The notes under the pieces were generated by a model, which was given only the letters and a program-made list of their open reading frames with translations, searched no databases and was not told where the DNA came from. The position numbers were made by a program, and so were the translations under genes. From Clostridia bacterium (lineage in GTDB: Bacteria; Bacillota; Clostridia; Oscillospirales; Acutalibacteraceae), in assembly GCA_017397105.1 (NCBI GenBank), contig JAFQKF010000007.1:1-49778 (forward strand): a stretch of 49,778 bases of DNA. Direction: 5' to 3'. Each line of letters begins with the position of its first letter. Positions within the stretch are counted from its first letter, which is position 1. This document shows positions 1-49,778 of the stretch, piece after piece.

Positions 1-146
1 ATTGCGAGAAGAATAAATGCGGGCACTGCAATTGCAAGCAGGATCGTTGCGCCGATTTTCGCAGCACCCCAAGTTAACTTGAATGCCAATCCTATGGCTT
101 TGAAGAAAAGCCAGATTGCAAGAATCGAAAATATTATTTCAATCAT
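1..146 (-). CDS. Membrane protein, partial (C-terminus outside window)
   Basis: Open frame of 48 complete codons running off the left edge, starting at ATG 146 with an AAGGAG ribosome site 8 nt upstream. The visible N-terminus is almost entirely hydrophobic (Ile/Leu/Phe/Ala-rich), consistent with one or two membrane segments and no cleavable signal. It starts 31 nt after the stop of the DUF1232 gene on the same strand and no terminator lies between, so the two are probably co-transcribed. The family cannot be named from this fragment. Confidence 0.65.
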   Translation of the reverse strand, partial: MIEIIFSILAIWLFFKAIGLAFKLTWGAAKIGATILLAIAVPAFILLA

Positions 147-177
147 CAGTTTTCACTCCTTGTAATATTATACTGAT

Positions 178-684
178 TCAGGCGGCAGGCTGCGACTCTT
201 TCCATTGGTTATAGGATTCCAGATCATTCTTTATTGTATCGAGAACGATTTTTAAAACCATCGCATCATCGGCAACGCCCAGCACGGGGAAGGTGTCAAA
301 AATAAAATCCACGGGACTCAGAATATAAATGAGTGCTACGGTAACCGTCACAAGGGATGAATACGGAATGTTTTTGTAAACTCCGTTGATTGTGTCAATC
401 AGCATATCACATACCGCAGGAACATCCATAAACCACTTTTTCAGAAACGATACGTTGCCTAATTTTTTGGTGAATGTCAATGCTCTTGTTGCCAGATTGC
501 GGACGGATTCGTTATTTTTAAGTATCTTTTCGGCTTTTCTCTTCAAAAATGCGAACATCATTTTAATTGAAAAGCTTTCGGTTTTGAGAGTTACGGGTGC
601 ATCTGCATTCTGAAATTCAACGTTAATAACGTTATCGTTTCTTACGCAAAGAGCCTGATTCCTCATCTTAATTGCGGTTTTCAT
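178..684 (-). CDS. YkvA-like DUF1232 family protein
   Basis: 168 aa. Residues about 105-141 match the DUF1232 (YkvA) signature: a hydrophobic helix followed by YILSPVDF (120-127) and VLGVADDAM (134-142). The first 100 residues are a less conserved, lysine-rich region. DUF1232 proteins are small, probably membrane-associated, and of unknown biochemical role. The ATG lies inside the end of the preceding 44-aa gene (17-bp overlap) and is served by a GGAGGCGG ribosome site within that gene, which suggests translational coupling. The family call rests on the SPVDFxxD/DD motif; function is unknown. Confidence 0.75.
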   Translation of the reverse strand: MKTAIKMRNQALCVRNDNVINVEFQNADAPVTLKTESFSIKMMFAFLKRKAEKILKNNESVRNLATRALTFTKKLGNVSFLKKWFMDVPAVCDMLIDTINGVYKNIPYSSLVTVTVALIYILSPVDFIFDTFPVLGVADDAMVLKIVLDTIKNDLESYNQWKESQPAA

Positions 685-802
685 TATTTTCCGCCTCCTT
701 TTTGGTGTCTGTTATCTCTACCCCGATGATTTGTGCGTAATCGGGATTTTTTGCAAGTTTTTCTGTAAGCCTGATTGCCAATATTCTTTGCCTTGGACTC
801 AT
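668..802 (-). CDS. Small conserved protein, 44 aa
   Basis: Short gene with an excellent ribosome site (AAAGGAGTG, 8 nt before ATG 802). It encodes a charged 44-residue helical peptide starting MSPRQRILAIRL and continuing with TEKLAKNPDYAQ. I recall similar 35-50 aa proteins (MxPRERxLAIRLxEKIxKNPEYAK...) in many Clostridia as unnamed small proteins; that is memory, not a search. Its 3' end overlaps the DUF1232 start by 17 bp, so the two appear translationally coupled. A longer overlapping frame (684-938) has no ribosome site and runs through a terminator, so this one is preferred. Confidence 0.75.
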   Translation of the reverse strand: MSPRQRILAIRLTEKLAKNPDYAQIIGVEITDTKKEAENNENRN

Positions 803-908
803 ATGCAACACTCCTTTGTGTTTCCTTGACTATATGATAGCTCAGCAAAGTGAAAAACTGAATTACACTTTGTGCGGAAAACATACCGTTTTTTTTCACA
901 ATAAATGC

Positions 909-941
909 AAAAACGGTGCCCGATTTGATATCGGACACCGT
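909..941 (-). terminator. Intrinsic terminator after the XRE regulator
   Basis: Read on the minus strand, a 12-nt arm (930-941) pairs with 913-924 around a 5-nt loop, with one mismatch, and is followed by TTTTT. It sits directly after the stop at 946. Confidence 0.8.
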
Positions 942-945
942 AATT

Positions 946-1446
946 TTATTTGTTTATGAGTTCGTTGTATTTTTCTATGTTGATTTTTTTGTCTGCGAGC
1001 ATCTGCTCAACCCATAACTGCAGGGTTTCAACTGTAATTGATATGCGCTCAAGTTCTTTCTGAATGAAAACGAAATCCTTGATTTCATCGTCGTCAATCA
1101 TACCGTCGGCTGTGATTTCGATGAGTCTTTCCTGGCTCTTTTTCATCGAGTTTAAAGACGAAAGCATTTCGAGAACAATCTGTGCGAGGTCTTTTACCTT
1201 GACTTCAGGCACGTATTTTTCACCTATGGGGCATTCCTTTGAACAGTAATGGTTGCAGAGAGTCGGCTCACCGTAGATTTCGGCAAGAAGCATTACCTCA
1301 TCGGGAGTTATCGGAAATTTGCCGTTTTCAATTCTTTCAAGACGCTCGGGCTGAATGGGATTATCCATAAGCGATGCCTTGTCGCAAACATCGTCTCTTG
1401 TTAAACCGTGCTTTTTACGGGTTTCTTTGTATATTGTATCAGCCAT
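946..1446 (-). CDS. XRE-family HTH transcriptional regulator
   Basis: 166 aa. The N-terminal 60 residues form a Cro/CI-type helix-turn-helix: YKETRKKHGLTRDDVCDKA, then PERLERIENGKFPITPDEVMLLAEIYG. Next comes a Cys-rich linker (CNHYCSKECPIGEKY, residues about 63-77) that could bind a metal. The C-terminus is an amphipathic, Glu/Leu-rich helical region likely to mediate oligomerisation. The start ATG 1446 has a GGAG site. An imperfect dyad (ATCGGAAGTTTCCGAT, 1479-1494) lies 33 bp upstream and could be an autoregulatory operator. It lies downstream of, but separate from, the phosphate genes; the regulated genes are unknown. Confidence 0.8.
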   Translation of the reverse strand: MADTIYKETRKKHGLTRDDVCDKASLMDNPIQPERLERIENGKFPITPDEVMLLAEIYGEPTLCNHYCSKECPIGEKYVPEVKVKDLAQIVLEMLSSLNSMKKSQERLIEITADGMIDDDEIKDFVFIQKELERISITVETLQLWVEQMLADKKINIEKYNELINK

Positions 1447-1478
1447 ACTGTGCTCCTTGCGTTACAAAACCTTAGTGT

Positions 1479-1494
1479 ATCGGAAGTTTCCGAT
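1479..1494. promoter_or_regulatory. Dyad upstream of XRE gene, possible operator
   Basis: ATCGGAAGTTTCCGAT is a 16-bp dyad with a 2-bp asymmetric centre, 33 bp from the regulator start. No convincing -10/-35 pair was found nearby, so the role is a guess. Confidence 0.3.
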
Positions 1495-1514
1495 TCTTTA
1501 AGGCCTGCAAAAAC

Positions 1515-2135
1515 TTATGTGTTCTTCATAATAACTGCGCCGACACATTCGCTGACGTGTTCGCAAGCGTCAGCACAGGATTCGAAGCAGTCGTATATTT
1601 TTACGAATGAAACTACTTTAAAAACGTCCGCCTTGTCCTTGGTGAGCTCGCGGATTAAAGAAAGGTAAAGACTGTCGCATTCTTCTTCAACGTCGTTAAG
1701 AGCAACAATGAGAGAGTGGATTTTCTTTGAACGCTTAAAGTTTTCAAACTCCTCCATAAGCTCGCAGAGAAGATTGCAGGATTTTACGATTTTTTTTGCG
1801 AAGTCGATAACCGCAGGGTCAACAGACTGAATGTTGTAGATATAGAATTTCTGTAAAATCTCTTCGATTTTGTCAGTTACCTGGTCAAGGTTATGGCTGA
1901 GCATATCTAAATCTTCACGGTCAACGGGTGTTACAAATGCCTTTGCAAGAACTTTGTTCATTTCGTGCTTTTTCATATCGGCACTGTGCTCAATTTCGTG
2001 CATTTCCTTGAGCATTGTTTCAATGTTTTCGGGATTATAATTTTCAAGGCAGTTCACAAGGTACAACGCTGCCTTTTTAGAGAGCTCGGTGCATGCTGCA
2101 AAATTTTCAAAATAAAACTTATCGCCTTTAGCCAT
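1515..2135 (-). CDS. DUF47 family phosphate transport accessory protein (PhoU-like)
   Basis: 206 aa, the usual length for the family. It is all-helical with PhoU-like features: an N-terminal FYFENF segment, then EIEHSADMKKHEMNKVLAKAF, where His/Glu/Asp residues resemble the metal-binding repeats of PhoU, and DREDLDMLSHNLDQVTD. DUF47 proteins are almost always encoded beside PiT transporters and are thought to regulate phosphate uptake. Here the gene follows pit by 19 bp with a GGAG-type site, so the two form an operon. Confidence 0.88.
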   Translation of the reverse strand: MAKGDKFYFENFAACTELSKKAALYLVNCLENYNPENIETMLKEMHEIEHSADMKKHEMNKVLAKAFVTPVDREDLDMLSHNLDQVTDKIEEILQKFYIYNIQSVDPAVIDFAKKIVKSCNLLCELMEEFENFKRSKKIHSLIVALNDVEEECDSLYLSLIRELTKDKADVFKVVSFVKIYDCFESCADACEHVSECVGAVIMKNT

Positions 2136-2154
2136 TTTTTAAAACTCCTTTCCG

Positions 2155-3216
2155 TCAGGTAAATATGAACATAAATAATTTTGTCATCAAAAAGCCTACA
2201 AGTCCGCATCCGGGGAAAGTCAGTACCCAGGTGAGCACCATTTCCTTAACAACGCCGAAATTAATTGCAGAAACACGCTTTACTGCACCTACACCCATAA
2301 TGGAAGTGGTTTTTGCGTGAGTCGTTGATACGGGGAGACTGAAAACCGAGCAAATCAGGAGTGAAAGCGCAGCGGCGATATCGGCCGAGAAGCCTTGATA
2401 TTTTTCAAGCTTGACCATATCCATGCCAACAGATTTGATAATCTTTTTACCGCCCATGGCTGTGCCTGCGGCCATGATAACCGAACAAACAATCATAAGC
2501 CAAAGATAATCGTTTGCTATATCAATATCATTGGGCAATCCCTGACCTTTCGACATATATACACAAAGAAGTACAACGCCCATAAATTTCTGGCCGTCCT
2601 GCGCACCGTGCATAAATGCCATTGATGCCGCGCCTGCAATCTGCGCACCTCTGAAGAACGGCTCGGTTTTGGGCCTGTTTGCATTGTAGAAGATTTTGGT
2701 AACGAGTTTACACACAATCCAGCCAAGGCCGAAGCCGAGTATAACCGAAATGAATATGCCGTAAACAACCTTTATCCATTCACTGCCGTTAACGCCGTCA
2801 AAACTGCCGTGAAGTGCGATTGCACTGCCGGTAAGGCCTGCAATCAAAGCGTGGCTTTCGCTGGTGGGAATGCCAAACAGCCAGGCGAGCACAGCCCAAA
2901 GAACAATGGCAAAAAGTGCCGCACTCAAGGCGATTATTGCTTTGTCCGGGTCTGAACCGAAATCAACCATTTTTGTAATGGTTTCGGCAACGGTGGCGTT
3001 TATGAGCGTCATCAAAAAAACGCCGAGAAAGTTGAAAACTGCCGCCATAAGTATTGCTGCCTTCGGCGGCATACATCTGGTTACAACGCAAGTGGCGATA
3101 GCGTTAGGTGCGTCAGTCCAACCGTTTACCAGAATAACGCCGAACGTCAGCGCTACTGCAACAAACAGAAGCGGATTTGCTGTCATCTGGCCCCAAAATT
3201 CCAATATCGAATTCAT
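2155..3216 (-). CDS. pit: Inorganic phosphate transporter, PiT family
   Basis: 353 aa, about ten membrane segments. The two inverted PiT signature repeats are present: NGWTDAPNAIATCV near the N-terminus (31-44) and MAFMHGAQDGQK in the second half, with GSAIALHGS and VSTTHAKTTSIMGVG completing the family pattern. PiT proteins take up metal-phosphate complexes driven by H+ or Na+ gradients. It is the first gene of a pit-DUF47 operon with its own promoter (3268-3296). No Pho box was identified. Confidence 0.93.
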   Translation of the reverse strand: MNSILEFWGQMTANPLLFVAVALTFGVILVNGWTDAPNAIATCVVTRCMPPKAAILMAAVFNFLGVFLMTLINATVAETITKMVDFGSDPDKAIIALSAALFAIVLWAVLAWLFGIPTSESHALIAGLTGSAIALHGSFDGVNGSEWIKVVYGIFISVILGFGLGWIVCKLVTKIFYNANRPKTEPFFRGAQIAGAASMAFMHGAQDGQKFMGVVLLCVYMSKGQGLPNDIDIANDYLWLMIVCSVIMAAGTAMGGKKIIKSVGMDMVKLEKYQGFSADIAAALSLLICSVFSLPVSTTHAKTTSIMGVGAVKRVSAINFGVVKEMVLTWVLTFPGCGLVGFLMTKLFMFIFT

Positions 3217-3267
3217 AAGCAGTCCTCTTTTGAATTTCTTGATTTTTCAACAAACAGTGTTTACTTT

Positions 3268-3296
3268 ATTCTATTTTACGCTAATAAATATGTCAA
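3268..3296 (-). promoter_or_regulatory. Promoter of the pit operon
   Basis: Minus-strand TTGACA (3291-3296), 17-bp spacer, TAGAAT (3268-3273); about 50 bp before the pit start. Confidence 0.75.
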
Positions 3297-3309
3297 GCAT
3301 TTTTGAACA

Positions 3310-3341
3310 AATCAAATAAAGAGGAGCGAAATTCACTCCTC
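3310..3341 (-). terminator. Weak terminator after STAND-TPR gene
   Basis: GAGGAG(T/C)GAA hairpin (3321-3341) with one mismatch, followed on the minus strand by TTTATTTGATTTG. It lies 78 bp after the stop of the large ATPase gene. The T-tract is interrupted. Confidence 0.45.
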
Positions 3342-3418
3342 ATTATTTGCAATAAGAATATTCCCGATATGACGGCTTGGTTTGCAATATCTGCGGTTTG
3401 GCTGCGGATAAAATACTG

Positions 3419-5986
3419 TTATTCGGTGAGCGTTTTAATCTCTTCTCGAAGAGCCTGAGCTTTGGTGTACTCTTTTACGCCGTCATAGCAGGCTGCAAGT
3501 TTTTTCATGGAAACTAAAAGCTTTTCATTGCCTGTGCCGTACAGCTCACGTTTTTTCTCAAATATCTTTATAAACAGCGGCAGTGCCTCCTCGGGCTTTT
3601 TTAAACTGTTAATAATAATGGTTGCCGCTGAATCCAATGCGCTGAGTGCATCCTGATTATTCTCGCCGGAGACACTGCAGTGTGCTTCATAAATCTTCTT
3701 ATACATATCGGCGGCTTCTTCATATTTGCCGAGGCTGTTGAGTGACCGTGCAACGTCGTTCATGCTTGATATTGTGTAGTTATGATTTTTTCTGAGATGC
3801 CTGAGTCGCTTTTCAAGCACGGTTTTTCTTAATTCAAGCGCTTTTTCCGGCTCATCAAGACGGCTCAGAGTAAATGCAAGGCTGCTCATGATCATGAGGG
3901 CTTCGGGGTTATCCTCGCCGTAATATTTTATGGATTTTTCAAGAGCCTTCTCCTGCAAATCCAGAGCCTGTCGGTATTCTTCCAGGCAATAGAGAGAGAC
4001 AGACATATCGTGCATAGCGCGTATGGTGCTGTCGCAGTTTTCGCCGAGAACTTTTTTATACTTTTCATATGCTTGCTGAGATGTTTCAAATGCTTCACGG
4101 TATTTTTTTGCCCGATAGAGGTAAACGCCAAGGTTAAGTAAGGAGTTTATCGTAGTTTTGGCATCTTCTCCGAGAAGTCTGCGGCGGTGCTCCAGCACGA
4201 ATTCTGTTTTTTTAATGGCTTCTTCATTTTTGCCTGCGCCTGAAAGCATTGTTGCCAGAGCTTCTGCCATCGCGAGAGTGTTAGAGTCAATTTCCGGGCA
4301 CAGCTCCATTTGCAGTTTTAAGGATTCGTCTGCCAGCTCACAAGCTTTTTTGCAATCCCCTTTGATTTGCGCCAGGCGTGCATTGAGAAACATTATTGTT
4401 TTACGGAAAACATCGTTTTCGGTTTCCGATTCCTTTAACAGCATATCAAAAATATTATCGGCGCATTCAAACATTCCGGCTTCGGCAAGCGAAATGAGAT
4501 TACCGTCAATATGCTTAGTGAAAAACTCACAGAGCTCATCACGGTCCTCGCAGAGCAGAAGACCTGCCTGAGTAACGTAGGTGAGAGCGGTTGAAAAATC
4601 GGGGGAAAGGAAATCTTTTTTCTCCAGAACCTTTGAGAATTTATCAAAAAGAACGGTGCCGATTCGCTTTTTTAATAACGGGGGACACTTGACTTTCAGC
4701 ACGTTACCTACAATGGGACTCATGCAGTAGCTGTCGGAGTCGTCATCATAAGTGACGTAAGAGTAGTCTTTTGTTCTTTCATAAGCGGAAAAACTGAAAT
4801 TCGGAATAATATCGGGAGCGATTCCGATTACCAGAGCATCATCCCATTTATCCAGATAGGCGAGCACGAGCGAAAGGTCCTTCTGCTCATTATCCATATA
4901 GCGAATAAAACGCTCGGTAAGCTCAAGGCTGTTGTTGCCGAACATGGAGATGTCGGGGGTGATACCCTTATCCCGGATGCGGAAAAACGTATCCACACAA
5001 AGGTCAAGGCAAAGGGGTGTACCTTTTGTCAATTCAAAAATCTGACTGATGAGTTTTTCATCGGTAATTCCGGTGCTTTTGAGAAAGTCGCTGCTGTCCT
5101 TATCGGAAAGCATATCAAGCCTGTGTTGCTCCAGAGCGTCGCGCCATTCAGGGTCAAAGGTTTCCCAATCCAGGCGATCTCTTCCTGCAATAACCCAGAG
5201 CGTTTTTGGGATACACTGAATAAGGCCATCATCTCCGCGTATCCACTCATCGGCAAGCAGCGGCTCACCGACGTTGCCGGGTTTGCTGATAAGCTTTTCG
5301 TATGTATCAAGGAAAAACACGAAAGGTTCTTTTGTTTTCTTCTCAAGATTTTCCGCCATATCAAGAGCAAACAGATGCGACAGGTATCTGTAAAGCCCGT
5401 CCGAATCCATGGAGTCAAGTTCCTTGAGCTTTTTATCGTGCTTTTTTATTCTGGTGAGAATAATTGAGGAGGCTTTGTCTGCTGTTGTCAAAGCGGTTGT
5501 TGCAATGTCCAGAATTTTTGCGGCGACGCCTACTACCGGCAGCTCTTTGGATATCTGCAAAATAAGGCTGAGAACGGGGCTGCTGGCGATAAACTGCTTA
5601 ACGTCGATTGATTCCGCTTTTGCGCCTACTTTTCTGGCGTAAACGTATACGCCTAATTCAAACAGCGAGAAGCTGAATTTATAATTGTCTGCAAGATTCT
5701 TTTTTATTCCTTCAAGAACGGTAATCCTTTCCTGGCACACGCCCAAATCAACGTGAATATACATAGGGGAGGGAACCTGTTCTTTTAATTCGTCTTTGAG
5801 TTTGTTGAGCAAGTGAGTTTTTCCGATACCGCCGATGCCGTAATAGTATAACACGTGAACGTCGCTTTCGCAGTTGAGTTCACTTTTAACGGTTTCGTAT
5901 GCATCCCGGAAGGCATCCCTGTACTCTTTTCTGTCAGTGAACATACGGGCTGCTTTAGGATGTTTACGGTTGGTTTTTACCTTCAC
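3419..5986 (-). CDS. STAND-type P-loop ATPase with C-terminal TPR repeats
   Basis: 855 aa from GTG 5986. A P-loop is at residues 50-57 (GIGGIGKT). Walker B is at 222-230 (FVFFLDTYE), a sensor-like arginine in VIAGRDRLDW (about 265), and a GxP motif in TKGTPLCLDL, which together indicate an NB-ARC/AAA-like STAND ATPase. From about residue 520 to the end there are about eight ~42-residue TPR units of the kinesin-light-chain type (for example AxDLQEKALEK, YGEDNPEAL). No effector domain precedes the P-loop. GTG 5986 was chosen because GGAGGGG lies 5 nt upstream; the upstream TTG at 6016 lies inside the -10 hexamer. The gene is monocistronic. The ligand is unknown; signalling, transcription control and immune sensing are all possible. 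Confidence 0.8.
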   Translation of the reverse strand: MKVKTNRKHPKAARMFTDRKEYRDAFRDAYETVKSELNCESDVHVLYYYGIGGIGKTHLLNKLKDELKEQVPSPMYIHVDLGVCQERITVLEGIKKNLADNYKFSFSLFELGVYVYARKVGAKAESIDVKQFIASSPVLSLILQISKELPVVGVAAKILDIATTALTTADKASSIILTRIKKHDKKLKELDSMDSDGLYRYLSHLFALDMAENLEKKTKEPFVFFLDTYEKLISKPGNVGEPLLADEWIRGDDGLIQCIPKTLWVIAGRDRLDWETFDPEWRDALEQHRLDMLSDKDSSDFLKSTGITDEKLISQIFELTKGTPLCLDLCVDTFFRIRDKGITPDISMFGNNSLELTERFIRYMDNEQKDLSLVLAYLDKWDDALVIGIAPDIIPNFSFSAYERTKDYSYVTYDDDSDSYCMSPIVGNVLKVKCPPLLKKRIGTVLFDKFSKVLEKKDFLSPDFSTALTYVTQAGLLLCEDRDELCEFFTKHIDGNLISLAEAGMFECADNIFDMLLKESETENDVFRKTIMFLNARLAQIKGDCKKACELADESLKLQMELCPEIDSNTLAMAEALATMLSGAGKNEEAIKKTEFVLEHRRRLLGEDAKTTINSLLNLGVYLYRAKKYREAFETSQQAYEKYKKVLGENCDSTIRAMHDMSVSLYCLEEYRQALDLQEKALEKSIKYYGEDNPEALMIMSSLAFTLSRLDEPEKALELRKTVLEKRLRHLRKNHNYTISSMNDVARSLNSLGKYEEAADMYKKIYEAHCSVSGENNQDALSALDSAATIIINSLKKPEEALPLFIKIFEKKRELYGTGNEKLLVSMKKLAACYDGVKEYTKAQALREEIKTLTE

Positions 5987-6015
5987 AAAATCCCCTCCTG
6001 CAATATTGTAAAACA

Positions 6016-6044
6016 ATTATACCACAAGCGGCGTGCGCTTGCAA
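6016..6044 (-). promoter_or_regulatory. Promoter of the STAND-TPR gene
   Basis: Minus-strand TTGCAA (6039-6044), 17-bp spacer, TATAAT (6016-6021), 29 bp before the GTG start. This decides the start codon, because anything upstream would be untranscribed. Confidence 0.8.
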
Positions 6045-6062
6045 TAAATAATGTTTTTTTTA

Positions 6063-6101
6063 CAAAAAAACAGCCTTATGCGTATGAACACACAAGGCTG
6101 T
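6063..6101 (-). terminator. Terminator of the phospholipase operon
   Basis: Minus-strand hairpin ACAGCCTT (6094-6101) / AAGGCTGT (6070-6077) followed by seven T. It directly follows the stop at 6108. Confidence 0.85.
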
Positions 6102-6107
6102 TGAACG

Positions 6108-6815
6108 TCAGTCTTTTATATACTCAAAGTGCGGAGTTGAGTTGATGAAATCAAAAACCGTGTCGCCGTAAGGATTCGTTCCCTCTTTATAAAACAGAAT
6201 TCTTGTGAAGCTTGTGTTTTTGAAGTTGATGTCATAAAGCGGTACCTTGCCACGGTAGCCCATGATATAGAAAACAAAAAACGTCATGAATGCCGCATGG
6301 CTTACAACGGCTATTTTCTCACCGTTTTTGTAACGGGCACGCAGATACTCAACGGCTTTTTCTGCCCTTTCAAAAAGTCCTTTTTCATCTTCGAATGCGT
6401 TGAAGCATACCAACGGCTTCGTGCCGTCAACTCCGTCGGCAAGCACCGCCTCGGGGCAGATGCCGCGAAGCTCTTCAAGCGAAGCGCCGCCGTATTCGGG
6501 AGGAATCTCGGTTTCGGTAAGAAGCGGAAGAATGTTAAGCGGTTTTTCTGCGCAGTCGTGCTGATTTGCCTTTATGAAGGATGCAGTCTGTACCGCTCTG
6601 AAAAGTGCGCTCGAATAAAAAGCGTCAAATTCCATGCCCTTCAGATATTCTCCTGCCGCCTTCGCCTGAATTTCTCCCCTTGCGCTGAGAAGAGGGTCAC
6701 AGCCTTCGCGCAGGGTGAGGTCCGTTCTTCCGCTGTAGCCTATGTTGCCGAGGCTTTCGCCGTGGCGGATAAGATAAATTTCAAGCTCAAGAACGGGCTT
6801 TGAGTTGCTTCTCAT
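6108..6815 (-). CDS. Histidine phosphatase family protein
   Basis: 235 aa. The catalytic RHG motif is in YLIRHGESLGN (residues 14-24), with a second conserved histidine in VVSHAAFMTFF and a typical SALFRAVQTA segment. This is the phosphoglycerate-mutase-like phosphatase fold; the substrate cannot be predicted. It is the last gene of a four-gene minus-strand operon, 11 bp after the glycerophosphodiesterase gene, with a GAAGGTG ribosome site. Its position suggests it could dephosphorylate a product of the upstream lipid-headgroup enzymes, for example a sugar or polyol phosphate. That is inference only. Confidence 0.85.
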   Translation of the reverse strand: MRSNSKPVLELEIYLIRHGESLGNIGYSGRTDLTLREGCDPLLSARGEIQAKAAGEYLKGMEFDAFYSSALFRAVQTASFIKANQHDCAEKPLNILPLLTETEIPPEYGGASLEELRGICPEAVLADGVDGTKPLVCFNAFEDEKGLFERAEKAVEYLRARYKNGEKIAVVSHAAFMTFFVFYIMGYRGKVPLYDINFKNTSFTRILFYKEGTNPYGDTVFDFINSTPHFEYIKD

Positions 6816-6826
6816 TTAAAACACCT

Positions 6827-7858
6827 TCATTTGCAGGATTTTACCGCGCCGTAAACCATATCGGGATAGTCGGTCATAATGCAGTCTGCGCCGTTGTTGA
6901 TAAGGGTGAGCGCTTCTTCTTCGGAATTTATGGTCCAGTACTGAACGGCGATATTGTTTGCATGGGCGTAGTTTATCATTTCCCTTGTGCCGAGGTTGAT
7001 AAGATTATCAAGAGCGCTTGAGCCGTATGGGATTTGCAGAGCCACATATTCGGGGCTTACGTCGTTGAGATTCCAGTTCATTCTGAAATAGAAATAGAAC
7101 TGAATCGCTTCAATAACGCTTGCGGAGCGGGGCATATCGGGATGCTGAGTTTTCATATAAGCGGCAACTGAGGGGGCGAAGGTTGCCCAGATAACTCTGT
7201 CCTGAAGATTGCGCTCGGTGACGATTGAATAAAGCTTGTCGGCAGCCTTCATGCCGTGAATGCCTATGCTTTTGATTTCAATGATATATCTGTATTCCTT
7301 ATCGCCGCAGTTAGCTTCAATGTAATCGATTACCTCATCACAGGTTACTACCCTGAGATTCTTGGGAATATCCTCGCCTCTGAGGCCTCTGTAAGGGTAT
7401 TCGCCGTTGAGCTTGAAGTTTTCGCCGAGGTTGAGCACCTGAGCCTCTTCAAGGGTGATGAGTGAAGCGAAGTTGAACTTTTTGCCGAAGGCTTCCTCTG
7501 CATTTGAGGTATCGTCATAGGTGAGATTGTGGAGAAGGATAAGCTCGCCGTCGGCGGTAATCTGAACGTCAAATTCAATGGTATCAACCCCGAGAGTGTC
7601 GGAATTCTTAAGAACGTTTTCAAACGCCATAAGAGTATTCTGCGGAGCGATTCCCGCACCTGAGCGGTGAGCGGAAATATCGGGGTCAAGGTATTCGTTT
7701 ATGTAGGAATTTGTGGCGTTTTCGTTGGGGATAACGGGAGTGTCGGGGTTGCCTGCGTTGCCCATGGTGAGCAGAACAGGTATAAGCATGATTACTGCCA
7801 CGGCAGCGTGGAAAACGTTTTTGAGCGTAAGTAAAACCGATGATATGAATGCAGCCAT
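6827..7858 (-). CDS. Glycerophosphodiester phosphodiesterase, membrane-anchored
   Basis: 343 aa. An N-terminal hydrophobic segment (about 16-34) forms a membrane anchor or uncleaved signal, so the catalytic domain is likely outside the cell. The GDPD signature is complete: AHRSG with catalytic H64/R65, EFDV with metal ligands E95 and D97, and the second histidine H110 in LLHN. IIEIKS and WTINSEEEA are further family motifs. The enzyme hydrolyses deacylated phospholipids to glycerol 3-phosphate and an alcohol. It starts at ATG 7858 with a GGAGGAG site, 20 bp after the MaoC-like gene. Confidence 0.9.
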   Translation of the reverse strand: MAAFISSVLLTLKNVFHAAVAVIMLIPVLLTMGNAGNPDTPVIPNENATNSYINEYLDPDISAHRSGAGIAPQNTLMAFENVLKNSDTLGVDTIEFDVQITADGELILLHNLTYDDTSNAEEAFGKKFNFASLITLEEAQVLNLGENFKLNGEYPYRGLRGEDIPKNLRVVTCDEVIDYIEANCGDKEYRYIIEIKSIGIHGMKAADKLYSIVTERNLQDRVIWATFAPSVAAYMKTQHPDMPRSASVIEAIQFYFYFRMNWNLNDVSPEYVALQIPYGSSALDNLINLGTREMINYAHANNIAVQYWTINSEEEALTLINNGADCIMTDYPDMVYGAVKSCK

Positions 7859-7878
7859 TGATTACTCCTCCAAAAAGT

Positions 7879-8310
7879 TTATTTTGTTCTTCTTTTTACA
7901 ACAGCTTCGGTTACGTTGGTTAAAACCGTTACACCGTGCTGATTCTTGACAGTTATTGTGATTTCAACCGTGCCGTTGTATTTGTTCCTCGGTGTAAGAG
8001 CGGTTACGGTTGCGGTGCCCGTGAGGGTGTCACCTGCATAGACGGGGGCAAGCCATTCGACTTTTGATGATTTTCCTGCCACAAGCTCATCGCCCCACAA
8101 GTCAACCTCAAGATACTTTGCCCATACCGCCATAAATGACATCATGCCGGGTGCAATGAGGGCGCCGAAGGGGGAAGTTTTTGCATATTCTTCGTCGGTG
8201 TGCAGGGGGATGTTGTCATATTCAAAGGCAAAGTCAAGCATTTTCTGCCTGTCAATCACAGCGGGCGGAATGTTGATGACCGTGTTTAGCCTTATATCGT
8301 CAAAATACAT
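7879..8310 (-). CDS. MaoC-like hot-dog-fold dehydratase/hydratase
   Basis: 143 aa, single hot-dog domain. The family pattern is visible: an FAFEYDNIPLHTDEEYAKTSPFG segment in which D and H match the hydratase catalytic pair, then LIAPGMMSF, and a later WLAPVYAGDTLTGTATVT strand region. MaoC-type proteins hydrate 2-enoyl-CoA or other enoyl thioesters. The start has an AGGAGGT site. It lies between two lipid-degrading enzymes in one operon (35 bp after the PI-PLC gene), hinting at a role in acyl-chain metabolism, but substrate and partner enzymes are not evident. Confidence 0.82.
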   Translation of the reverse strand: MYFDDIRLNTVINIPPAVIDRQKMLDFAFEYDNIPLHTDEEYAKTSPFGALIAPGMMSFMAVWAKYLEVDLWGDELVAGKSSKVEWLAPVYAGDTLTGTATVTALTPRNKYNGTVEITITVKNQHGVTVLTNVTEAVVKRRTK

Positions 8311-8345
8311 TTGCTTACCTCCTGTGGGAGTAAGTACGGATTTGG

Positions 8346-9488
8346 TTATCGGTTGGGCTTGATTGATTTGTAATCGCCGAAATAAGCCAGATATTCAGCG
8401 TTTGTGTTGCCGTTGATTACGGGATAATCGGTTGAAACAATCTGGGCGGAGCTTTCTATGGCGAGTGCGCTGTTTTCTTTGTTGATTGCTCCGTAGGAGT
8501 CTGCTCTGGTGCGCACTATGAATTTGCCGTCTTCGATAAGCTCGCCGCTCAGGGAATGTGCCTGCTTGGCGTCGTTTACAAGAATAAACGATGCGCAGTC
8601 ACGCTCAACGTCATTCTTGCGAAGCATCGGGAACATTGCAAGTGACCTGAGAGAAGGGTCGGATTTTATGTATTTTTGAGTAACCGAGCAGTCGTGCAAA
8701 AGGATGAGCACCTTGCCGAGCATATCCTTGACCTCGCACCAGCCGTCGTCAGCGCGAAGGGCGGCGAAGGTCGGGTAATCACGCAGCATATCGTCGGGGG
8801 TAAAGAGCTTGTCGCCGAGCTGTTCTCTGAGCAGGGCGTCGAAAGCCTGAGCATATTCAAGCTTGAAGCTTTTCATATCCTTAAGGGCGAAAACAAGAGT
8901 TTTCGGCTCAACGATGATTGTTACGGGCAGGTGGTCGGGATTATTGTCAGACCACATGGCGATTTCCTTAAGTGTGAGAGCAAAATCATAACAGGAGGTG
9001 GCCATATCTGTTTTCGGGGAGTGCATACAGGTGAAGGAGATTTCACCGTTTCTGTCAAAGGTTTCAATGTCAAGCTCAAGGCTGTATACTCCGTTATTGA
9101 GCTGCTCGGTAACGGTTTCACGCTTGAAGCCGGCCTCACTGCCCAAGAGTCCGAAGGTCAACTCGGAAAGGCTGCTGTAAATAGTGTGGATTTCTTCAGT
9201 CCCTTCGGTCTGATAGCTGTTATGGGTGGCAATATAGCGAAGCTCGTTGAATTTAATACCGCTGTTGAGCTCAGCCTCAAGGTCGCCGTCGAAGAAAAGA
9301 TTTTCATCAACGGGAGCGATTTCACCGTTTTCATAAGCCGTTTCAAGGGCGGCGATGCGTGTTTTTTGTTCTTCAATATCAAGCAGGAGTCTTGCGTCTG
9401 CGTTTGAAAAAAGAGGGGGCAGGGTGATGATAACCGTAATCAGCAATGGAATGAAACGGAAAATATAGCGAAAAGCGGAACGCAGCAT
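8346..9488 (-). CDS. Ca2+-dependent phosphoinositide phospholipase C-like protein
   Basis: 380 aa from ATG 9488. Residues 10-27 are a strongly hydrophobic anchor or signal. The catalytic domain shows ATHNSY (87-92, H89 as first catalytic His), SLELDIETF (136-144, with metal-binding E138/D140) and MHSP (155-158, H156), the pattern of the PI-PLC-C1 (Ca2+-dependent) family. TIIVEPK supplies a further metal-ligand strand. ATG 9488 has GGAGG 8 nt upstream; a start at 9542 would fall in the -35 box. It is the promoter-proximal gene of the operon. Hydrolysis of phosphatidylinositol or a related glycolipid outside the cell is the likely activity; a bacterium of this type may act on host or dietary lipid. 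Confidence 0.8.
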   Translation of the reverse strand: MLRSAFRYIFRFIPLLITVIITLPPLFSNADARLLLDIEEQKTRIAALETAYENGEIAPVDENLFFDGDLEAELNSGIKFNELRYIATHNSYQTEGTEEIHTIYSSLSELTFGLLGSEAGFKRETVTEQLNNGVYSLELDIETFDRNGEISFTCMHSPKTDMATSCYDFALTLKEIAMWSDNNPDHLPVTIIVEPKTLVFALKDMKSFKLEYAQAFDALLREQLGDKLFTPDDMLRDYPTFAALRADDGWCEVKDMLGKVLILLHDCSVTQKYIKSDPSLRSLAMFPMLRKNDVERDCASFILVNDAKQAHSLSGELIEDGKFIVRTRADSYGAINKENSALAIESSAQIVSTDYPVINGNTNAEYLAYFGDYKSIKPNR

Positions 9489-9518
9489 AAACCAAACCTC
9501 CGTATAAAACATGAAAGC

Positions 9519-9547
9519 ATTATAACACCTCTTAAATTTCAATGCAA
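9519..9547 (-). promoter_or_regulatory. Promoter of the phospholipase operon
   Basis: Minus-strand TTGCAT (9542-9547), 17-bp spacer, TATAAT (9519-9524), 31 bp before ATG 9488. Confidence 0.8.
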
Positions 9548-9585
9548 GAATTTATTCAAAACACGGTGCAAAATCTTCTAAATGC

Positions 9586-9614
9586 TTGACAACGGCTTTG
9601 GCATTTGATAAAAT
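9586..9614 (+). promoter_or_regulatory. Promoter of the tRNA-Arg locus
   Basis: TTGACA (9586-9591), 17-bp spacer, TAAAAT (9609-9614), a strong stable-RNA-type promoter. It lies 47 bp before the truncated 5' tRNA copy and about 200 bp before the intact tRNA. Confidence 0.8.
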
Positions 9615-9660
9615 AATCGGGCACAAAACGAATGCGCGGATTAAAGCGCAGATAAAATTA

Positions 9661-9691
9661 AATATATGCCTCCTTAGTTAAATGGATATAA
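9661..9691 (+). repeat. Duplicated 5' half of tRNA-Arg (copy 1)
   Basis: 31 bp identical to 9814-9844. It comprises 7 nt of leader and the tRNA acceptor 5' strand plus D-arm. It ends abruptly before the anticodon arm, so it cannot fold as a tRNA. It is the copy nearest the promoter. Confidence 0.9.
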
Positions 9692-9796
9692 GAACCTGAT
9701 GCTGACGCATCAGAACCTTGTTACTCGCTTCGCTCGTAATAAGAACCTCTTGTGTTACACACAAGAGAACCTTTTTACTCACTTCGCTCGTAATAA
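9692..9796 (+). repeat. Array of GAACC-spaced palindromes
   Basis: Four GAACC words at 9692, 9713, 9743 and 9767, each followed by a palindrome: TGATGC-TGAC-GCATCA (9697-9712), a unit at 9718-9742, TCTTGTG-TTACA-CACAAGA (9748-9766), and a unit at 9772-9796. Units 2 and 4 share the core TTACTCxCTTCGCTCGTAATAA. The array sits exactly between the two copies of the tRNA 5' half and is transcribed with the tRNA if the promoter is used. It resembles a REP-like element. Not matched to a named family. Confidence 0.75.
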
Positions 9797-9813
9797 CAGG
9801 CGCGGAAAAATTG

Positions 9814-9844
9814 AATATATGCCTCCTTAGTTAAATGGATATAA
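9814..9844 (+). repeat. 5' half of tRNA-Arg (copy 2, within intact tRNA)
   Basis: 31 bp identical to 9661-9691; it covers the leader and first 24 nt of the intact tRNA. Confidence 0.9.
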
Positions 9845-9895
9845 CAGGCCCCTCCTAAGGGTCAGTTGTGAGTTCGATTCTCGCAGGGGGTGCCA
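9821..9895 (+). tRNA. tRNA-Arg (anticodon CCU)
   Basis: 75 nt including an encoded CCA. The acceptor stem pairs GCCTCCT with AGGGGGT (G-U first pair), the anticodon stem is GGCCC/GGGTC with loop CTCCTAA (anticodon CCT), and the T-arm is GTGAG-TTCGATT-CTCGC. It reads AGG codons. The 3' 37 nt are repeated at 10892-10928, as expected when an element uses the tRNA 3' end as attachment site. It is followed by a strong terminator. Confidence 0.93.
9859..9895 (+). repeat. Direct repeat, attL-like (tRNA 3' end)
   Basis: 37 bp identical to 10892-10928. It runs from the anticodon-stem 3' strand to the CCA end, the classical core for site-specific integration into tRNA genes. Confidence 0.88.
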
Positions 9896-9901
9896 TTTTT
9901 T

Positions 9902-9950
9902 AAAGCCGAAAGTCCTTGAAAAATCAAGGATTTTCGGCTTTTTATTTTTA
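9902..9950 (+). terminator. Terminator of tRNA-Arg
   Basis: Near-perfect hairpin (AAAGCCGAAA...TTTCGGCTTT, 9902-9941) with TTATTTTT tail, 6 nt after the tRNA. Confidence 0.88.
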
Positions 9951-10176
9951 TACATTTTCAAAGACTTTATAAAAATCTGATTTTTACGTTAGCAGAATTG
10001 TCTCCCTAAGTTGGAATAATTATCACCCTTAAGATGATAATTCTTGCTAATCAAAAAAGTGACTGTTTTGTTGTTATAAAGCAACTTTTACTAAACAGAG
10101 AAACACAAATAAGCCAAGAAGGCAAAGAAGAATCCTTAACTAATGAGACGGATACTGTTGTAAACCCTATGGCCTT

Positions 10177-10596
10177 TCACATTCTCTTTTCATAATATAT
10201 GTTTACAATCAAATAAACAACAGAAAACAACAGCAAACAAGAAGCTAAAGAAACAAATACCCATAAAAATAAAGTGTTTTCAAATATCATGAAAAGAATT
10301 CCAAAAACAATCATCGCCAAAACCACACCTAAAAACATTGCACGAGAAGCAATTGTGGTACATTTTGAGGCGATATAAACATCTCTTTCATCCTCAAAAC
10401 TTTCATATTGTTTTTCTCCCAAAAAACGAGGGGATATGGCATTGATCAAACTGATTGTTCCGGAAACAGCGAGTAAAAAAGCAACAAACAGAATATTAGG
10501 TTTATCTGCCCAAATACATATTGCAAACTGAAACAAAGAAACAAAAATTGTCAGCATTCCAAGCACGAAAGACTTCTTATTTCTTATTAATTTCAT
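10177..10596 (-). CDS. Four-helix membrane protein, DUF2178/DUF3796-like
   Basis: 139 aa with four hydrophobic segments in two hairpins (about 11-30, 34-52, 87-107, 111-132). A charged central loop has ESFEDERDVYIASKC. A DERxxxIxxK loop in small four-helix proteins is typical of DUF2178/DUF3796-type membrane proteins, which are usually encoded next to a small XRE regulator, as here (14 bp after the HTH gene). Biochemical function is unknown. The gene is more A-rich than surrounding genes and lies inside the tRNA-bounded insert. Confidence 0.7.
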   Translation of the reverse strand: MKLIRNKKSFVLGMLTIFVSLFQFAICIWADKPNILFVAFLLAVSGTISLINAISPRFLGEKQYESFEDERDVYIASKCTTIASRAMFLGVVLAMIVFGILFMIFENTLFLWVFVSLASCLLLFSVVYLIVNIYYEKRM

Positions 10597-10610
10597 AAAA
10601 TCACCTCAGT

Positions 10611-10802
10611 TTAGTCAAAACAACATAATTCTTCAATCGTTACATTAAATACTTTTGAAAGCTTATAAGCGAGCATCAAAGAAGGACTGTACTGTCCTTT
10701 TTCAATTGAAATGATTGTTCTTTGCGAAACACCAACCTTGTCAGCTAATTGCTGTTGAGTCATATTCGCAGAAACTCTTAATTCTTTTACTTTTGTTTTC
10801 AT
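10611..10802 (-). CDS. Small XRE-family HTH regulator
   Basis: 63 aa, essentially only a Cro/CI helix-turn-helix (MTQQQLADKVGVSQRTIIS, then IEKGQYSPSLMLAYKLSKVF). It belongs to the family of compact regulators paired with four-helix membrane proteins. ATG 10802 has an AGAGGTG site. A perfect 34-bp palindrome overlaps its own -10 element, so autorepression is strongly suggested. It is the first gene of a two-gene unit inside the tRNA-bounded insert. Confidence 0.88.
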   Translation of the reverse strand: MKTKVKELRVSANMTQQQLADKVGVSQRTIISIEKGQYSPSLMLAYKLSKVFNVTIEELCCFD

Positions 10803-10814
10803 CGTGCACCTCTG

Positions 10815-10848
10815 TATGAAGTAAACTTCACGTGAAGTTTACTTCATA
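10815..10848. promoter_or_regulatory. 34-bp perfect palindrome, operator of the HTH gene
   Basis: The left half TATGAAGTAAACTTCAC (10815-10831) is the exact reverse complement of the right half (10832-10848). Each half contains its own GAAGT-NN-ACTTC dyad (10818-10829 and 10834-10845), centres 16 bp apart, so two repressor dimers could bind side by side. It overlaps the -10 hexamer and covers the start site. Confidence 0.85.
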
Positions 10849-10874
10849 TTAACATGTCTCCAAAGTTTTGTCAA
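10846..10874 (-). promoter_or_regulatory. Promoter of the HTH/membrane-protein pair
   Basis: Minus-strand TTGACA (10869-10874), 17-bp spacer, TAATAT (10846-10851), near-consensus. The -35 lies within 20 bp of the right-hand tRNA repeat. Confidence 0.88.
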
Positions 10875-10891
10875 CCAATTCTGGCTCTCAG

Positions 10892-10928
10892 GGGTCAGTT
10901 GTGAGTTCGATTCTCGCAGGGGGTGCCA
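10892..10928 (+). repeat. Direct repeat, attR-like (orphan tRNA 3' end)
   Basis: Identical over 37 bp to 9859-9895. It lacks any 5' tRNA half, so it is a leftover 3' fragment. Confidence 0.88.
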
Positions 10929-10929
10929 A

Positions 10930-10966
10930 AGGGCTGTCTCACTTTTTAGGTGAGGCAGCCCTTTTT
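10930..10966 (+). terminator. Terminator beside the orphan tRNA 3' end
   Basis: AGGGCTG(T)CTCAC / GTGAGGCAGCCCT hairpin followed by TTTTTAT on the plus strand. It was probably the original terminator of the tRNA before the insertion. The hairpin may also stop minus-strand transcripts from the ABC gene, although the minus-strand T-run is only TTT. Confidence 0.75.
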
Positions 10967-10986
10967 ATACGTTTTAAAATTCAGTT

Positions 10987-12779
10987 TCAGTTCTGATAAT
11001 TCTCGCCCTGACTGATGAACATTTTATAATATTTGCCCTTCATGTTCATCAGCTCATCGTGTGTTCCGCTTTCAATGATTTTGCCGTTCTCAATATGGTA
11101 AATGCAATCAAAATCCCTCACGGTTGAAAGACGGTGAGCAATCATAACGGTGGTGGCGGTGTTTGAAATATCAAGTATATTCTGCATCAGCTTAACCTCG
11201 GATAACGGGTCAAGGGCTGACGAGGGCTCATCGAGTATCAACAGCCCGAACGAGCTTGTAAACAGCCGTGCAAGCATCAGTTTCTGCGCCTCTCCGCCTG
11301 AAAGTGCGATTCCGTCCTGTGTAAACTACGGGAAACCATTGTGTCAAGATTTCCGTTTACCCTTTCAAGCACTCCCGACAAGCCGACATTTTTAAGTATC
11401 TCACACAGCTTTTCATCCGTTGCGCTGTTATATACGGTAAGATTATCACGCAGGCTCATTGCAAGCACGCGGACATCCTGAAACACCACTCCGGTGTTAA
11501 GCCGCAATTGATGAACGTCATAGTCTTTTATGTTTTTGCCGTTGATTAGTACCTCGCCGCTGTTTGCATCGTATAAACGAAGCAGAAGCTTTGTGAGCGT
11601 GGTTTTGCCTGCACCGTTTTCACCGACGATTGCCACCCTTTGCCCCGGCTTTATGCAAAGATTGAAATCCTTGAACAGAAGAGAGGAATCCTCATATCCG
11701 AAGGAAACGTTTTTAAACTCAATTTCATAATTTCCCTCAGGGGCAGGGAGAGCGTTGGTTTTCTCAGGCTCGATTTTTGATTCAGCCTCAAAAAACTCCG
11801 CAACCTTTTCGCCGTTGGCTATGCACTCAAGCAGCTGCATAACGCTGCTTGCGGCATCGTTGAGCCCCGAAGCCAGAGCGGTTGAAGCAACGGTGAGCGA
11901 TGCATACAAGCCTATCTGCGATTTATCACCGTTGATAACGAAAAAGATTATATATGCAAGAATGCACGCTGCCTGTATGGGAGAAACTGCGCCTTGCAGA
12001 AGATGAAAGGGCGCAACCTTTTTTATATATTGCTTATAGACCTTCTGGAATTTATTCATTGCCGCATTGATTGAATCAAGAAGCTTCAAGCCTGCGCCCG
12101 ATGCACGCAATTCGGCGGCATTCTCCTTTGTTTTAAGCACTCTGCCTGAATACTCCATGGGGCGCCATGCGTCAACAAGGCTTTCTTCGTAATCTGCGGT
12201 GGGCTTTATAACGGGAATCCCCGCAAGCGCATTGAGTATAACAAAAAATGCGGTAATTCCGAGTAAAACAGGCCCCGTTGCGGCGATGATTGCAACCATT
12301 GCGGCAACCGTTGCAATACCGCGCAGAATATCGGGCAGAATCATAACAACATTCTGAGCGTGAACGGGATAATTATCCTGCGCAAAAATGAATTTTACGA
12401 AAAAGTCGGGTCTGTCATAATACCTGAAATCCGTTCTTAAAGCTTTTTTGTTAACGTCATTTTTGATTTTGTTGCTGACTTTTACAAGGGTAATCTGCGT
12501 ATACGCCATTTCAATAACCTTTTCAAGCGCAGAAACCAAAACGATAAACAGCGTGAACGCAATGATTATGAAGATAACTTCTTTGAGAGGGGCGTCATTC
12601 ATAACGGCATCGATTGCCCTTTGGGGCAAGAGCGCCGCAAGGTAAGCCGATACGGGTTGGAGCACTGCGGACATGAGCAAAACTGTGAGGATATAGCCTT
12701 TTCCGTATTTCCAATAGGGCTTGAGGAGAAATAAAATATAATTTATCTTTGAGAGTTTTTTTGTTTCTTTGTTTTTCAT
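10987..12779 (-). pseudogene. ABC exporter (permease-ATPase fusion), frameshifted
   Basis: Half-transporter: an N-terminal six-helix permease domain (to about 330), then an ATPase with Walker A GENGAGKT and Q-loop VVFQDV. The frame breaks at about 11325-11332 just before the signature motif. The first frame stops after a nonsense tail, while the next frame resumes with LSGGEAQKLMLARL, LLILDEPSSALD and the H-loop IAHRLST, ending at 10987. An in-frame TAG (11326-11328) precedes the resumed frame, so a 1-nt change alone does not fully restore it. It would be about 597 aa if intact. ATG 12779 is chosen (AAAGGTG site). Real decay or a base-calling error are both possible. A 34-codon peptide gene lies upstream on the same strand. 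Confidence 0.85.
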
Positions 12780-12884
12780 ATAATCACCTTTTATTAATAT
12801 TTTTGGGCATAACAAAACCTACCGGCATTCAAACAAGCGGTAAACACTTAATTAATTGCCGATATTAAAAAGGTAATTATTGAT

Positions 12885-12989
12885 TTACTGGTTGAAAACG
12901 CAAAGTAAAGTTTCCATATCCGCTCTGTCGATAAGCACCGTCTTATGAGGAGGTCTGGTAACAGAGCTTTCTACGGTATCAAAACCCAT
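12885..12989 (-). CDS. Candidate small peptide gene (34 aa) upstream of ABC exporter
   Basis: ATG 12989 has AGGAG 6 nt upstream and an extended -10 promoter 40 bp upstream. The peptide begins MGFDTVESSVTRPPHK, has a charged middle (residues 20-25 LIDRAD) and ends METLLCVFNQ, with a single Cys at residue 30. There is no signal peptide. The gene lies 105 bp upstream of a peptide-type ABC exporter with no terminator between. Size, ribosome site and partner suggest an exported or signalling peptide precursor, but there is no modification enzyme nearby and no family match by eye. Alternatively a leader peptide. Confidence 0.5.
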   Translation of the reverse strand: MGFDTVESSVTRPPHKTVLIDRADMETLLCVFNQ

Positions 12990-13029
12990 ACTTTTCTCCT
13001 GTACGTTTAATTGTTTTATAACATTATTT

Positions 13030-13035
13030 ATTATA
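13030..13035 (-). promoter_or_regulatory. Extended -10 promoter for peptide/ABC unit
   Basis: Minus-strand TGTTATAAT (TGn extended -10). No good -35. It sits about 40 bp before the peptide start. Confidence 0.55.
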
Positions 13036-13078
13036 ACATAAGCTGTGAAATAATAAAAGTGTTTTTACTGCTTAATTA

Positions 13079-13117
13079 TGAAAAAACACCGTAGACTTAA
13101 AATCTGCGGCGTTTTTG
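13079..13117 (-). terminator. Terminator of the kinase gene
   Basis: Minus-strand hairpin ACGCCGCAGA / TCTACGGTGT with one mismatch and one wobble, followed by TTTTTT; 14 nt after the stop at 13131. Confidence 0.75.
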
Positions 13118-13130
13118 GATAAATATTGAA

Positions 13131-14195
13131 TTATTCGCTGATTTCAATGCGCATGCTGCAGCGCTGTTTTACCTGCATCTGTGAAAAATACACGTTTTCA
13201 AGCGGAATCCATTCGTTGTAGAATCTCTCGGCAAACTGCGGCGAATTGCGTACGGCTATGCGCTGTCTCTGTAATTCGGGGGAGATATCAAGAAATACCG
13301 ATATATCGTAGTATTCCGAGAGCGACGGGTGCATTGAATAAGCGCCTTCAATTACCGTAAGCTTTTCGGGGATGACTTCGGTTACAGGGGATAACTCAAA
13401 AGTTGCGCAGTCAAATCTGCGGTAACGGACAGGCTCGTTTTTGCTCAGCGGAATAAGCACTTCTTCAAGAAACCGCTCTCTGTCAATATTTCCTCCGACC
13501 TCAGCCAGACGCTCGCGGGTGCGTTGTACGGGACGCAGGAAAAAGTCGTCCATGTGAAAAACGGTGCAACCGTAAATATCCTTGAGAATCTGACTCAGTG
13601 TGGTTTTGCCGCTTGCGCTGCCGCCTTCGATTGCGAGGATTACCCTGCCTTTTTCAAGAGCTTTGTCAATAGCGGCAAAAAGAGGAAGAAAAGGGATGAA
13701 TCGGTTTGATATAACACGGTAAGCAGGGGCGTAAGCGTTGCGGAAAATATCCGAATGATGCACGGCAGGATATCCCTGCGCCTGCCATGCTTTTACCGCT
13801 TCATCAAATTCATCCGCAGAAAACGGGAGCAGCTTTTCATTTATAAGCTCTTTTGCAATGCTCAGCTTGTGCTCCGGATTTTCTTTGCCGTCAGGCTCGA
13901 TTTTGGCGGATTCAAAGAAAAGCTTGCCGAGTGTGACGGGGCTGAGCCCTCGGTTGAGATAAGAAAGATGCACACGGCTGTAATTACCGTCAAGTCGGTC
14001 AACAAGTGCGCTGTTATTACGAACGCATTCGCTCTCTTTGCGGATAAAATCCGTTGCAGTCTCAAGAGAGGATACCATATGCTCACACCCGAAGGAGCTC
14101 TGATGAAGATATTTGAATAAATCCTGAATCTGTAACTGAGGATATTGCTGATAATGCGTTATCAGCGCTTTGCGAGTTCTCCCGCTGTTTTTCAT
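13131..14195 (-). CDS. Uridine-kinase-like P-loop kinase with unknown N-terminal domain
   Basis: 354 aa from ATG 14195. Residues 1-180 form an uncharacterised helical domain (SSFGCEHM, LSYLNRGLSP). Residues 185-354 form a uridine kinase/phosphoribulokinase-type domain with P-loop GGSASGKT (191-198), substrate motif HMDDFF (about 215-220) and Walker-B-like TVIEGAYSMHP. The substrate is unknown; the neighbour is an ECF vitamin-type S component 14 bp upstream, so transport followed by phosphorylation of one compound is a reasonable inference. The start at ATG 14195 is preferred over TTG 14207 because GGAG lies 6 nt before it. Confidence 0.8.
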   Translation of the reverse strand: MKNSGRTRKALITHYQQYPQLQIQDLFKYLHQSSFGCEHMVSSLETATDFIRKESECVRNNSALVDRLDGNYSRVHLSYLNRGLSPVTLGKLFFESAKIEPDGKENPEHKLSIAKELINEKLLPFSADEFDEAVKAWQAQGYPAVHHSDIFRNAYAPAYRVISNRFIPFLPLFAAIDKALEKGRVILAIEGGSASGKTTLSQILKDIYGCTVFHMDDFFLRPVQRTRERLAEVGGNIDRERFLEEVLIPLSKNEPVRYRRFDCATFELSPVTEVIPEKLTVIEGAYSMHPSLSEYYDISVFLDISPELQRQRIAVRNSPQFAERFYNEWIPLENVYFSQMQVKQRCSMRIEISE

Positions 14196-14208
14196 AGCTG
14201 TCTCCAAT

Positions 14209-14751
14209 TTAATTCTTTATGTTTTTTAACACTTTGGGGTTATCAAGCACCGCAACAAGAATGGGAATCAACACAAGCTGCAGTATAATTCCGGGTATTG
14301 CGTTGGTGAAAGCACCTGCAAGGAAAGCGGCAAAGGTGAAGCCTGCGCCGTTTATGCCCATGCAGACAAACATCGATGCACCCCATACAAGCCTGCCTGC
14401 AAGCATTGCGGTGAGCAGGGAGCAGTATATGTACGGCTTTTTACGGGGCAGTATTCTGTGCATAATACCCGAGATTGCGCCGTAGGCTGCAAGCTCAAAG
14501 GCCATGCATACGGCGGTGGGAAACAGCGGCGGCATTCCGAGAGTCAACGAGCGAAGAAGAGGAGCGATAAATCCTACCGCAAGCCCCCACGGCCAGCCGC
14601 AGATAAATCCGCAAAGAATAACGGGGATATGCAACGGGCAAAGCATGGAGCCGATTTCGGGTATCTGACCCGTAAGAAACGGCATAATAAATGCAAGGGC
14701 AAGGAAGAGTGCGGAAAGTACGGGCTTTATCAGTTTATTCTGAGTGTTCAT
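14209..14751 (-). CDS. ECF transporter S component (substrate unknown)
   Basis: 180 aa, about six membrane helices. The pattern is that of the ECF S-component family: N-terminal basic residues then a helix, G-rich loops (SMLCPLHIPVILCGFICGWP), and a LVWGASMFV helix. S components bind a vitamin or related nutrient and work with a shared EcfA/A'/T module encoded elsewhere. It is co-transcribed with the downstream kinase gene. Its leader contains a strong intrinsic terminator between promoter and ribosome site (14773-14811), implying riboswitch or attenuation control. No known aptamer was recognised. Confidence 0.82.
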   Translation of the reverse strand: MNTQNKLIKPVLSALFLALAFIMPFLTGQIPEIGSMLCPLHIPVILCGFICGWPWGLAVGFIAPLLRSLTLGMPPLFPTAVCMAFELAAYGAISGIMHRILPRKKPYIYCSLLTAMLAGRLVWGASMFVCMGINGAGFTFAAFLAGAFTNAIPGIILQLVLIPILVAVLDNPKVLKNIKN

Positions 14752-14772
14752 TGGAAAATCCTTTCTTAATAC

Positions 14773-14811
14773 AAAAAAGTGACACTACCTCTTCTGAGAT
14801 AATGACACTTT
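14773..14811 (-). terminator. Leader terminator before ECF S gene (attenuator candidate)
   Basis: Minus-strand arm AAAGTGTCATTATCTC (14796-14811) and its partner (14776-14791) form 15 of 16 pairs around an AGAA loop, followed by T-tract (14773-14778). The upstream GATACT can pair with AGTGTC of the 5' arm, an alternative antiterminator. It ends about 22 nt before the gene start. Confidence 0.8.
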
Positions 14812-14884
14812 CATAGTATCGTTAATAAATTAATGCGTAAAAGAAAGGAAACTTCTGCTTCCGCGATGTTCTTCTGAACAACGG
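14812..14884 (-). promoter_or_regulatory. Structured 5' leader of ECF S/kinase operon
   Basis: Leader from the promoter at 14889-14917 to the attenuator terminator. It holds a hairpin with tetraloop AGAA (CCGTTGTTC-AGAA-GAACATCGCGG, minus strand) and a second short stem. This is the right place and size for a ligand-binding aptamer, but it is not matched to TPP, FMN, THF, preQ1, cobalamin or T-box signatures by eye. Confidence 0.5.
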
Positions 14885-14888
14885 ATGT

Positions 14889-14917
14889 ATTTTACTACAA
14901 CGGCGCGGCATTGTCAA
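14889..14917 (-). promoter_or_regulatory. Promoter of the ECF S/kinase operon
   Basis: Minus-strand TTGACA (14912-14917), 17-bp spacer, TAAAAT (14889-14894). The -35 overlaps the stop codon of the DUF3842 gene. Confidence 0.82.
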
Positions 14918-15333
14918 GAATTACGGGCATCAATTATGCCGCGAAGCCTGATAATTGCATCCTCCACGAGTGCGCCGACGTTGAGATTTGTAACGCCTGC
15001 GATGATATTGTCACACTTATTCATGGGAATAAGCAGGCGCACAGCTCTTGACTGACCAACGGCTACCGCCATTTTTTCGGTGATTTCGCCAAGCAGAGAG
15101 TCGGCAATCACGATACCGACGGGGCCTATTATAACGTCAGCGTTGCGGCAGGCAACTATAACGGGATTTTCGCCCGTTGCGGCATATTTTGCTCCTGCCT
15201 TAAGCATTGTCGCCGTGGCAACGGAGTTTGTACCTACTGCCGTTAAGCTTGCGGACGGAAAATTTGAAGATATTGATTTTATAAGCTGAGCGCCGAGCTG
15301 GCCGCCCTGACCGTCAATGATTGTAATGTTCAT
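14914..15333 (-). CDS. DUF3842 family protein
   Basis: 139 aa. It matches the conserved pattern of DUF3842: an N-terminal ITIIDGQGGQLGAQLI nucleotide-binding-like loop, TNSVATATMLKAGA, ATGENPVI, ADVIIGPVGIVIADSLLGE and a C-terminal GALVEDAI. The family is widespread in Clostridia and functionally uncharacterised. The Gly-rich first strand-loop-helix suggests a Rossmann-like fold. It has an extended -10 promoter 30 bp upstream (15363-15368) and a GGAGG site. Confidence 0.85.
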   Translation of the reverse strand: MNITIIDGQGGQLGAQLIKSISSNFPSASLTAVGTNSVATATMLKAGAKYAATGENPVIVACRNADVIIGPVGIVIADSLLGEITEKMAVAVGQSRAVRLLIPMNKCDNIIAGVTNLNVGALVEDAIIRLRGIIDARNS

Positions 15334-15362
15334 AAAAATACCTCCGTGTAAACGATAAAGGC

Positions 15363-15368
15363 ATTATA
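15363..15368 (-). promoter_or_regulatory. Extended -10 promoter of DUF3842 gene
   Basis: Minus-strand TGTTATAAT, 30 bp before the start codon; -35 weak. Confidence 0.5.
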
Positions 15369-15496
15369 ACACATAAATTACAAAAAAGCAAAAAACAGTT
15401 TTCAGATTTTTCCTGATAGTCGGTATGCACAACGAAAAAATATGAGAAAACTCACAAAACGTGATTTTTGCGATATACATTTGTATGAAATTGTGA

Positions 15497-15502
15497 TATA
15501 AT
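15497..15502 (+). promoter_or_regulatory. Extended -10 promoter of ZIP gene
   Basis: TGATATAAT extended -10 at 15494-15502, 27 bp before ATG 15529; -35 weak. Confidence 0.5.
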
Positions 15503-15528
15503 ACTAAAAAAGTGAAAAGGAGGCAATT

Positions 15529-16287
15529 ATGTATATCGTATTGCTTACGGCACTCGGAGTGGGCGGAGCATCGGTAATCGGTGCGGTTTTCGGCTTTGCT
15601 TTCAAAAAGACCACTCACAGATTCAGCGACATAGTGCTTTCCTTTGCCGCAGGGGTTATGCTCTGCGCCGCAGTGGTGGGGCTTATAATTCCGTCGCTTG
15701 AGCACGGCGGCAGATTCCCTCTGCTTGTTGCCGTTGCGGGCGTTTTCTGCGGTGCGCTTTGCGTGAACGTTATTGATAAAATTGTTCCGCATCTTCACAA
15801 GCTTACGGGCGTTGAGCAGGAAAGCCATCCCGAAAAGCAGGAGCAGCTCAACAAAGTTCTGCTTTTTGTAATTGCCATAGCCATACACAATCTGCCCGAG
15901 GGTATTGCGGCAGGCGTCGGTTTCGGCACGGGTAACACCGCTCAGGCGCTTACCGTTGCAGGCGGCATAGCCTTGCAGAATATTCCCGAAGGTATGGTTA
16001 TAATTTCGCCCATGCTTGCGGCAGGAATGAAGAGGGGCAGAACCTTCCTTGTTGCGGTTATTGCAGGCTTTGTGGAGGTTATCGGTACGCTTATCGGATA
16101 TTTTGCGGTGAGCCTTTCAACTGCAGTTTTACCCTTTGCGCTTGCCTTTGCAGGCGGCACAATGCTTTACGTAATAAGTGACGAAATGATACCCGAAACC
16201 CATGCCCACGGCAGCGAAAGGGGCGCAACCTATTCGTTGCTTGCAGGATTCTGCCTGATGCTGGCATTTGATTTTCTTTTAGGATAA
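15529..16287 (+). CDS. ZIP family metal transporter (GufA-like)
   Basis: 252 aa, about eight membrane helices. The metal-site helices are clear: AIHNLPEGIAAGVGFG and the paired helix IALQNIPEGMVIISP, each with the His/Asn-x-x-Pro-Glu-Gly core, and a late SDEMIPETHAHG loop. ZIP proteins import divalent cations such as Zn2+, Fe2+ or Mn2+. Start ATG 15529 has AAGGAGG. The flavodiiron gene follows 24 bp later on the same strand, so co-transcription and an iron-supply role for the next two iron proteins are possible but unproven. Confidence 0.9.
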   Translation: MYIVLLTALGVGGASVIGAVFGFAFKKTTHRFSDIVLSFAAGVMLCAAVVGLIIPSLEHGGRFPLLVAVAGVFCGALCVNVIDKIVPHLHKLTGVEQESHPEKQEQLNKVLLFVIAIAIHNLPEGIAAGVGFGTGNTAQALTVAGGIALQNIPEGMVIISPMLAAGMKRGRTFLVAVIAGFVEVIGTLIGYFAVSLSTAVLPFALAFAGGTMLYVISDEMIPETHAHGSERGATYSLLAGFCLMLAFDFLLG

Positions 16288-16311
16288 TTTTAAAAAGCAG
16301 GAGTGATTAAT

Positions 16312-17457
16312 ATGGAAAAAGGAATTGTTTACGTAGGTGTAAATGACAGAAAGATTGATTTATTTGAGGGTCAGTACGTTGTGCCCGAGGGAATGGCGTA
16401 CAATTCATATATAATTGCGGATGAAAAAATTGCCGTTATGGACAGCGTAGATGCCGCATTCAGGGATGAATGGCTTGATAATATTGAAAAAGCGCTCGGC
16501 GGCAAGGCTCCCGATTATCTTGTTGTGCAGCACATGGAGCCCGACCATTCCGCAAATATTGACGAATTTGTGAAGCAGTATCCCGACGCGGTAATCGTTG
16601 CAACGGACAGAGCCTTTGCCATGATGAAAAAATTCTTCGGCAAGGATTATTCTGAGCGCAGGCTCGTTGTAAACGAGGGCGATTCACTCTCGCTCGGTGA
16701 GCGTACCCTTAATTTCTACACAGCCCCCATGGTGCACTGGCCTGAGGTTATGATGACTTATGAAAGCCTTGAAAAAGTTCTTTTTTCAGCTGATGCATTC
16801 GGCAAATTCGGAGCACTTGATGCTGAGGAGGACTGGGCTTGCGAGGCTCGCAGATATTACTTCGGTATCGTAGGTAAATACGGCGTGCAGGTGCAGGCGG
16901 TGCTCAGGAAGCTCGGAGGTCTTGAGATAAGCAAAATCTGCCCTCTTCACGGTCCCGTGCTCAGCGAAAACCTTGGTTATTACCTTGATTTATATAATAC
17001 CTGGTCATCTTACGGCGTAGAGAGTGAGGGCGTTGTAATCTGCTACACCTCCGTTTACGGTAACACCAAAAAAGCCGTTCTTATGCTTGCAAAGGAGCTT
17101 GAGGAAAACGGCTGCGCAAAGGTTGCGGTAAATGACCTTGCACGTTGTGATATGGCAGAGGCGGTTGAGGATGCTTTCCGTTACGGAAAAATCGTGCTTG
17201 CAACCACCACTTATAACGGCGATATCTTCCCGTTTATGCGTGAATTCGTTCATGAACTTACCGAGAGAGGCTACAGAAACCGCACAATCGGTATAATCGA
17301 AAACGGAAGCTGGGCACCCGTTGCCGCAAACAAAATCAAAAAGATGCTTGAAAGCAGTAAAGACATCAGCTTCACAGAAACCACCGTTACAATTCATTCA
17401 GCGGTAAAGGATGAAAACGTTGAGCAGATAAAGGCACTTGCAAAAGAGCTTGTGTAA
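16312..17457 (+). CDS. fprA: FprA-type flavodiiron protein
   Basis: 381 aa. The N-terminal metallo-beta-lactamase-like domain has diiron ligands H74-x-E76-x-D78 (HMEPDHS), H142, D161 and H213. The C-terminal flavodoxin domain begins at about 240 with the FMN phosphate loop TSVYGNT (246-252). The enzyme reduces O2 (or NO) to water using electrons from rubredoxin, protecting anaerobes. ATG 16312 is used because AGGAGTG lies 8 nt upstream; the GTG at 16303 overlaps that site. Rubredoxin is encoded 48 bp downstream, giving the electron donor. Confidence 0.95.
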   Translation: MEKGIVYVGVNDRKIDLFEGQYVVPEGMAYNSYIIADEKIAVMDSVDAAFRDEWLDNIEKALGGKAPDYLVVQHMEPDHSANIDEFVKQYPDAVIVATDRAFAMMKKFFGKDYSERRLVVNEGDSLSLGERTLNFYTAPMVHWPEVMMTYESLEKVLFSADAFGKFGALDAEEDWACEARRYYFGIVGKYGVQVQAVLRKLGGLEISKICPLHGPVLSENLGYYLDLYNTWSSYGVESEGVVICYTSVYGNTKKAVLMLAKELEENGCAKVAVNDLARCDMAEAVEDAFRYGKIVLATTTYNGDIFPFMREFVHELTERGYRNRTIGIIENGSWAPVAANKIKKMLESSKDISFTETTVTIHSAVKDENVEQIKALAKELV

Positions 17458-17505
17458 ACTCTCCCGATTCAGGTAATACTATAATAAAAATCAGGAGGTA
17501 TTACT

Positions 17506-17661
17506 ATGAAATACGTGTGTGAAATATGCGGCTACGTCTATGACGAAGAGCAGGGTGACCCCGAAAATGGGGTGGCTCCCGGCACGGTATGGGAGGACGT
17601 ACCCGAGGATTGGGTGTGCCCGCTGTGCTCGGTGGGCAAGGAGCATTTCACAAAAGAATAA
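17506..17661 (+). CDS. Rubredoxin
   Basis: 51 aa. Two CxxC knuckles, CEICGYVYD (C5, C8) and CPLCSVGK (C38, C41), ligate one iron, with the typical GDPENG and EDWVC segments between. It starts at ATG 17506 with AGGAGG. It transfers electrons to FprA encoded just upstream, forming the NAD(P)H:rubredoxin:O2 detoxification route. A rubredoxin reductase is not seen here. A terminator follows. Confidence 0.96.
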
Positions 17662-17665
17662 TCGT

Positions 17666-17713
17666 AACCGTCCTGTCGGATAAGAAAATCGGCAGGGCGG
17701 TTTTTGTTTTTGA
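17666..17713 (+). terminator. Terminator after rubredoxin
   Basis: AACCGTCCTGTCGGAT / ATCGGCAGGGCGGTT hairpin (wobble pairs) followed by TTTTGTTTTT. Confidence 0.85.
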
Positions 17714-17745
17714 TATACGGGCTTTATTTTTACAAAAATATATGC

Positions 17746-17751
17746 TATAAT
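17746..17751 (+). promoter_or_regulatory. Extended -10 promoter of metF-metH
   Basis: TGCTATAAT (TGn extended -10), 33 bp before the metF start. The leader is too short for a SAM riboswitch. Confidence 0.55.
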
Positions 17752-17783
17752 TTTATTTATAACAAATATAAGAGGGTGTTGGT

Positions 17784-18662
17784 ATGAAGCTCAGCGAGCT
17801 TTTTGAAAAAAAGAATCTTTCCATTTCCTTTGAGGTTTTTCCTCCCAAAACGGATACCGCATTTGAAAGCGTGAAAAAGGCGATTGAGGAGATTGCCGAG
17901 CTAAAGCCGTCGTTTATGAGCGTCACTTACGGTGCAGGCGGCGGTACGAGCCGTTACACCCTTGATATTGCAAAGAATATCAAGGCTCAGCACGGAGTGC
18001 CCACCCTTGCTCACCTTACCTGTGTTTCATCAACGAAGGAAACGGTAAGGGCGAAGATTGAAGAAATAAGAGCGGCAGGTATTGAAAACATAATGGCTCT
18101 CAGGGGCGACCTTACTCCCGAGCTTGAGGCGAGCGACCGCAGCAAGTGGGCTTACAGCCATGCGATTGACCTTATAAGGGATATTAAGGAGAGCTCTGCG
18201 GATTTCTGCATTGGCGCTGCCTGCTATCCCGAGATTCATCCTGAAAGCGAAAACCAGGCTCAGGATATCCTTTACCTTAAGGAAAAGGTTGATGCAGGCT
18301 GTTCATTCCTTACAACCCAGATGTTTTTTGATAATAACCTGCTTTATAACTTTCTTTATAAAATCCGTGAAGCCGGTATTACCGTGCCCGTAATTCCCGG
18401 AATAATGCCCATTACAAATGCAAATCAGGTTGCAAGAGCCATAAAGCTTTCGGGCTCGTTCATGCCTCAGCGCTTCAAGAGCCTTGTTGATAAATTCGGC
18501 CATTCACCTGCGGCTATGAAGCAGGCAGGCATTGCCTATGCAACGGACCAGATTATTGATTTGTTTGCAAACGGCATAACCAACGTCCACGTTTATTCGA
18601 TGAACAACCCCGATGTTGCGGCTAAAATTCAGTCCAACCTCTCCGAAATAATTGAAAAATAA
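17784..18662 (+). CDS. metF: Methylenetetrahydrofolate reductase
   Basis: 292 aa, standard bacterial length. The TIM-barrel begins with ISFEVFPPKTD (14-24), containing the catalytic glutamate, followed by SVTYGAGGG, ALRGDLTPE and TTQMFFDN, all hallmark MTHFR segments that contact FAD and folate. It makes 5-methyl-THF for methionine synthase, whose gene follows 12 bp later. The start has a weak GAGGGTG site. Confidence 0.95.
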   Translation: MKLSELFEKKNLSISFEVFPPKTDTAFESVKKAIEEIAELKPSFMSVTYGAGGGTSRYTLDIAKNIKAQHGVPTLAHLTCVSSTKETVRAKIEEIRAAGIENIMALRGDLTPELEASDRSKWAYSHAIDLIRDIKESSADFCIGAACYPEIHPESENQAQDILYLKEKVDAGCSFLTTQMFFDNNLLYNFLYKIREAGITVPVIPGIMPITNANQVARAIKLSGSFMPQRFKSLVDKFGHSPAAMKQAGIAYATDQIIDLFANGITNVHVYSMNNPDVAAKIQSNLSEIIEK

Positions 18663-18674
18663 CGGGTGAAAGCC

Positions 18675-21080
18675 ATGAAAATCACAGAGTATTTAAAGGA
18701 TAATATACTTTTTCTTGACGGCGGAATGGGCACCTTGCTCCAGGTTTGCGGTCTTGAGGCGGGCGAGCTGCCCGAGGAGTGGAATATCACTCATCCCGAG
18801 GAGATTACCGCAATCCACCGCAGTTATTTTGATGCAGGCAGCAACGTGGTGAATGCAAACACCTTCGGCGCAAACTGCCTTAAATTCTCAGAGAAAAAGC
18901 TTGAGGAGATTATAGCTTGTGCGCTTGAGAATGCAAAAGCGGCAAGGGAGCAGAGCGATTCGGAGCAGGAAAAATGGATAGCTCTCGATATCGGACCTAC
19001 GGGCAGAATGCTTGCCCCTTACGGCGATTTTGATTTTGAGGATGCTGTGGAGGTCTTTGCAAAAACGGTGAAGCTCGGCGTGAAGTACGGAGCGGACCTG
19101 ATTTTTATTGAAACCATGAACGACAGCTACGAAACAAAGGCGGCATTGCTTGCTGCAAAGGAAAACAGCGATTTGCCCGTTTTTGTTTCAAACGCTTACA
19201 GTGAGGACGGTAAGCTTATGACGGGTGCAAGCCCTGAGGCAACGGTTGCAATGCTTGAGGGTATGGGTGCCGATGCCATAGGTGTCAACTGTTCATTCGG
19301 CCCCGATATGCTTGCCGGAATTGTTGAAAAGTATCTTGAATGCGCATCGGTCCCCGTTATCCTTGAGCCTAATGCAGGCTTACCCAAGGTTGAAAACGGC
19401 AAAACCGTTTACGACGTAGCCCCTGCGGAGTTTGCGCAATCTGTTTCTCAGCTTGTGAGAAAGGGAGTAAGAGCGGCAGGTGGTTGCTGCGGTACCACTC
19501 CCGAATACATAAACGCTCTTGTAAATGCGTGCGAAGGCATTGAACCTTTGCCGGTTGAGAACAAGAATATAACCGTTGTTTCGTCATATACCCATGCCGT
19601 CACCTTCGGCGGCAGACCCGTACTTATAGGCGAGCGTATCAATCCCACGGGCAAAAAACGCTTCAAGGAAGCGCTTATGGCAAATGACGTTGATTATATC
19701 CTCAAAGAGGGGATTGCCCAGCAGGAAAAGGGCGTTGATATACTTGACGTAAACGTGGGACTACCCTCAATTGACGAGGAGCAGATGCTTAAAACCGCCG
19801 TTTGCGAATTGCAGGCGATTATCAACCTGCCTCTTCAGATTGACACTTCCGATGCAAAGGCAATGGAAACCGCTCTGCGCCGCTATAACGGAAAAGCCAT
19901 GATTAACTCCGTGAACGGCAAAAAAGAGAGTATGCAGGCAGTTTTTCCGCTTGCAAAGAAATACGGCGGAGTAATTGTTGCGCTTACGCTTGATGAAAAC
20001 GGAATTCCCGAAACTGCTCAGGGCAGGCTGGAAATCGCACGCACCATTCTTGATGAAGCCGCAAAATACGGCATTGATAAAAAGGATATCGTGTTCGACC
20101 CTCTTGCCCTTACAATCAGCGCACAGGCAGAGGCAGGCAGGGAAACTCTTGAAGCGGTAAAGCTTATCAAAGAGCAGCTCGGCTGCCATACCTCGCTCGG
20201 CGTTTCAAACGTATCCTTCGGTTTGCCTCAGAGGGATATTGTAAACAGCACCTTCTTCTCGCTCGCCATGTGGCAGGGTCTTTCGGCGGCGATTATGAAC
20301 CCTTATTCGCTTGAAATGATGAAGGCTTACAGAGCCTTTAACGCAATCAATGCAAGCGATGAAAACTGCTCGCAGTATATTGAGTTTGCGCAGGCTTTGC
20401 CTCAGACGGCGGCTGTTGCCGCAGGGGAGGGCGCGCAGGCAAAAGCGGAGGATGAATATAAATCTCAGCTTCAGAGAGCAATCGTAAAGGGTCTTAAGGA
20501 GCAGGCGGCGGCGCTTACCGCTGAGATTATTAAAACGCAGGATTCGCTCAGCGTTGTGCAGGAGGAAATCATCCCCGCTCTCAATATTATCGGCGAGCGT
20601 TTTGAAGCAAAAAAAGCATATCTTCCCCAGCTTCTTATGAGTGCAGAGGCAGCTAAGGCGGCGTTTGAGCAGATAAAATCCGTTATGAGCTCAGATAAAA
20701 GCGCAGGAAAATGCGCATTCGTTATAGCCACCGTAAAGGGCGATATTCACGATATAGGTAAGAATATTGTAAAGCTTCTGCTTGAGAATTACGGCTTTGA
20801 CGTTGCGGATTTGGGCAGGGACGTGCCTGCTGAGGCGATTGTTGATAAAATCATTGAGCTTCACGCTCCCGTCGCAGGGCTGAGCGCTCTTATGACTACC
20901 ACCGTACCCTCCATGGAAGTAACCGTAAAGCTTATTCACGAAAAAGCACCGTGGTGCAGGGTGATAGTGGGCGGAGCGGTTCTGAATCCCGAGTATGCAA
21001 AGGCAATCGGGGCGGATAAATACGCAAAGGATGCCATGGAAACTGTAAGATATGCCGAGGAAATCAACGGCGCTTTATAA
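18675..21080 (+). CDS. metH: Cobalamin-dependent methionine synthase, lacking reactivation domain
   Basis: 801 aa from ATG 18675. Domain order: homocysteine-binding barrel with zinc cysteines in GVNCSFGP and GGCCGTTPE; pterin-binding barrel starting LIGERINPTGKK; B12 cap (about 570-660); B12-binding domain with D690-x-H692-x-x-G695 (DIHDIG) and a VGGAVLNPEY segment. It stops after the B12 domain, whereas E. coli MetH (about 1,227 aa) continues with an AdoMet-dependent reactivation domain. This short form is usual in Clostridia, where a separate activator may serve. It transfers methyl from 5-methyl-THF to homocysteine, using the metF product. GTG 18666 is an alternative start. Confidence 0.95.
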   Translation: MKITEYLKDNILFLDGGMGTLLQVCGLEAGELPEEWNITHPEEITAIHRSYFDAGSNVVNANTFGANCLKFSEKKLEEIIACALENAKAAREQSDSEQEKWIALDIGPTGRMLAPYGDFDFEDAVEVFAKTVKLGVKYGADLIFIETMNDSYETKAALLAAKENSDLPVFVSNAYSEDGKLMTGASPEATVAMLEGMGADAIGVNCSFGPDMLAGIVEKYLECASVPVILEPNAGLPKVENGKTVYDVAPAEFAQSVSQLVRKGVRAAGGCCGTTPEYINALVNACEGIEPLPVENKNITVVSSYTHAVTFGGRPVLIGERINPTGKKRFKEALMANDVDYILKEGIAQQEKGVDILDVNVGLPSIDEEQMLKTAVCELQAIINLPLQIDTSDAKAMETALRRYNGKAMINSVNGKKESMQAVFPLAKKYGGVIVALTLDENGIPETAQGRLEIARTILDEAAKYGIDKKDIVFDPLALTISAQAEAGRETLEAVKLIKEQLGCHTSLGVSNVSFGLPQRDIVNSTFFSLAMWQGLSAAIMNPYSLEMMKAYRAFNAINASDENCSQYIEFAQALPQTAAVAAGEGAQAKAEDEYKSQLQRAIVKGLKEQAAALTAEIIKTQDSLSVVQEEIIPALNIIGERFEAKKAYLPQLLMSAEAAKAAFEQIKSVMSSDKSAGKCAFVIATVKGDIHDIGKNIVKLLLENYGFDVADLGRDVPAEAIVDKIIELHAPVAGLSALMTTTVPSMEVTVKLIHEKAPWCRVIVGGAVLNPEYAKAIGADKYAKDAMETVRYAEEINGAL

Positions 21081-21087
21081 AAATATA

Positions 21088-21122
21088 ACGGGCTGCCTCT
21101 TTGCTTGAGGCAGCCCGTTTTG
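21088..21122. terminator. Bidirectional terminator between metH and the histidine kinase
   Basis: AACGGGCTGCCTC / GAGGCAGCCCGTT, 13-bp perfect stem, followed by TTG on plus and preceded by an A-rich stretch that gives a broken T-tract on minus. It serves two convergent genes. Confidence 0.85.
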
Positions 21123-21129
21123 TCAGCTT

Positions 21130-23190
21130 TTATTCGTCTGTATCCGTTTTCTTGATTTTACTGTCGGGAGAATCGAATTCAATTATGATTTTGAATATAT
21201 CGCCATCAAGCTCAATATCGATGCTTGCGTGCTGAAGCTCAACGAGGCTTTTTGCAATGGAAAGTCCGAGTCCGTGGCCCTCCGTGTTCCTTGAACTGTC
21301 ACCCCTTGCGCTTCTTTCAAAGAATTCTCTGGGGTCACGGTCAATTACGTCCCTTGAAATGTTGCGAAGAGAAACTTTGATTTTACCGTTTTCCTCTTCA
21401 ACCTTCATGAAAACTCTCGTGTTTTCCAGAGCGTATTTGAGGGCGTTGTTCATCAGGTTTTCAAACACTCTGCCCAGCATGTTACTGTCCGCCATAACGG
21501 AGTATTCGCGGTCCTCCTTGGAGAATTCAATTGTAAGGCCGTGCTTTTCGAAAAGCTCGGCGTATTCGCCTGCAAACTGCTCTGCCAGCACACCGATATC
21601 AATTTCTTCAAGCCTTGCAACCTCAACGCCTGCACTCGCTTTGGAGATTTCAAGAAGGTTCATGAAGAGCACGTTAAGCCTTTCTGACTGCCTGCCGATA
21701 ATCTCAGCATATTCACTGTATTGCTCGGGGGTGAGGTTCGGTTTCTGCAGGTGCCTTACGTACTGAAGAATGGAAGTGAGGGGAGTCTTGATATCGTGTG
21801 AAATATTGGAAATAAGCTCGTTTCTGAAGCGCTCGCTCTTCATTTCATGCTCAAGCGCACGGGACATATCTTTCTTTATAAGCTCAAGGTTACGGTTGTG
21901 TACACTGAAGGGCTTGAAGAGAAGCTGAGGGTCAATTTCCACCTCTGTTAAATCGCCGCGTGCGATTTTTTCGCCCTCGTCTTTGATGTAGCTGAAGTTG
22001 AGCAGGAACATGATTATAATCGGTATGGTAATCATGCGGCTTATTACCCAGTAAATCAGGTAAAGCTCAAAGTTTATATCATCAAGGATAAAGTAACGGT
22101 AGGCAAAGTAAAGAACAATGGCAAGGCTGAACGCAACGGTGGCAAGCACCGCGGCAAGCAACTGCTTGAAGGTGGATTTTTTTCTGTAAATGCTGCGTAC
22201 CTTTTTGGGCGTTTTCCTTGCAAGGATAAGATATATGCGGTAAATAAGAGTGTTTCTGAACGCTTTGCCCATTTTAATTCTTGAGGTGAGAGTGTTGAGA
22301 AACATCAGAATAACGAGCACAACAACAACCGCTGCAAGAATTATTATTATGTTGTTTGTTACCATATCTATGTTCGACAGGTTTGCAAGATACGGCAAGG
22401 ACAGCGACGACAGGCAGAACATCACTGCTACCACCACAACGATATCCAGCGGTATACGGTCAAGGAAGCCTTCGGTAAGTTCGCCCTTTTCGTTTGTTTT
22501 ACCGCTGCTCAGGGTGAGCATTATAAGCAGGATGACCATGACGGCAAAAGCCAGCGCTATGAAAAAGAAGAGTGCGTATTTGAGATCGTCTGCAAGCTCA
22601 ATCCATCTGTAAGCGTTGTAGATTCCGTCGTGCGCAATCCATTCGCTGCTTTCGGGTACGTAAAGCTCAATTGTGAAGGATACCTTTTCGCCCGAAAAAA
22701 TATACACCGAGCAGCCCTTTACGGGGTTGTACTGCACAGGCACGGTGCCGTGAATCTGCTGAGTTTCGTCACCTGTGGTAACGGTTGCGCCCGAAGCGTT
22801 AAGAAGATAGTTGTACCAGACAATATCCCCGTTTTCATCCTTGACGTTAAAGAAATAGTTGCAGTTTTCTCTTGAATACTGCAGCAATGTGCTGCGATCA
22901 AGCAAAGGATTGCCTTCGGCATCATAGCCGTTGCCTATTCTCGGCAGGGGTTTGCCGATTTCGTAATTTTCAATAAGGTAGCCGTAATAAACCTGCTCAA
23001 TTTCCTCAAACTCCTTCTGAGCTTTTTCATAAAGGTAAAATGACCAGGCGTGCTTGCCGTTATCGTTATAAAAATTGTAATCAATCAGCGTGTTAATGGC
23101 AATGGCACTGCCTGAGGCAAGAATCGTTATGCATATAAGAACGACTATTGCAATCAGACGGTCGGAAAGATTTTTCAGATGAAGCTTCAT
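21130..23190 (-). CDS. Sensor histidine kinase
   Basis: 686 aa from ATG 23190. Six predicted membrane segments: 11-33, then an extracellular domain of about 170 residues, then about 204-227, 249-267, 279-299, 342-364 and 372-399, an unusually membrane-rich sensor. The linker continues into HisKA with H465 (SNISHDIKTPLTS), the N-box ENLMNNALKYA and G-boxes GHGLGLSIAKSL. It pairs with the response regulator 14 bp upstream. The start was set at 23190 because 23238 would sit inside the regulator gene. The ligand is unknown; the multi-helix sensor might detect membrane or envelope stress. Confidence 0.93.
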   Translation of the reverse strand: MKLHLKNLSDRLIAIVVLICITILASGSAIAINTLIDYNFYNDNGKHAWSFYLYEKAQKEFEEIEQVYYGYLIENYEIGKPLPRIGNGYDAEGNPLLDRSTLLQYSRENCNYFFNVKDENGDIVWYNYLLNASGATVTTGDETQQIHGTVPVQYNPVKGCSVYIFSGEKVSFTIELYVPESSEWIAHDGIYNAYRWIELADDLKYALFFFIALAFAVMVILLIMLTLSSGKTNEKGELTEGFLDRIPLDIVVVVAVMFCLSSLSLPYLANLSNIDMVTNNIIIILAAVVVVLVILMFLNTLTSRIKMGKAFRNTLIYRIYLILARKTPKKVRSIYRKKSTFKQLLAAVLATVAFSLAIVLYFAYRYFILDDINFELYLIYWVISRMITIPIIIMFLLNFSYIKDEGEKIARGDLTEVEIDPQLLFKPFSVHNRNLELIKKDMSRALEHEMKSERFRNELISNISHDIKTPLTSILQYVRHLQKPNLTPEQYSEYAEIIGRQSERLNVLFMNLLEISKASAGVEVARLEEIDIGVLAEQFAGEYAELFEKHGLTIEFSKEDREYSVMADSNMLGRVFENLMNNALKYALENTRVFMKVEEENGKIKVSLRNISRDVIDRDPREFFERSARGDSSRNTEGHGLGLSIAKSLVELQHASIDIELDGDIFKIIIEFDSPDSKIKKTDTDE

Positions 23191-23204
23191 AAATTTGCCC
23201 TGCC

Positions 23205-23906
23205 TTACTGTGCATCCATTTTGTAGCCGTGACCCCATACCACCTTGAGATATCTCGGATTGGCGGGATCGATTTCTATTTTTTCACGCAGGTGTCTTAC
23301 GTGAACGGTTATTGTGTTTTCTGCGCCGTAGGGGTCGTTATTCCACACGTTGCGGTAAATATCCTTGGGTGAAAAAACCTCGCCGACGTGGTTTATAAAG
23401 AACTTGAGCATATCGTACTCCTTGGGAGTGAGCGATACCTCTTCACCGTCTACGGTGACCGTTTTTGTTTTATCGTCCACGATAATTCCGCCGTTGACAA
23501 AGGTGGTTTCGTCAGCCTGAGGCGCAGAATTGCCGCCGAGGCTTTTGTAGCGCCTTATCTGAGCCTTTACTCTTGCAAGCACTTCCATGGGATTAAAAGG
23601 CTTTGTGATATAATCGTCAGCGCCTACGTTGAGGCCTACAACCTTGTCTGTATCCTCACTCTTTGCGGTGAGGAGAATTACGGGCAGATTCGATTTTTCT
23701 CTTATTTTCACAAGAGCTTCAATTCCGTTCATAACGGGCATCATTATATCCATGAGAATGAGGTCGATGTCGCTTTCGGTTTCAACAAACGAAACGGCCT
23801 GCCTGCCGTTGCAGGCGGTGAGAACCGAATATCCCTCACTTTCAAAGTATATCTTAAGACCAGAAACAATATCCTTTTCATCATCGCAAATCAGAATTTT
23901 AAACAT
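23205..23906 (-). CDS. OmpR-family response regulator
   Basis: 233 aa. The receiver domain has acidic D8/D9, phospho-acceptor D53 (LILMDIMMP), T80 and K102 (ITKPFNP). The C-terminal winged helix ends with ENTITVHVRHLREKIE and VWGHGYKM, typical of OmpR/PhoB. It is the first gene of the two-component operon. The only space before its AAGGA site is the terminator hairpin of the zinc-ribbon gene, so its promoter must lie upstream of, or across, that hairpin (see findings). Target genes are unknown. Confidence 0.94.
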   Translation of the reverse strand: MFKILICDDEKDIVSGLKIYFESEGYSVLTACNGRQAVSFVETESDIDLILMDIMMPVMNGIEALVKIREKSNLPVILLTAKSEDTDKVVGLNVGADDYITKPFNPMEVLARVKAQIRRYKSLGGNSAPQADETTFVNGGIIVDDKTKTVTVDGEEVSLTPKEYDMLKFFINHVGEVFSPKDIYRNVWNNDPYGAENTITVHVRHLREKIEIDPANPRYLKVVWGHGYKMDAQ

Positions 23907-23920
23907 AACAGAATCCTTTC

Positions 23921-23959
23921 AAAAAAGATGCTCCGGTCACCGAAAGGGGATGCCGGAGC
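23921..23959 (-). terminator. Terminator after zinc-ribbon gene, before the response regulator
   Basis: GCTCCGG (23953-23959) / CCGGAGC (23930-23936) stem with a long loop, then ATC and TTTTTT on the minus strand. It lies 15 nt before the response-regulator start. Confidence 0.75.
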
Positions 23960-23965
23960 GGATAA

Positions 23966-24679
23966 TTATTTTTTGTTTACGTTTTTAACGTATGCGAGAG
24001 CGGCGAGGATAACAGTCAGCATAAGGAAGCCGCTTGCGCAGATTACGGAAAATCTGAGCTCGATTACGCCGTGATGATAGTAATTATCCCAGAGGAAGCC
24101 CCAGAGAATCGAGAAAACTGCCGCTTCAGCGCTCACAACTGCCGGCAGAGCAAGACCACTGAGCTTTGTTGAGCTGATAAGAGCGGAGTCAAGACCTATG
24201 AACACCGCAAGAATCAGAAGTACGGGCAGGGCGAACATTGTAAACCATTCCATGCTGCCGGTAACCTGACGCACTATGTACATCACGTAAAGCGCCGCCG
24301 ACATAAAACAGATTATTGCGGTGACGGGAGCGGGAGTGATTTTGATAGCAGGGAGAACGCTGCAAATCCATATAACAAGAAGAGCGCCTACGATGTACCA
24401 CGTTGCTTCCCAGTCGATGTGATAGTTCCATATGTAGTCAATGGTAACAATGAAGATTGCAGGCAGGAGCAAAAGCGCCGAAACGATTGCCGCATAGCTC
24501 TTGCCTCCCTTGCCGGGAGCGTTGAAAAAGCTCTTTTTTTCTTCAGTATTTTCAGGCTGAGTGACGGGCTGGGTTGCCTGAGCCGCGTTGGGGTCGGGAG
24601 CGATTGAGGGCACTGCAAGGCAGTTGGGGCAGGCGTTTGCACCGTCAGGAATCTGAGTTCCGCAATTTCTGCAAAACAT
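23966..24679 (-). CDS. Zinc-ribbon membrane protein
   Basis: 237 aa. A N-terminal zinc ribbon has C3-x2-C6 and C17-x2-C20 (FCRNCGTQIPDGANACPNC). A Pro/Gln/Thr-rich linker (about 24-55) follows, then six or seven hydrophobic helices from about 59 to 232. This architecture (double-CxxC ribbon plus polytopic membrane domain) is common in Clostridia and uncharacterised. It lies immediately upstream of the two-component genes in the same direction, so it might be a sensor partner or target. GGAGG site at start. Confidence 0.8.
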   Translation of the reverse strand: MFCRNCGTQIPDGANACPNCLAVPSIAPDPNAAQATQPVTQPENTEEKKSFFNAPGKGGKSYAAIVSALLLLPAIFIVTIDYIWNYHIDWEATWYIVGALLVIWICSVLPAIKITPAPVTAIICFMSAALYVMYIVRQVTGSMEWFTMFALPVLLILAVFIGLDSALISSTKLSGLALPAVVSAEAAVFSILWGFLWDNYYHHGVIELRFSVICASGFLMLTVILAALAYVKNVNKK

Positions 24680-24768
24680 ATAAAAGCCTCCGTTCGTCTA
24701 TATTTGTTTTCTGAACGGGTAAATTATACACTAAAATTATATAAAAATCAATTACTGCGCGCAATAAA

Positions 24769-24797
24769 TTGACAAAAGTTTAATATCATTGTAATAT
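24769..24797 (+). promoter_or_regulatory. Promoter of the DUF1015 gene
   Basis: TTGACA (24769-24774), 17-bp spacer, TAATAT (24792-24797), 36 bp before ATG 24834. Confidence 0.85.
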
Positions 24798-24833
24798 AAA
24801 TTTAATTAATTGATAAGAAAAGGAAGGATTTTA

Positions 24834-26081
24834 ATGGCAGTTTTCAAGCCCGTCAAGGCTATACGTCCGCGTCCTGAGTTTGCTTCAAGGGTAGCGGCAT
24901 TACCTTATGACGTTATGAACAGCGAGGAAGCAAGGGAGATGACAAAGGGTAATCCTTATTCATTCCTTCACGTTGATAAAGCAGAAATAGATTTGCCCGA
25001 GGGCACGAATCTTTATTCCGACGAGGTGTATGCCAAGGCGGCGGAAAATCTGAAGAAGCTTGTTGATGACGGCGTGTGCATCGATGACAGCGAGGCGAAA
25101 ATCTATATATACAGCCAGACAATGAACGGCAGGGAGCAGACGGGCCTTGCAGGCTGTGTTTCCATTGATGATTACATGAACAATGTCATCAAAAAGCATG
25201 AGCTTACGAGGGCGGACAAGGAAGCTGACCGTATAAGACACGTTGACACCTGCAATGCAAATACGGGTCCCATTTTCCTGACTTACCGCAAAAATGAAGC
25301 TCTTGCCGCAATCCTGCGCGAGTGGAAGGCGAGCCACGCTCCTCTTTATGATTTTGTTACGGATGACGGGATTAAAAACACCGTTTGGGAGATTGACTGC
25401 CCCGAAACGGCGGCGCTTATAAGCGAAAAATTCAGGGAGATTGATTATCTTTATATCGCAGACGGTCACCACAGAGCGGCATCTGCAGTAAAGGTTGGAA
25501 TCAAGCGCAGGCAGGAAAAACCCGATTATACGGGCGAAGAGGAGTTCAACTTCTTCCTTGCGGTGCTTTTCAGCTGTGATGAGCTTGAAATAATGGATTA
25601 CAACCGTGTTATGAAGGATTTGAACGGCAATACTCCCGCAGAGTTTATTGAAAAGATTTCAGAGTGCTTTACCGTTGAAAAGGCGCTGTGCGAGGGTCCG
25701 TACCGCCCCGAAAGCCGCCACACCTTCGGTATGCTGCTTGACGGCGAGTGGTATAAGCTTACGGCAAAGGACGGCACTTTTGATGAAAGCGACCCCGTAG
25801 CATCGCTTGACGTTTCCGTTTTGCAATCAAGCCTTATCTCCCCCGTGCTTGGAATTGATGACCCGAGAACGGATAAGAGGATTGATTTTGTTGGCGGAAT
25901 AAGAGGATTGGGTGAGCTTGAGCGCAGGGCAGGCAGTGATATGTGCCTCGCTTTCGCCATGTACCCCACAAGCCTTGAGGAGCTTATGGCGATAGCTGAT
26001 GCGGATAAGCTTATGCCGCCCAAATCCACGTGGTTTGAGCCTAAGCTTCTCAGCGGACTATTTGTTCACAAGCTTTCATGA
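24834..26081 (+). CDS. DUF1015 domain-containing protein
   Basis: 415 aa from ATG 24834 (GGAAGG site 8 nt upstream; the ATA/GTG-type start at 24810 has none). It matches the DUF1015 family: FKPVKAIRPRPEFASRVAALPYDVM near the start, NPYSFLHVDKAEIDLPEG, and the hallmark YIADGHHRAASAVKVG (about 220-235). The DGHHR motif resembles the ParB-like fold of free-serine kinases, and the family has been linked to serine metabolism by that similarity. That link is memory and inference. Monocistronic with its own promoter and terminator. Confidence 0.85.
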   Translation: MAVFKPVKAIRPRPEFASRVAALPYDVMNSEEAREMTKGNPYSFLHVDKAEIDLPEGTNLYSDEVYAKAAENLKKLVDDGVCIDDSEAKIYIYSQTMNGREQTGLAGCVSIDDYMNNVIKKHELTRADKEADRIRHVDTCNANTGPIFLTYRKNEALAAILREWKASHAPLYDFVTDDGIKNTVWEIDCPETAALISEKFREIDYLYIADGHHRAASAVKVGIKRRQEKPDYTGEEEFNFFLAVLFSCDELEIMDYNRVMKDLNGNTPAEFIEKISECFTVEKALCEGPYRPESRHTFGMLLDGEWYKLTAKDGTFDESDPVASLDVSVLQSSLISPVLGIDDPRTDKRIDFVGGIRGLGELERRAGSDMCLAFAMYPTSLEELMAIADADKLMPPKSTWFEPKLLSGLFVHKLS

Positions 26082-26105
26082 GTTAAAATAAATTGCAAGC
26101 GACAG

Positions 26106-26147
26106 TCGGCTTGTACCGGAATAATCCGGTACAAGCCGATTTTTTTA
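26106..26147 (+). terminator. Terminator after DUF1015 gene
   Basis: Perfect 15-bp stem TCGGCTTGTACCGGA / TCCGGTACAAGCCGA with four-base loop, followed by eight T. Confidence 0.93.
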
Positions 26148-26269
26148 TCGGGCAAAGCCTCTTTTTATTGAAACGGCTTTAATAATTAGTTGATTTTATA
26201 CAATTATATTAAAATATATGCAACTATTTGCACAAAAATGGATAAATTTTGAATATTTTGCTGAATTGA

Positions 26270-26282
26270 TGAATATTATTCA
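26270..26282. promoter_or_regulatory. ARG-box-like operator upstream of argC
   Basis: TGAATATTATTCA is a 13-bp palindrome matching the ArgR/AhrC half-site pattern (TGAATxxxxATTCA). It ends 8 bp before the -35 box. A degenerate TGAATATTTTGC occurs 20 bp further upstream and could be a second box. Confidence 0.7.
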
Positions 26283-26290
26283 AAAATCTC

Positions 26291-26319
26291 TTGACATATT
26301 TAAAATAAAGTTGTATGAT
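26291..26319 (+). promoter_or_regulatory. Promoter of the arg operon
   Basis: TTGACA (26291-26296), 17-bp spacer, TATGAT (26314-26319), 51 bp before argC. Confidence 0.85.
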
Positions 26320-26370
26320 TATGCACATCATTTGTAAAATGCAGTAAATTTTTCTATCGGAGTGATTCCC

Positions 26371-27306
26371 ATGGCGGCAAAAATTTTTATTGACGGCAAA
26401 GCAGGCACCACCGGCCTGAGAATATACGAAAGACTTGCGCAAAGGCAGGATATTGAGCTTATAACTCTTTCTGACGAGCTCAGGAAAGACCCTGTTGCAA
26501 AGTCGCAGGCAATCAACAGCAGTGACATCACCTTTTTGTGCCTGCCCGATGCGGCGGCAATTGAGTCCGTGGCACTTGTTGAGAATGAAAACACCAAGAT
26601 AATCGACACCTCCACCGCTCACCGCACTTCGCCCGATTGGGCATACGGTTTCCCTGAGCTCGGTGAGGAATTCCTTGAGAAAATCCGCTCATCAAAGCGT
26701 GTTGCCGTGCCCGGCTGCCACGCAAGCGGCTTTGTTTCGCTTGTTCAGCCTCTTGTTAAAAACGGAATAATCCCTGCTGACCTCGGTATCACCTGCCACT
26801 CGGTAACAGGTTACAGCGGCGGCGGAAAGAATATGATAGCCCGGTATGAGGCTGACGGCAGAGCGGTTGAGCTTGATGCTCCCAGGCAGTACGGTCTTAC
26901 CCAGATGCACAAGCATCTGCCTGAGATGACTGCCGTAACGGGTCTTGCTCAGAAGCCTGTTTTCTGCCCCATAGTTTCCGATTATTACAGCGGAATGTGC
27001 GTTACCGTGCCCCTTTTTGCAAAGGATCTGGCAAACGGCGCCACCGTGCAGGATATAAAGGATATTTACGCAAAAACCTATAATTCACCTATCGTTTCTT
27101 ACTGCGGCGAAATCGGAGAAGAGGGCTTTATATGCGCCAACGCTCTGAGCGGTAAGGATTGCATGAATATTTACGTGCAGGGTAATGAGGACAGAATCCT
27201 CCTTATCTCCCGCTTCGATAACCTCGGCAAGGGTGCCTCGGGTGCGGCGGTTGAGTGCATGAATATCATGCTCGGCATTGATGAAAAAACAGGTCTTGAT
27301 TTATAA
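26371..27306 (+). CDS. argC: N-acetyl-gamma-glutamyl-phosphate reductase
   Basis: 311 aa, the short form of the family. It has an N-terminal nucleotide loop IDGKAGTTGLRIYE (7-20), FLCLPDAAA, catalytic C116 in VAVPGCHASG, and a VTGYSGGGKNMI loop. It reduces N-acetylglutamyl phosphate with NADPH in arginine synthesis. The start is taken at ATG 26371 (GGAG 9 nt upstream); GTG 26362 overlaps that site. First gene of argCJBD. Confidence 0.95.
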   Translation: MAAKIFIDGKAGTTGLRIYERLAQRQDIELITLSDELRKDPVAKSQAINSSDITFLCLPDAAAIESVALVENENTKIIDTSTAHRTSPDWAYGFPELGEEFLEKIRSSKRVAVPGCHASGFVSLVQPLVKNGIIPADLGITCHSVTGYSGGGKNMIARYEADGRAVELDAPRQYGLTQMHKHLPEMTAVTGLAQKPVFCPIVSDYYSGMCVTVPLFAKDLANGATVQDIKDIYAKTYNSPIVSYCGEIGEEGFICANALSGKDCMNIYVQGNEDRILLISRFDNLGKGASGAAVECMNIMLGIDEKTGLDL

Positions 27307-27318
27307 GGAGAAAGAGTT

Positions 27319-28530
27319 ATGAAATATATTGAAGGCGGCATCTGCGCCGCAAAAGGATTTACCGCAAACGGCGTGCATTGCGGAATAAGGAAGAATAAAT
27401 CAAAGCGTGACCTCGCCCTTATTTTCAGCGAGAAGAAAGCGGCGGCGGCTTGCGTTTATACAAAGAATCTCGTAAAGGGTGCTCCTCTTACCGTTACCAA
27501 GGCAAACGTTGCCGACGGTTACGCCCAGGCAGTTATCTGCAACAGCGGCAATGCCAACACCTGCAACGCAAACGGTATTGAAATCGCTGAGGGAATGTGC
27601 GCCCTTACCGCAGAGGCTCTTTCCATTTCTCCCGCAGACGTAGTAGTTGCATCCACGGGCGTTATCGGTCAGACCCTCGATATCACTCCCATCAAAGAAG
27701 GCATCCCCTCTCTCGCAGCAGGCCTCGGCGCAAACGGCACCTACGCCGCAGAGGGTATAATGACTACCGATACGGTTGAAAAGCAGATTTCCGTAAGCTT
27801 TGAAATCGGCGGCAAGGAGTGCAGAATAGGCGGAATTGCCAAGGGCTCCGGCATGATTCATCCCAACATGGCAACAATGCTTGTTTTCGTTACTACCGAC
27901 TGTGCAATTTCCCCCACAATGCTTCAGAAAGCTCTGAGTGCCGACGTTGAAACCTCTTTCAACATGGTAAGCGTTGACGGTGATACTTCCACAAACGATA
28001 TGGTCTGCGTGCTTGCAAACGGCATGGCGGAAAATGAGATGATAACCGCGGAGGGTGCTGAATTTGATGAATTCTGCAAGGCTCTCAATGAGGTTACCGT
28101 TTACCTTTGCAAGAAGATTGCAGGCGACGGCGAGGGCGCAACAAAGCTCCTTGAATGTGCCGTAACGGGTGCATCGGATTGGGAAACCGCAAAGACTGTT
28201 GCAAAGTCCGTAATCTGCTCCTCTCTTCTTAAGGCGGCAATGTTCGGCGCCGATGCAAACTGGGGCAGAGTGCTGTGTGCAATCGGCTACAGCGGAGCTG
28301 ACGTAGATGTTACGAAGATTGACGTTTCCTTCACCTCCTGCGAGGGTACCGTGAACGTATGCGAAAACGGAGCGGGTATCGATTTCTCCGAGGAGGAAGC
28401 AAAGAAAATCCTCACTCAGAAGGAAATTACAATAAACGTAGCCCTCAACAGCGGCGATGCATCGGCTACCGCATGGGGCTGTGACCTTACCTATGATTAC
28501 GTTAAAATCAACGGCGATTACCGTACTTGA
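27319..28530 (+). CDS. argJ: Bifunctional ornithine acetyltransferase/N-acetylglutamate synthase
   Basis: 403 aa. The autoprocessing site lies at IMTTDT (about residues 152-157), where the second Thr becomes the nucleophile of the beta chain. GSGMIHPNMATML, ANWGRVL and the C-terminal AYxx-like DLTYDYVKINGDYRT are family signatures. It recycles the acetyl group between acetylornithine and glutamate, so no separate argA/argE is needed for the main cycle. It is 12 bp after argC with AAGGAG. Confidence 0.96.
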   Translation: MKYIEGGICAAKGFTANGVHCGIRKNKSKRDLALIFSEKKAAAACVYTKNLVKGAPLTVTKANVADGYAQAVICNSGNANTCNANGIEIAEGMCALTAEALSISPADVVVASTGVIGQTLDITPIKEGIPSLAAGLGANGTYAAEGIMTTDTVEKQISVSFEIGGKECRIGGIAKGSGMIHPNMATMLVFVTTDCAISPTMLQKALSADVETSFNMVSVDGDTSTNDMVCVLANGMAENEMITAEGAEFDEFCKALNEVTVYLCKKIAGDGEGATKLLECAVTGASDWETAKTVAKSVICSSLLKAAMFGADANWGRVLCAIGYSGADVDVTKIDVSFTSCEGTVNVCENGAGIDFSEEEAKKILTQKEITINVALNSGDASATAWGCDLTYDYVKINGDYRT

Positions 28531-28546
28531 GAAAGGATAAATAAAA

Positions 28547-29413
28547 ATGGCAGAGATTAATTTCACAAATTCACAAAGAGCAGAGGTGCTTATTCAGGCA
28601 CTTCCCTATATTCAGGATTATTCAAACGAAATCGTTGTTATAAAGTACGGCGGAAACGCCATGATTAACGAAGAACTGCGTGAGGCGGTTATGCGTGATA
28701 TCGTGCTCCTTTCACTTGTAGGAATCAAGGTTGTGCTTGTTCACGGCGGCGGCCCTGAAATCACGGAGCTTCTCAATAAGGTAGGCAAGAAGAGCGAGTT
28801 CGTAAACGGTCTTCGTGTTACCGATAAGGAAACGGCGGAAATCGCTCAGATGGTTCTCGCAGGCAAAATCAACAAGAATCTTGTAAATCTTCTTCAGAAC
28901 GTCGGCGGCAAGGCAATGGGACTTTGCGGCATTGACGGTCACATTATCGAAGCAAAGATGCTTGATGAAAAGCTCGGCTACGTAGGCGAGATTACCAATA
29001 TCAATACTCAGCCCATCCTTGACGTGCTCGAAATGGGTTACATTCCCGTAATTTCCACCGTCGGATGTGACAGCGAGGGCAACGTTTACAACATCAATGC
29101 TGACACGGCGGCTGCAAGAATCGCAGGCACTCTCAAGGCAGGCGGATTTATCTCCCTTACCGATATCTGCGGAATTCTCAGGGACAAGAATGACGAATCA
29201 TCCCTCATTCCCGAAATCTGTGTAAGCGATGCTCCCCGTCTTATGAGCGAGGGCGTAATCGAGGGCGGTATGATTCCCAAGGTTGAATGCTGCATAGACG
29301 CAATCCGCAGGGGCGTTAAGAAAGTGTTTATCATTGACGGCAGAGTGCCCCATTCAATTCTTATTGAAATGTTTACCGATGCAGGTATCGGTACAATGTT
29401 TGTAGGTGGTTAA
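28547..29413 (+). CDS. argB: Acetylglutamate kinase
   Basis: 288 aa amino-acid-kinase fold. It has VVIKYGGNAM (ATP phosphate loop lysine), VLVHGGGPEITELL, GLRVTDKETAEI and NINADTAAARIAG. It phosphorylates N-acetylglutamate, the committed and usually arginine-inhibited step when ArgJ is the recycling type. Whether this copy is arginine-sensitive cannot be read directly. It is 16 bp after argJ and 2 bp before argD. Confidence 0.95.
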   Translation: MAEINFTNSQRAEVLIQALPYIQDYSNEIVVIKYGGNAMINEELREAVMRDIVLLSLVGIKVVLVHGGGPEITELLNKVGKKSEFVNGLRVTDKETAEIAQMVLAGKINKNLVNLLQNVGGKAMGLCGIDGHIIEAKMLDEKLGYVGEITNINTQPILDVLEMGYIPVISTVGCDSEGNVYNINADTAAARIAGTLKAGGFISLTDICGILRDKNDESSLIPEICVSDAPRLMSEGVIEGGMIPKVECCIDAIRRGVKKVFIIDGRVPHSILIEMFTDAGIGTMFVGG

Positions 29414-29415
29414 TT

Positions 29416-30579
29416 ATGAATATAAGAGAAATCGATAATAAATACGTTGCCAATACCTATGCTCGTTTCCCCGTAACTCTCGTAAAGGGCAGCGGCTCGC
29501 TTGTTTATGATGAGAGCGGCAAGGAATATATTGATATGGGCAGCGGTATTGCCGTAAGCTCCTTCGGCATAAGCGACCCCGTATGGAAAGCGGCGGTTGA
29601 GGCTCAGCTTGACGAGCTTACTCATACATCAAACCTCTACTACACTCAGCCCTGTGCCCTGCTTGCTCAGATGCTCTGCGAAAGAACGGGCATGAAAAAG
29701 GTGTTCTTCGGCAATTCAGGTGCTGAGGCAAACGAGTGCGCCATCAAAGCCGCAAGACGTTGGTCATATCTTAAAAACGGCGACGGCAGGTCAACGATAA
29801 TCACCCTTAAAAACAGCTTCCACGGCAGAACGGTTACAACTCTTGCCGCAACGGGTCAGGATTCATTCCATACCGAGTTCGGTCCCTTTACCGAGGGTTT
29901 TGTTTATGCCGAGGCTGAGAATATGGAAAGCGTCAAAAAGCTTGCACAGGAGAATTCCTGCTGTGCAATAATGATGGAGCTTGTTCAGGGTGAGGGCGGC
30001 GTTCACGCTCTTTCCAAGGAGTTTGTAAATGCGGTTGTGGAGTTTGCTCATGCAAACGATATGCTTGTAATCGTAGATGAGGTACAGACGGGTAACGGCA
30101 GAACAGGCAGCCTTTATGCCTTTATGGAATACGGCTTTATGCCCGATATAGTCAGCACCGCAAAGGGTCTTGCGGGCGGTCTGCCTCTCGGCGCTTGTAT
30201 GCTTGGCGAAAAGACTGAGAATGCTCTTACCGCAGGCACTCACGGCTCAACCTTCGGCGGCAACCCCGTTTGCTGTGCAGGTGCAATCAGTGTTCTTGAA
30301 AGAATTGACGATGAGCTTCTTTCTCAGGTAAAAATGAAATCAAAGTATATCCTTTCACGCCTTGAGGGTGCAAAGGGTGTAAAGAGCGTAAGCGGTATGG
30401 GTCTTATGCTCGGTATAGAATGTGAGCGTGCAAAGGCTGAGGTTATCGGCGAATGCATGGAAAACGGTGTTCTTGTGCTCGGTGCAAAGGAAAAAGTCCG
30501 TTTGCTTCCTGCTCTGAATATCCCCATGCCTCTGCTTGAAAAGGCAATGGACGTTCTTGTTGAAGCGCTTGCAAAATAA
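29416..30579 (+). CDS. argD: Acetylornithine aminotransferase
   Basis: 387 aa, class III PLP aminotransferase. FGNSGAEANECAIKAAR, FHGRTVTTLAATGQ, IVDEVQTGNGRTG and the PLP lysine in STAKGLAGGLPLGA are all present. It converts N-acetylglutamate semialdehyde to N-acetylornithine. It is the last gene of the operon. No argF, argG or argH is present in the window, so the pathway after ornithine is encoded elsewhere. Confidence 0.95.
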   Translation: MNIREIDNKYVANTYARFPVTLVKGSGSLVYDESGKEYIDMGSGIAVSSFGISDPVWKAAVEAQLDELTHTSNLYYTQPCALLAQMLCERTGMKKVFFGNSGAEANECAIKAARRWSYLKNGDGRSTIITLKNSFHGRTVTTLAATGQDSFHTEFGPFTEGFVYAEAENMESVKKLAQENSCCAIMMELVQGEGGVHALSKEFVNAVVEFAHANDMLVIVDEVQTGNGRTGSLYAFMEYGFMPDIVSTAKGLAGGLPLGACMLGEKTENALTAGTHGSTFGGNPVCCAGAISVLERIDDELLSQVKMKSKYILSRLEGAKGVKSVSGMGLMLGIECERAKAEVIGECMENGVLVLGAKEKVRLLPALNIPMPLLEKAMDVLVEALAK

Positions 30580-30593
30580 GTGGTTTTGCATCA

Positions 30594-30620
30594 CCGTCTG
30601 ATTTTTCAGGCGGTGTTTGG
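30594..30620 (+). terminator. Terminator of the arg operon
   Basis: CACCGTCTGA / TCAGGCGGTG stem (one wobble) followed by TTTGG; short T-tract, so leaky termination is possible. Confidence 0.6.
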
Positions 30621-30646
30621 CAATTTATTACAAAGGGGGATTTTTG

Positions 30647-31513
30647 GTGATTTCAAATAACGGAAAGGTTGCTATAGTGCTTGAGGGCGGCGCGATGAAG
30701 GCGCTTTACAGCTCGGGAGTGCTGGACGTTTTCCTTGAGGAAGGAATAGCCGCAGATGCTCTTATCGGAGTTTCTGCAGGTGCACTTTTCGGCGTGAATT
30801 ATAAAACGAGGCAGCCCGGCAGAGCGATACGCTACAATTTGAAATACATAGATGACCCCAGATATTTCGGCTTGAAGTCATTGATTAAAACGGGCGATAT
30901 AATGAGCAAGGATTTTGCTTTTTATACCGTGCCCTCCAAGCTTGATATCATCGATTCCGAAACCTTCAGGCAGACTCCCGAGGAGTTTTACTGCGTGGTT
31001 GCAAACATGAATACGGGCAAGGCGGAATATATAAAAATCGATGACCTTGACGTTATGAGGCAGAGCGAGGCACTCAGGGCTTCAGGCTCGCTTCCGTACC
31101 TTTCAAGGCCTGTTGAGGTAGACGGTCAGCTTTACCTTGACGGCGGCAGTATTGACAGTATTCCGCTTGCAAAGACTCTTGAAATGGGCTTTGAAAAGAT
31201 TATTGTAATCCTTACAAAGCACCGTTCATTTGTAAGGGGTAAGGACAGCGGACTTTTACCAAAGCTGTTTTACGGCAAAAAGTATCCCGAGTTTGCCCGT
31301 GCGCTTTCGTGCAGAAACGCTGAATATACAAAGCAGTTTGAACTTGTGTGGAAGCTTGAGAAGGAAGGCAGAATCTTCGTTTTCAGCCCGTCGGAAAATA
31401 TTGAAATGAGCAGGGTTGAAAAGGATAAAGCCAAGCTTCAGGCCATGTATGACCTCGGCATAAAGGATGCGCATGATTCTCTTGAAGCATTAAAAGAATA
31501 TCTTGAAAAATAA
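30647..31513 (+). CDS. Patatin-like phospholipase (RssA/YchK-like)
   Basis: 288 aa from GTG 30647 (AAAGGGGG 7-8 nt upstream). It has an oxyanion loop LEGGAMKALYSSG (12-24), nucleophile serine in GVSAG (44-48), and catalytic Asp in YLDGGSIDS. These define the patatin Ser-Asp dyad. The enzyme is probably a cytosolic lipid acyl hydrolase of the YchK type. It stands alone after the arg operon terminator. The substrate is not predictable. Confidence 0.9.
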   Translation: MISNNGKVAIVLEGGAMKALYSSGVLDVFLEEGIAADALIGVSAGALFGVNYKTRQPGRAIRYNLKYIDDPRYFGLKSLIKTGDIMSKDFAFYTVPSKLDIIDSETFRQTPEEFYCVVANMNTGKAEYIKIDDLDVMRQSEALRASGSLPYLSRPVEVDGQLYLDGGSIDSIPLAKTLEMGFEKIIVILTKHRSFVRGKDSGLLPKLFYGKKYPEFARALSCRNAEYTKQFELVWKLEKEGRIFVFSPSENIEMSRVEKDKAKLQAMYDLGIKDAHDSLEALKEYLEK

Positions 31514-31517
31514 ACTC

Positions 31518-31546
31518 AGGCAGGTGTACGCGTTGTATACCTGCCT
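31518..31546 (+). terminator. Hairpin after patatin gene, probable terminator
   Basis: AGGCAGGTGTAC / GTATACCTGCCT stem (one wobble), only ATTGTTT afterwards, so a weak T-tract. Confidence 0.55.
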
Positions 31547-31575
31547 ATTGTTTACGGATTTTTTATATTTATATA

Positions 31576-31603
31576 TTGAAAAATAGCTGTAATGTGGTAT
31601 AAT
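31576..31603 (+). promoter_or_regulatory. Promoter of the M23 peptidase gene
   Basis: TTGAAA (31576-31581), 16-bp spacer, TATAAT (31598-31603) with TG upstream extension. Confidence 0.8.
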
Positions 31604-31642
31604 AATCTGTAACCAATTTGTAACTTTTCGGAGTATTGATAT

Positions 31643-33541
31643 ATGGATAAAGAAAAGAATAAAATTGTTTCAATACCGGATGAGGATAAACCGCAGGCAG
31701 CCGTGGCTGATTCGGGCGATTTTGATTTATTCGATATTGATGAAATATATGAAGAATCTGTGCAGGAAAGTGAAGCGCAGGAGGAAACTGTCCGTGAGGA
31801 TGCTGACGGGGAGGAGAAAAAAAGCTCCAATTCCGTTTATGCGCTTATTGAGAGTTTCGGAAACGCTCTGCTTAACTGCGTGGGTGTATTGCTTACGTTC
31901 TTCGTCCGTCTTTTGTCAAAGCCCGTAAAAAAGCTGGGAGTCAGATTTTCGGTGTTTGCCAAAAAGGCTGATTTAAAAATCAGAACGTATCTTTCGGTGT
32001 TCGTTTCGGAGCTTTCCGTTTTCGCTAACGAAATAAAATCCGCAGGGCAGACTCTTAAGCGTGCCGTGCGCCATCCCGTTAAATTCTTAAAGCTGTTTTT
32101 CAAATACGTTAAAAAAGGTCTGAGCCATCACGACACGTTGCTCAGAACGGTTGCAAATTTCGGCTTGCCCGTAGTTGCGGCGGCGGTGCTCGTGCTTGCG
32201 GTAAGCTACTGGAACGGCGTCACCTTTGCGCTTGAGGTAACCTACAATAATCAGAGCATCGGCTATATCAGCGATGAATCTGTTTATATTGAAGCGCAGG
32301 AAATGATTGAGGAAAAGCTTGATACGGGCGCTCTTACTTTTTCGCAGGGCGAAGATCAGGCTGCGGCTTCAACCGATTTCCTCAACGCTGAGTATAAGCT
32401 TAAAATAGTTTCGCTTGAAGAGCTCAACGATGCCCAGACTATATGCGACAGAGTTATTGAAAATTCGGCTGATAATCTTATAAACGCCTGCGGTGTTTAC
32501 ATTGACGGCGAATTTGCAGGTGCCATCAAAAATGAAGCGGATGCCAAAACCGTTTTCTACAATATCCTTGAGCCCTATGAACTTGAGGCTCAGCAGGAGG
32601 GCTACGTTGTAGGCTTTGCGGAGAATATAGACTACGTTCAGGGTCTTTATTCCGACAGTTCAAAGACTATAATTGATGCAGTGCAGTTTGAGGAATTGCT
32701 TAATTCCGAAAAGAAAACCGTAAGGGAATACACGGTACAAAGCGGTGATTCGCTTGAAAGCATAGCGGATGATTTCTCAATGGATACCGAAGCGCTTGAG
32801 GCTCTTAACGAAGGCTTTGACTGGGAGAATATCCGCAGAGGCGATACGGTACAGGTTGAGGAAACATCAAAATATGTAAGAATTCAGAAAACCGTAACCA
32901 GCACCGATTACGAGGAGGTTGATTACGATTCCGTAATCACAAGGGATGCCACCAAGTATTCGGGATATCAGAAGATTACAAAAGCAGGCGTTGAAGGTCT
33001 TAACAGAGTTACTACTACCAGAATTTATATCGACGGTGTGCTTGACAGTGTTGAGGAAGAAACCGTTGTTATAAGAGAACCCGTTTCCGAAGAGAAAACC
33101 GTTGGCACAAAGAGCTATTACGGCGGTGTTACGGTATCTCCCTCCGCTTCGGGATTCCTGTGGCCTGCGCCCAGCTGTAATTACGTAAGCTCGCCCTACG
33201 GTTACCGCCGAAGCGGCTTCCACAAGGGTATTGACCTTTGCAAGAGCGGCGGAGGAGCAAGCGGCACTTCGGTTATCGCATCCAAGGCAGGCACGGTAGA
33301 GTTTGCGGGCTGGAGCGAAATCGGCTACGGTTATCTTGTAACCATCAACCACGGCGGCGGCTACAAAACAAGATACGCCCATATGCTCAAGATGCCCAGT
33401 GTTTCCACGGGTGAGAAGGTTTACGCAGGTCAGGTTATAGGTCAGGTCGGCTCAACCGGCAACTCAACAGGACCTCATCTCCACTTTGAAATTCTTTATT
33501 ACGGTGAACATCTCAATCCCGGCAACTATATAAGCCGATAA
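31643..33541 (+). CDS. Membrane-anchored M23 cell-wall endopeptidase with LysM and G5 domains
   Basis: 632 aa. An acidic cytosolic N-terminus (1-60) and a basic amphipathic region (85-165) precede one membrane segment (174-190). Outside follow an unassigned region (200-360), a LysM domain (362-406, YTVQSGDSLESIAD), a G5-like domain (411-490) and an M23 metallopeptidase (about 505-630). Zinc ligands are H527 and D531 (HKGID) and H614 (HLHFE). It likely cleaves peptidoglycan cross-links at the cell surface. The long acidic cytosolic tail is unusual for a hydrolase and could tether it to division or signalling proteins. Confidence 0.93.
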   Translation: MDKEKNKIVSIPDEDKPQAAVADSGDFDLFDIDEIYEESVQESEAQEETVREDADGEEKKSSNSVYALIESFGNALLNCVGVLLTFFVRLLSKPVKKLGVRFSVFAKKADLKIRTYLSVFVSELSVFANEIKSAGQTLKRAVRHPVKFLKLFFKYVKKGLSHHDTLLRTVANFGLPVVAAAVLVLAVSYWNGVTFALEVTYNNQSIGYISDESVYIEAQEMIEEKLDTGALTFSQGEDQAAASTDFLNAEYKLKIVSLEELNDAQTICDRVIENSADNLINACGVYIDGEFAGAIKNEADAKTVFYNILEPYELEAQQEGYVVGFAENIDYVQGLYSDSSKTIIDAVQFEELLNSEKKTVREYTVQSGDSLESIADDFSMDTEALEALNEGFDWENIRRGDTVQVEETSKYVRIQKTVTSTDYEEVDYDSVITRDATKYSGYQKITKAGVEGLNRVTTTRIYIDGVLDSVEEETVVIREPVSEEKTVGTKSYYGGVTVSPSASGFLWPAPSCNYVSSPYGYRRSGFHKGIDLCKSGGGASGTSVIASKAGTVEFAGWSEIGYGYLVTINHGGGYKTRYAHMLKMPSVSTGEKVYAGQVIGQVGSTGNSTGPHLHFEILYYGEHLNPGNYISR

Positions 33542-33587
33542 AATGGGGCTGTTTCACCAAGTGAAGACCAAAAGAAACAAAAATAAT

Positions 33588-33621
33588 AAACGGCTTGTAC
33601 GTCAATGTGTACAAGCCGTTT
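33588..33621. terminator. Bidirectional terminator between M23 and ychF
   Basis: AAACGGCTTGTAC (33588-33600) / GTACAAGCCGTTT (33609-33621), 13-bp perfect stem flanked by A and T runs, placed between convergent genes. Confidence 0.88.
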
Positions 33622-33635
33622 TGCATATTCAGTTA

Positions 33636-34730
33636 TTAAACGTTGAATCTGAAAAGAACAACGTCGCCGTCATTCATAACGTATTCTTTTCCTTCGCTTC
33701 TTACAAGACCCTTTTCCTTTGCTGCGGCAAGTGAGCCGAGAGCTATAAGGTCATCGTAAGCGATAACTTCCGCACGGATGAAGCCACGCTCAAAGTCCGT
33801 GTGGATTTTTCCTGCTGCCTGAGGAGCCTTTGTGCCTTTGGTGATAGTCCATGCTCTTACCTCGGGCTGACCTGCGGTAAGGTAAGAAATAAGACCGAGC
33901 AGTGCATAACTTTTCTGAACAAGTCTGTCAAGACCGCCCTGCTCAATTCCGAGGTCTGCAAGGAACATTTCCTTTTCTTCCTTGTCAAGCGAAGAAATCT
34001 CAGCCTCAAGCTCAGCGCAGATGGGGAGCACCTCTGAGTTTTCAGCCTGTGCAATTTCGCATACTCTCTTGTAGTTTTCGTTAGAATCAAGTCCGCCTGC
34101 GAAATCCTCTTCACTCATGTTGCAGGCGTAGATTACGGGCTTTGCGGTAAGCAGAGCAATTTCTGCAAGCCATGCCTTTTCGTTTTCGTCGCATTCAAGG
34201 TTTCTTGCAGGGATGCTGCTTTCGAGCGAAGCCTGAAGACGCTTGAGGAATTCAAGCTCTGCGGCGCACTTTTTATCGCCCTTGAGCTGCTTTGTAACTC
34301 TGTCAATTCTTCTTTCAACCATTTCCATGTCTGAGAAAATCAGCTCAAGGTTAATGGTTTCAATATCTCTTGCAGGGTCAATGGATGCGTCAACGTGAAC
34401 GATATCGCTGTTTTCAAAGCAGCGTACGACGTGGATAATGGCGTCAACCTCTCTGATGTGGGAGAGGAATTTGTTGCCCAGTCCTTCGCCTCTGGAAGCG
34501 CCTCTTACAAGACCTGCAATATCAACAAATTCGATTACAGCAGGAGTTGTTTTGACGGGGTTATACATCTCTGTCAGCTTGTCAAGCCTTTCGTCAGGCA
34601 CTGCAACAACACCCACGTTGGGCTCGATTGTGCAGAAGGGGTAGTTTGCAGACTGTGCGCCTGCGTTTGTGATTGCGTTGAACAAAGTGCTTTTGCCTAC
34701 GTTGGGCAGACCTACTATACCAAGCTTCAT
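33636..34730 (-). CDS. ychF: Redox-regulated ATPase YchF (Obg-like)
   Basis: 364 aa. It has G1 GLPNVGKST (6-14), a switch region [11 protein letters not shown]3 [10 protein letters not shown] and the C-terminal TGS domain with FTKGT-like [28 protein letters not shown]. YchF binds ribosomes and hydrolyses ATP rather than GTP. The last residues [10 protein letters not shown] are family-typical. ATG 34730 follows a GGTG site; the GTG at 34742 is less likely. A minus-strand promoter (TTGTTT, 17 bp, TATAAT at 34772-34777) precedes it. Confidence 0.96.
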
Positions 34731-34818
34731 AAAATGAAACACACCTTTCTTTCAAGTGAATACTACCGCTAATTATAAACAATAATTTCAAAAAAAACAA
34801 TAGTAAAAAAAGAATCAT

Positions 34819-34847
34819 TTGCAATATAAGCTGTTATAGTGTAATAT
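34819..34847 (+). promoter_or_regulatory. Promoter of tcdA-lipoprotein-recG
   Basis: TTGCAA (34819-34824), 17-bp spacer, TAATAT (34842-34847), 24 bp before tcdA. Confidence 0.75.
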
Positions 34848-34870
34848 AGAATCATTAAAGAGGTGAGATA

Positions 34871-35587
34871 ATGGAAAATCAGTTCATAAGAAGCGAAGCG
34901 CTTATCGGCAAAGCCGCCGTTGAAAAGCTTAAAAACAGCGCCGTTATAGTTTTCGGCATAGGCGGAGTTGGCTCGTTTACCGCTGAAATGCTTGCAAGGG
35001 GCGGAGTCGGTAAAATTACTCTTGTTGACTGTGACTGTGTTTCCTTTTCAAACCTCAACCGTCAGCTTGTGGCACTTCATTCAACTCTCGGTAAGGATAA
35101 GGCAGAGGTTATGAAGCAGCGCATTACGGATATCAATCCTGAATGCTCGGTGAGCGTTATAAATTGCTTCTACCTGCCCGAAAATGCAGATTCGGTTGAC
35201 CTTTCCTGCTACGATTATATTGCCGATGCGATTGATACCGTAAGTGCAAAGCTTGAATTGATAAAGCGTGCTTATTCGCTTGGAATTCCCGTTATTTCCT
35301 GCATGGGTACGGGCAATAAATTCGACCCTCTCAGGCTGAGGGTTTCCGCGGTTGAAAAAACTCAGGGCTGCCCCTTGTGCAAGGTTATGCGCAGGGAGCT
35401 TCGTCAGCTGGGCATTAAGGGAGTAAAGGCCGTATGGTCCGATGAAGAGCCAAAAAAGCCGAGGCTGCAGCTCGATTCCCCCGAAAGCTCACGCCATGCC
35501 CCGGCAAGCCTGCCGTTTGTGCCCTCAAGCGCAGGTATCCTTATGGCAAAAGAGATTATTTTTGATTTGATTGGTGACCTTGTATGA
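34871..35587 (+). CDS. tcdA: tRNA threonylcarbamoyladenosine dehydratase (ThiF/E1-like)
   Basis: 238 aa. The ATP site is FGIGGVGSFTAEML (28-41); the E1-like NRQLVAL and DYIADAIDT segments and the CPLCK cysteines follow. TcdA cyclises t6A37 in tRNAs that read ANN codons. It is 4 bp overlapping with the next gene (ATGA), indicating translational coupling. Other ThiF-type adenylyltransferases are possible, but length and TGNKFDP motif fit TcdA. Confidence 0.9.
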   Translation: MENQFIRSEALIGKAAVEKLKNSAVIVFGIGGVGSFTAEMLARGGVGKITLVDCDCVSFSNLNRQLVALHSTLGKDKAEVMKQRITDINPECSVSVINCFYLPENADSVDLSCYDYIADAIDTVSAKLELIKRAYSLGIPVISCMGTGNKFDPLRLRVSAVEKTQGCPLCKVMRRELRQLGIKGVKAVWSDEEPKKPRLQLDSPESSRHAPASLPFVPSSAGILMAKEIIFDLIGDLV

Positions 35588-37080
35588 AAAAGATAATTGC
35601 AATTCTTATGGCAGTCGCCGTGCTGCTGAGCCTTTGCGCCTGTGACGGCAAGGAAGAGCCTGAAACGGAGTCAACCACTTTGTCAGATGAAGCAGATGAG
35701 AAATACTCCGAAATTCAGACTAAGCTCGTCTATTCAAAAACAGATTCAATGAATCCGTTTGAAGCTGAAAGCACGGTAAACACACGCCTTATGACCCTTA
35801 TTTATGACGGACTTTTCAGCCTTGATGCAAGCTATACTCCGAAGCCTGCTGTTGCAAAAAGCTGCGCGGCAGGTGCAAGTGTGCTCAACGTAACGCTTGA
35901 TTCTTCCGTGAAATTCAGCGACGGCTCCGCAATAACGGTGGCTGACGTTGTTTATTCATTTAACCTTGCGAAGGAATCTCCCGCTTATTCCGCAAGGCTT
36001 GCAAATTTTGAATCCGTTACGTCGTCAAACAAGTCCACTCTTATTTTCAGCCTTACAGAGTCCGACGTTTATGCACAGAATTGCCTTACCTTCCCGATTG
36101 TAAAAGAGCAGTCGGACGAAGAATTCCCTATTGGCAGCGGCAGATATAAGGTTGTCAACAGAAACGGCGTATACGTGCTCGAGAAGAATTCTTATAAAAA
36201 AGGCTTCAGACCCGAAATAACCGTTATTGAATTGCTTGAGATCAAGTCCTCCGACGATATGCTCAGCAGCCTTGAAATCGGCAATACCTGCTTCAGTTTT
36301 GACGATTTGGCAGACGGTGAGTATTCAAGGGTAAATGCATCAACTGTTGACGTGCTTATGAATAACATAGTGTATCTCGGTATCAACAGCAACAACGAAA
36401 TTCTTGCTTCTCCCGATTTCAGAGCGGCAGTGAATGCATGCATTTCCAAAAAAGATATTGCCGATTCCGCTTTTCAGGGTCACGCAAAGGCGGCGGCATC
36501 CCCGTTTAACCCCGATTGGAGCGTTATAGCAGGCAAGCTTACCGTGGCTGAAAGTGATTCGGCTAAGGCAACGGAGCTTGTTGCAAAATCTGCCGTTGAT
36601 CTTACGGGCAAAACTTTTACCCTGCTTGTAAATGCCGATAACGGCTTTAAAAAGGAAGCTGCAAATCTCATAGCGGCTCAGCTTCTTACGGCAGGAATTG
36701 TGGTTGAAGTGAGGGCGTTGCCCCATGAAAGCTACATTGAAGCGGTTGAAAACGAGGAGTTTGATTTTTATATAGGTGAAATCCGCCTTACACCCGATAT
36801 GGATATTTCGGCGCTTTTCTCGGGCGGCGGCTGCAGCTACGGAGTAAGCGGCGATGCCGACGTGCAGAGTATACTGCGCTATGAGCAGCTGCTTGCAGGC
36901 GAATGCGAAATTATGGATTTCATAAACACCTTCAACACGGAAAATCCGTTTATTCCCCTGTGTTACCGCTCCGCTACGGTGTCTTATACAAACTCGCTTG
37001 ATTACGGAAACGTTCCGTGCTGTGACAGCGACGTTTATTCAAACATAGAAAAATGGAAAATTTTAAGTGTTAAGGAGTAA
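35584..37080 (+). CDS. Extracellular solute-binding lipoprotein, family 5 (peptide-binding type)
   Basis: 498 aa. A lipoprotein signal with lipidated C20 (SLCAC) is followed by an acidic linker. The SBP family 5 fold shows in TLIYDGLFSLDASYTPKPAVA, KFSDGSAITVADVVYSF and a final PFIPLCYRS segment. Family members bind oligopeptides, nickel or sugars for ABC import. No permease or ATPase gene lies near. It overlaps tcdA by 4 bp and precedes recG by 2 bp, an odd genetic home for a transporter part. It may be an orphan receptor for permeases encoded elsewhere. Confidence 0.85.
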   Translation: MKKIIAILMAVAVLLSLCACDGKEEPETESTTLSDEADEKYSEIQTKLVYSKTDSMNPFEAESTVNTRLMTLIYDGLFSLDASYTPKPAVAKSCAAGASVLNVTLDSSVKFSDGSAITVADVVYSFNLAKESPAYSARLANFESVTSSNKSTLIFSLTESDVYAQNCLTFPIVKEQSDEEFPIGSGRYKVVNRNGVYVLEKNSYKKGFRPEITVIELLEIKSSDDMLSSLEIGNTCFSFDDLADGEYSRVNASTVDVLMNNIVYLGINSNNEILASPDFRAAVNACISKKDIADSAFQGHAKAAASPFNPDWSVIAGKLTVAESDSAKATELVAKSAVDLTGKTFTLLVNADNGFKKEAANLIAAQLLTAGIVVEVRALPHESYIEAVENEEFDFYIGEIRLTPDMDISALFSGGGCSYGVSGDADVQSILRYEQLLAGECEIMDFINTFNTENPFIPLCYRSATVSYTNSLDYGNVPCCDSDVYSNIEKWKILSVKE

Positions 37081-37082
37081 AG

Positions 37083-39107
37083 ATGTTCTCAACTCAGACG
37101 GATATAAAATATCTGAAGGGTGTCGGTGAAAAGCGGGCAAAGCAGCTGGCAAAGCTCGGGGTTTTCACCGTCAGGGATTTGCTTTATCTTTTTCCCCGTG
37201 TGTATGAGGATCAGAGCAAAATCGTGCCCATTGCTCAGGCTGAGCTCAATGAAAACGTTAGTATACGGGCAATGGTCTGCCGTGCGTGCACCGAATACAA
37301 GGTGCGCAAGGGGATGACTCTTTATAAAACAAAGATAACCGATGGCGAAAGCATGGTTAATCTTACTTTTTTCAATAATAAATACGCCGCCATGCAGCTT
37401 GAGCAGGGCGAGGAATATATTTTCTTCGGCAAAATAACTCTCAACGGTTACACGAGGGAGATGACCTCACCCACCTTTGAGAGTGCCGAATCGGGCGAAA
37501 GAATAAAGCCCGTATATCCGCAGACGATGGGACTCAATTCAAGGGCTCTTGAAAAGCTTGTAAGGCAGGCGCTTGACAATGCGGTTATTGACGACCCGTT
37601 ACCTGAAAAGCTCCGCAATGATTACTGCCTTATGCCGCTCAGGCAGGCGCTTGAGAATATTCATTTCCCTGCCGGTGAGGATTATATGAGCGAGGCAAGG
37701 CGCAGGCTCATTTTTGAGGAGCTCATTTTCCTGCAGCTGGGTCTTTTGCGTCTTAAAAGCAAAAACAGCCGCACCACCGCTTGCGTGATGCCGCAGAATT
37801 TTATTGAGGATTTTTACAAAGCCTTGCCTTTTGAGCTTACAAATGCGCAGAAAAGGGCGATAGCTCAGAGCGCAGAGGATATGGCAAAGGCTGTGCCGAT
37901 GAACAGACTTTTGCAGGGTGACGTAGGCTCGGGTAAAACGGCAGTTGCGGCGGCGCTTGTGTATAATGCGGCTAAAAACGGATTTCAGAGCGCTCTTATG
38001 GCGCCCACTGAGGTGCTCGCTCAGCAGCATTATGAAACCTTCTGCAATTTCTTTAAGGATACCGATATAAACGTTACTCTGCTTACGGGCTCAACCCCTG
38101 CGGCAGCCAAGAAAAAAATAAAAGCACGCATCGCTCAGGGTGAGGTGGCGCTTGTAGTCGGCACCCACGCTCTTATTCAGAAGGACGTTGAATTCAAATC
38201 TCTGGGTTTTGTTGTTACCGATGAGCAGCACAGATTCGGCGTGAATCAGCGCTCGGCTCTTTCGGGTAAGGGTGACTGCCCTCATACCCTCGTTATGTCG
38301 GCAACTCCGATACCCCGTACTCTTGCTCTTATCATTTACAGTGACCTTGATCTGAGCGTGCTCGATGAATTCCCGAAGGGCAGGCAGAAGATTGATACCT
38401 TCAGCATTGACGGTGAAAAGCGTGAAAGAGCTTACGGCTACGTGAAAAAGCATCTTTGCGAGGGAAGGCAGGGATATATAGTGTGTCCACTTGTTGAGCA
38501 GGATGAGGAGCTTGAGCTTGTTTCGGCGCAGGAGCTTTATTCAAAGCTTGCCGACGGATTCTTTAAAGGCTTCAGGGTCGGTCTGCTCCACGGCAAGATG
38601 AAAGCGGAGGATAAAAAAGAAGCCCTGCGCGCTTTTGCACAGGGTGAAACTCAGCTGCTTGTTTCCACAACGGTTATAGAAGTTGGTATTGACGTGCCCA
38701 ACGCCGTTATTATGGTTGTTGAGAATGCGGAGCGCTTCGGCTTATCCCAGCTTCATCAGCTCAGAGGAAGAATAGGCAGAGGCAAGCATAAATCCACCTG
38801 CATTCTTATTTCCGATGCACAGAATTCCGAGGCTCAGCGCCGTTTGCATACAATGGTCACAACCTCTGACGGCTTTAAAATCGCAGATGAAGATCTGAAG
38901 CTGCGAGGTCCCGGTGATTTCTTCGGCTCACGCCAGCACGGCTTGCCGGATTTGAAAATCGCCGATATGATGAGCGATACGTTTATATTAAACGAAACAC
39001 GCAGGGCGGCGGTTGCCATGCTAAATGAAAACCCTGCTCTTGAGGGCGAGGAATATGCCTTGCTCAGGAAAGCGGTAAACGCAATGTTTTTTGCAGCGCA
39101 GAATTAA
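37083..39107 (+). CDS. recG: ATP-dependent DNA helicase RecG
   Basis: 674 aa. It has an N-terminal wedge domain with OB-fold (about 55-150), then SF2 motifs: Walker A GDVGSGKTAVA, TEVLAQQHYE, DEQHRFGVNQR, MSATPIPRTLAL, VVENAERFGLSQLHQLRGRIGRG and the C-terminal DFFGSRQHG. It reverses stalled replication forks. Full length, no missing motif. Last gene of the tcdA-lipoprotein-recG operon. Confidence 0.97.
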   Translation: MFSTQTDIKYLKGVGEKRAKQLAKLGVFTVRDLLYLFPRVYEDQSKIVPIAQAELNENVSIRAMVCRACTEYKVRKGMTLYKTKITDGESMVNLTFFNNKYAAMQLEQGEEYIFFGKITLNGYTREMTSPTFESAESGERIKPVYPQTMGLNSRALEKLVRQALDNAVIDDPLPEKLRNDYCLMPLRQALENIHFPAGEDYMSEARRRLIFEELIFLQLGLLRLKSKNSRTTACVMPQNFIEDFYKALPFELTNAQKRAIAQSAEDMAKAVPMNRLLQGDVGSGKTAVAAALVYNAAKNGFQSALMAPTEVLAQQHYETFCNFFKDTDINVTLLTGSTPAAAKKKIKARIAQGEVALVVGTHALIQKDVEFKSLGFVVTDEQHRFGVNQRSALSGKGDCPHTLVMSATPIPRTLALIIYSDLDLSVLDEFPKGRQKIDTFSIDGEKRERAYGYVKKHLCEGRQGYIVCPLVEQDEELELVSAQELYSKLADGFFKGFRVGLLHGKMKAEDKKEALRAFAQGETQLLVSTTVIEVGIDVPNAVIMVVENAERFGLSQLHQLRGRIGRGKHKSTCILISDAQNSEAQRRLHTMVTTSDGFKIADEDLKLRGPGDFFGSRQHGLPDLKIADMMSDTFILNETRRAAVAMLNENPALEGEEYALLRKAVNAMFFAAQN

Positions 39108-39132
39108 AAAACCGCCGCTTATTTGGCGGCGG
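39105..39132 (-). terminator. Terminator overlapping the end of the Usp-like gene
   Basis: Minus-strand CCGCCGC / GCGGCGG stem followed by TTTTTT. The stop codon (39119-39121) lies in its loop, so the last codons are part of the hairpin. Confidence 0.8.
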
Positions 39133-39598
39133 AGAGGTTTAATCGCTGAATATCAATGTTGGTGCTTACTGTTTCGTCAGGGGTGCTCTGCGGCAGAATT
39201 CTTGAAATATTTGAGTTTTCGTCTACCATAGCAATGGGAATATCGGGCAGGATTTCGTGGATTTTGGCTATAAAACCGCTGCTTCTCTCACGCGGAAAGC
39301 CCGTTACAAGTATACCTGCATTCTCCTTGTGCGCCACAACGGCGGCAAGGATATCGGGGCTGTCATTAAAATAAATGCTCATAGATGCATCCGCCATCCT
39401 GGCGGCTTCGTAAAGAGCTTCAAGAATCATAGAGGTTTCGCTGCTTGCGGATTCCTTTTCGCCAAAAACGCTCAGTACCCGAAGAGGCATTCGGTTTTCC
39501 ATAGCGATAAGCTCGCCCGCTTTTATAAGCCTTTCGCAAGAAAGCTGGGGAGTTACGCATACAAGTACGCACTTGGTTTCGTTTTTTATATTTTTCAT
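39119..39598 (-). CDS. Universal-stress-protein-like (KdpD Usp-type) protein
   Basis: 159 aa. It starts with a Usp-fold strand-loop CVLVCVTPQLSCERLIKAGELIA resembling the Usp domain of KdpD sensor kinases, with GILVTGFPRE matching the ATP-loop region of Usp proteins. A C-terminal 25-residue tail is Ser/Thr-rich. It is a stand-alone domain; no kdp genes are nearby. It may bind a nucleotide, such as cyclic-di-AMP as in KdpD, but this is inference. Monocistronic. Confidence 0.7.
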   Translation of the reverse strand: MKNIKNETKCVLVCVTPQLSCERLIKAGELIAMENRMPLRVLSVFGEKESASSETSMILEALYEAARMADASMSIYFNDSPDILAAVVAHKENAGILVTGFPRERSSGFIAKIHEILPDIPIAMVDENSNISRILPQSTPDETVSTNIDIQRLNLSAAK

Positions 39599-39708
39599 TA
39601 ATCATTCTCCTTCAAAGGAGTAATATTTTCGCTACCTTATAGTAACACATATTTGTTTCAGAATTTGTAAAAATGAGTTACAAAACTGTAAAGAAACGGA
39701 GGCAAAAT

Positions 39709-40680
39709 ATGGAAAGACAATTGTTTCTTGGCGTTGACGGAGGCGGCAGCAAAACCACCGCTGTAGTATTTGATGAAACGGGTAATTTTGTATGCTCATA
39801 CGTGGGTGAAAGCATCAATTATTATTCTATAGGTCTTGACTCAGCGCGTGCCAACATGGCTCAGATTGTTGCCGAAATCGGAAAAACGGCAGGCTGTGAA
39901 AGCTTCAGGGGTGCGGTTATAGGAATGTCTGCGCTTGGCGAGAAAGCAACCGATGAGGAGCTTGAGGCCTTTGCGAGCGGTGTCATTGAAGCCGAAAACA
40001 TCTATATGGACTCTGATTTATACATAGCAATGCAGGCACTCAATGCGCGTAATGAATGCGCCGTGGTAATCAGCGGCACGGGCTCAATGGTTACCGCAAG
40101 AAAAGCCGACGGCGAAATGATTCACGCAGGCGGCTGGGGTCACATTCTCGGCGATGAGGGCAGCGGCTATTGCATCGGACTTGATGCGATAAAGGCGGCG
40201 ATTGCTTCTTACGAGGGCTACGGCGAAAAAACCGAGCTTTATGAGGAATGCCTTTCGTTTTTTGAGATTGATAATATATATGACCTCATAGGCTTGTTTT
40301 ATGATAAAGGCGTAAGCCGTAAAAAGGTGGCGGCATTTGCTGTAAACGTGCGTGTGCTTGCCGCTACGGATGATAAGGTGAGCTATGAGATTCTTGAAAG
40401 CGGAGCAAAGAAGCTCTCGAAAACAGTGCTCAGTCTTATAAAAGATTTCCCCAAGGAATTGCCCATAGGTCTTTGGGGCGGAATATTCCAGCATTCTCAG
40501 CTTTATACAGGCATCTTCAGGCAGGAGCTTGCAAAAGAGGGATTTGAAGATGTAAAGCTTTTGAACTTTACACCTGAAATCGGTGCGGTTTTTGCCGCAT
40601 ACAGATTTGCAGGGGTTGAGATAAACGAAGCAGTTCTTGAAAACATTACAAACAGCTATCTCAGGAAAGGGAGAGAATAA
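39709..40680 (+). CDS. BadF/BadG-type sugar kinase (N-acetylglucosamine kinase-like)
   Basis: 323 aa from ATG 39709 (GGAGG site; the earlier ATG at 39673 has no site). The phosphate-1 loop LGVDGGGSKTTAVVFD (6-21) and AVVISGTGSM, GGWGHILGDEGSGYCIG are typical of the ASKHA kinases related to NagK. It phosphorylates an amino sugar or related sugar at the expense of ATP. Its gene is 2 bp from the nucleotidyltransferase gene, so the pair may phosphorylate and activate one sugar. Confidence 0.85.
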   Translation: MERQLFLGVDGGGSKTTAVVFDETGNFVCSYVGESINYYSIGLDSARANMAQIVAEIGKTAGCESFRGAVIGMSALGEKATDEELEAFASGVIEAENIYMDSDLYIAMQALNARNECAVVISGTGSMVTARKADGEMIHAGGWGHILGDEGSGYCIGLDAIKAAIASYEGYGEKTELYEECLSFFEIDNIYDLIGLFYDKGVSRKKVAAFAVNVRVLAATDDKVSYEILESGAKKLSKTVLSLIKDFPKELPIGLWGGIFQHSQLYTGIFRQELAKEGFEDVKLLNFTPEIGAVFAAYRFAGVEINEAVLENITNSYLRKGRE

Positions 40681-40682
40681 GC

Positions 40683-42047
40683 ATGAAAAAGGCCGTAATT
40701 CTTTGCGCAGGGGCAGGCAGTAAAATCTGGCCCTACAACAGAATCCGCTGCAAGGCTATGATTCCCGTATCCAATAAGCCCTGCGTGGCTCATAGCGTGG
40801 ATATCCTTTGCGAGCTCGGATTTGAGGATATCGTAATAGTAGGCAATCTTTTTGTTGAGGAAGTAAAAGCGTATTTTGCAAAGTATGCAAACGTCAAGGT
40901 TATAACCGATAACGCTCCCAAAGGCACTGCTTTTTCGCTTCTCAAAGCAAGGGAGCTTATGGGCGGTGAGGATTTTCTTTGCCTTTACGGTGACACGGTT
41001 ATTGATAAATCCGATATCGAAGCTCTTATTGATGCGTTTGATTCGGGCAAGGATAATGCGGTGCTTGCCGATTCAATAAGAAGCAGAGCGGATGACTGCA
41101 TAGGATGCGAAATTGAGGACGGTAAAATTGCTCAGATATGGGGACACTCGGGCGAGGCAACTCATTTCTTTGCTGCTTTCGCACTCAAAGGAAATATATT
41201 TGAAACTCTTGAAAGAAACTCGGGCAGATTCACAAACGTTGAAGTAGGCATGATGCCTCATATAGAGGGTTATCTTGAAATGAGTCTGAGTGACCTTATG
41301 TGTGACGGCGAAGAGATAACCGCAGTCACGGCGCAGAAAAAGGTATTTAATCTTGATAAGCCGTGGCATATCATGGAGGCTAACTGCGAAATCAACAAGC
41401 GCCGCTGTGAAGCGCTTAAAGAAAATGAGCTTGCAGAGGGCGCGGCAATTGATGAAACCGCTGTTATAAAAGGCTTTGTAAAGCTTGGTAAAAACAGCAG
41501 TATAGGTTCTAACGTAATAATTGAGGGCAATATAATCGTAGGCGATAATACCCGTATTTATAATGGCGCCATCATTCAGGGCAACACCGTCATAGGTAAT
41601 GAATGTGCGGTGCGCAATGCGTGCTTTATTGCTGAGGGCTCAACCGTTGGCGATGACTGCGTAATCAGCCATGCGGCAGAGCTTGAGGGTGTTGTGTTCA
41701 GAAGAGTTTACCTGTATCACTATATGGAATTCTACGGGGTTATTGGTGAGAATACCGACCTTGGTGCTGCAACCGTTTGCGGCACGCTTCGTTTTGATAA
41801 CGGTATCACCGCCCACCGCTGCAAGGGCAGAAAGGAATATGCGGAATGCTTCGGCGATGCAAGCTTCCTGGGCGACTACTGCCGCACGGGAGTGAATGCA
41901 ATCCTTATGCCGGGCGTTAAAATCGGCGCTTACAGCGTTGTCGGCGCAGGAGTTCTTCTCAATAAAGACGTGCCCGATAATACTCTCATTTACACAAAGC
42001 AGGAGCTTGTTGAAAAGCCCTGGGGCAGCGAAGTTTACGGTTGGTAA
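40683..42047 (+). CDS. GlmU-like sugar-phosphate nucleotidyltransferase
   Basis: 454 aa, the size of GlmU. The N-terminal Rossmann-like nucleotidyltransferase begins AVILCAGAGSKIWPYNRIRC, has KAMIPVSNKPC and LYGDTVID (metal-binding Asp). Residues about 250-440 are a left-handed beta helix of hexapeptide repeats. The usual signature GxGTRMxP is altered to GAGSKIWP, with Lys instead of the catalytic Arg, and the acetyltransferase-site residues of GlmU are not clear. It probably uridylylates or otherwise activates the sugar phosphate from the preceding kinase, or is a diverged, regulatory copy. Confidence 0.78.
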   Translation: MKKAVILCAGAGSKIWPYNRIRCKAMIPVSNKPCVAHSVDILCELGFEDIVIVGNLFVEEVKAYFAKYANVKVITDNAPKGTAFSLLKARELMGGEDFLCLYGDTVIDKSDIEALIDAFDSGKDNAVLADSIRSRADDCIGCEIEDGKIAQIWGHSGEATHFFAAFALKGNIFETLERNSGRFTNVEVGMMPHIEGYLEMSLSDLMCDGEEITAVTAQKKVFNLDKPWHIMEANCEINKRRCEALKENELAEGAAIDETAVIKGFVKLGKNSSIGSNVIIEGNIIVGDNTRIYNGAIIQGNTVIGNECAVRNACFIAEGSTVGDDCVISHAAELEGVVFRRVYLYHYMEFYGVIGENTDLGAATVCGTLRFDNGITAHRCKGRKEYAECFGDASFLGDYCRTGVNAILMPGVKIGAYSVVGAGVLLNKDVPDNTLIYTKQELVEKPWGSEVYGW

Positions 42048-42058
42048 AATATAAAGAT

Positions 42059-42090
42059 AAAACGGCAGGGAGACCTGCCGTTTTTATTAC
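42059..42090 (+). terminator. Terminator of the sugar kinase/nucleotidyltransferase pair
   Basis: AAAACGGCAGG / CCTGCCGTTTTT stem with GGAGA-type loop, followed by TTATT. Confidence 0.88.
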
Positions 42091-42100
42091 GTAAGAATAT

Positions 42101-42135
42101 ACAAAAATCCCCCGATGTTCACGCATCGGGGGATT
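42101..42135 (-). terminator. Minus-strand terminator, separated from LRR gene by the IS
   Basis: 12-bp stem AATCCCCCGATG (42106-42117) / CATCGGGGGATT (42124-42135). On the minus strand it is followed by TTTTTGT. The nearest minus-strand gene is the LRR gene ending at 43238, on the other side of the IS30 element. Confidence 0.75.
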
Positions 42136-42161
42136 GATTTATAAGGGTGAATTATACTATC

Positions 42162-43210
42162 AAGTGCAACAGTTTAAGAAAATAAAGTAACTCATATAAA
42201 TCCATGGTATAATGTGATTGCTACAAAACAAAAACCAAGGAGGATTCATATGAGTTATACCCATCTTACCATAGAAGAACGCTGTTGTCTACGGGAATAT
42301 TACGTAAAAGGATACAGTTATCGAAAAATAGCAAGATTAATAGGAAGAAGTGTCAGCACGGTATCAAGAGAACTGCGAAGAAATTGTACGCATATGTATG
42401 ACATACCGACACATTATCCTTACACAGCACAAAAGAAATATCTTCTCCGACGTTCATACTGTCACAGAGGAATGTTCCATAATCAAGAAATATTGGAATA
42501 CATCAAAGAAAAGCTTTTGCTCACTTGGTCACCCGAACAGATAGCAAATACACCTTGCGAGCTGCCAATGCCTTCTTTCAAAACAATATACCGTTGGATA
42601 TATGAAAAATATATTGATGTAAACTTGAAAGTGCTGCGAAGAAAAGGCAAAAGCCGTGGTAAAAAAGAAACCAGAGGTAAGTTTAATTTAGGAAAATCAA
42701 TAAGAAAAAGAGACAAAAGCGTATACAAACGAAATGAGTTCGGACATTGGGAAGCTGATACAGTGGTATCAGGCAGAGGTAAATCGAAGGTATGTTTTGC
42801 AACTCTTGCAGAAAGAAAAACAAGATATTACATAGCAATTAAGATGCCGAACAGAAATGCTGACACAATGGCAAAAGCGATAATATCAGCATTGTCAGAA
42901 TTTCCTGATGAGGCGGTTAAATCCATCACCTGTGACAGAGGAACAGAGTTTGCGGGCTGGCAGAAGATTGAAGAAGAATTAAACTGTGATGTATTTTTCG
43001 CCGATCCGTATTGTGCTTGGCAGAAAGGCACAAACGAAAATCTAAACGGCTTATTGAGAGAGTTTTATCCCAAGGGTAGAAATCTTTCCCGTGTCAGTCC
43101 TGCTACACTAAAAAAGAACCTGGCGTTGATTAACGCCAGGCCCAAGAAAGTTTTAAATTACCAAAAACCGCTGGATTTATTTGATGATTCTATCAAAAAG
43201 TGTTGCACTT
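42162..43210 (+). mobile_element. IS30-family insertion sequence
   Basis: About 1,049 bp, the usual IS30 size. Terminal inverted repeats contain AAGTGCAACA at 42162-42171 and its complement TGTTGCACTT at 43201-43210, with TTT following after one mismatch on each side. One transposase gene fills the element. Target duplication was not resolved because the outer ends are uncertain by several bases. Confidence 0.8.
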
Positions 43211-43212
43211 AG
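42250..43212 (+). CDS. IS30 family transposase
   Basis: 320 aa from ATG 42250 (AGGAGG). An N-terminal helix-turn-helix (YSYRKIARLIGRSVSTVSREL) binds the inverted repeats; the RNase-H-type core has the DDE residues in GHWEADTVV, TCDRGTEF and NENLNGLLREFYPKG. The frame is intact, and the stop TAG overlaps the right inverted repeat. A TATAAT with TG extension lies 40 bp upstream, so it may be expressed and active. Confidence 0.95.
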   Translation: MSYTHLTIEERCCLREYYVKGYSYRKIARLIGRSVSTVSRELRRNCTHMYDIPTHYPYTAQKKYLLRRSYCHRGMFHNQEILEYIKEKLLLTWSPEQIANTPCELPMPSFKTIYRWIYEKYIDVNLKVLRRKGKSRGKKETRGKFNLGKSIRKRDKSVYKRNEFGHWEADTVVSGRGKSKVCFATLAERKTRYYIAIKMPNRNADTMAKAIISALSEFPDEAVKSITCDRGTEFAGWQKIEEELNCDVFFADPYCAWQKGTNENLNGLLREFYPKGRNLSRVSPATLKKNLALINARPKKVLNYQKPLDLFDDSIKKCCT

Positions 43213-43237
43213 TTTGACAAATCATCATAAGGTTATC

Positions 43238-44587
43238 TTATTTAGCGGAAAGGTTCTTGATAAGATCGGTGATGCTTGCGATAAGAGCCTTGATGATGTT
43301 AACGAATGAAGGAGCGATGGAAACGATTGAGTTAACAGCAAGCTTGCCGTAGGAAAGGAGAACGTCGAAAGCTGAAGCGGGTTCTTCATAGAATCCGTTG
43401 TCCTTTGCGTAAGTGAAACCTGCGGTTTCGTCTTCGCATTCAATCTTGAAACCTTCAATCTTAGTGCCCTTAGCCTTGTAGCCGAAAGCTCTCTTGCCAA
43501 CTTCTTTAACTTCGCTTGTAAGAGTTACGCAGGTGAATGCGCAGTTAAGGAAAGCTTCCTTGCCGATTATTTCTGTGGAGATGATGTTGCATTCAGCCTT
43601 ATCATCATAGTTAACCTTTGCAAGAGCGGAGCAGTTTGCGAAAGCGGAATCTTCGATTTCCTTAACGGTCTTGGGGATTACGATTTCGGAAAGAAGAGTG
43701 CAGCCGAAGAAAGCTTCTTCGCCGATAAGAGCGAGTTTGGACTTGTCAGCAAACTCTACGGTTTCAAGGCCTGTGCAGCCTGCGAAGGTGGAATCTGCGA
43801 TTTCTTCAATGCCTGCGGGGATTTCGATTTCTTCAAGGCTTGTGCAAGCAGCGAAAGCGGAATCCTTGATTACTTCGAGAGTCTTGGGAAGCTCGATTTC
43901 TTCAAGGCCCTTGCAGCCGTAGAAGCAGCTTGTGGGGATTTCGGTGATTGCAGTGCCGAGAGTGATATCTTCAAGCTTTGTGCAGCCGCTGAAAGCGGAA
44001 GCTGCAAGAGTGTTTACGCTGATAGCTTCAAGGCTTGTGCAGCCGGCGAAAGCGGAAGCGCCGATTGAGTCAACCTTGCTGAGGTTGATGTCTTCAAGGC
44101 TTGTGCAGCCGGCGAAAGCGGAAGCACCGAGATCGATACCGTCTGCGAGAACAACTGTGTCAAGGCTTGTGCAGCCCTTGAAAGCGGAGTTGGCGATTTC
44201 GGTCATGTTCTTGCTGCCGGAGATAGCCTTAAGGCTTGTGCAGCCTTCGAAAGCGGAAGTGCCGATTTCGATTGTGTTTTTGAAGTCAACCTTGGTGGTG
44301 TACTTAAAGTCTTCAAATACGCTTGAGCCGATAGCGCTGGGGCCGTCGATTACGATGGTCTTAACCTTGGTGCTGTCATCAAGGTTGTACTTGCCAATCC
44401 AGCCTGTGCTGTTTGTAAGAGTGCCTGCACCCTTAATGGTGAGGGTCTTTGCTTCCTGATCAAAAATGAAGATCTGATCAGCGTTGCTGCCCCAAAGAGT
44501 GTCTTCAGCGCTTGCCATAAATACGGCTGAACCGAATGTAAGAACAACTGCAAGGAGAATTGCTAAGGACTTTTTGAATGTTTTCAT
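43238..44587 (-). CDS. Secreted BspA-like leucine-rich-repeat protein
   Basis: 449 aa. A cleavable signal peptide (1-27, KKSLAILLAVVLTFGSAVFMASA) is followed by a beta-rich start, then at least eleven ~23-residue BspA/LRR_5 repeats with the core SAFxGCxxL, and a 45-residue helical hydrophobic-amphipathic C-terminus (SYGKLAVNSIVSIAPS onward). There is no LPxTG or cell-wall repeat. Such proteins mediate adhesion or surface display in gut and oral bacteria. It has a consensus promoter but has lost contact with its likely terminator because an IS30 element is inserted 28 bp after the stop. Confidence 0.9.
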   Translation of the reverse strand: MKTFKKSLAILLAVVLTFGSAVFMASAEDTLWGSNADQIFIFDQEAKTLTIKGAGTLTNSTGWIGKYNLDDSTKVKTIVIDGPSAIGSSVFEDFKYTTKVDFKNTIEIGTSAFEGCTSLKAISGSKNMTEIANSAFKGCTSLDTVVLADGIDLGASAFAGCTSLEDINLSKVDSIGASAFAGCTSLEAISVNTLAASAFSGCTKLEDITLGTAITEIPTSCFYGCKGLEEIELPKTLEVIKDSAFAACTSLEEIEIPAGIEEIADSTFAGCTGLETVEFADKSKLALIGEEAFFGCTLLSEIVIPKTVKEIEDSAFANCSALAKVNYDDKAECNIISTEIIGKEAFLNCAFTCVTLTSEVKEVGKRAFGYKAKGTKIEGFKIECEDETAGFTYAKDNGFYEEPASAFDVLLSYGKLAVNSIVSIAPSFVNIIKALIASITDLIKNLSAK

Positions 44588-44649
44588 TTTTTGACTCCTC
44601 TCGGAAAATTTTAATAAGTTGCGGATTTTTCCGCTCTTTACAAATTTAG

Positions 44650-44678
44650 ATTATATAACTTGGCAGACAATCTGTCAA
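44650..44678 (-). promoter_or_regulatory. Promoter of the LRR gene
   Basis: Minus-strand TTGACA (44673-44678), 17-bp spacer, TATAAT (44650-44655): full consensus, predicting strong expression. Confidence 0.92.
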
Positions 44679-44767
44679 GATATCAAATCCCAAAAATATT
44701 TAAATTATTATTAATATTCTTTTAACAGAGGAAAAATTCTCCAAAACCGTTCAAAATTTTGGCTTTA

Positions 44768-46711
44768 TCAGAAAATTTCTTTACTGTCAACCTGAGATTT
44801 TGCAAGAGCGATGAATTCGTCTACACCCATTGCGCCGAGGTCGCCCTCGCCTCTCTTGCGTACGGAGAGTGTACCGTCCTCAATTTCCTTGTCGCCGATA
44901 AGGAGCATATAGGGAATCTTCTTGAGCTGTGCTTCGCGGATTTTGTAGCCTGTCTTTTCGCTTCTGGTGTCAACGGTTGCGCGGAAGCCGCAGGCAGCGA
45001 ATTTATCGGCGATAGCCTGTGCTGCTTCGTGGTGACGGTCAGCGATGGGAAGAAGGCGGATCTGCTCGGGAGCAAGCCACAGCGGGAAAGCGCCTGCATA
45101 CTTCTCAATAAGGAGAGCGAGTGTGCGCTCATAGCAGCCGATTGAGGTTCTGTGAATGATGTAGGGATTCTTCTTTGTGCCGTCAGCCGCAACGTATTCC
45201 ATGCCGAATTTTTCAGCGAGCATCTGGTCAATCTGAATGGTGATAAGAGTGTCTTCCTTGCCGTGAACGTTCTTAATCTGAATGTCAAGCTTAGGGCCGT
45301 AGAAAGCAGCCTCGCCGATGCCGATTTTGTAAGGAATCTCAAGGTGGTCAAGGATTTTCTGCATTACGCCCTGAGCCTCATCCCACTGCTCTTCAGTGCC
45401 GATGTACTTGGCTCTGTCGTCGGGATCCCACTGTGAGAAACGGTAGGAAACGTCCTCGTAAAGGCCGAGAGTTTTGAGCATGTAAATTGCAAGCTCAAGG
45501 CAGCCCTTGAATTCGTCCTCAAGCTGCTCGGGTGTGCACATAAGGTGACCTTCGGAAATGGTGAACTGTCTTACTCTGATAAGACCGTGCATCTCGCCGC
45601 TTGCCTCGTTACGGAAGAGAGTAGAGGTTTCGTTGTAGCGAAGGGGAAGGTCACGGTAGGAGCGTGCTCTGTTGAGGTAAGCCTGATACTGGAAGGGGCA
45701 GGTCATGGGGCGAAGAGCGAAAACTTCATCGTCCTTTTCCTCGTCGCCGAGTACGAACATACCGTCCTGATAATGATCCCAATGGCCTGAAAGCTTATAA
45801 AGGTCGCTCTTTGCCATATAAGGGGTCTTTGTGAGAAGCCAGCCCTTGCTCTGCTCAACGTCTTCTACGAAACGCTGAAGAGTCTGGATGATTCTTGCGC
45901 CGTTGGGAAGAAGAATGGGCAGACCTTGGCCGATAAGGTCACTTGTGGTGAAGATTTCAAGCTCTCTGCCGAGCTTGTTATGGTCACGCTTCTTTGCCTC
46001 TTCAATAGCCTCAAGGTGAGCTTCAAGATCCTCTTTCTTGGTGAAAGCGGTGCCGTAAACTCTCTGAAGCATCTTGTTTTTGGAGTCGCCTCTCCAGTAA
46101 GCGCCTGTGCAGGAGGTAAGCTTGAAAGCCTTGATTCTGCTTGTGTCGGGGATGTGAGGGCCTGCGCAAAGCTCGTTGAATTCGCCCTGTTTGTAGAAGG
46201 AAATCTTCTCGCCCTTGTCGGCGTGCTCCTTGATGAGCTCAACCTTGAAAGCCTCGCCCTTTTCTTCCATAAGCTTTATAGCTTCGTCAGCGTCAAGCTC
46301 ATATTTTTCGAGCTCAAGGCCTTCTTTAACAATCTTCTTCATTTCCGCTTCGATCTTTTCAAGCACGTCGGGAGTGAAGGGTACGTCGATATCAAAATCG
46401 TAGTAGAAGCCGTTGTCGATAGCGGGGCCGATAGCAAGCTTTGCTTCAGGGTAAAGTCTTTTTACAGCCTGAGCAAGAACGTGGGATGCTGTGTGACGGA
46501 AAGCCTCTTTGCCTTCCTTTTCGTCGAAGGTTACGATTTCGAGAGCGCAATCTTCGTTGATGGGAGTTCTTAAATCCTTTACTTCGCCGTTGATGCGGCA
46601 AACGCAGGCTGCCTTATAAAGACCCATACCGAGGCTCTTTGCAACTGCCAGAGCGGTTGTTCCGTTATCGTACTCCTTAACAACGCCGCCTTTGAGTGTA
46701 ACATTAATCAT
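44768..46711 (-). CDS. thrS: Threonyl-tRNA synthetase
   Basis: 647 aa, full length. An N-terminal TGS domain (1-60), an editing domain with HTASHVLAQAVKRLYP (72-87) and a later Cys/His editing motif, a class II core with MTCPFQYQAYLNRARSYRDLPLR (zinc Cys) and the FYGPKLDIQIK motif, then an anticodon-binding domain ending near 640. It charges tRNA-Thr. A T-box leader controls it. GGAC-type ribosome site before ATG 46711. Confidence 0.97.
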   Translation of the reverse strand: MINVTLKGGVVKEYDNGTTALAVAKSLGMGLYKAACVCRINGEVKDLRTPINEDCALEIVTFDEKEGKEAFRHTASHVLAQAVKRLYPEAKLAIGPAIDNGFYYDFDIDVPFTPDVLEKIEAEMKKIVKEGLELEKYELDADEAIKLMEEKGEAFKVELIKEHADKGEKISFYKQGEFNELCAGPHIPDTSRIKAFKLTSCTGAYWRGDSKNKMLQRVYGTAFTKKEDLEAHLEAIEEAKKRDHNKLGRELEIFTTSDLIGQGLPILLPNGARIIQTLQRFVEDVEQSKGWLLTKTPYMAKSDLYKLSGHWDHYQDGMFVLGDEEKDDEVFALRPMTCPFQYQAYLNRARSYRDLPLRYNETSTLFRNEASGEMHGLIRVRQFTISEGHLMCTPEQLEDEFKGCLELAIYMLKTLGLYEDVSYRFSQWDPDDRAKYIGTEEQWDEAQGVMQKILDHLEIPYKIGIGEAAFYGPKLDIQIKNVHGKEDTLITIQIDQMLAEKFGMEYVAADGTKKNPYIIHRTSIGCYERTLALLIEKYAGAFPLWLAPEQIRLLPIADRHHEAAQAIADKFAACGFRATVDTRSEKTGYKIREAQLKKIPYMLLIGDKEIEDGTLSVRKRGEGDLGAMGVDEFIALAKSQVDSKEIF

Positions 46712-46739
46712 AAATATTTCCGTCCTTTCTTCAAGAAAT

Positions 46740-46986
46740 TTTGTTTACAAAATAAAAAAACTCCATCCCATACAAAACAGGATGAAGCAAACGCCCCACG
46801 GTTCCACCCGTAATTGCGGATATAATCCGCCTCTCATGAAGCCTGTAACGGGGCATAGCCGGTCTGCCTTATCGTTGCCGCTTCGGCAGACACTCCGCAG
46901 TGGTTGCCGCACGGAACTTTTACCGCCTTCACAGCTTACGGCAGCTCTCTGAAAAAGCCACCCGTCCGGCTCTCTGCATCAATGAT
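46740..46986 (-). promoter_or_regulatory. T-box riboswitch of thrS
   Basis: On the minus strand, stem I (begins AGAGAGCCGG) is followed by a tRNA-sensing region and the antiterminator box GGGTGGAACCG (about 46797-46807). An intrinsic terminator then follows (CTTCATCC / GGATGGAG plus T7, about 46755-46785). A Thr specifier is probable: ACC (46902-46904) next to ACT (46899-46901). Uncharged tRNA-Thr would favour read-through into thrS. Exact stem boundaries not folded. Confidence 0.9.
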
Positions 46987-47002
46987 TTGAAATATTGGTA
47001 TA

Positions 47003-47031
47003 ATATTACCACTACAAAATAATATTGTCAA
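47003..47031 (-). promoter_or_regulatory. Promoter of thrS
   Basis: Minus-strand TTGACA (47026-47031), 17-bp spacer, TAATAT (47003-47008), directly before the T-box. Confidence 0.87.
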
Positions 47032-47062
47032 TAGAAAAGATTTGCTAATTAGTAAAAATTAC

Positions 47063-47091
47063 TTGACATGAGGCTTTTAAAAGTATACTAT
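47063..47091 (+). promoter_or_regulatory. Promoter of rny
   Basis: TTGACA (47063-47068), 17-bp spacer, TACTAT (47086-47091). The resulting ~110-nt leader before rny has no recognised element. Confidence 0.82.
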
Positions 47092-47210
47092 ATATACAAT
47101 AGTGCTATTTTGTGCCGAAACGGTGGATTTCGGCTTGAAATATACTATCAGTGCTATTATTCCGTATTTCGATAAACCTAAATTTTTAAAAAAGACAGGA
47201 GGTAAAGCTT

Positions 47211-48770
47211 TTGCAAATCAGTTTGACGGTTTCTATTATTATCGCCGTTGTTGCCGCAGTAATTTTTGCTGTTGTCGGCTTCATTTTAGGCGGTTTACAT
47301 AGAAAGAAGGTTTCCGAAGCGGCTATCGGCTCAGCCAAAACAGAGGCTGCAAGAATAGTCAACGAGGCTATCAAAACCGCTGAGGAAAAGAAAAAGGAAT
47401 CTATCCTTGAAGCAAAGGAAGAAATCCACAAGCAGAGAACAGAAACAGAAAAAGAACTCCGCGAAAGACGAAAGGAAGTTCAGCGTCAGGAAAACAGACT
47501 CATCCAGAAGGAAGAAACTCTTGACAAAAAGACTGAAAGTCTTGAAAAGAAGGATGAAATTCTTCAGGAAAAAATCAAGGGTGCCGAGGCAAAGCTTGAT
47601 GAAATTGAGAGCATAAAGAGAAGCCAGTTTGAAATGCTTGAAAGAATTTCAGGCTACACCAAGGAGCAGGCTAAGGATTATTTGCTTGAAACTCTTGAGC
47701 AGAGCCTTGCTCATGAAAAGGCTCTCAGAATTCAGGAATACGAGCAGAAGACCAAGGATGATGCTGAAAAGCTCGCAAGAGAAATTATATCCACCGCAAT
47801 TCAGCGCTGCGCAGCAGACCATGCAGCAGAGGCAACGGTATCCGTTGTTGCTCTTCCCAATGACGAAATGAAGGGCCGTATCATCGGCCGTGAGGGCAGA
47901 AACGTCCGTACTCTTGAAACAATTACAGGCGTTGACCTCATCATTGACGATACTCCCGAGGCAATCACGGTTTCAAGCTTTGACCCCGTACGCCGTGAGG
48001 TTGCAAGGCTTACCATTGAAAAGCTTATTGCAGACGGCAGAATTCACCCCGCAAGAATTGAAGATATGTTTGAGAAGTCCAGAAAAGAAGTTGATGCTAC
48101 AATCAAGCAGACCGGTGAGCACGCTCTTATTGATGCCGGTGTGAACGGAATCCACCCCGAGATTGTAAAGCTTCTCGGCAAGCTCAAGTACCGCACAAGC
48201 TACGGCCAGAACGTACTCAACCATTCACTTGAAGTTTCCTATATTGCAGGTCTTCTTGCTTCCGAACTCGGTGTTGACGTTAAGCTCGCAAAGCGTGCAG
48301 GTCTTCTTCACGATATCGGTAAGGCTATTGACCATGAGCAGGACGGTTCCCACGTTGAGCTCGGTGTTGATGCCGCCAAGAAGTATAAGGAAGGCGAGCA
48401 GGTTATCCATGCCATCCAGGCTCACCACGGTGACGTTGAGGCAAAAACAATCACCGCTTGCCTCGTTCAGGCAGCGGATGCAATTTCAGCAGCAAGACCC
48501 GGCGCAAGACGCGAAAACGTTCAGAATTACATCAAGCGCCTTGAAAAGCTTGAGGGTATTGCTTCCGACTTTGAAGGTGTTGAAAGAACCTTTGCAATCC
48601 AGGCAGGCCGTGAAATCAGAATTATGGTCAAGCCCGATAAAATCAACGATGACGAAATGGTTCTTCTTGCAAGAAACGTTGCTCAGAAGATTGAGGAGGA
48701 GCTTGAGTATCCCGGTCAGATTAAGGTTCATATCATCAGAGAAAGCAGAGCCTTCGACTACGCAAAATAA
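47211..48770 (+). CDS. rny: Ribonuclease Y
   Basis: 519 aa starting at TTG 47211, with AGGAGG 8 nt upstream. A membrane helix (5-27) is followed by a long coiled coil (30-180, Glu/Lys/Arg heptads), a KH domain ([19 protein letters not shown]) and an HD domain with [12 protein letters not shown] and HHGD. RNase Y starts mRNA decay at the membrane. The gene order rny then ymdB is conserved in Firmicutes. Confidence 0.97.
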
Positions 48771-48779
48771 TATTAAAGA

Positions 48780-48801
48780 GGGCTGCCTTTTCGGGCAGCC
48801 C
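48780..48801 (+). terminator. Hairpin between rny and ymdB
   Basis: GGGCTGCC / GGGCAGCCC stem with a CTTGTAATTT tail, weak T-tract, so likely only partial termination before ymdB. Confidence 0.5.
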
Positions 48802-48827
48802 CTTGTAATTTGATAAGGAGTTATGCT

Positions 48828-49598
48828 GTGAATATTCTTGCTGTGGGCGACGTTGTGGGCACTCAGGGTTGCGAATTCTTAAGACGCAAGCTGCCTGCAT
48901 TCAAAAAATTAAAACAGATTGATTTTACTGTTGTAAACGGTGAGAATTCCGCAGCAGGTAACGGTATCACGCCTTTTTCCGCTCAGTATCTTTTTGACAG
49001 CGGAGCGGACGTTATAACAACAGGCAACCACGTTTTCAGGCGCAGGGAGATTTACGATTTCCTCGATGAGCGCTTTGACGTTATCCGCCCGGCGAACTAT
49101 TATCCCGAGAATCCGGGCAGCGGTTTTACCGTTATAGACAAAGGCTTTGTGAAAATCGGAGTTGTAAATCTTGCAGGTAAATCCTATATGGACAATGCCT
49201 CAAATCCCTTTACCTGCGTTGATTCCGTACTCGGCAAGCTTGAGGATTGCCGCATAATCCTTGTGGATTTTCACGCCGAGGCGACGGCTGAAAAACGGGC
49301 AATGGGATTTTATCTTGCTTCCCGTGTTTCTGCTGTTTTCGGCACTCATACTCACGTTATGACCGCCGATGCTCAGGTCCTTGACGGCGGCACGGGTTAT
49401 ATAACAGACCTCGGAATGACGGGCCCGAAGAATTCGGTGCTCGGAGTAAAAAGCGATATAGCAATCGGTTGGCTTAAAACGGGTATGCCCGCAAGGTTTG
49501 ATACGGCGGATACTCCGTGTATGCTAAACGGCTGTATTTTTGAAATTGACGAAAAAACAGGCAAGACTCTCAGCGTTGAGAGTGTCTGTATAGAGTGA
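48828..49598 (+). CDS. ymdB: YmdB-family metallophosphoesterase
   Basis: 256 aa from GTG 48828 (AAGGAG 7 nt upstream). Metallophosphoesterase motifs are present: GDVVG (7-11), NGEN (about 40), TTGNHVF (about 66), DFHAEATAEK and FGTHTHVMTAD. YmdB homologues hydrolyse 2',3'-cyclic nucleotides and influence RNase Y activity and biofilm formation in Bacillus. The proximity to rny supports this. The upstream start at 48810 has no ribosome site. Confidence 0.92.
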   Translation: MNILAVGDVVGTQGCEFLRRKLPAFKKLKQIDFTVVNGENSAAGNGITPFSAQYLFDSGADVITTGNHVFRRREIYDFLDERFDVIRPANYYPENPGSGFTVIDKGFVKIGVVNLAGKSYMDNASNPFTCVDSVLGKLEDCRIILVDFHAEATAEKRAMGFYLASRVSAVFGTHTHVMTADAQVLDGGTGYITDLGMTGPKNSVLGVKSDIAIGWLKTGMPARFDTADTPCMLNGCIFEIDEKTGKTLSVESVCIE

Positions 49599-49778
49599 CT
49601 ACATTCGAACTCCATACGGTTTTGAAAGGCATTTTTTCGCCACAGCTGCGTTAAAAACCTTTGAAATAACCTCGTATTCCTGCAGATTTTTGCCTTGCTG
49701 TGACAAAAATCTGCTCTTTCAAAACTGCGAAGCACCGAAAAGGTCGCAGTTTTGATTCAGCGGAGCGTTTCTTTTATG
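49599..49778. other. Highly structured non-coding tail, candidate ncRNA or repeat
   Basis: No gene in the last 180 bases that I can support. The stretch folds strikingly: outer stem GTTTTGAAAG (49619-49628) / CTTTCAAAAC (49716-49725), inner 11-bp hairpin GCAGATTTTTG (49682-49692) / CAAAAATCTGC (49704-49714), then AAAACTGCGA (49721-49730) / TCGCAGTTTT (49744-49753), which competes with the outer stem for 5 nt. GGAG with ATG 49776 at the edge might be the next gene's start. A minus-strand frame (49397-49735) is considered spurious. Confidence 0.45.

Follow-up and report, generated by a model that had tools for sequence, protein, structure and literature searches.

Large integrating elements classically dock at bacterial tRNA genes, mostly in the 3' half. 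In the stretch of DNA analysed here (49,778 nucleotides of a Clostridia contig, JAFQKF010000007.1, hereafter the window), a tRNA-Arg(CCU) gene is accompanied by a second copy of its 5' half, flanking an array of palindromes, as well as by a second copy of its 3' half, displaced by about 1 kb of other DNA. The first-pass annotation, made from the letters alone, concluded that both halves of one tRNA had been used as a target and that the locus may be a hot spot. This raises the question whether the two duplications record the same sort of event.

Anatomy of the locus and its counterparts in the genus

The only tRNA gene in the window is tRNA-Arg(CCU) at 9821-9895 (ARAGORN, with Rfam in agreement). 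Its 5' part belongs to a direct repeat of 38 nt (9654-9691 and 9807-9844, 97%), with an exact core of 31 nt (9661-9691 = 9814-9844), as first annotated. The partial copy spans nt 1-29 of the tRNA just upstream of the intact gene, and an element is inserted in it after nt 23 (Table 1). The palindromes described earlier are real, and they belong to two units, placed in tandem, of a double-hairpin element that is dispersed. When 9687-9797 is folded as DNA, a z-score of -4.49 is obtained, and none of 200 shuffles folds equally well. A promoter scan returned 5 promoter-like sites in the region versus 4.1 in shuffles and is by itself no proof. The distance from the likely promoter to the intact tRNA is 206 bases in the window versus 13-28 in seven congeners with a clean locus, which offers a natural experiment on tRNA 5' processing.

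Table 1. Features of the tRNA-Arg(CCU) locus, in positions of the window
Positions	Strand	Feature	Basis
9586..9614	+	Promoter-like site TTGACA-17-TAAAAT, likely promoter of the intact tRNA	11/12 consensus positions
9668..9690	+	Partial tRNA-Arg(CCU) copy, nt 1-23	Repeat comparison
9691..9741	+	Double-hairpin unit 1 (AGAACC ... GTAATA)	Covariance model R1, 78.1 bits over 9689-9741
9742..9795	+	Double-hairpin unit 2, head to tail with unit 1, different variable hairpin	Model R1, 60.7 bits over 9740-9795
9796..9801	+	Partial tRNA copy resumes, nt 24-29 (ACAGGC)	Sequence reading
9807..9820	+	Second copy of leader bases 9654-9667, abutting the intact tRNA	Repeat search
9821..9895	+	Intact tRNA-Arg(CCU)	ARAGORN, Rfam
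9859..9895	+	att-like repeat on the left, tRNA 3' half, all 37 nt shared with 10892-10928	Repeat search
9902..9941	+	Terminator-like hairpin belonging to the insert; G023 has a similar hairpin behind its element-borne tRNA	Fold/repeat search
9988..10051	.	Left-end region, two one-mismatch TTGCTAAC-type motifs (9988-9995, 10044-10051)	Motif scan
10177..10596	-	139-aa membrane protein, DUF2178-like, below cut-off	ORF list, Pfam
10611..10802	-	Small HTH_3 (Cro/CI type) regulator, 63 aa	Pfam 69.2 bits, 62 residues searched
10815..10848	.	34-nt perfect palindrome directly before the HTH gene, putative operator	Repeat search
10892..10928	+	att-like repeat on the right, the displaced tRNA 3' half	Repeat search
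10928..10966	+	Hairpin with T-run behind the displaced 3' half, arms 10928-10942 / 10950-10964	Repeat search

The tRNA part was recovered in 20 of 37 genomes of the same genus, the source genome included. Since the best six candidates per genome were scored, no absence is concluded for the other 17. Eight of the 20 loci carry the double-hairpin element inside a partial tRNA copy, two have, at the same TA, a hairpin element of another kind, seven show a clean, single-copy promoter-tRNA arrangement, and in three the anticodon loop is interrupted by an integrative element. Six of the 20 loci contain ends of integrative elements, and three of these six are also among the eight with the double-hairpin element. 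This mix of insert types supports the claim of a hot spot that has been used more than once, and the uninterrupted arrangement that the first-pass annotation had proposed to look for in relatives is that of the seven clean congeners. Treating the two halves as targets of one sort is not supported, however: only the 3'-half repeat has the look of a recombinase att duplication, while in the 5'-half repeat just part of the locus, leader plus nt 1-29, is duplicated in tandem, with an element inside. The two duplications have different causes.

A dispersed double-hairpin element

One unit of the element measures ~50 nt and consists of two unlike hairpins, one free in sequence and one constant and bubbled (TC opposite TC). 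Behind an RTA triplet, the layout reads AGAACC - variable hairpin - AGAACCTTG - TTAC.TC.GC-N3-GC.TC.GTAA - TA. In an alignment of 38 units, AGAACC and TTG precede the hairpins and RTA lies outside; among 54 distinct left flanks, nearly all have A/G-T-A as the final three bases 5' of the element. Both junctions have a TA; one that belongs to the element would look identical. Terminal inverted repeats are absent, the ends AGAACC and CGTAATA not being inverted repeats of each other. The variable hairpin covaries strongly, with 6 of 6 pairs changed on both sides and G-T pairs in 2 of 299 cells, and the conclusion of almost no G-T held when shuffles and real hairpins were scored with equal registers. 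Such covariation could mark hairpins that are kept as DNA versus as RNA.

In Rfam, the tRNA alone was found at the gathering score and nothing on the array at E up to 1; a known RNA family was rejected as the identity of the array. The apical motif TCGC-N3-GCTC occurs 172 times in the stretches carrying the element, 110 times with the known TTAC/GTAA arms and with few others, a weak test of a superfamily since the stretches had been picked by that very core. A different element at two congener loci (L012 and L013) keeps such a superfamily as a lead.

The element is carried by at least 116 stretches of GTDB contigs, in at least 147 copies. Among the matches listed, 48 of 147 copies lie within 300 bp of a tRNA, and 43 of these 48 sit at tRNA-Arg(CCU), Gln(CUG) or Pro(CGG); for comparison, 9 tRNAs are found in 610,186 bases away from elements. 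Runs flanked by tRNA-Arg(CCU) are broken after nt 23 in 15 of 16 cases among these matches. The other side of the same list is that for 96 of the 147 copies the nearest tRNA is over 1 kb away or the stretch has none, so that tRNA genes are hot spots and not the sole target. At several loci, copies lie downstream of the tRNA or antisense to it (tRNA-Gln). The recurrence of a ~50-nt element at one D-arm nucleotide of one tRNA, and at two further tRNAs, beside intact copies makes the choice and survival of essential-looking targets by minimal elements testable.

Within the genus, model R1 is positive in 37 of 45 genomes; phylum-wide and under strict filters, it is positive in 2 of 398, the source genome included. 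Some copies lie in contigs that are Patescibacteria by record title only. One stretch in a viral-contig collection contains the element core. With a strict pattern, the source genome has the element only at the tRNA-Arg(CCU) locus, which gives no sign of recent movement here, and no gain or loss within a species was seen, which counts against mobility. A scan for empty sites gave any match, at up to 4 mismatches of 30, for 15 of 74 flank pairs, several of these being a tRNA gene or the copy itself. Based on a blastn search in which a 55-nt unit had no match in 50,697 phage and 72,556 plasmid records, carriage by phages or plasmids was rejected. With many dispersed copies, precise junctions and a conserved fold, the element fits among the short palindromic mobile repeats. 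A literature search by core sequence and by concept, with most subscription papers outside its reach, returned no description of it.

The insert behind the tRNA 3' half

The second direct repeat is 44 nt long (9852-9895 and 10885-10928, 93%) and includes the 37-nt copy of the tRNA 3' half noted in the first-pass annotation, which had also correctly seen a HTH regulator and a membrane protein between the two copies. The membrane protein scores 21.2 bits for DUF2178 versus a Pfam cut-off of 22.8. No integrase was found in the insert, in which this protein is the only ORF of at least 70 aa. The palindrome in front of the HTH gene is probably its operator, and the hairpin and T-run behind the displaced 3' half are probably the original tRNA terminator.

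At its left end, tRNA included, the insert matches a congener (G002) with 75% over 211 bp, after which an integrase follows there, a tyrosine integrase (PF00589/PF14659/PF14657) at the same tRNA; the right end of this G002 element was not found. The same gene pair is present at the same tRNA in another congener (G023), which the right end of the insert resembles by eye. The TTGCTAAC-type motif occurs three times in the insert, a total within shuffle range, with two at the left end and none at the right. The lack of right-end motifs speaks against excision or mobilisation by a related integrase. Judged from its sequence, the 3'-half repeat resembles an att duplication that frames ~1 kb of integrase-free DNA. 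This insert is probably a CIME-like remnant of a larger integrating element, given the likeness of its left end to that of the G002 element, which has an integrase and occupies the same tRNA. CIMEs are cis-mobilizable remnants of integrative and conjugative elements. The insert resembles them in its tRNA 3'-half repeats at both ends, its lack of an integrase and its left end in common with an integrase-bearing element; unlike them, it is only ~1 kb and misses right-end motifs, and the likeness is one of sequence.

Proposed explanation and its alternatives

We consider it likely that two unrelated kinds of mobile DNA are recorded at one tRNA gene, a double-hairpin element upstream and an integrative remnant downstream. 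This reading builds on the anatomy of the locus, on the dispersal of the element and its insertion at an exact point, which recurs to the nucleotide in many species, and on the clean sites in congeners. Upstream, the leader and the first ~29 nt of the tRNA are tandemly duplicated, and a small non-autonomous double-hairpin element lies in the spare copy after the RTA triplet (nt 23, the end of the D-arm). A second unit follows the first head to tail, as expected if the terminal TA of the element is itself a target. An enzyme acting in trans would move the element, probably by recognising the bubbled hairpin as single-stranded DNA, and the spare copy, or redundancy of the C34 tRNAs, might allow the cell to tolerate the insertion. 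Transcription of the intact tRNA would start at the old promoter and run through a ~200-nt leader, which tRNA 5' processing would have to remove. Downstream, an integrative element would have recombined in the tRNA 3' half, and of its insert, now without integrase, the att repeats, the terminator and the HTH/membrane-protein pair would remain.

The element could also be a divergent REP, mobilised by a REP-associated Y1 transposase (RAYT), which we regard as rather unlikely. A GTAG or GGAG tetranucleotide at the hairpin foot is the hallmark of REPs, and the 38-unit alignment shows no tetranucleotide of this type there. The element also differs by its two unlike hairpins, one of them free in sequence. 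REP/REPIN sequences are linked to IS200/IS605-like Y1 transposases (PMC2817692, PMC3116915). As far as the consulted parts of these papers go, the element is similar in being short, non-coding, dispersed and hairpin-forming, in lacking terminal inverted repeats and in having specific bases at the insertion side. Y1_Tnp is found in 26 of 45 same-genus genomes, with 47 places listed, and weak Y1 matches lie ~1.5 kb (G023) and ~1.7 kb (G062) from element copies at the tRNA-Arg locus. However, none of the stretches around 30 of these 47 places contains the core (GAACCTTGTT, GTTACTCGC or GCTCGTAATA). Because most of them extend just ~0.9-1.5 kb past the gene, this check missed the G062 element. A Y1 match near the same tRNA locus is also found in G011, where the element is absent. 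The closeness in these three genomes may be plain synteny of one neighbourhood. Moreover, the Y1 gene of G023 is adjoined by its own GTAG-GGGACGGC palindrome.

For the genes beside the element, ORF stretches of 110 or more codons lying no further than 3 kb from a copy in the 116 GTDB stretches were clustered, 949 in all. Eight clusters reach at least four loci, the largest seven. None resembled a dedicated mobiliser, and a recurrent neighbour gene was rejected in this role; neither this clustering nor the Y1 search in the 45 same-genus genomes yielded a mobilising enzyme. Read by eye, one cluster of four loci resembles a serine recombinase.

Other known repeats resemble the element in part. 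MITEs of TA-target transposons, e.g. RUP with IS630, are likewise non-autonomous with TA at both junctions; unlike MITEs of DDE transposons, the element has no terminal inverted repeats, and no parent transposon was seen. Rickettsia palindromic elements enter genes and RNA genes as well, but the interrupted tRNA copies found here adjoin the intact gene, and the likeness is by description, not by sequence. Mitochondrial double-hairpin elements are reportedly known from work on Allomyces. The double-hairpin or repetitive hairpin-forming elements found in mitochondrial DNA (PMC2800124) are like the present element in the double hairpin, the dispersal and the tandem insertion; those elements are mitochondrial, and this likeness too is by description. 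A survey of stem-loop sequence families in bacterial genomes, from which tRNA-related clusters were removed (PMC2267715), likewise deals with repeated, mostly intergenic stem-loops, and its species list, in the portion consulted, is without these uncultured Clostridia. The element is best classed as a variant among short palindromic mobile repeats rather than as a REP/RAYT system.

Possibly, and we offer this tentatively, it stands for a new class of minimal mobile DNA. In such a class, an as yet unnamed enzyme would recognise the constant bubbled hairpin and the AGAACC linkers of a ~50-nt double hairpin, and the other hairpin would be rebuilt at copying as a fresh perfect DNA palindrome, leading to covariation nearly without G-T intermediates. 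The element would home on tRNA genes for which another tRNA can read the same codons (Arg CCU, Gln CUG, Pro CGG), would live in spare tRNA fragments by the intact gene and would have reached both Clostridia and Patescibacteria.

Selection of the array as an RNA structure in the leader of the tRNA precursor, for processing, stability or attenuation, is unlikely. The array does sit between promoter and tRNA, shuffling the 275-nt RNA worsens its fold in nearly all cases (z = -2.60, 3 of 200 shuffles equally good) and unit 2 forms a terminator-like stem followed by AACCTTTTTA (9747-9767), but the many listed copies away from tRNAs, the downstream and antisense copies, the seven congeners without the array and the near-absence of G-T pairs argue against such a role. 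It is also improbable that the palindromes are immobile, as old inherited repeats that provoke duplications by slippage. Palindromes are established to do so, a microhomology joint at one congener locus (L006) shows a slippage-type duplication, and vertical inheritance could account for units common to congeners; against this, one core recurs at numerous unrelated places, joined precisely behind RTA, it accompanies three sorts of tRNA, and it also turns up in records whose titles name another phylum.

Mobile DNA of two kinds is also favoured over a reading of both repeats as att sites of successive integrative elements, which is very unlikely. Serial integrations at this tRNA do occur, e.g. 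in G023, where the 5' end of one element-borne tRNA is cut by another element, but nothing except the repeat element lies within the 5' repeat, whose break follows nt 23 and whose end is at nt 29, and the integrative elements seen at this tRNA cut at CTCCTAA in the anticodon loop instead. Finally, although the source genome is a draft (49 contigs, 76% complete) and contigs of some relatives end in such arrays (L030, L031), an assembly artefact at the repeats is hardly credible, since the repeats are only 38 and 44 nt long, the two units differ from each other and independently assembled genomes show kindred arrangements, with the same logic in different letters.

The tRNA-Arg(CCU) locus in the window and in relatives

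A mobile history is well supported for both parts of the locus, the double-hairpin element upstream of the tRNA gene and the insert in its 3' half. The window is contig 38 of a genome of 1.85 Mb in 49 contigs that is 76% complete, and it holds a single intact tRNA-Arg(CCU) with a partial copy upstream. The two repeats reported at this gene by the first-pass annotation were recovered exactly as claimed, each sitting within a longer one.

Features of the tRNA-Arg(CCU) locus
Feature	Position	Remark
Promoter-like site	9586-9614	TTGACA-17-TAAAAT
31-nt repeat	9661-9691 = 9814-9844	exact; within 38-nt repeat, 97%
Partial tRNA-Arg(CCU) copy, nt 1-23	9668-9690	
Partial tRNA-Arg(CCU) copy resumes, nt 24-29	9796-9801	
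Intact tRNA-Arg(CCU)	9821-9895	
37-nt repeat	9859-9895 = 10892-10928	exact; within 44-nt repeat, 93%
ABC-transporter gene just downstream	10987-12815	looks as if frameshifted
Its two frames	10987-11277 and 11277-12815	minus strand; meeting at 11277

The promoter-like site lies 206 bases upstream of the intact gene; a comparable site is found 13-28 bases upstream in seven congeners with a clean locus, i.e. a promoter followed by an uninterrupted tRNA. Nucleotides 23 and 24 of the partial copy are separated by 105 nt, made up of two element units, 51 and 54 nt long, arranged head to tail. Each unit opens with AGAACC and a hairpin of individual sequence; AGAACCTT or GAGAACCTT then leads to another hairpin, in which TC faces TC in a bubble, and TA closes the unit.

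A region search within the genus, scoring the six best candidates per genome, recovered the tRNA part in at least 20 of 37 genomes (own included), and these 20 loci were read individually. The element lies within a partial tRNA copy in eight of them (genomes G000, G005, G017, G020, G023, G028, G035 and G036), a different hairpin element occupies the identical TA in two (G004 and G010), and seven are clean (G006, G012, G014, G016, G030, G032 and G033, the G012 contig stopping shortly past the tRNA). In the remaining three (G002, G011 and G022), the host tRNA is split in the anticodon loop by an integrative element. Outside that search, the congener G062 carries the element in a partial copy that follows an intact tRNA, and in G038, from another family of the same order, the element is likewise found in a partial copy (locus L009).

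Partial copies upstream of the gene stop a few nucleotides beyond the insertion point, and those downstream start approximately 10-14 nt ahead of it, with exceptions such as L056, where entire interrupted tRNA genes stand in tandem. In G005 (L006), a tandem duplication is joined at GCCCCT, common to the leader and the anticodon stem, and its first copy encloses three element units. Duplication may have come first, or insertion may have been followed by later restoration of the gene.

The different element of G004 and G010 (L012 and L013) also has two hairpins, starts with TCAA and ends with TTGAATA. It follows the identical D-arm TA in a partial tRNA-Arg copy upstream of the intact gene, and the apical TCGC-N3-GC part of its second hairpin is also present in the double-hairpin element. 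Weak Y1 transposase matches occur close to the tRNA-Arg locus in G023 (L177, G023:C3:22500-24600), G062 (L276) and G011, the one in G023 having its own GTAG-GGGACGGC palindrome adjoining.

Structure and spread of the double-hairpin element

Across 38 units, 97.0% of cells are paired, vs 77.6% after shuffling and 24-43% when slid, the structure having been named from sequences, which favours the unslid version. In the variable hairpin of these units, six of six pairs changed in both partners; one-sided (G-U) changes were absent, and ten cells were unpaired. In a set of 52 distinct variable hairpins, 7-30 nt in length, 286 cells are Watson-Crick, 2 are G-T and 11 are mismatched, compared to means of 214, 13 and 72 when the 3' halves were shuffled within length classes with equal register choice. 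None of 200 shuffles had fewer than 8 G-T cells; such scarcity of G-T would be expected for stems that are renewed or read as DNA.

Because it lacks both a hallmark of REP elements and the inverted ends of classical MITEs, the upstream element is classed with the short palindromic mobile repeats. No description of it was found in the literature searched, the coverage of which was incomplete.

When 60 genomes, the window's own among them, were searched with the region, 44 had matches, many of them confined to the element unit. Scanning GTDB contigs for the exact core, the conserved bubbled hairpin, returned at least 116 stretches; 80 record titles among those listed are mostly Clostridia, Oscillospiraceae, Ruminococcaceae or Clostridiales assemblies from animal gut. 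Four contigs with the exact core are titled Patescibacteria or Blackburnbacteria (L060, L105, L116 and L118), with seven copies in succession in L060. A covariance model made from the 38 units matched 37 of 45 same-genus genomes (E up to 1e-3) and, at 1e-4 with strict filters, 2 of 398 genomes in a phylum sample, own included. Within the window's genome, the strict pattern finds the element only as the two units at the tRNA-Arg(CCU) locus, and one further, weak place comes from the covariance model (28.3 bits).

A viral-contig collection yielded one match (L158, 3467-3544), placed between two reading frames; the flanks of the GTDB stretch L143 are nearly identical to those of this copy. Other copies lie inside a different palindromic repeat family of the GGGCGATTGATAAT...GCCCCTACGG type (L036, L079, L083, L126 and L149), and elements of such kind therefore nest.

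Insertion target and proximity to tRNA genes

Of the distinct non-array left flanks, 54 in number, 53 end in A, 51 have T as the penultimate base, and 53 have A or G at the third position from the end. Joined flanks were compared at sites with an intact sister copy at hand. They rejoin without loss at tRNA-Arg (GGATATA|ACAGG or GGATATA|ATAAACC) and in L023 (TTTTCAGTATA|ATATTTAGTGAGG), and leave one T surplus at tRNA-Pro (GGGGTGTA|GCGC) and tRNA-Gln (GGGGAATA|GGGATTC).

The 116 stretches listed contain 147 core copies. An ARAGORN tRNA is no more than 300 bp away from 48 of them and 301-1000 bp away from 3, and the other 96 are farther away or in stretches where a tRNA is absent. Counted per stretch, the near copies fall in 34 of the 116 listed; copies sharing an array are not independent. 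More than 1 kb from copies, these stretches hold 9 tRNAs in 610,186 bases; by simple arithmetic, about 1% of copies would therefore be expected so close by chance. The 48 near copies are at Arg(CCU) (26, some of these genes being of a second, element-borne type), Gln(CUG) (11), Pro(CGG) (6) and, once each, Pro(UGG), Ser(GGA), Glu(UUC), Tyr(GUA) and Val(GAC). The left flank matches a tRNA of its own stretch in 23 of 119 parsed runs among those listed, namely Arg(CCU) in 16, Pro(CGG) in 5 and Gln(CUG) in 2, the break in Arg(CCU) falling after nucleotide 23 in 15 runs and after nucleotide 26 in one.

According to the wobble rules, codons of these three C34 tRNAs, Arg(CCU), Pro(CGG) and Gln(CUG), are also readable by U34 partners. 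With 20 of 27 tRNA loci of the window's genome scanned, tRNA-Arg(UCU), Gln(UUG), Pro(UGG) and Pro(CGG) were present and Gln(CUG) was not seen.

The insert in the tRNA 3' half and integrative elements at the same tRNA

Two proteins are encoded between the 37-nt repeats: one of HTH_3 type, whose gene is preceded by a perfect palindrome of 34 nt, and one that is DUF2178-like. The same insert DNA is found at the identical tRNA in G023 (80% over 834 bp). A left end resembling that of the insert is present in G002 (75% across 211 bp that include the tRNA); behind it come a tyrosine integrase of 484 aa, whose domains are catalytic, SAM-like and arm-binding, and ParB_N and DUF5131 proteins. TTGCTAAC-type repeats are plausible candidates for arm sites. 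With one mismatch tolerated, they number seven in 450 bases of the G002 left end; the G023 insert has six, four of them on the left and two on the right. The window's insert has three, two at the left end and none at the right, a number that does not exceed the shuffles (mean 1.0, maximum 5).

In G002, G011, G022, G023 and G028, the cut in the host tRNA-Arg(CCU) falls within the anticodon loop, at CTCCTAA. The integrative elements of G002 (L273), G022 (L275, the contig ending inside this gene), G023 (L003) and G028 (L007) carry their own complete tRNA-Arg(CCU), with a promoter-like stretch attached as judged by eye, and that of G011 (L274) carries a different type of tRNA-Arg. Unlike these, the window's insert restores the host tRNA by an identical 3' half. 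In G023 (L003), one element-borne tRNA is in turn cut by another element.
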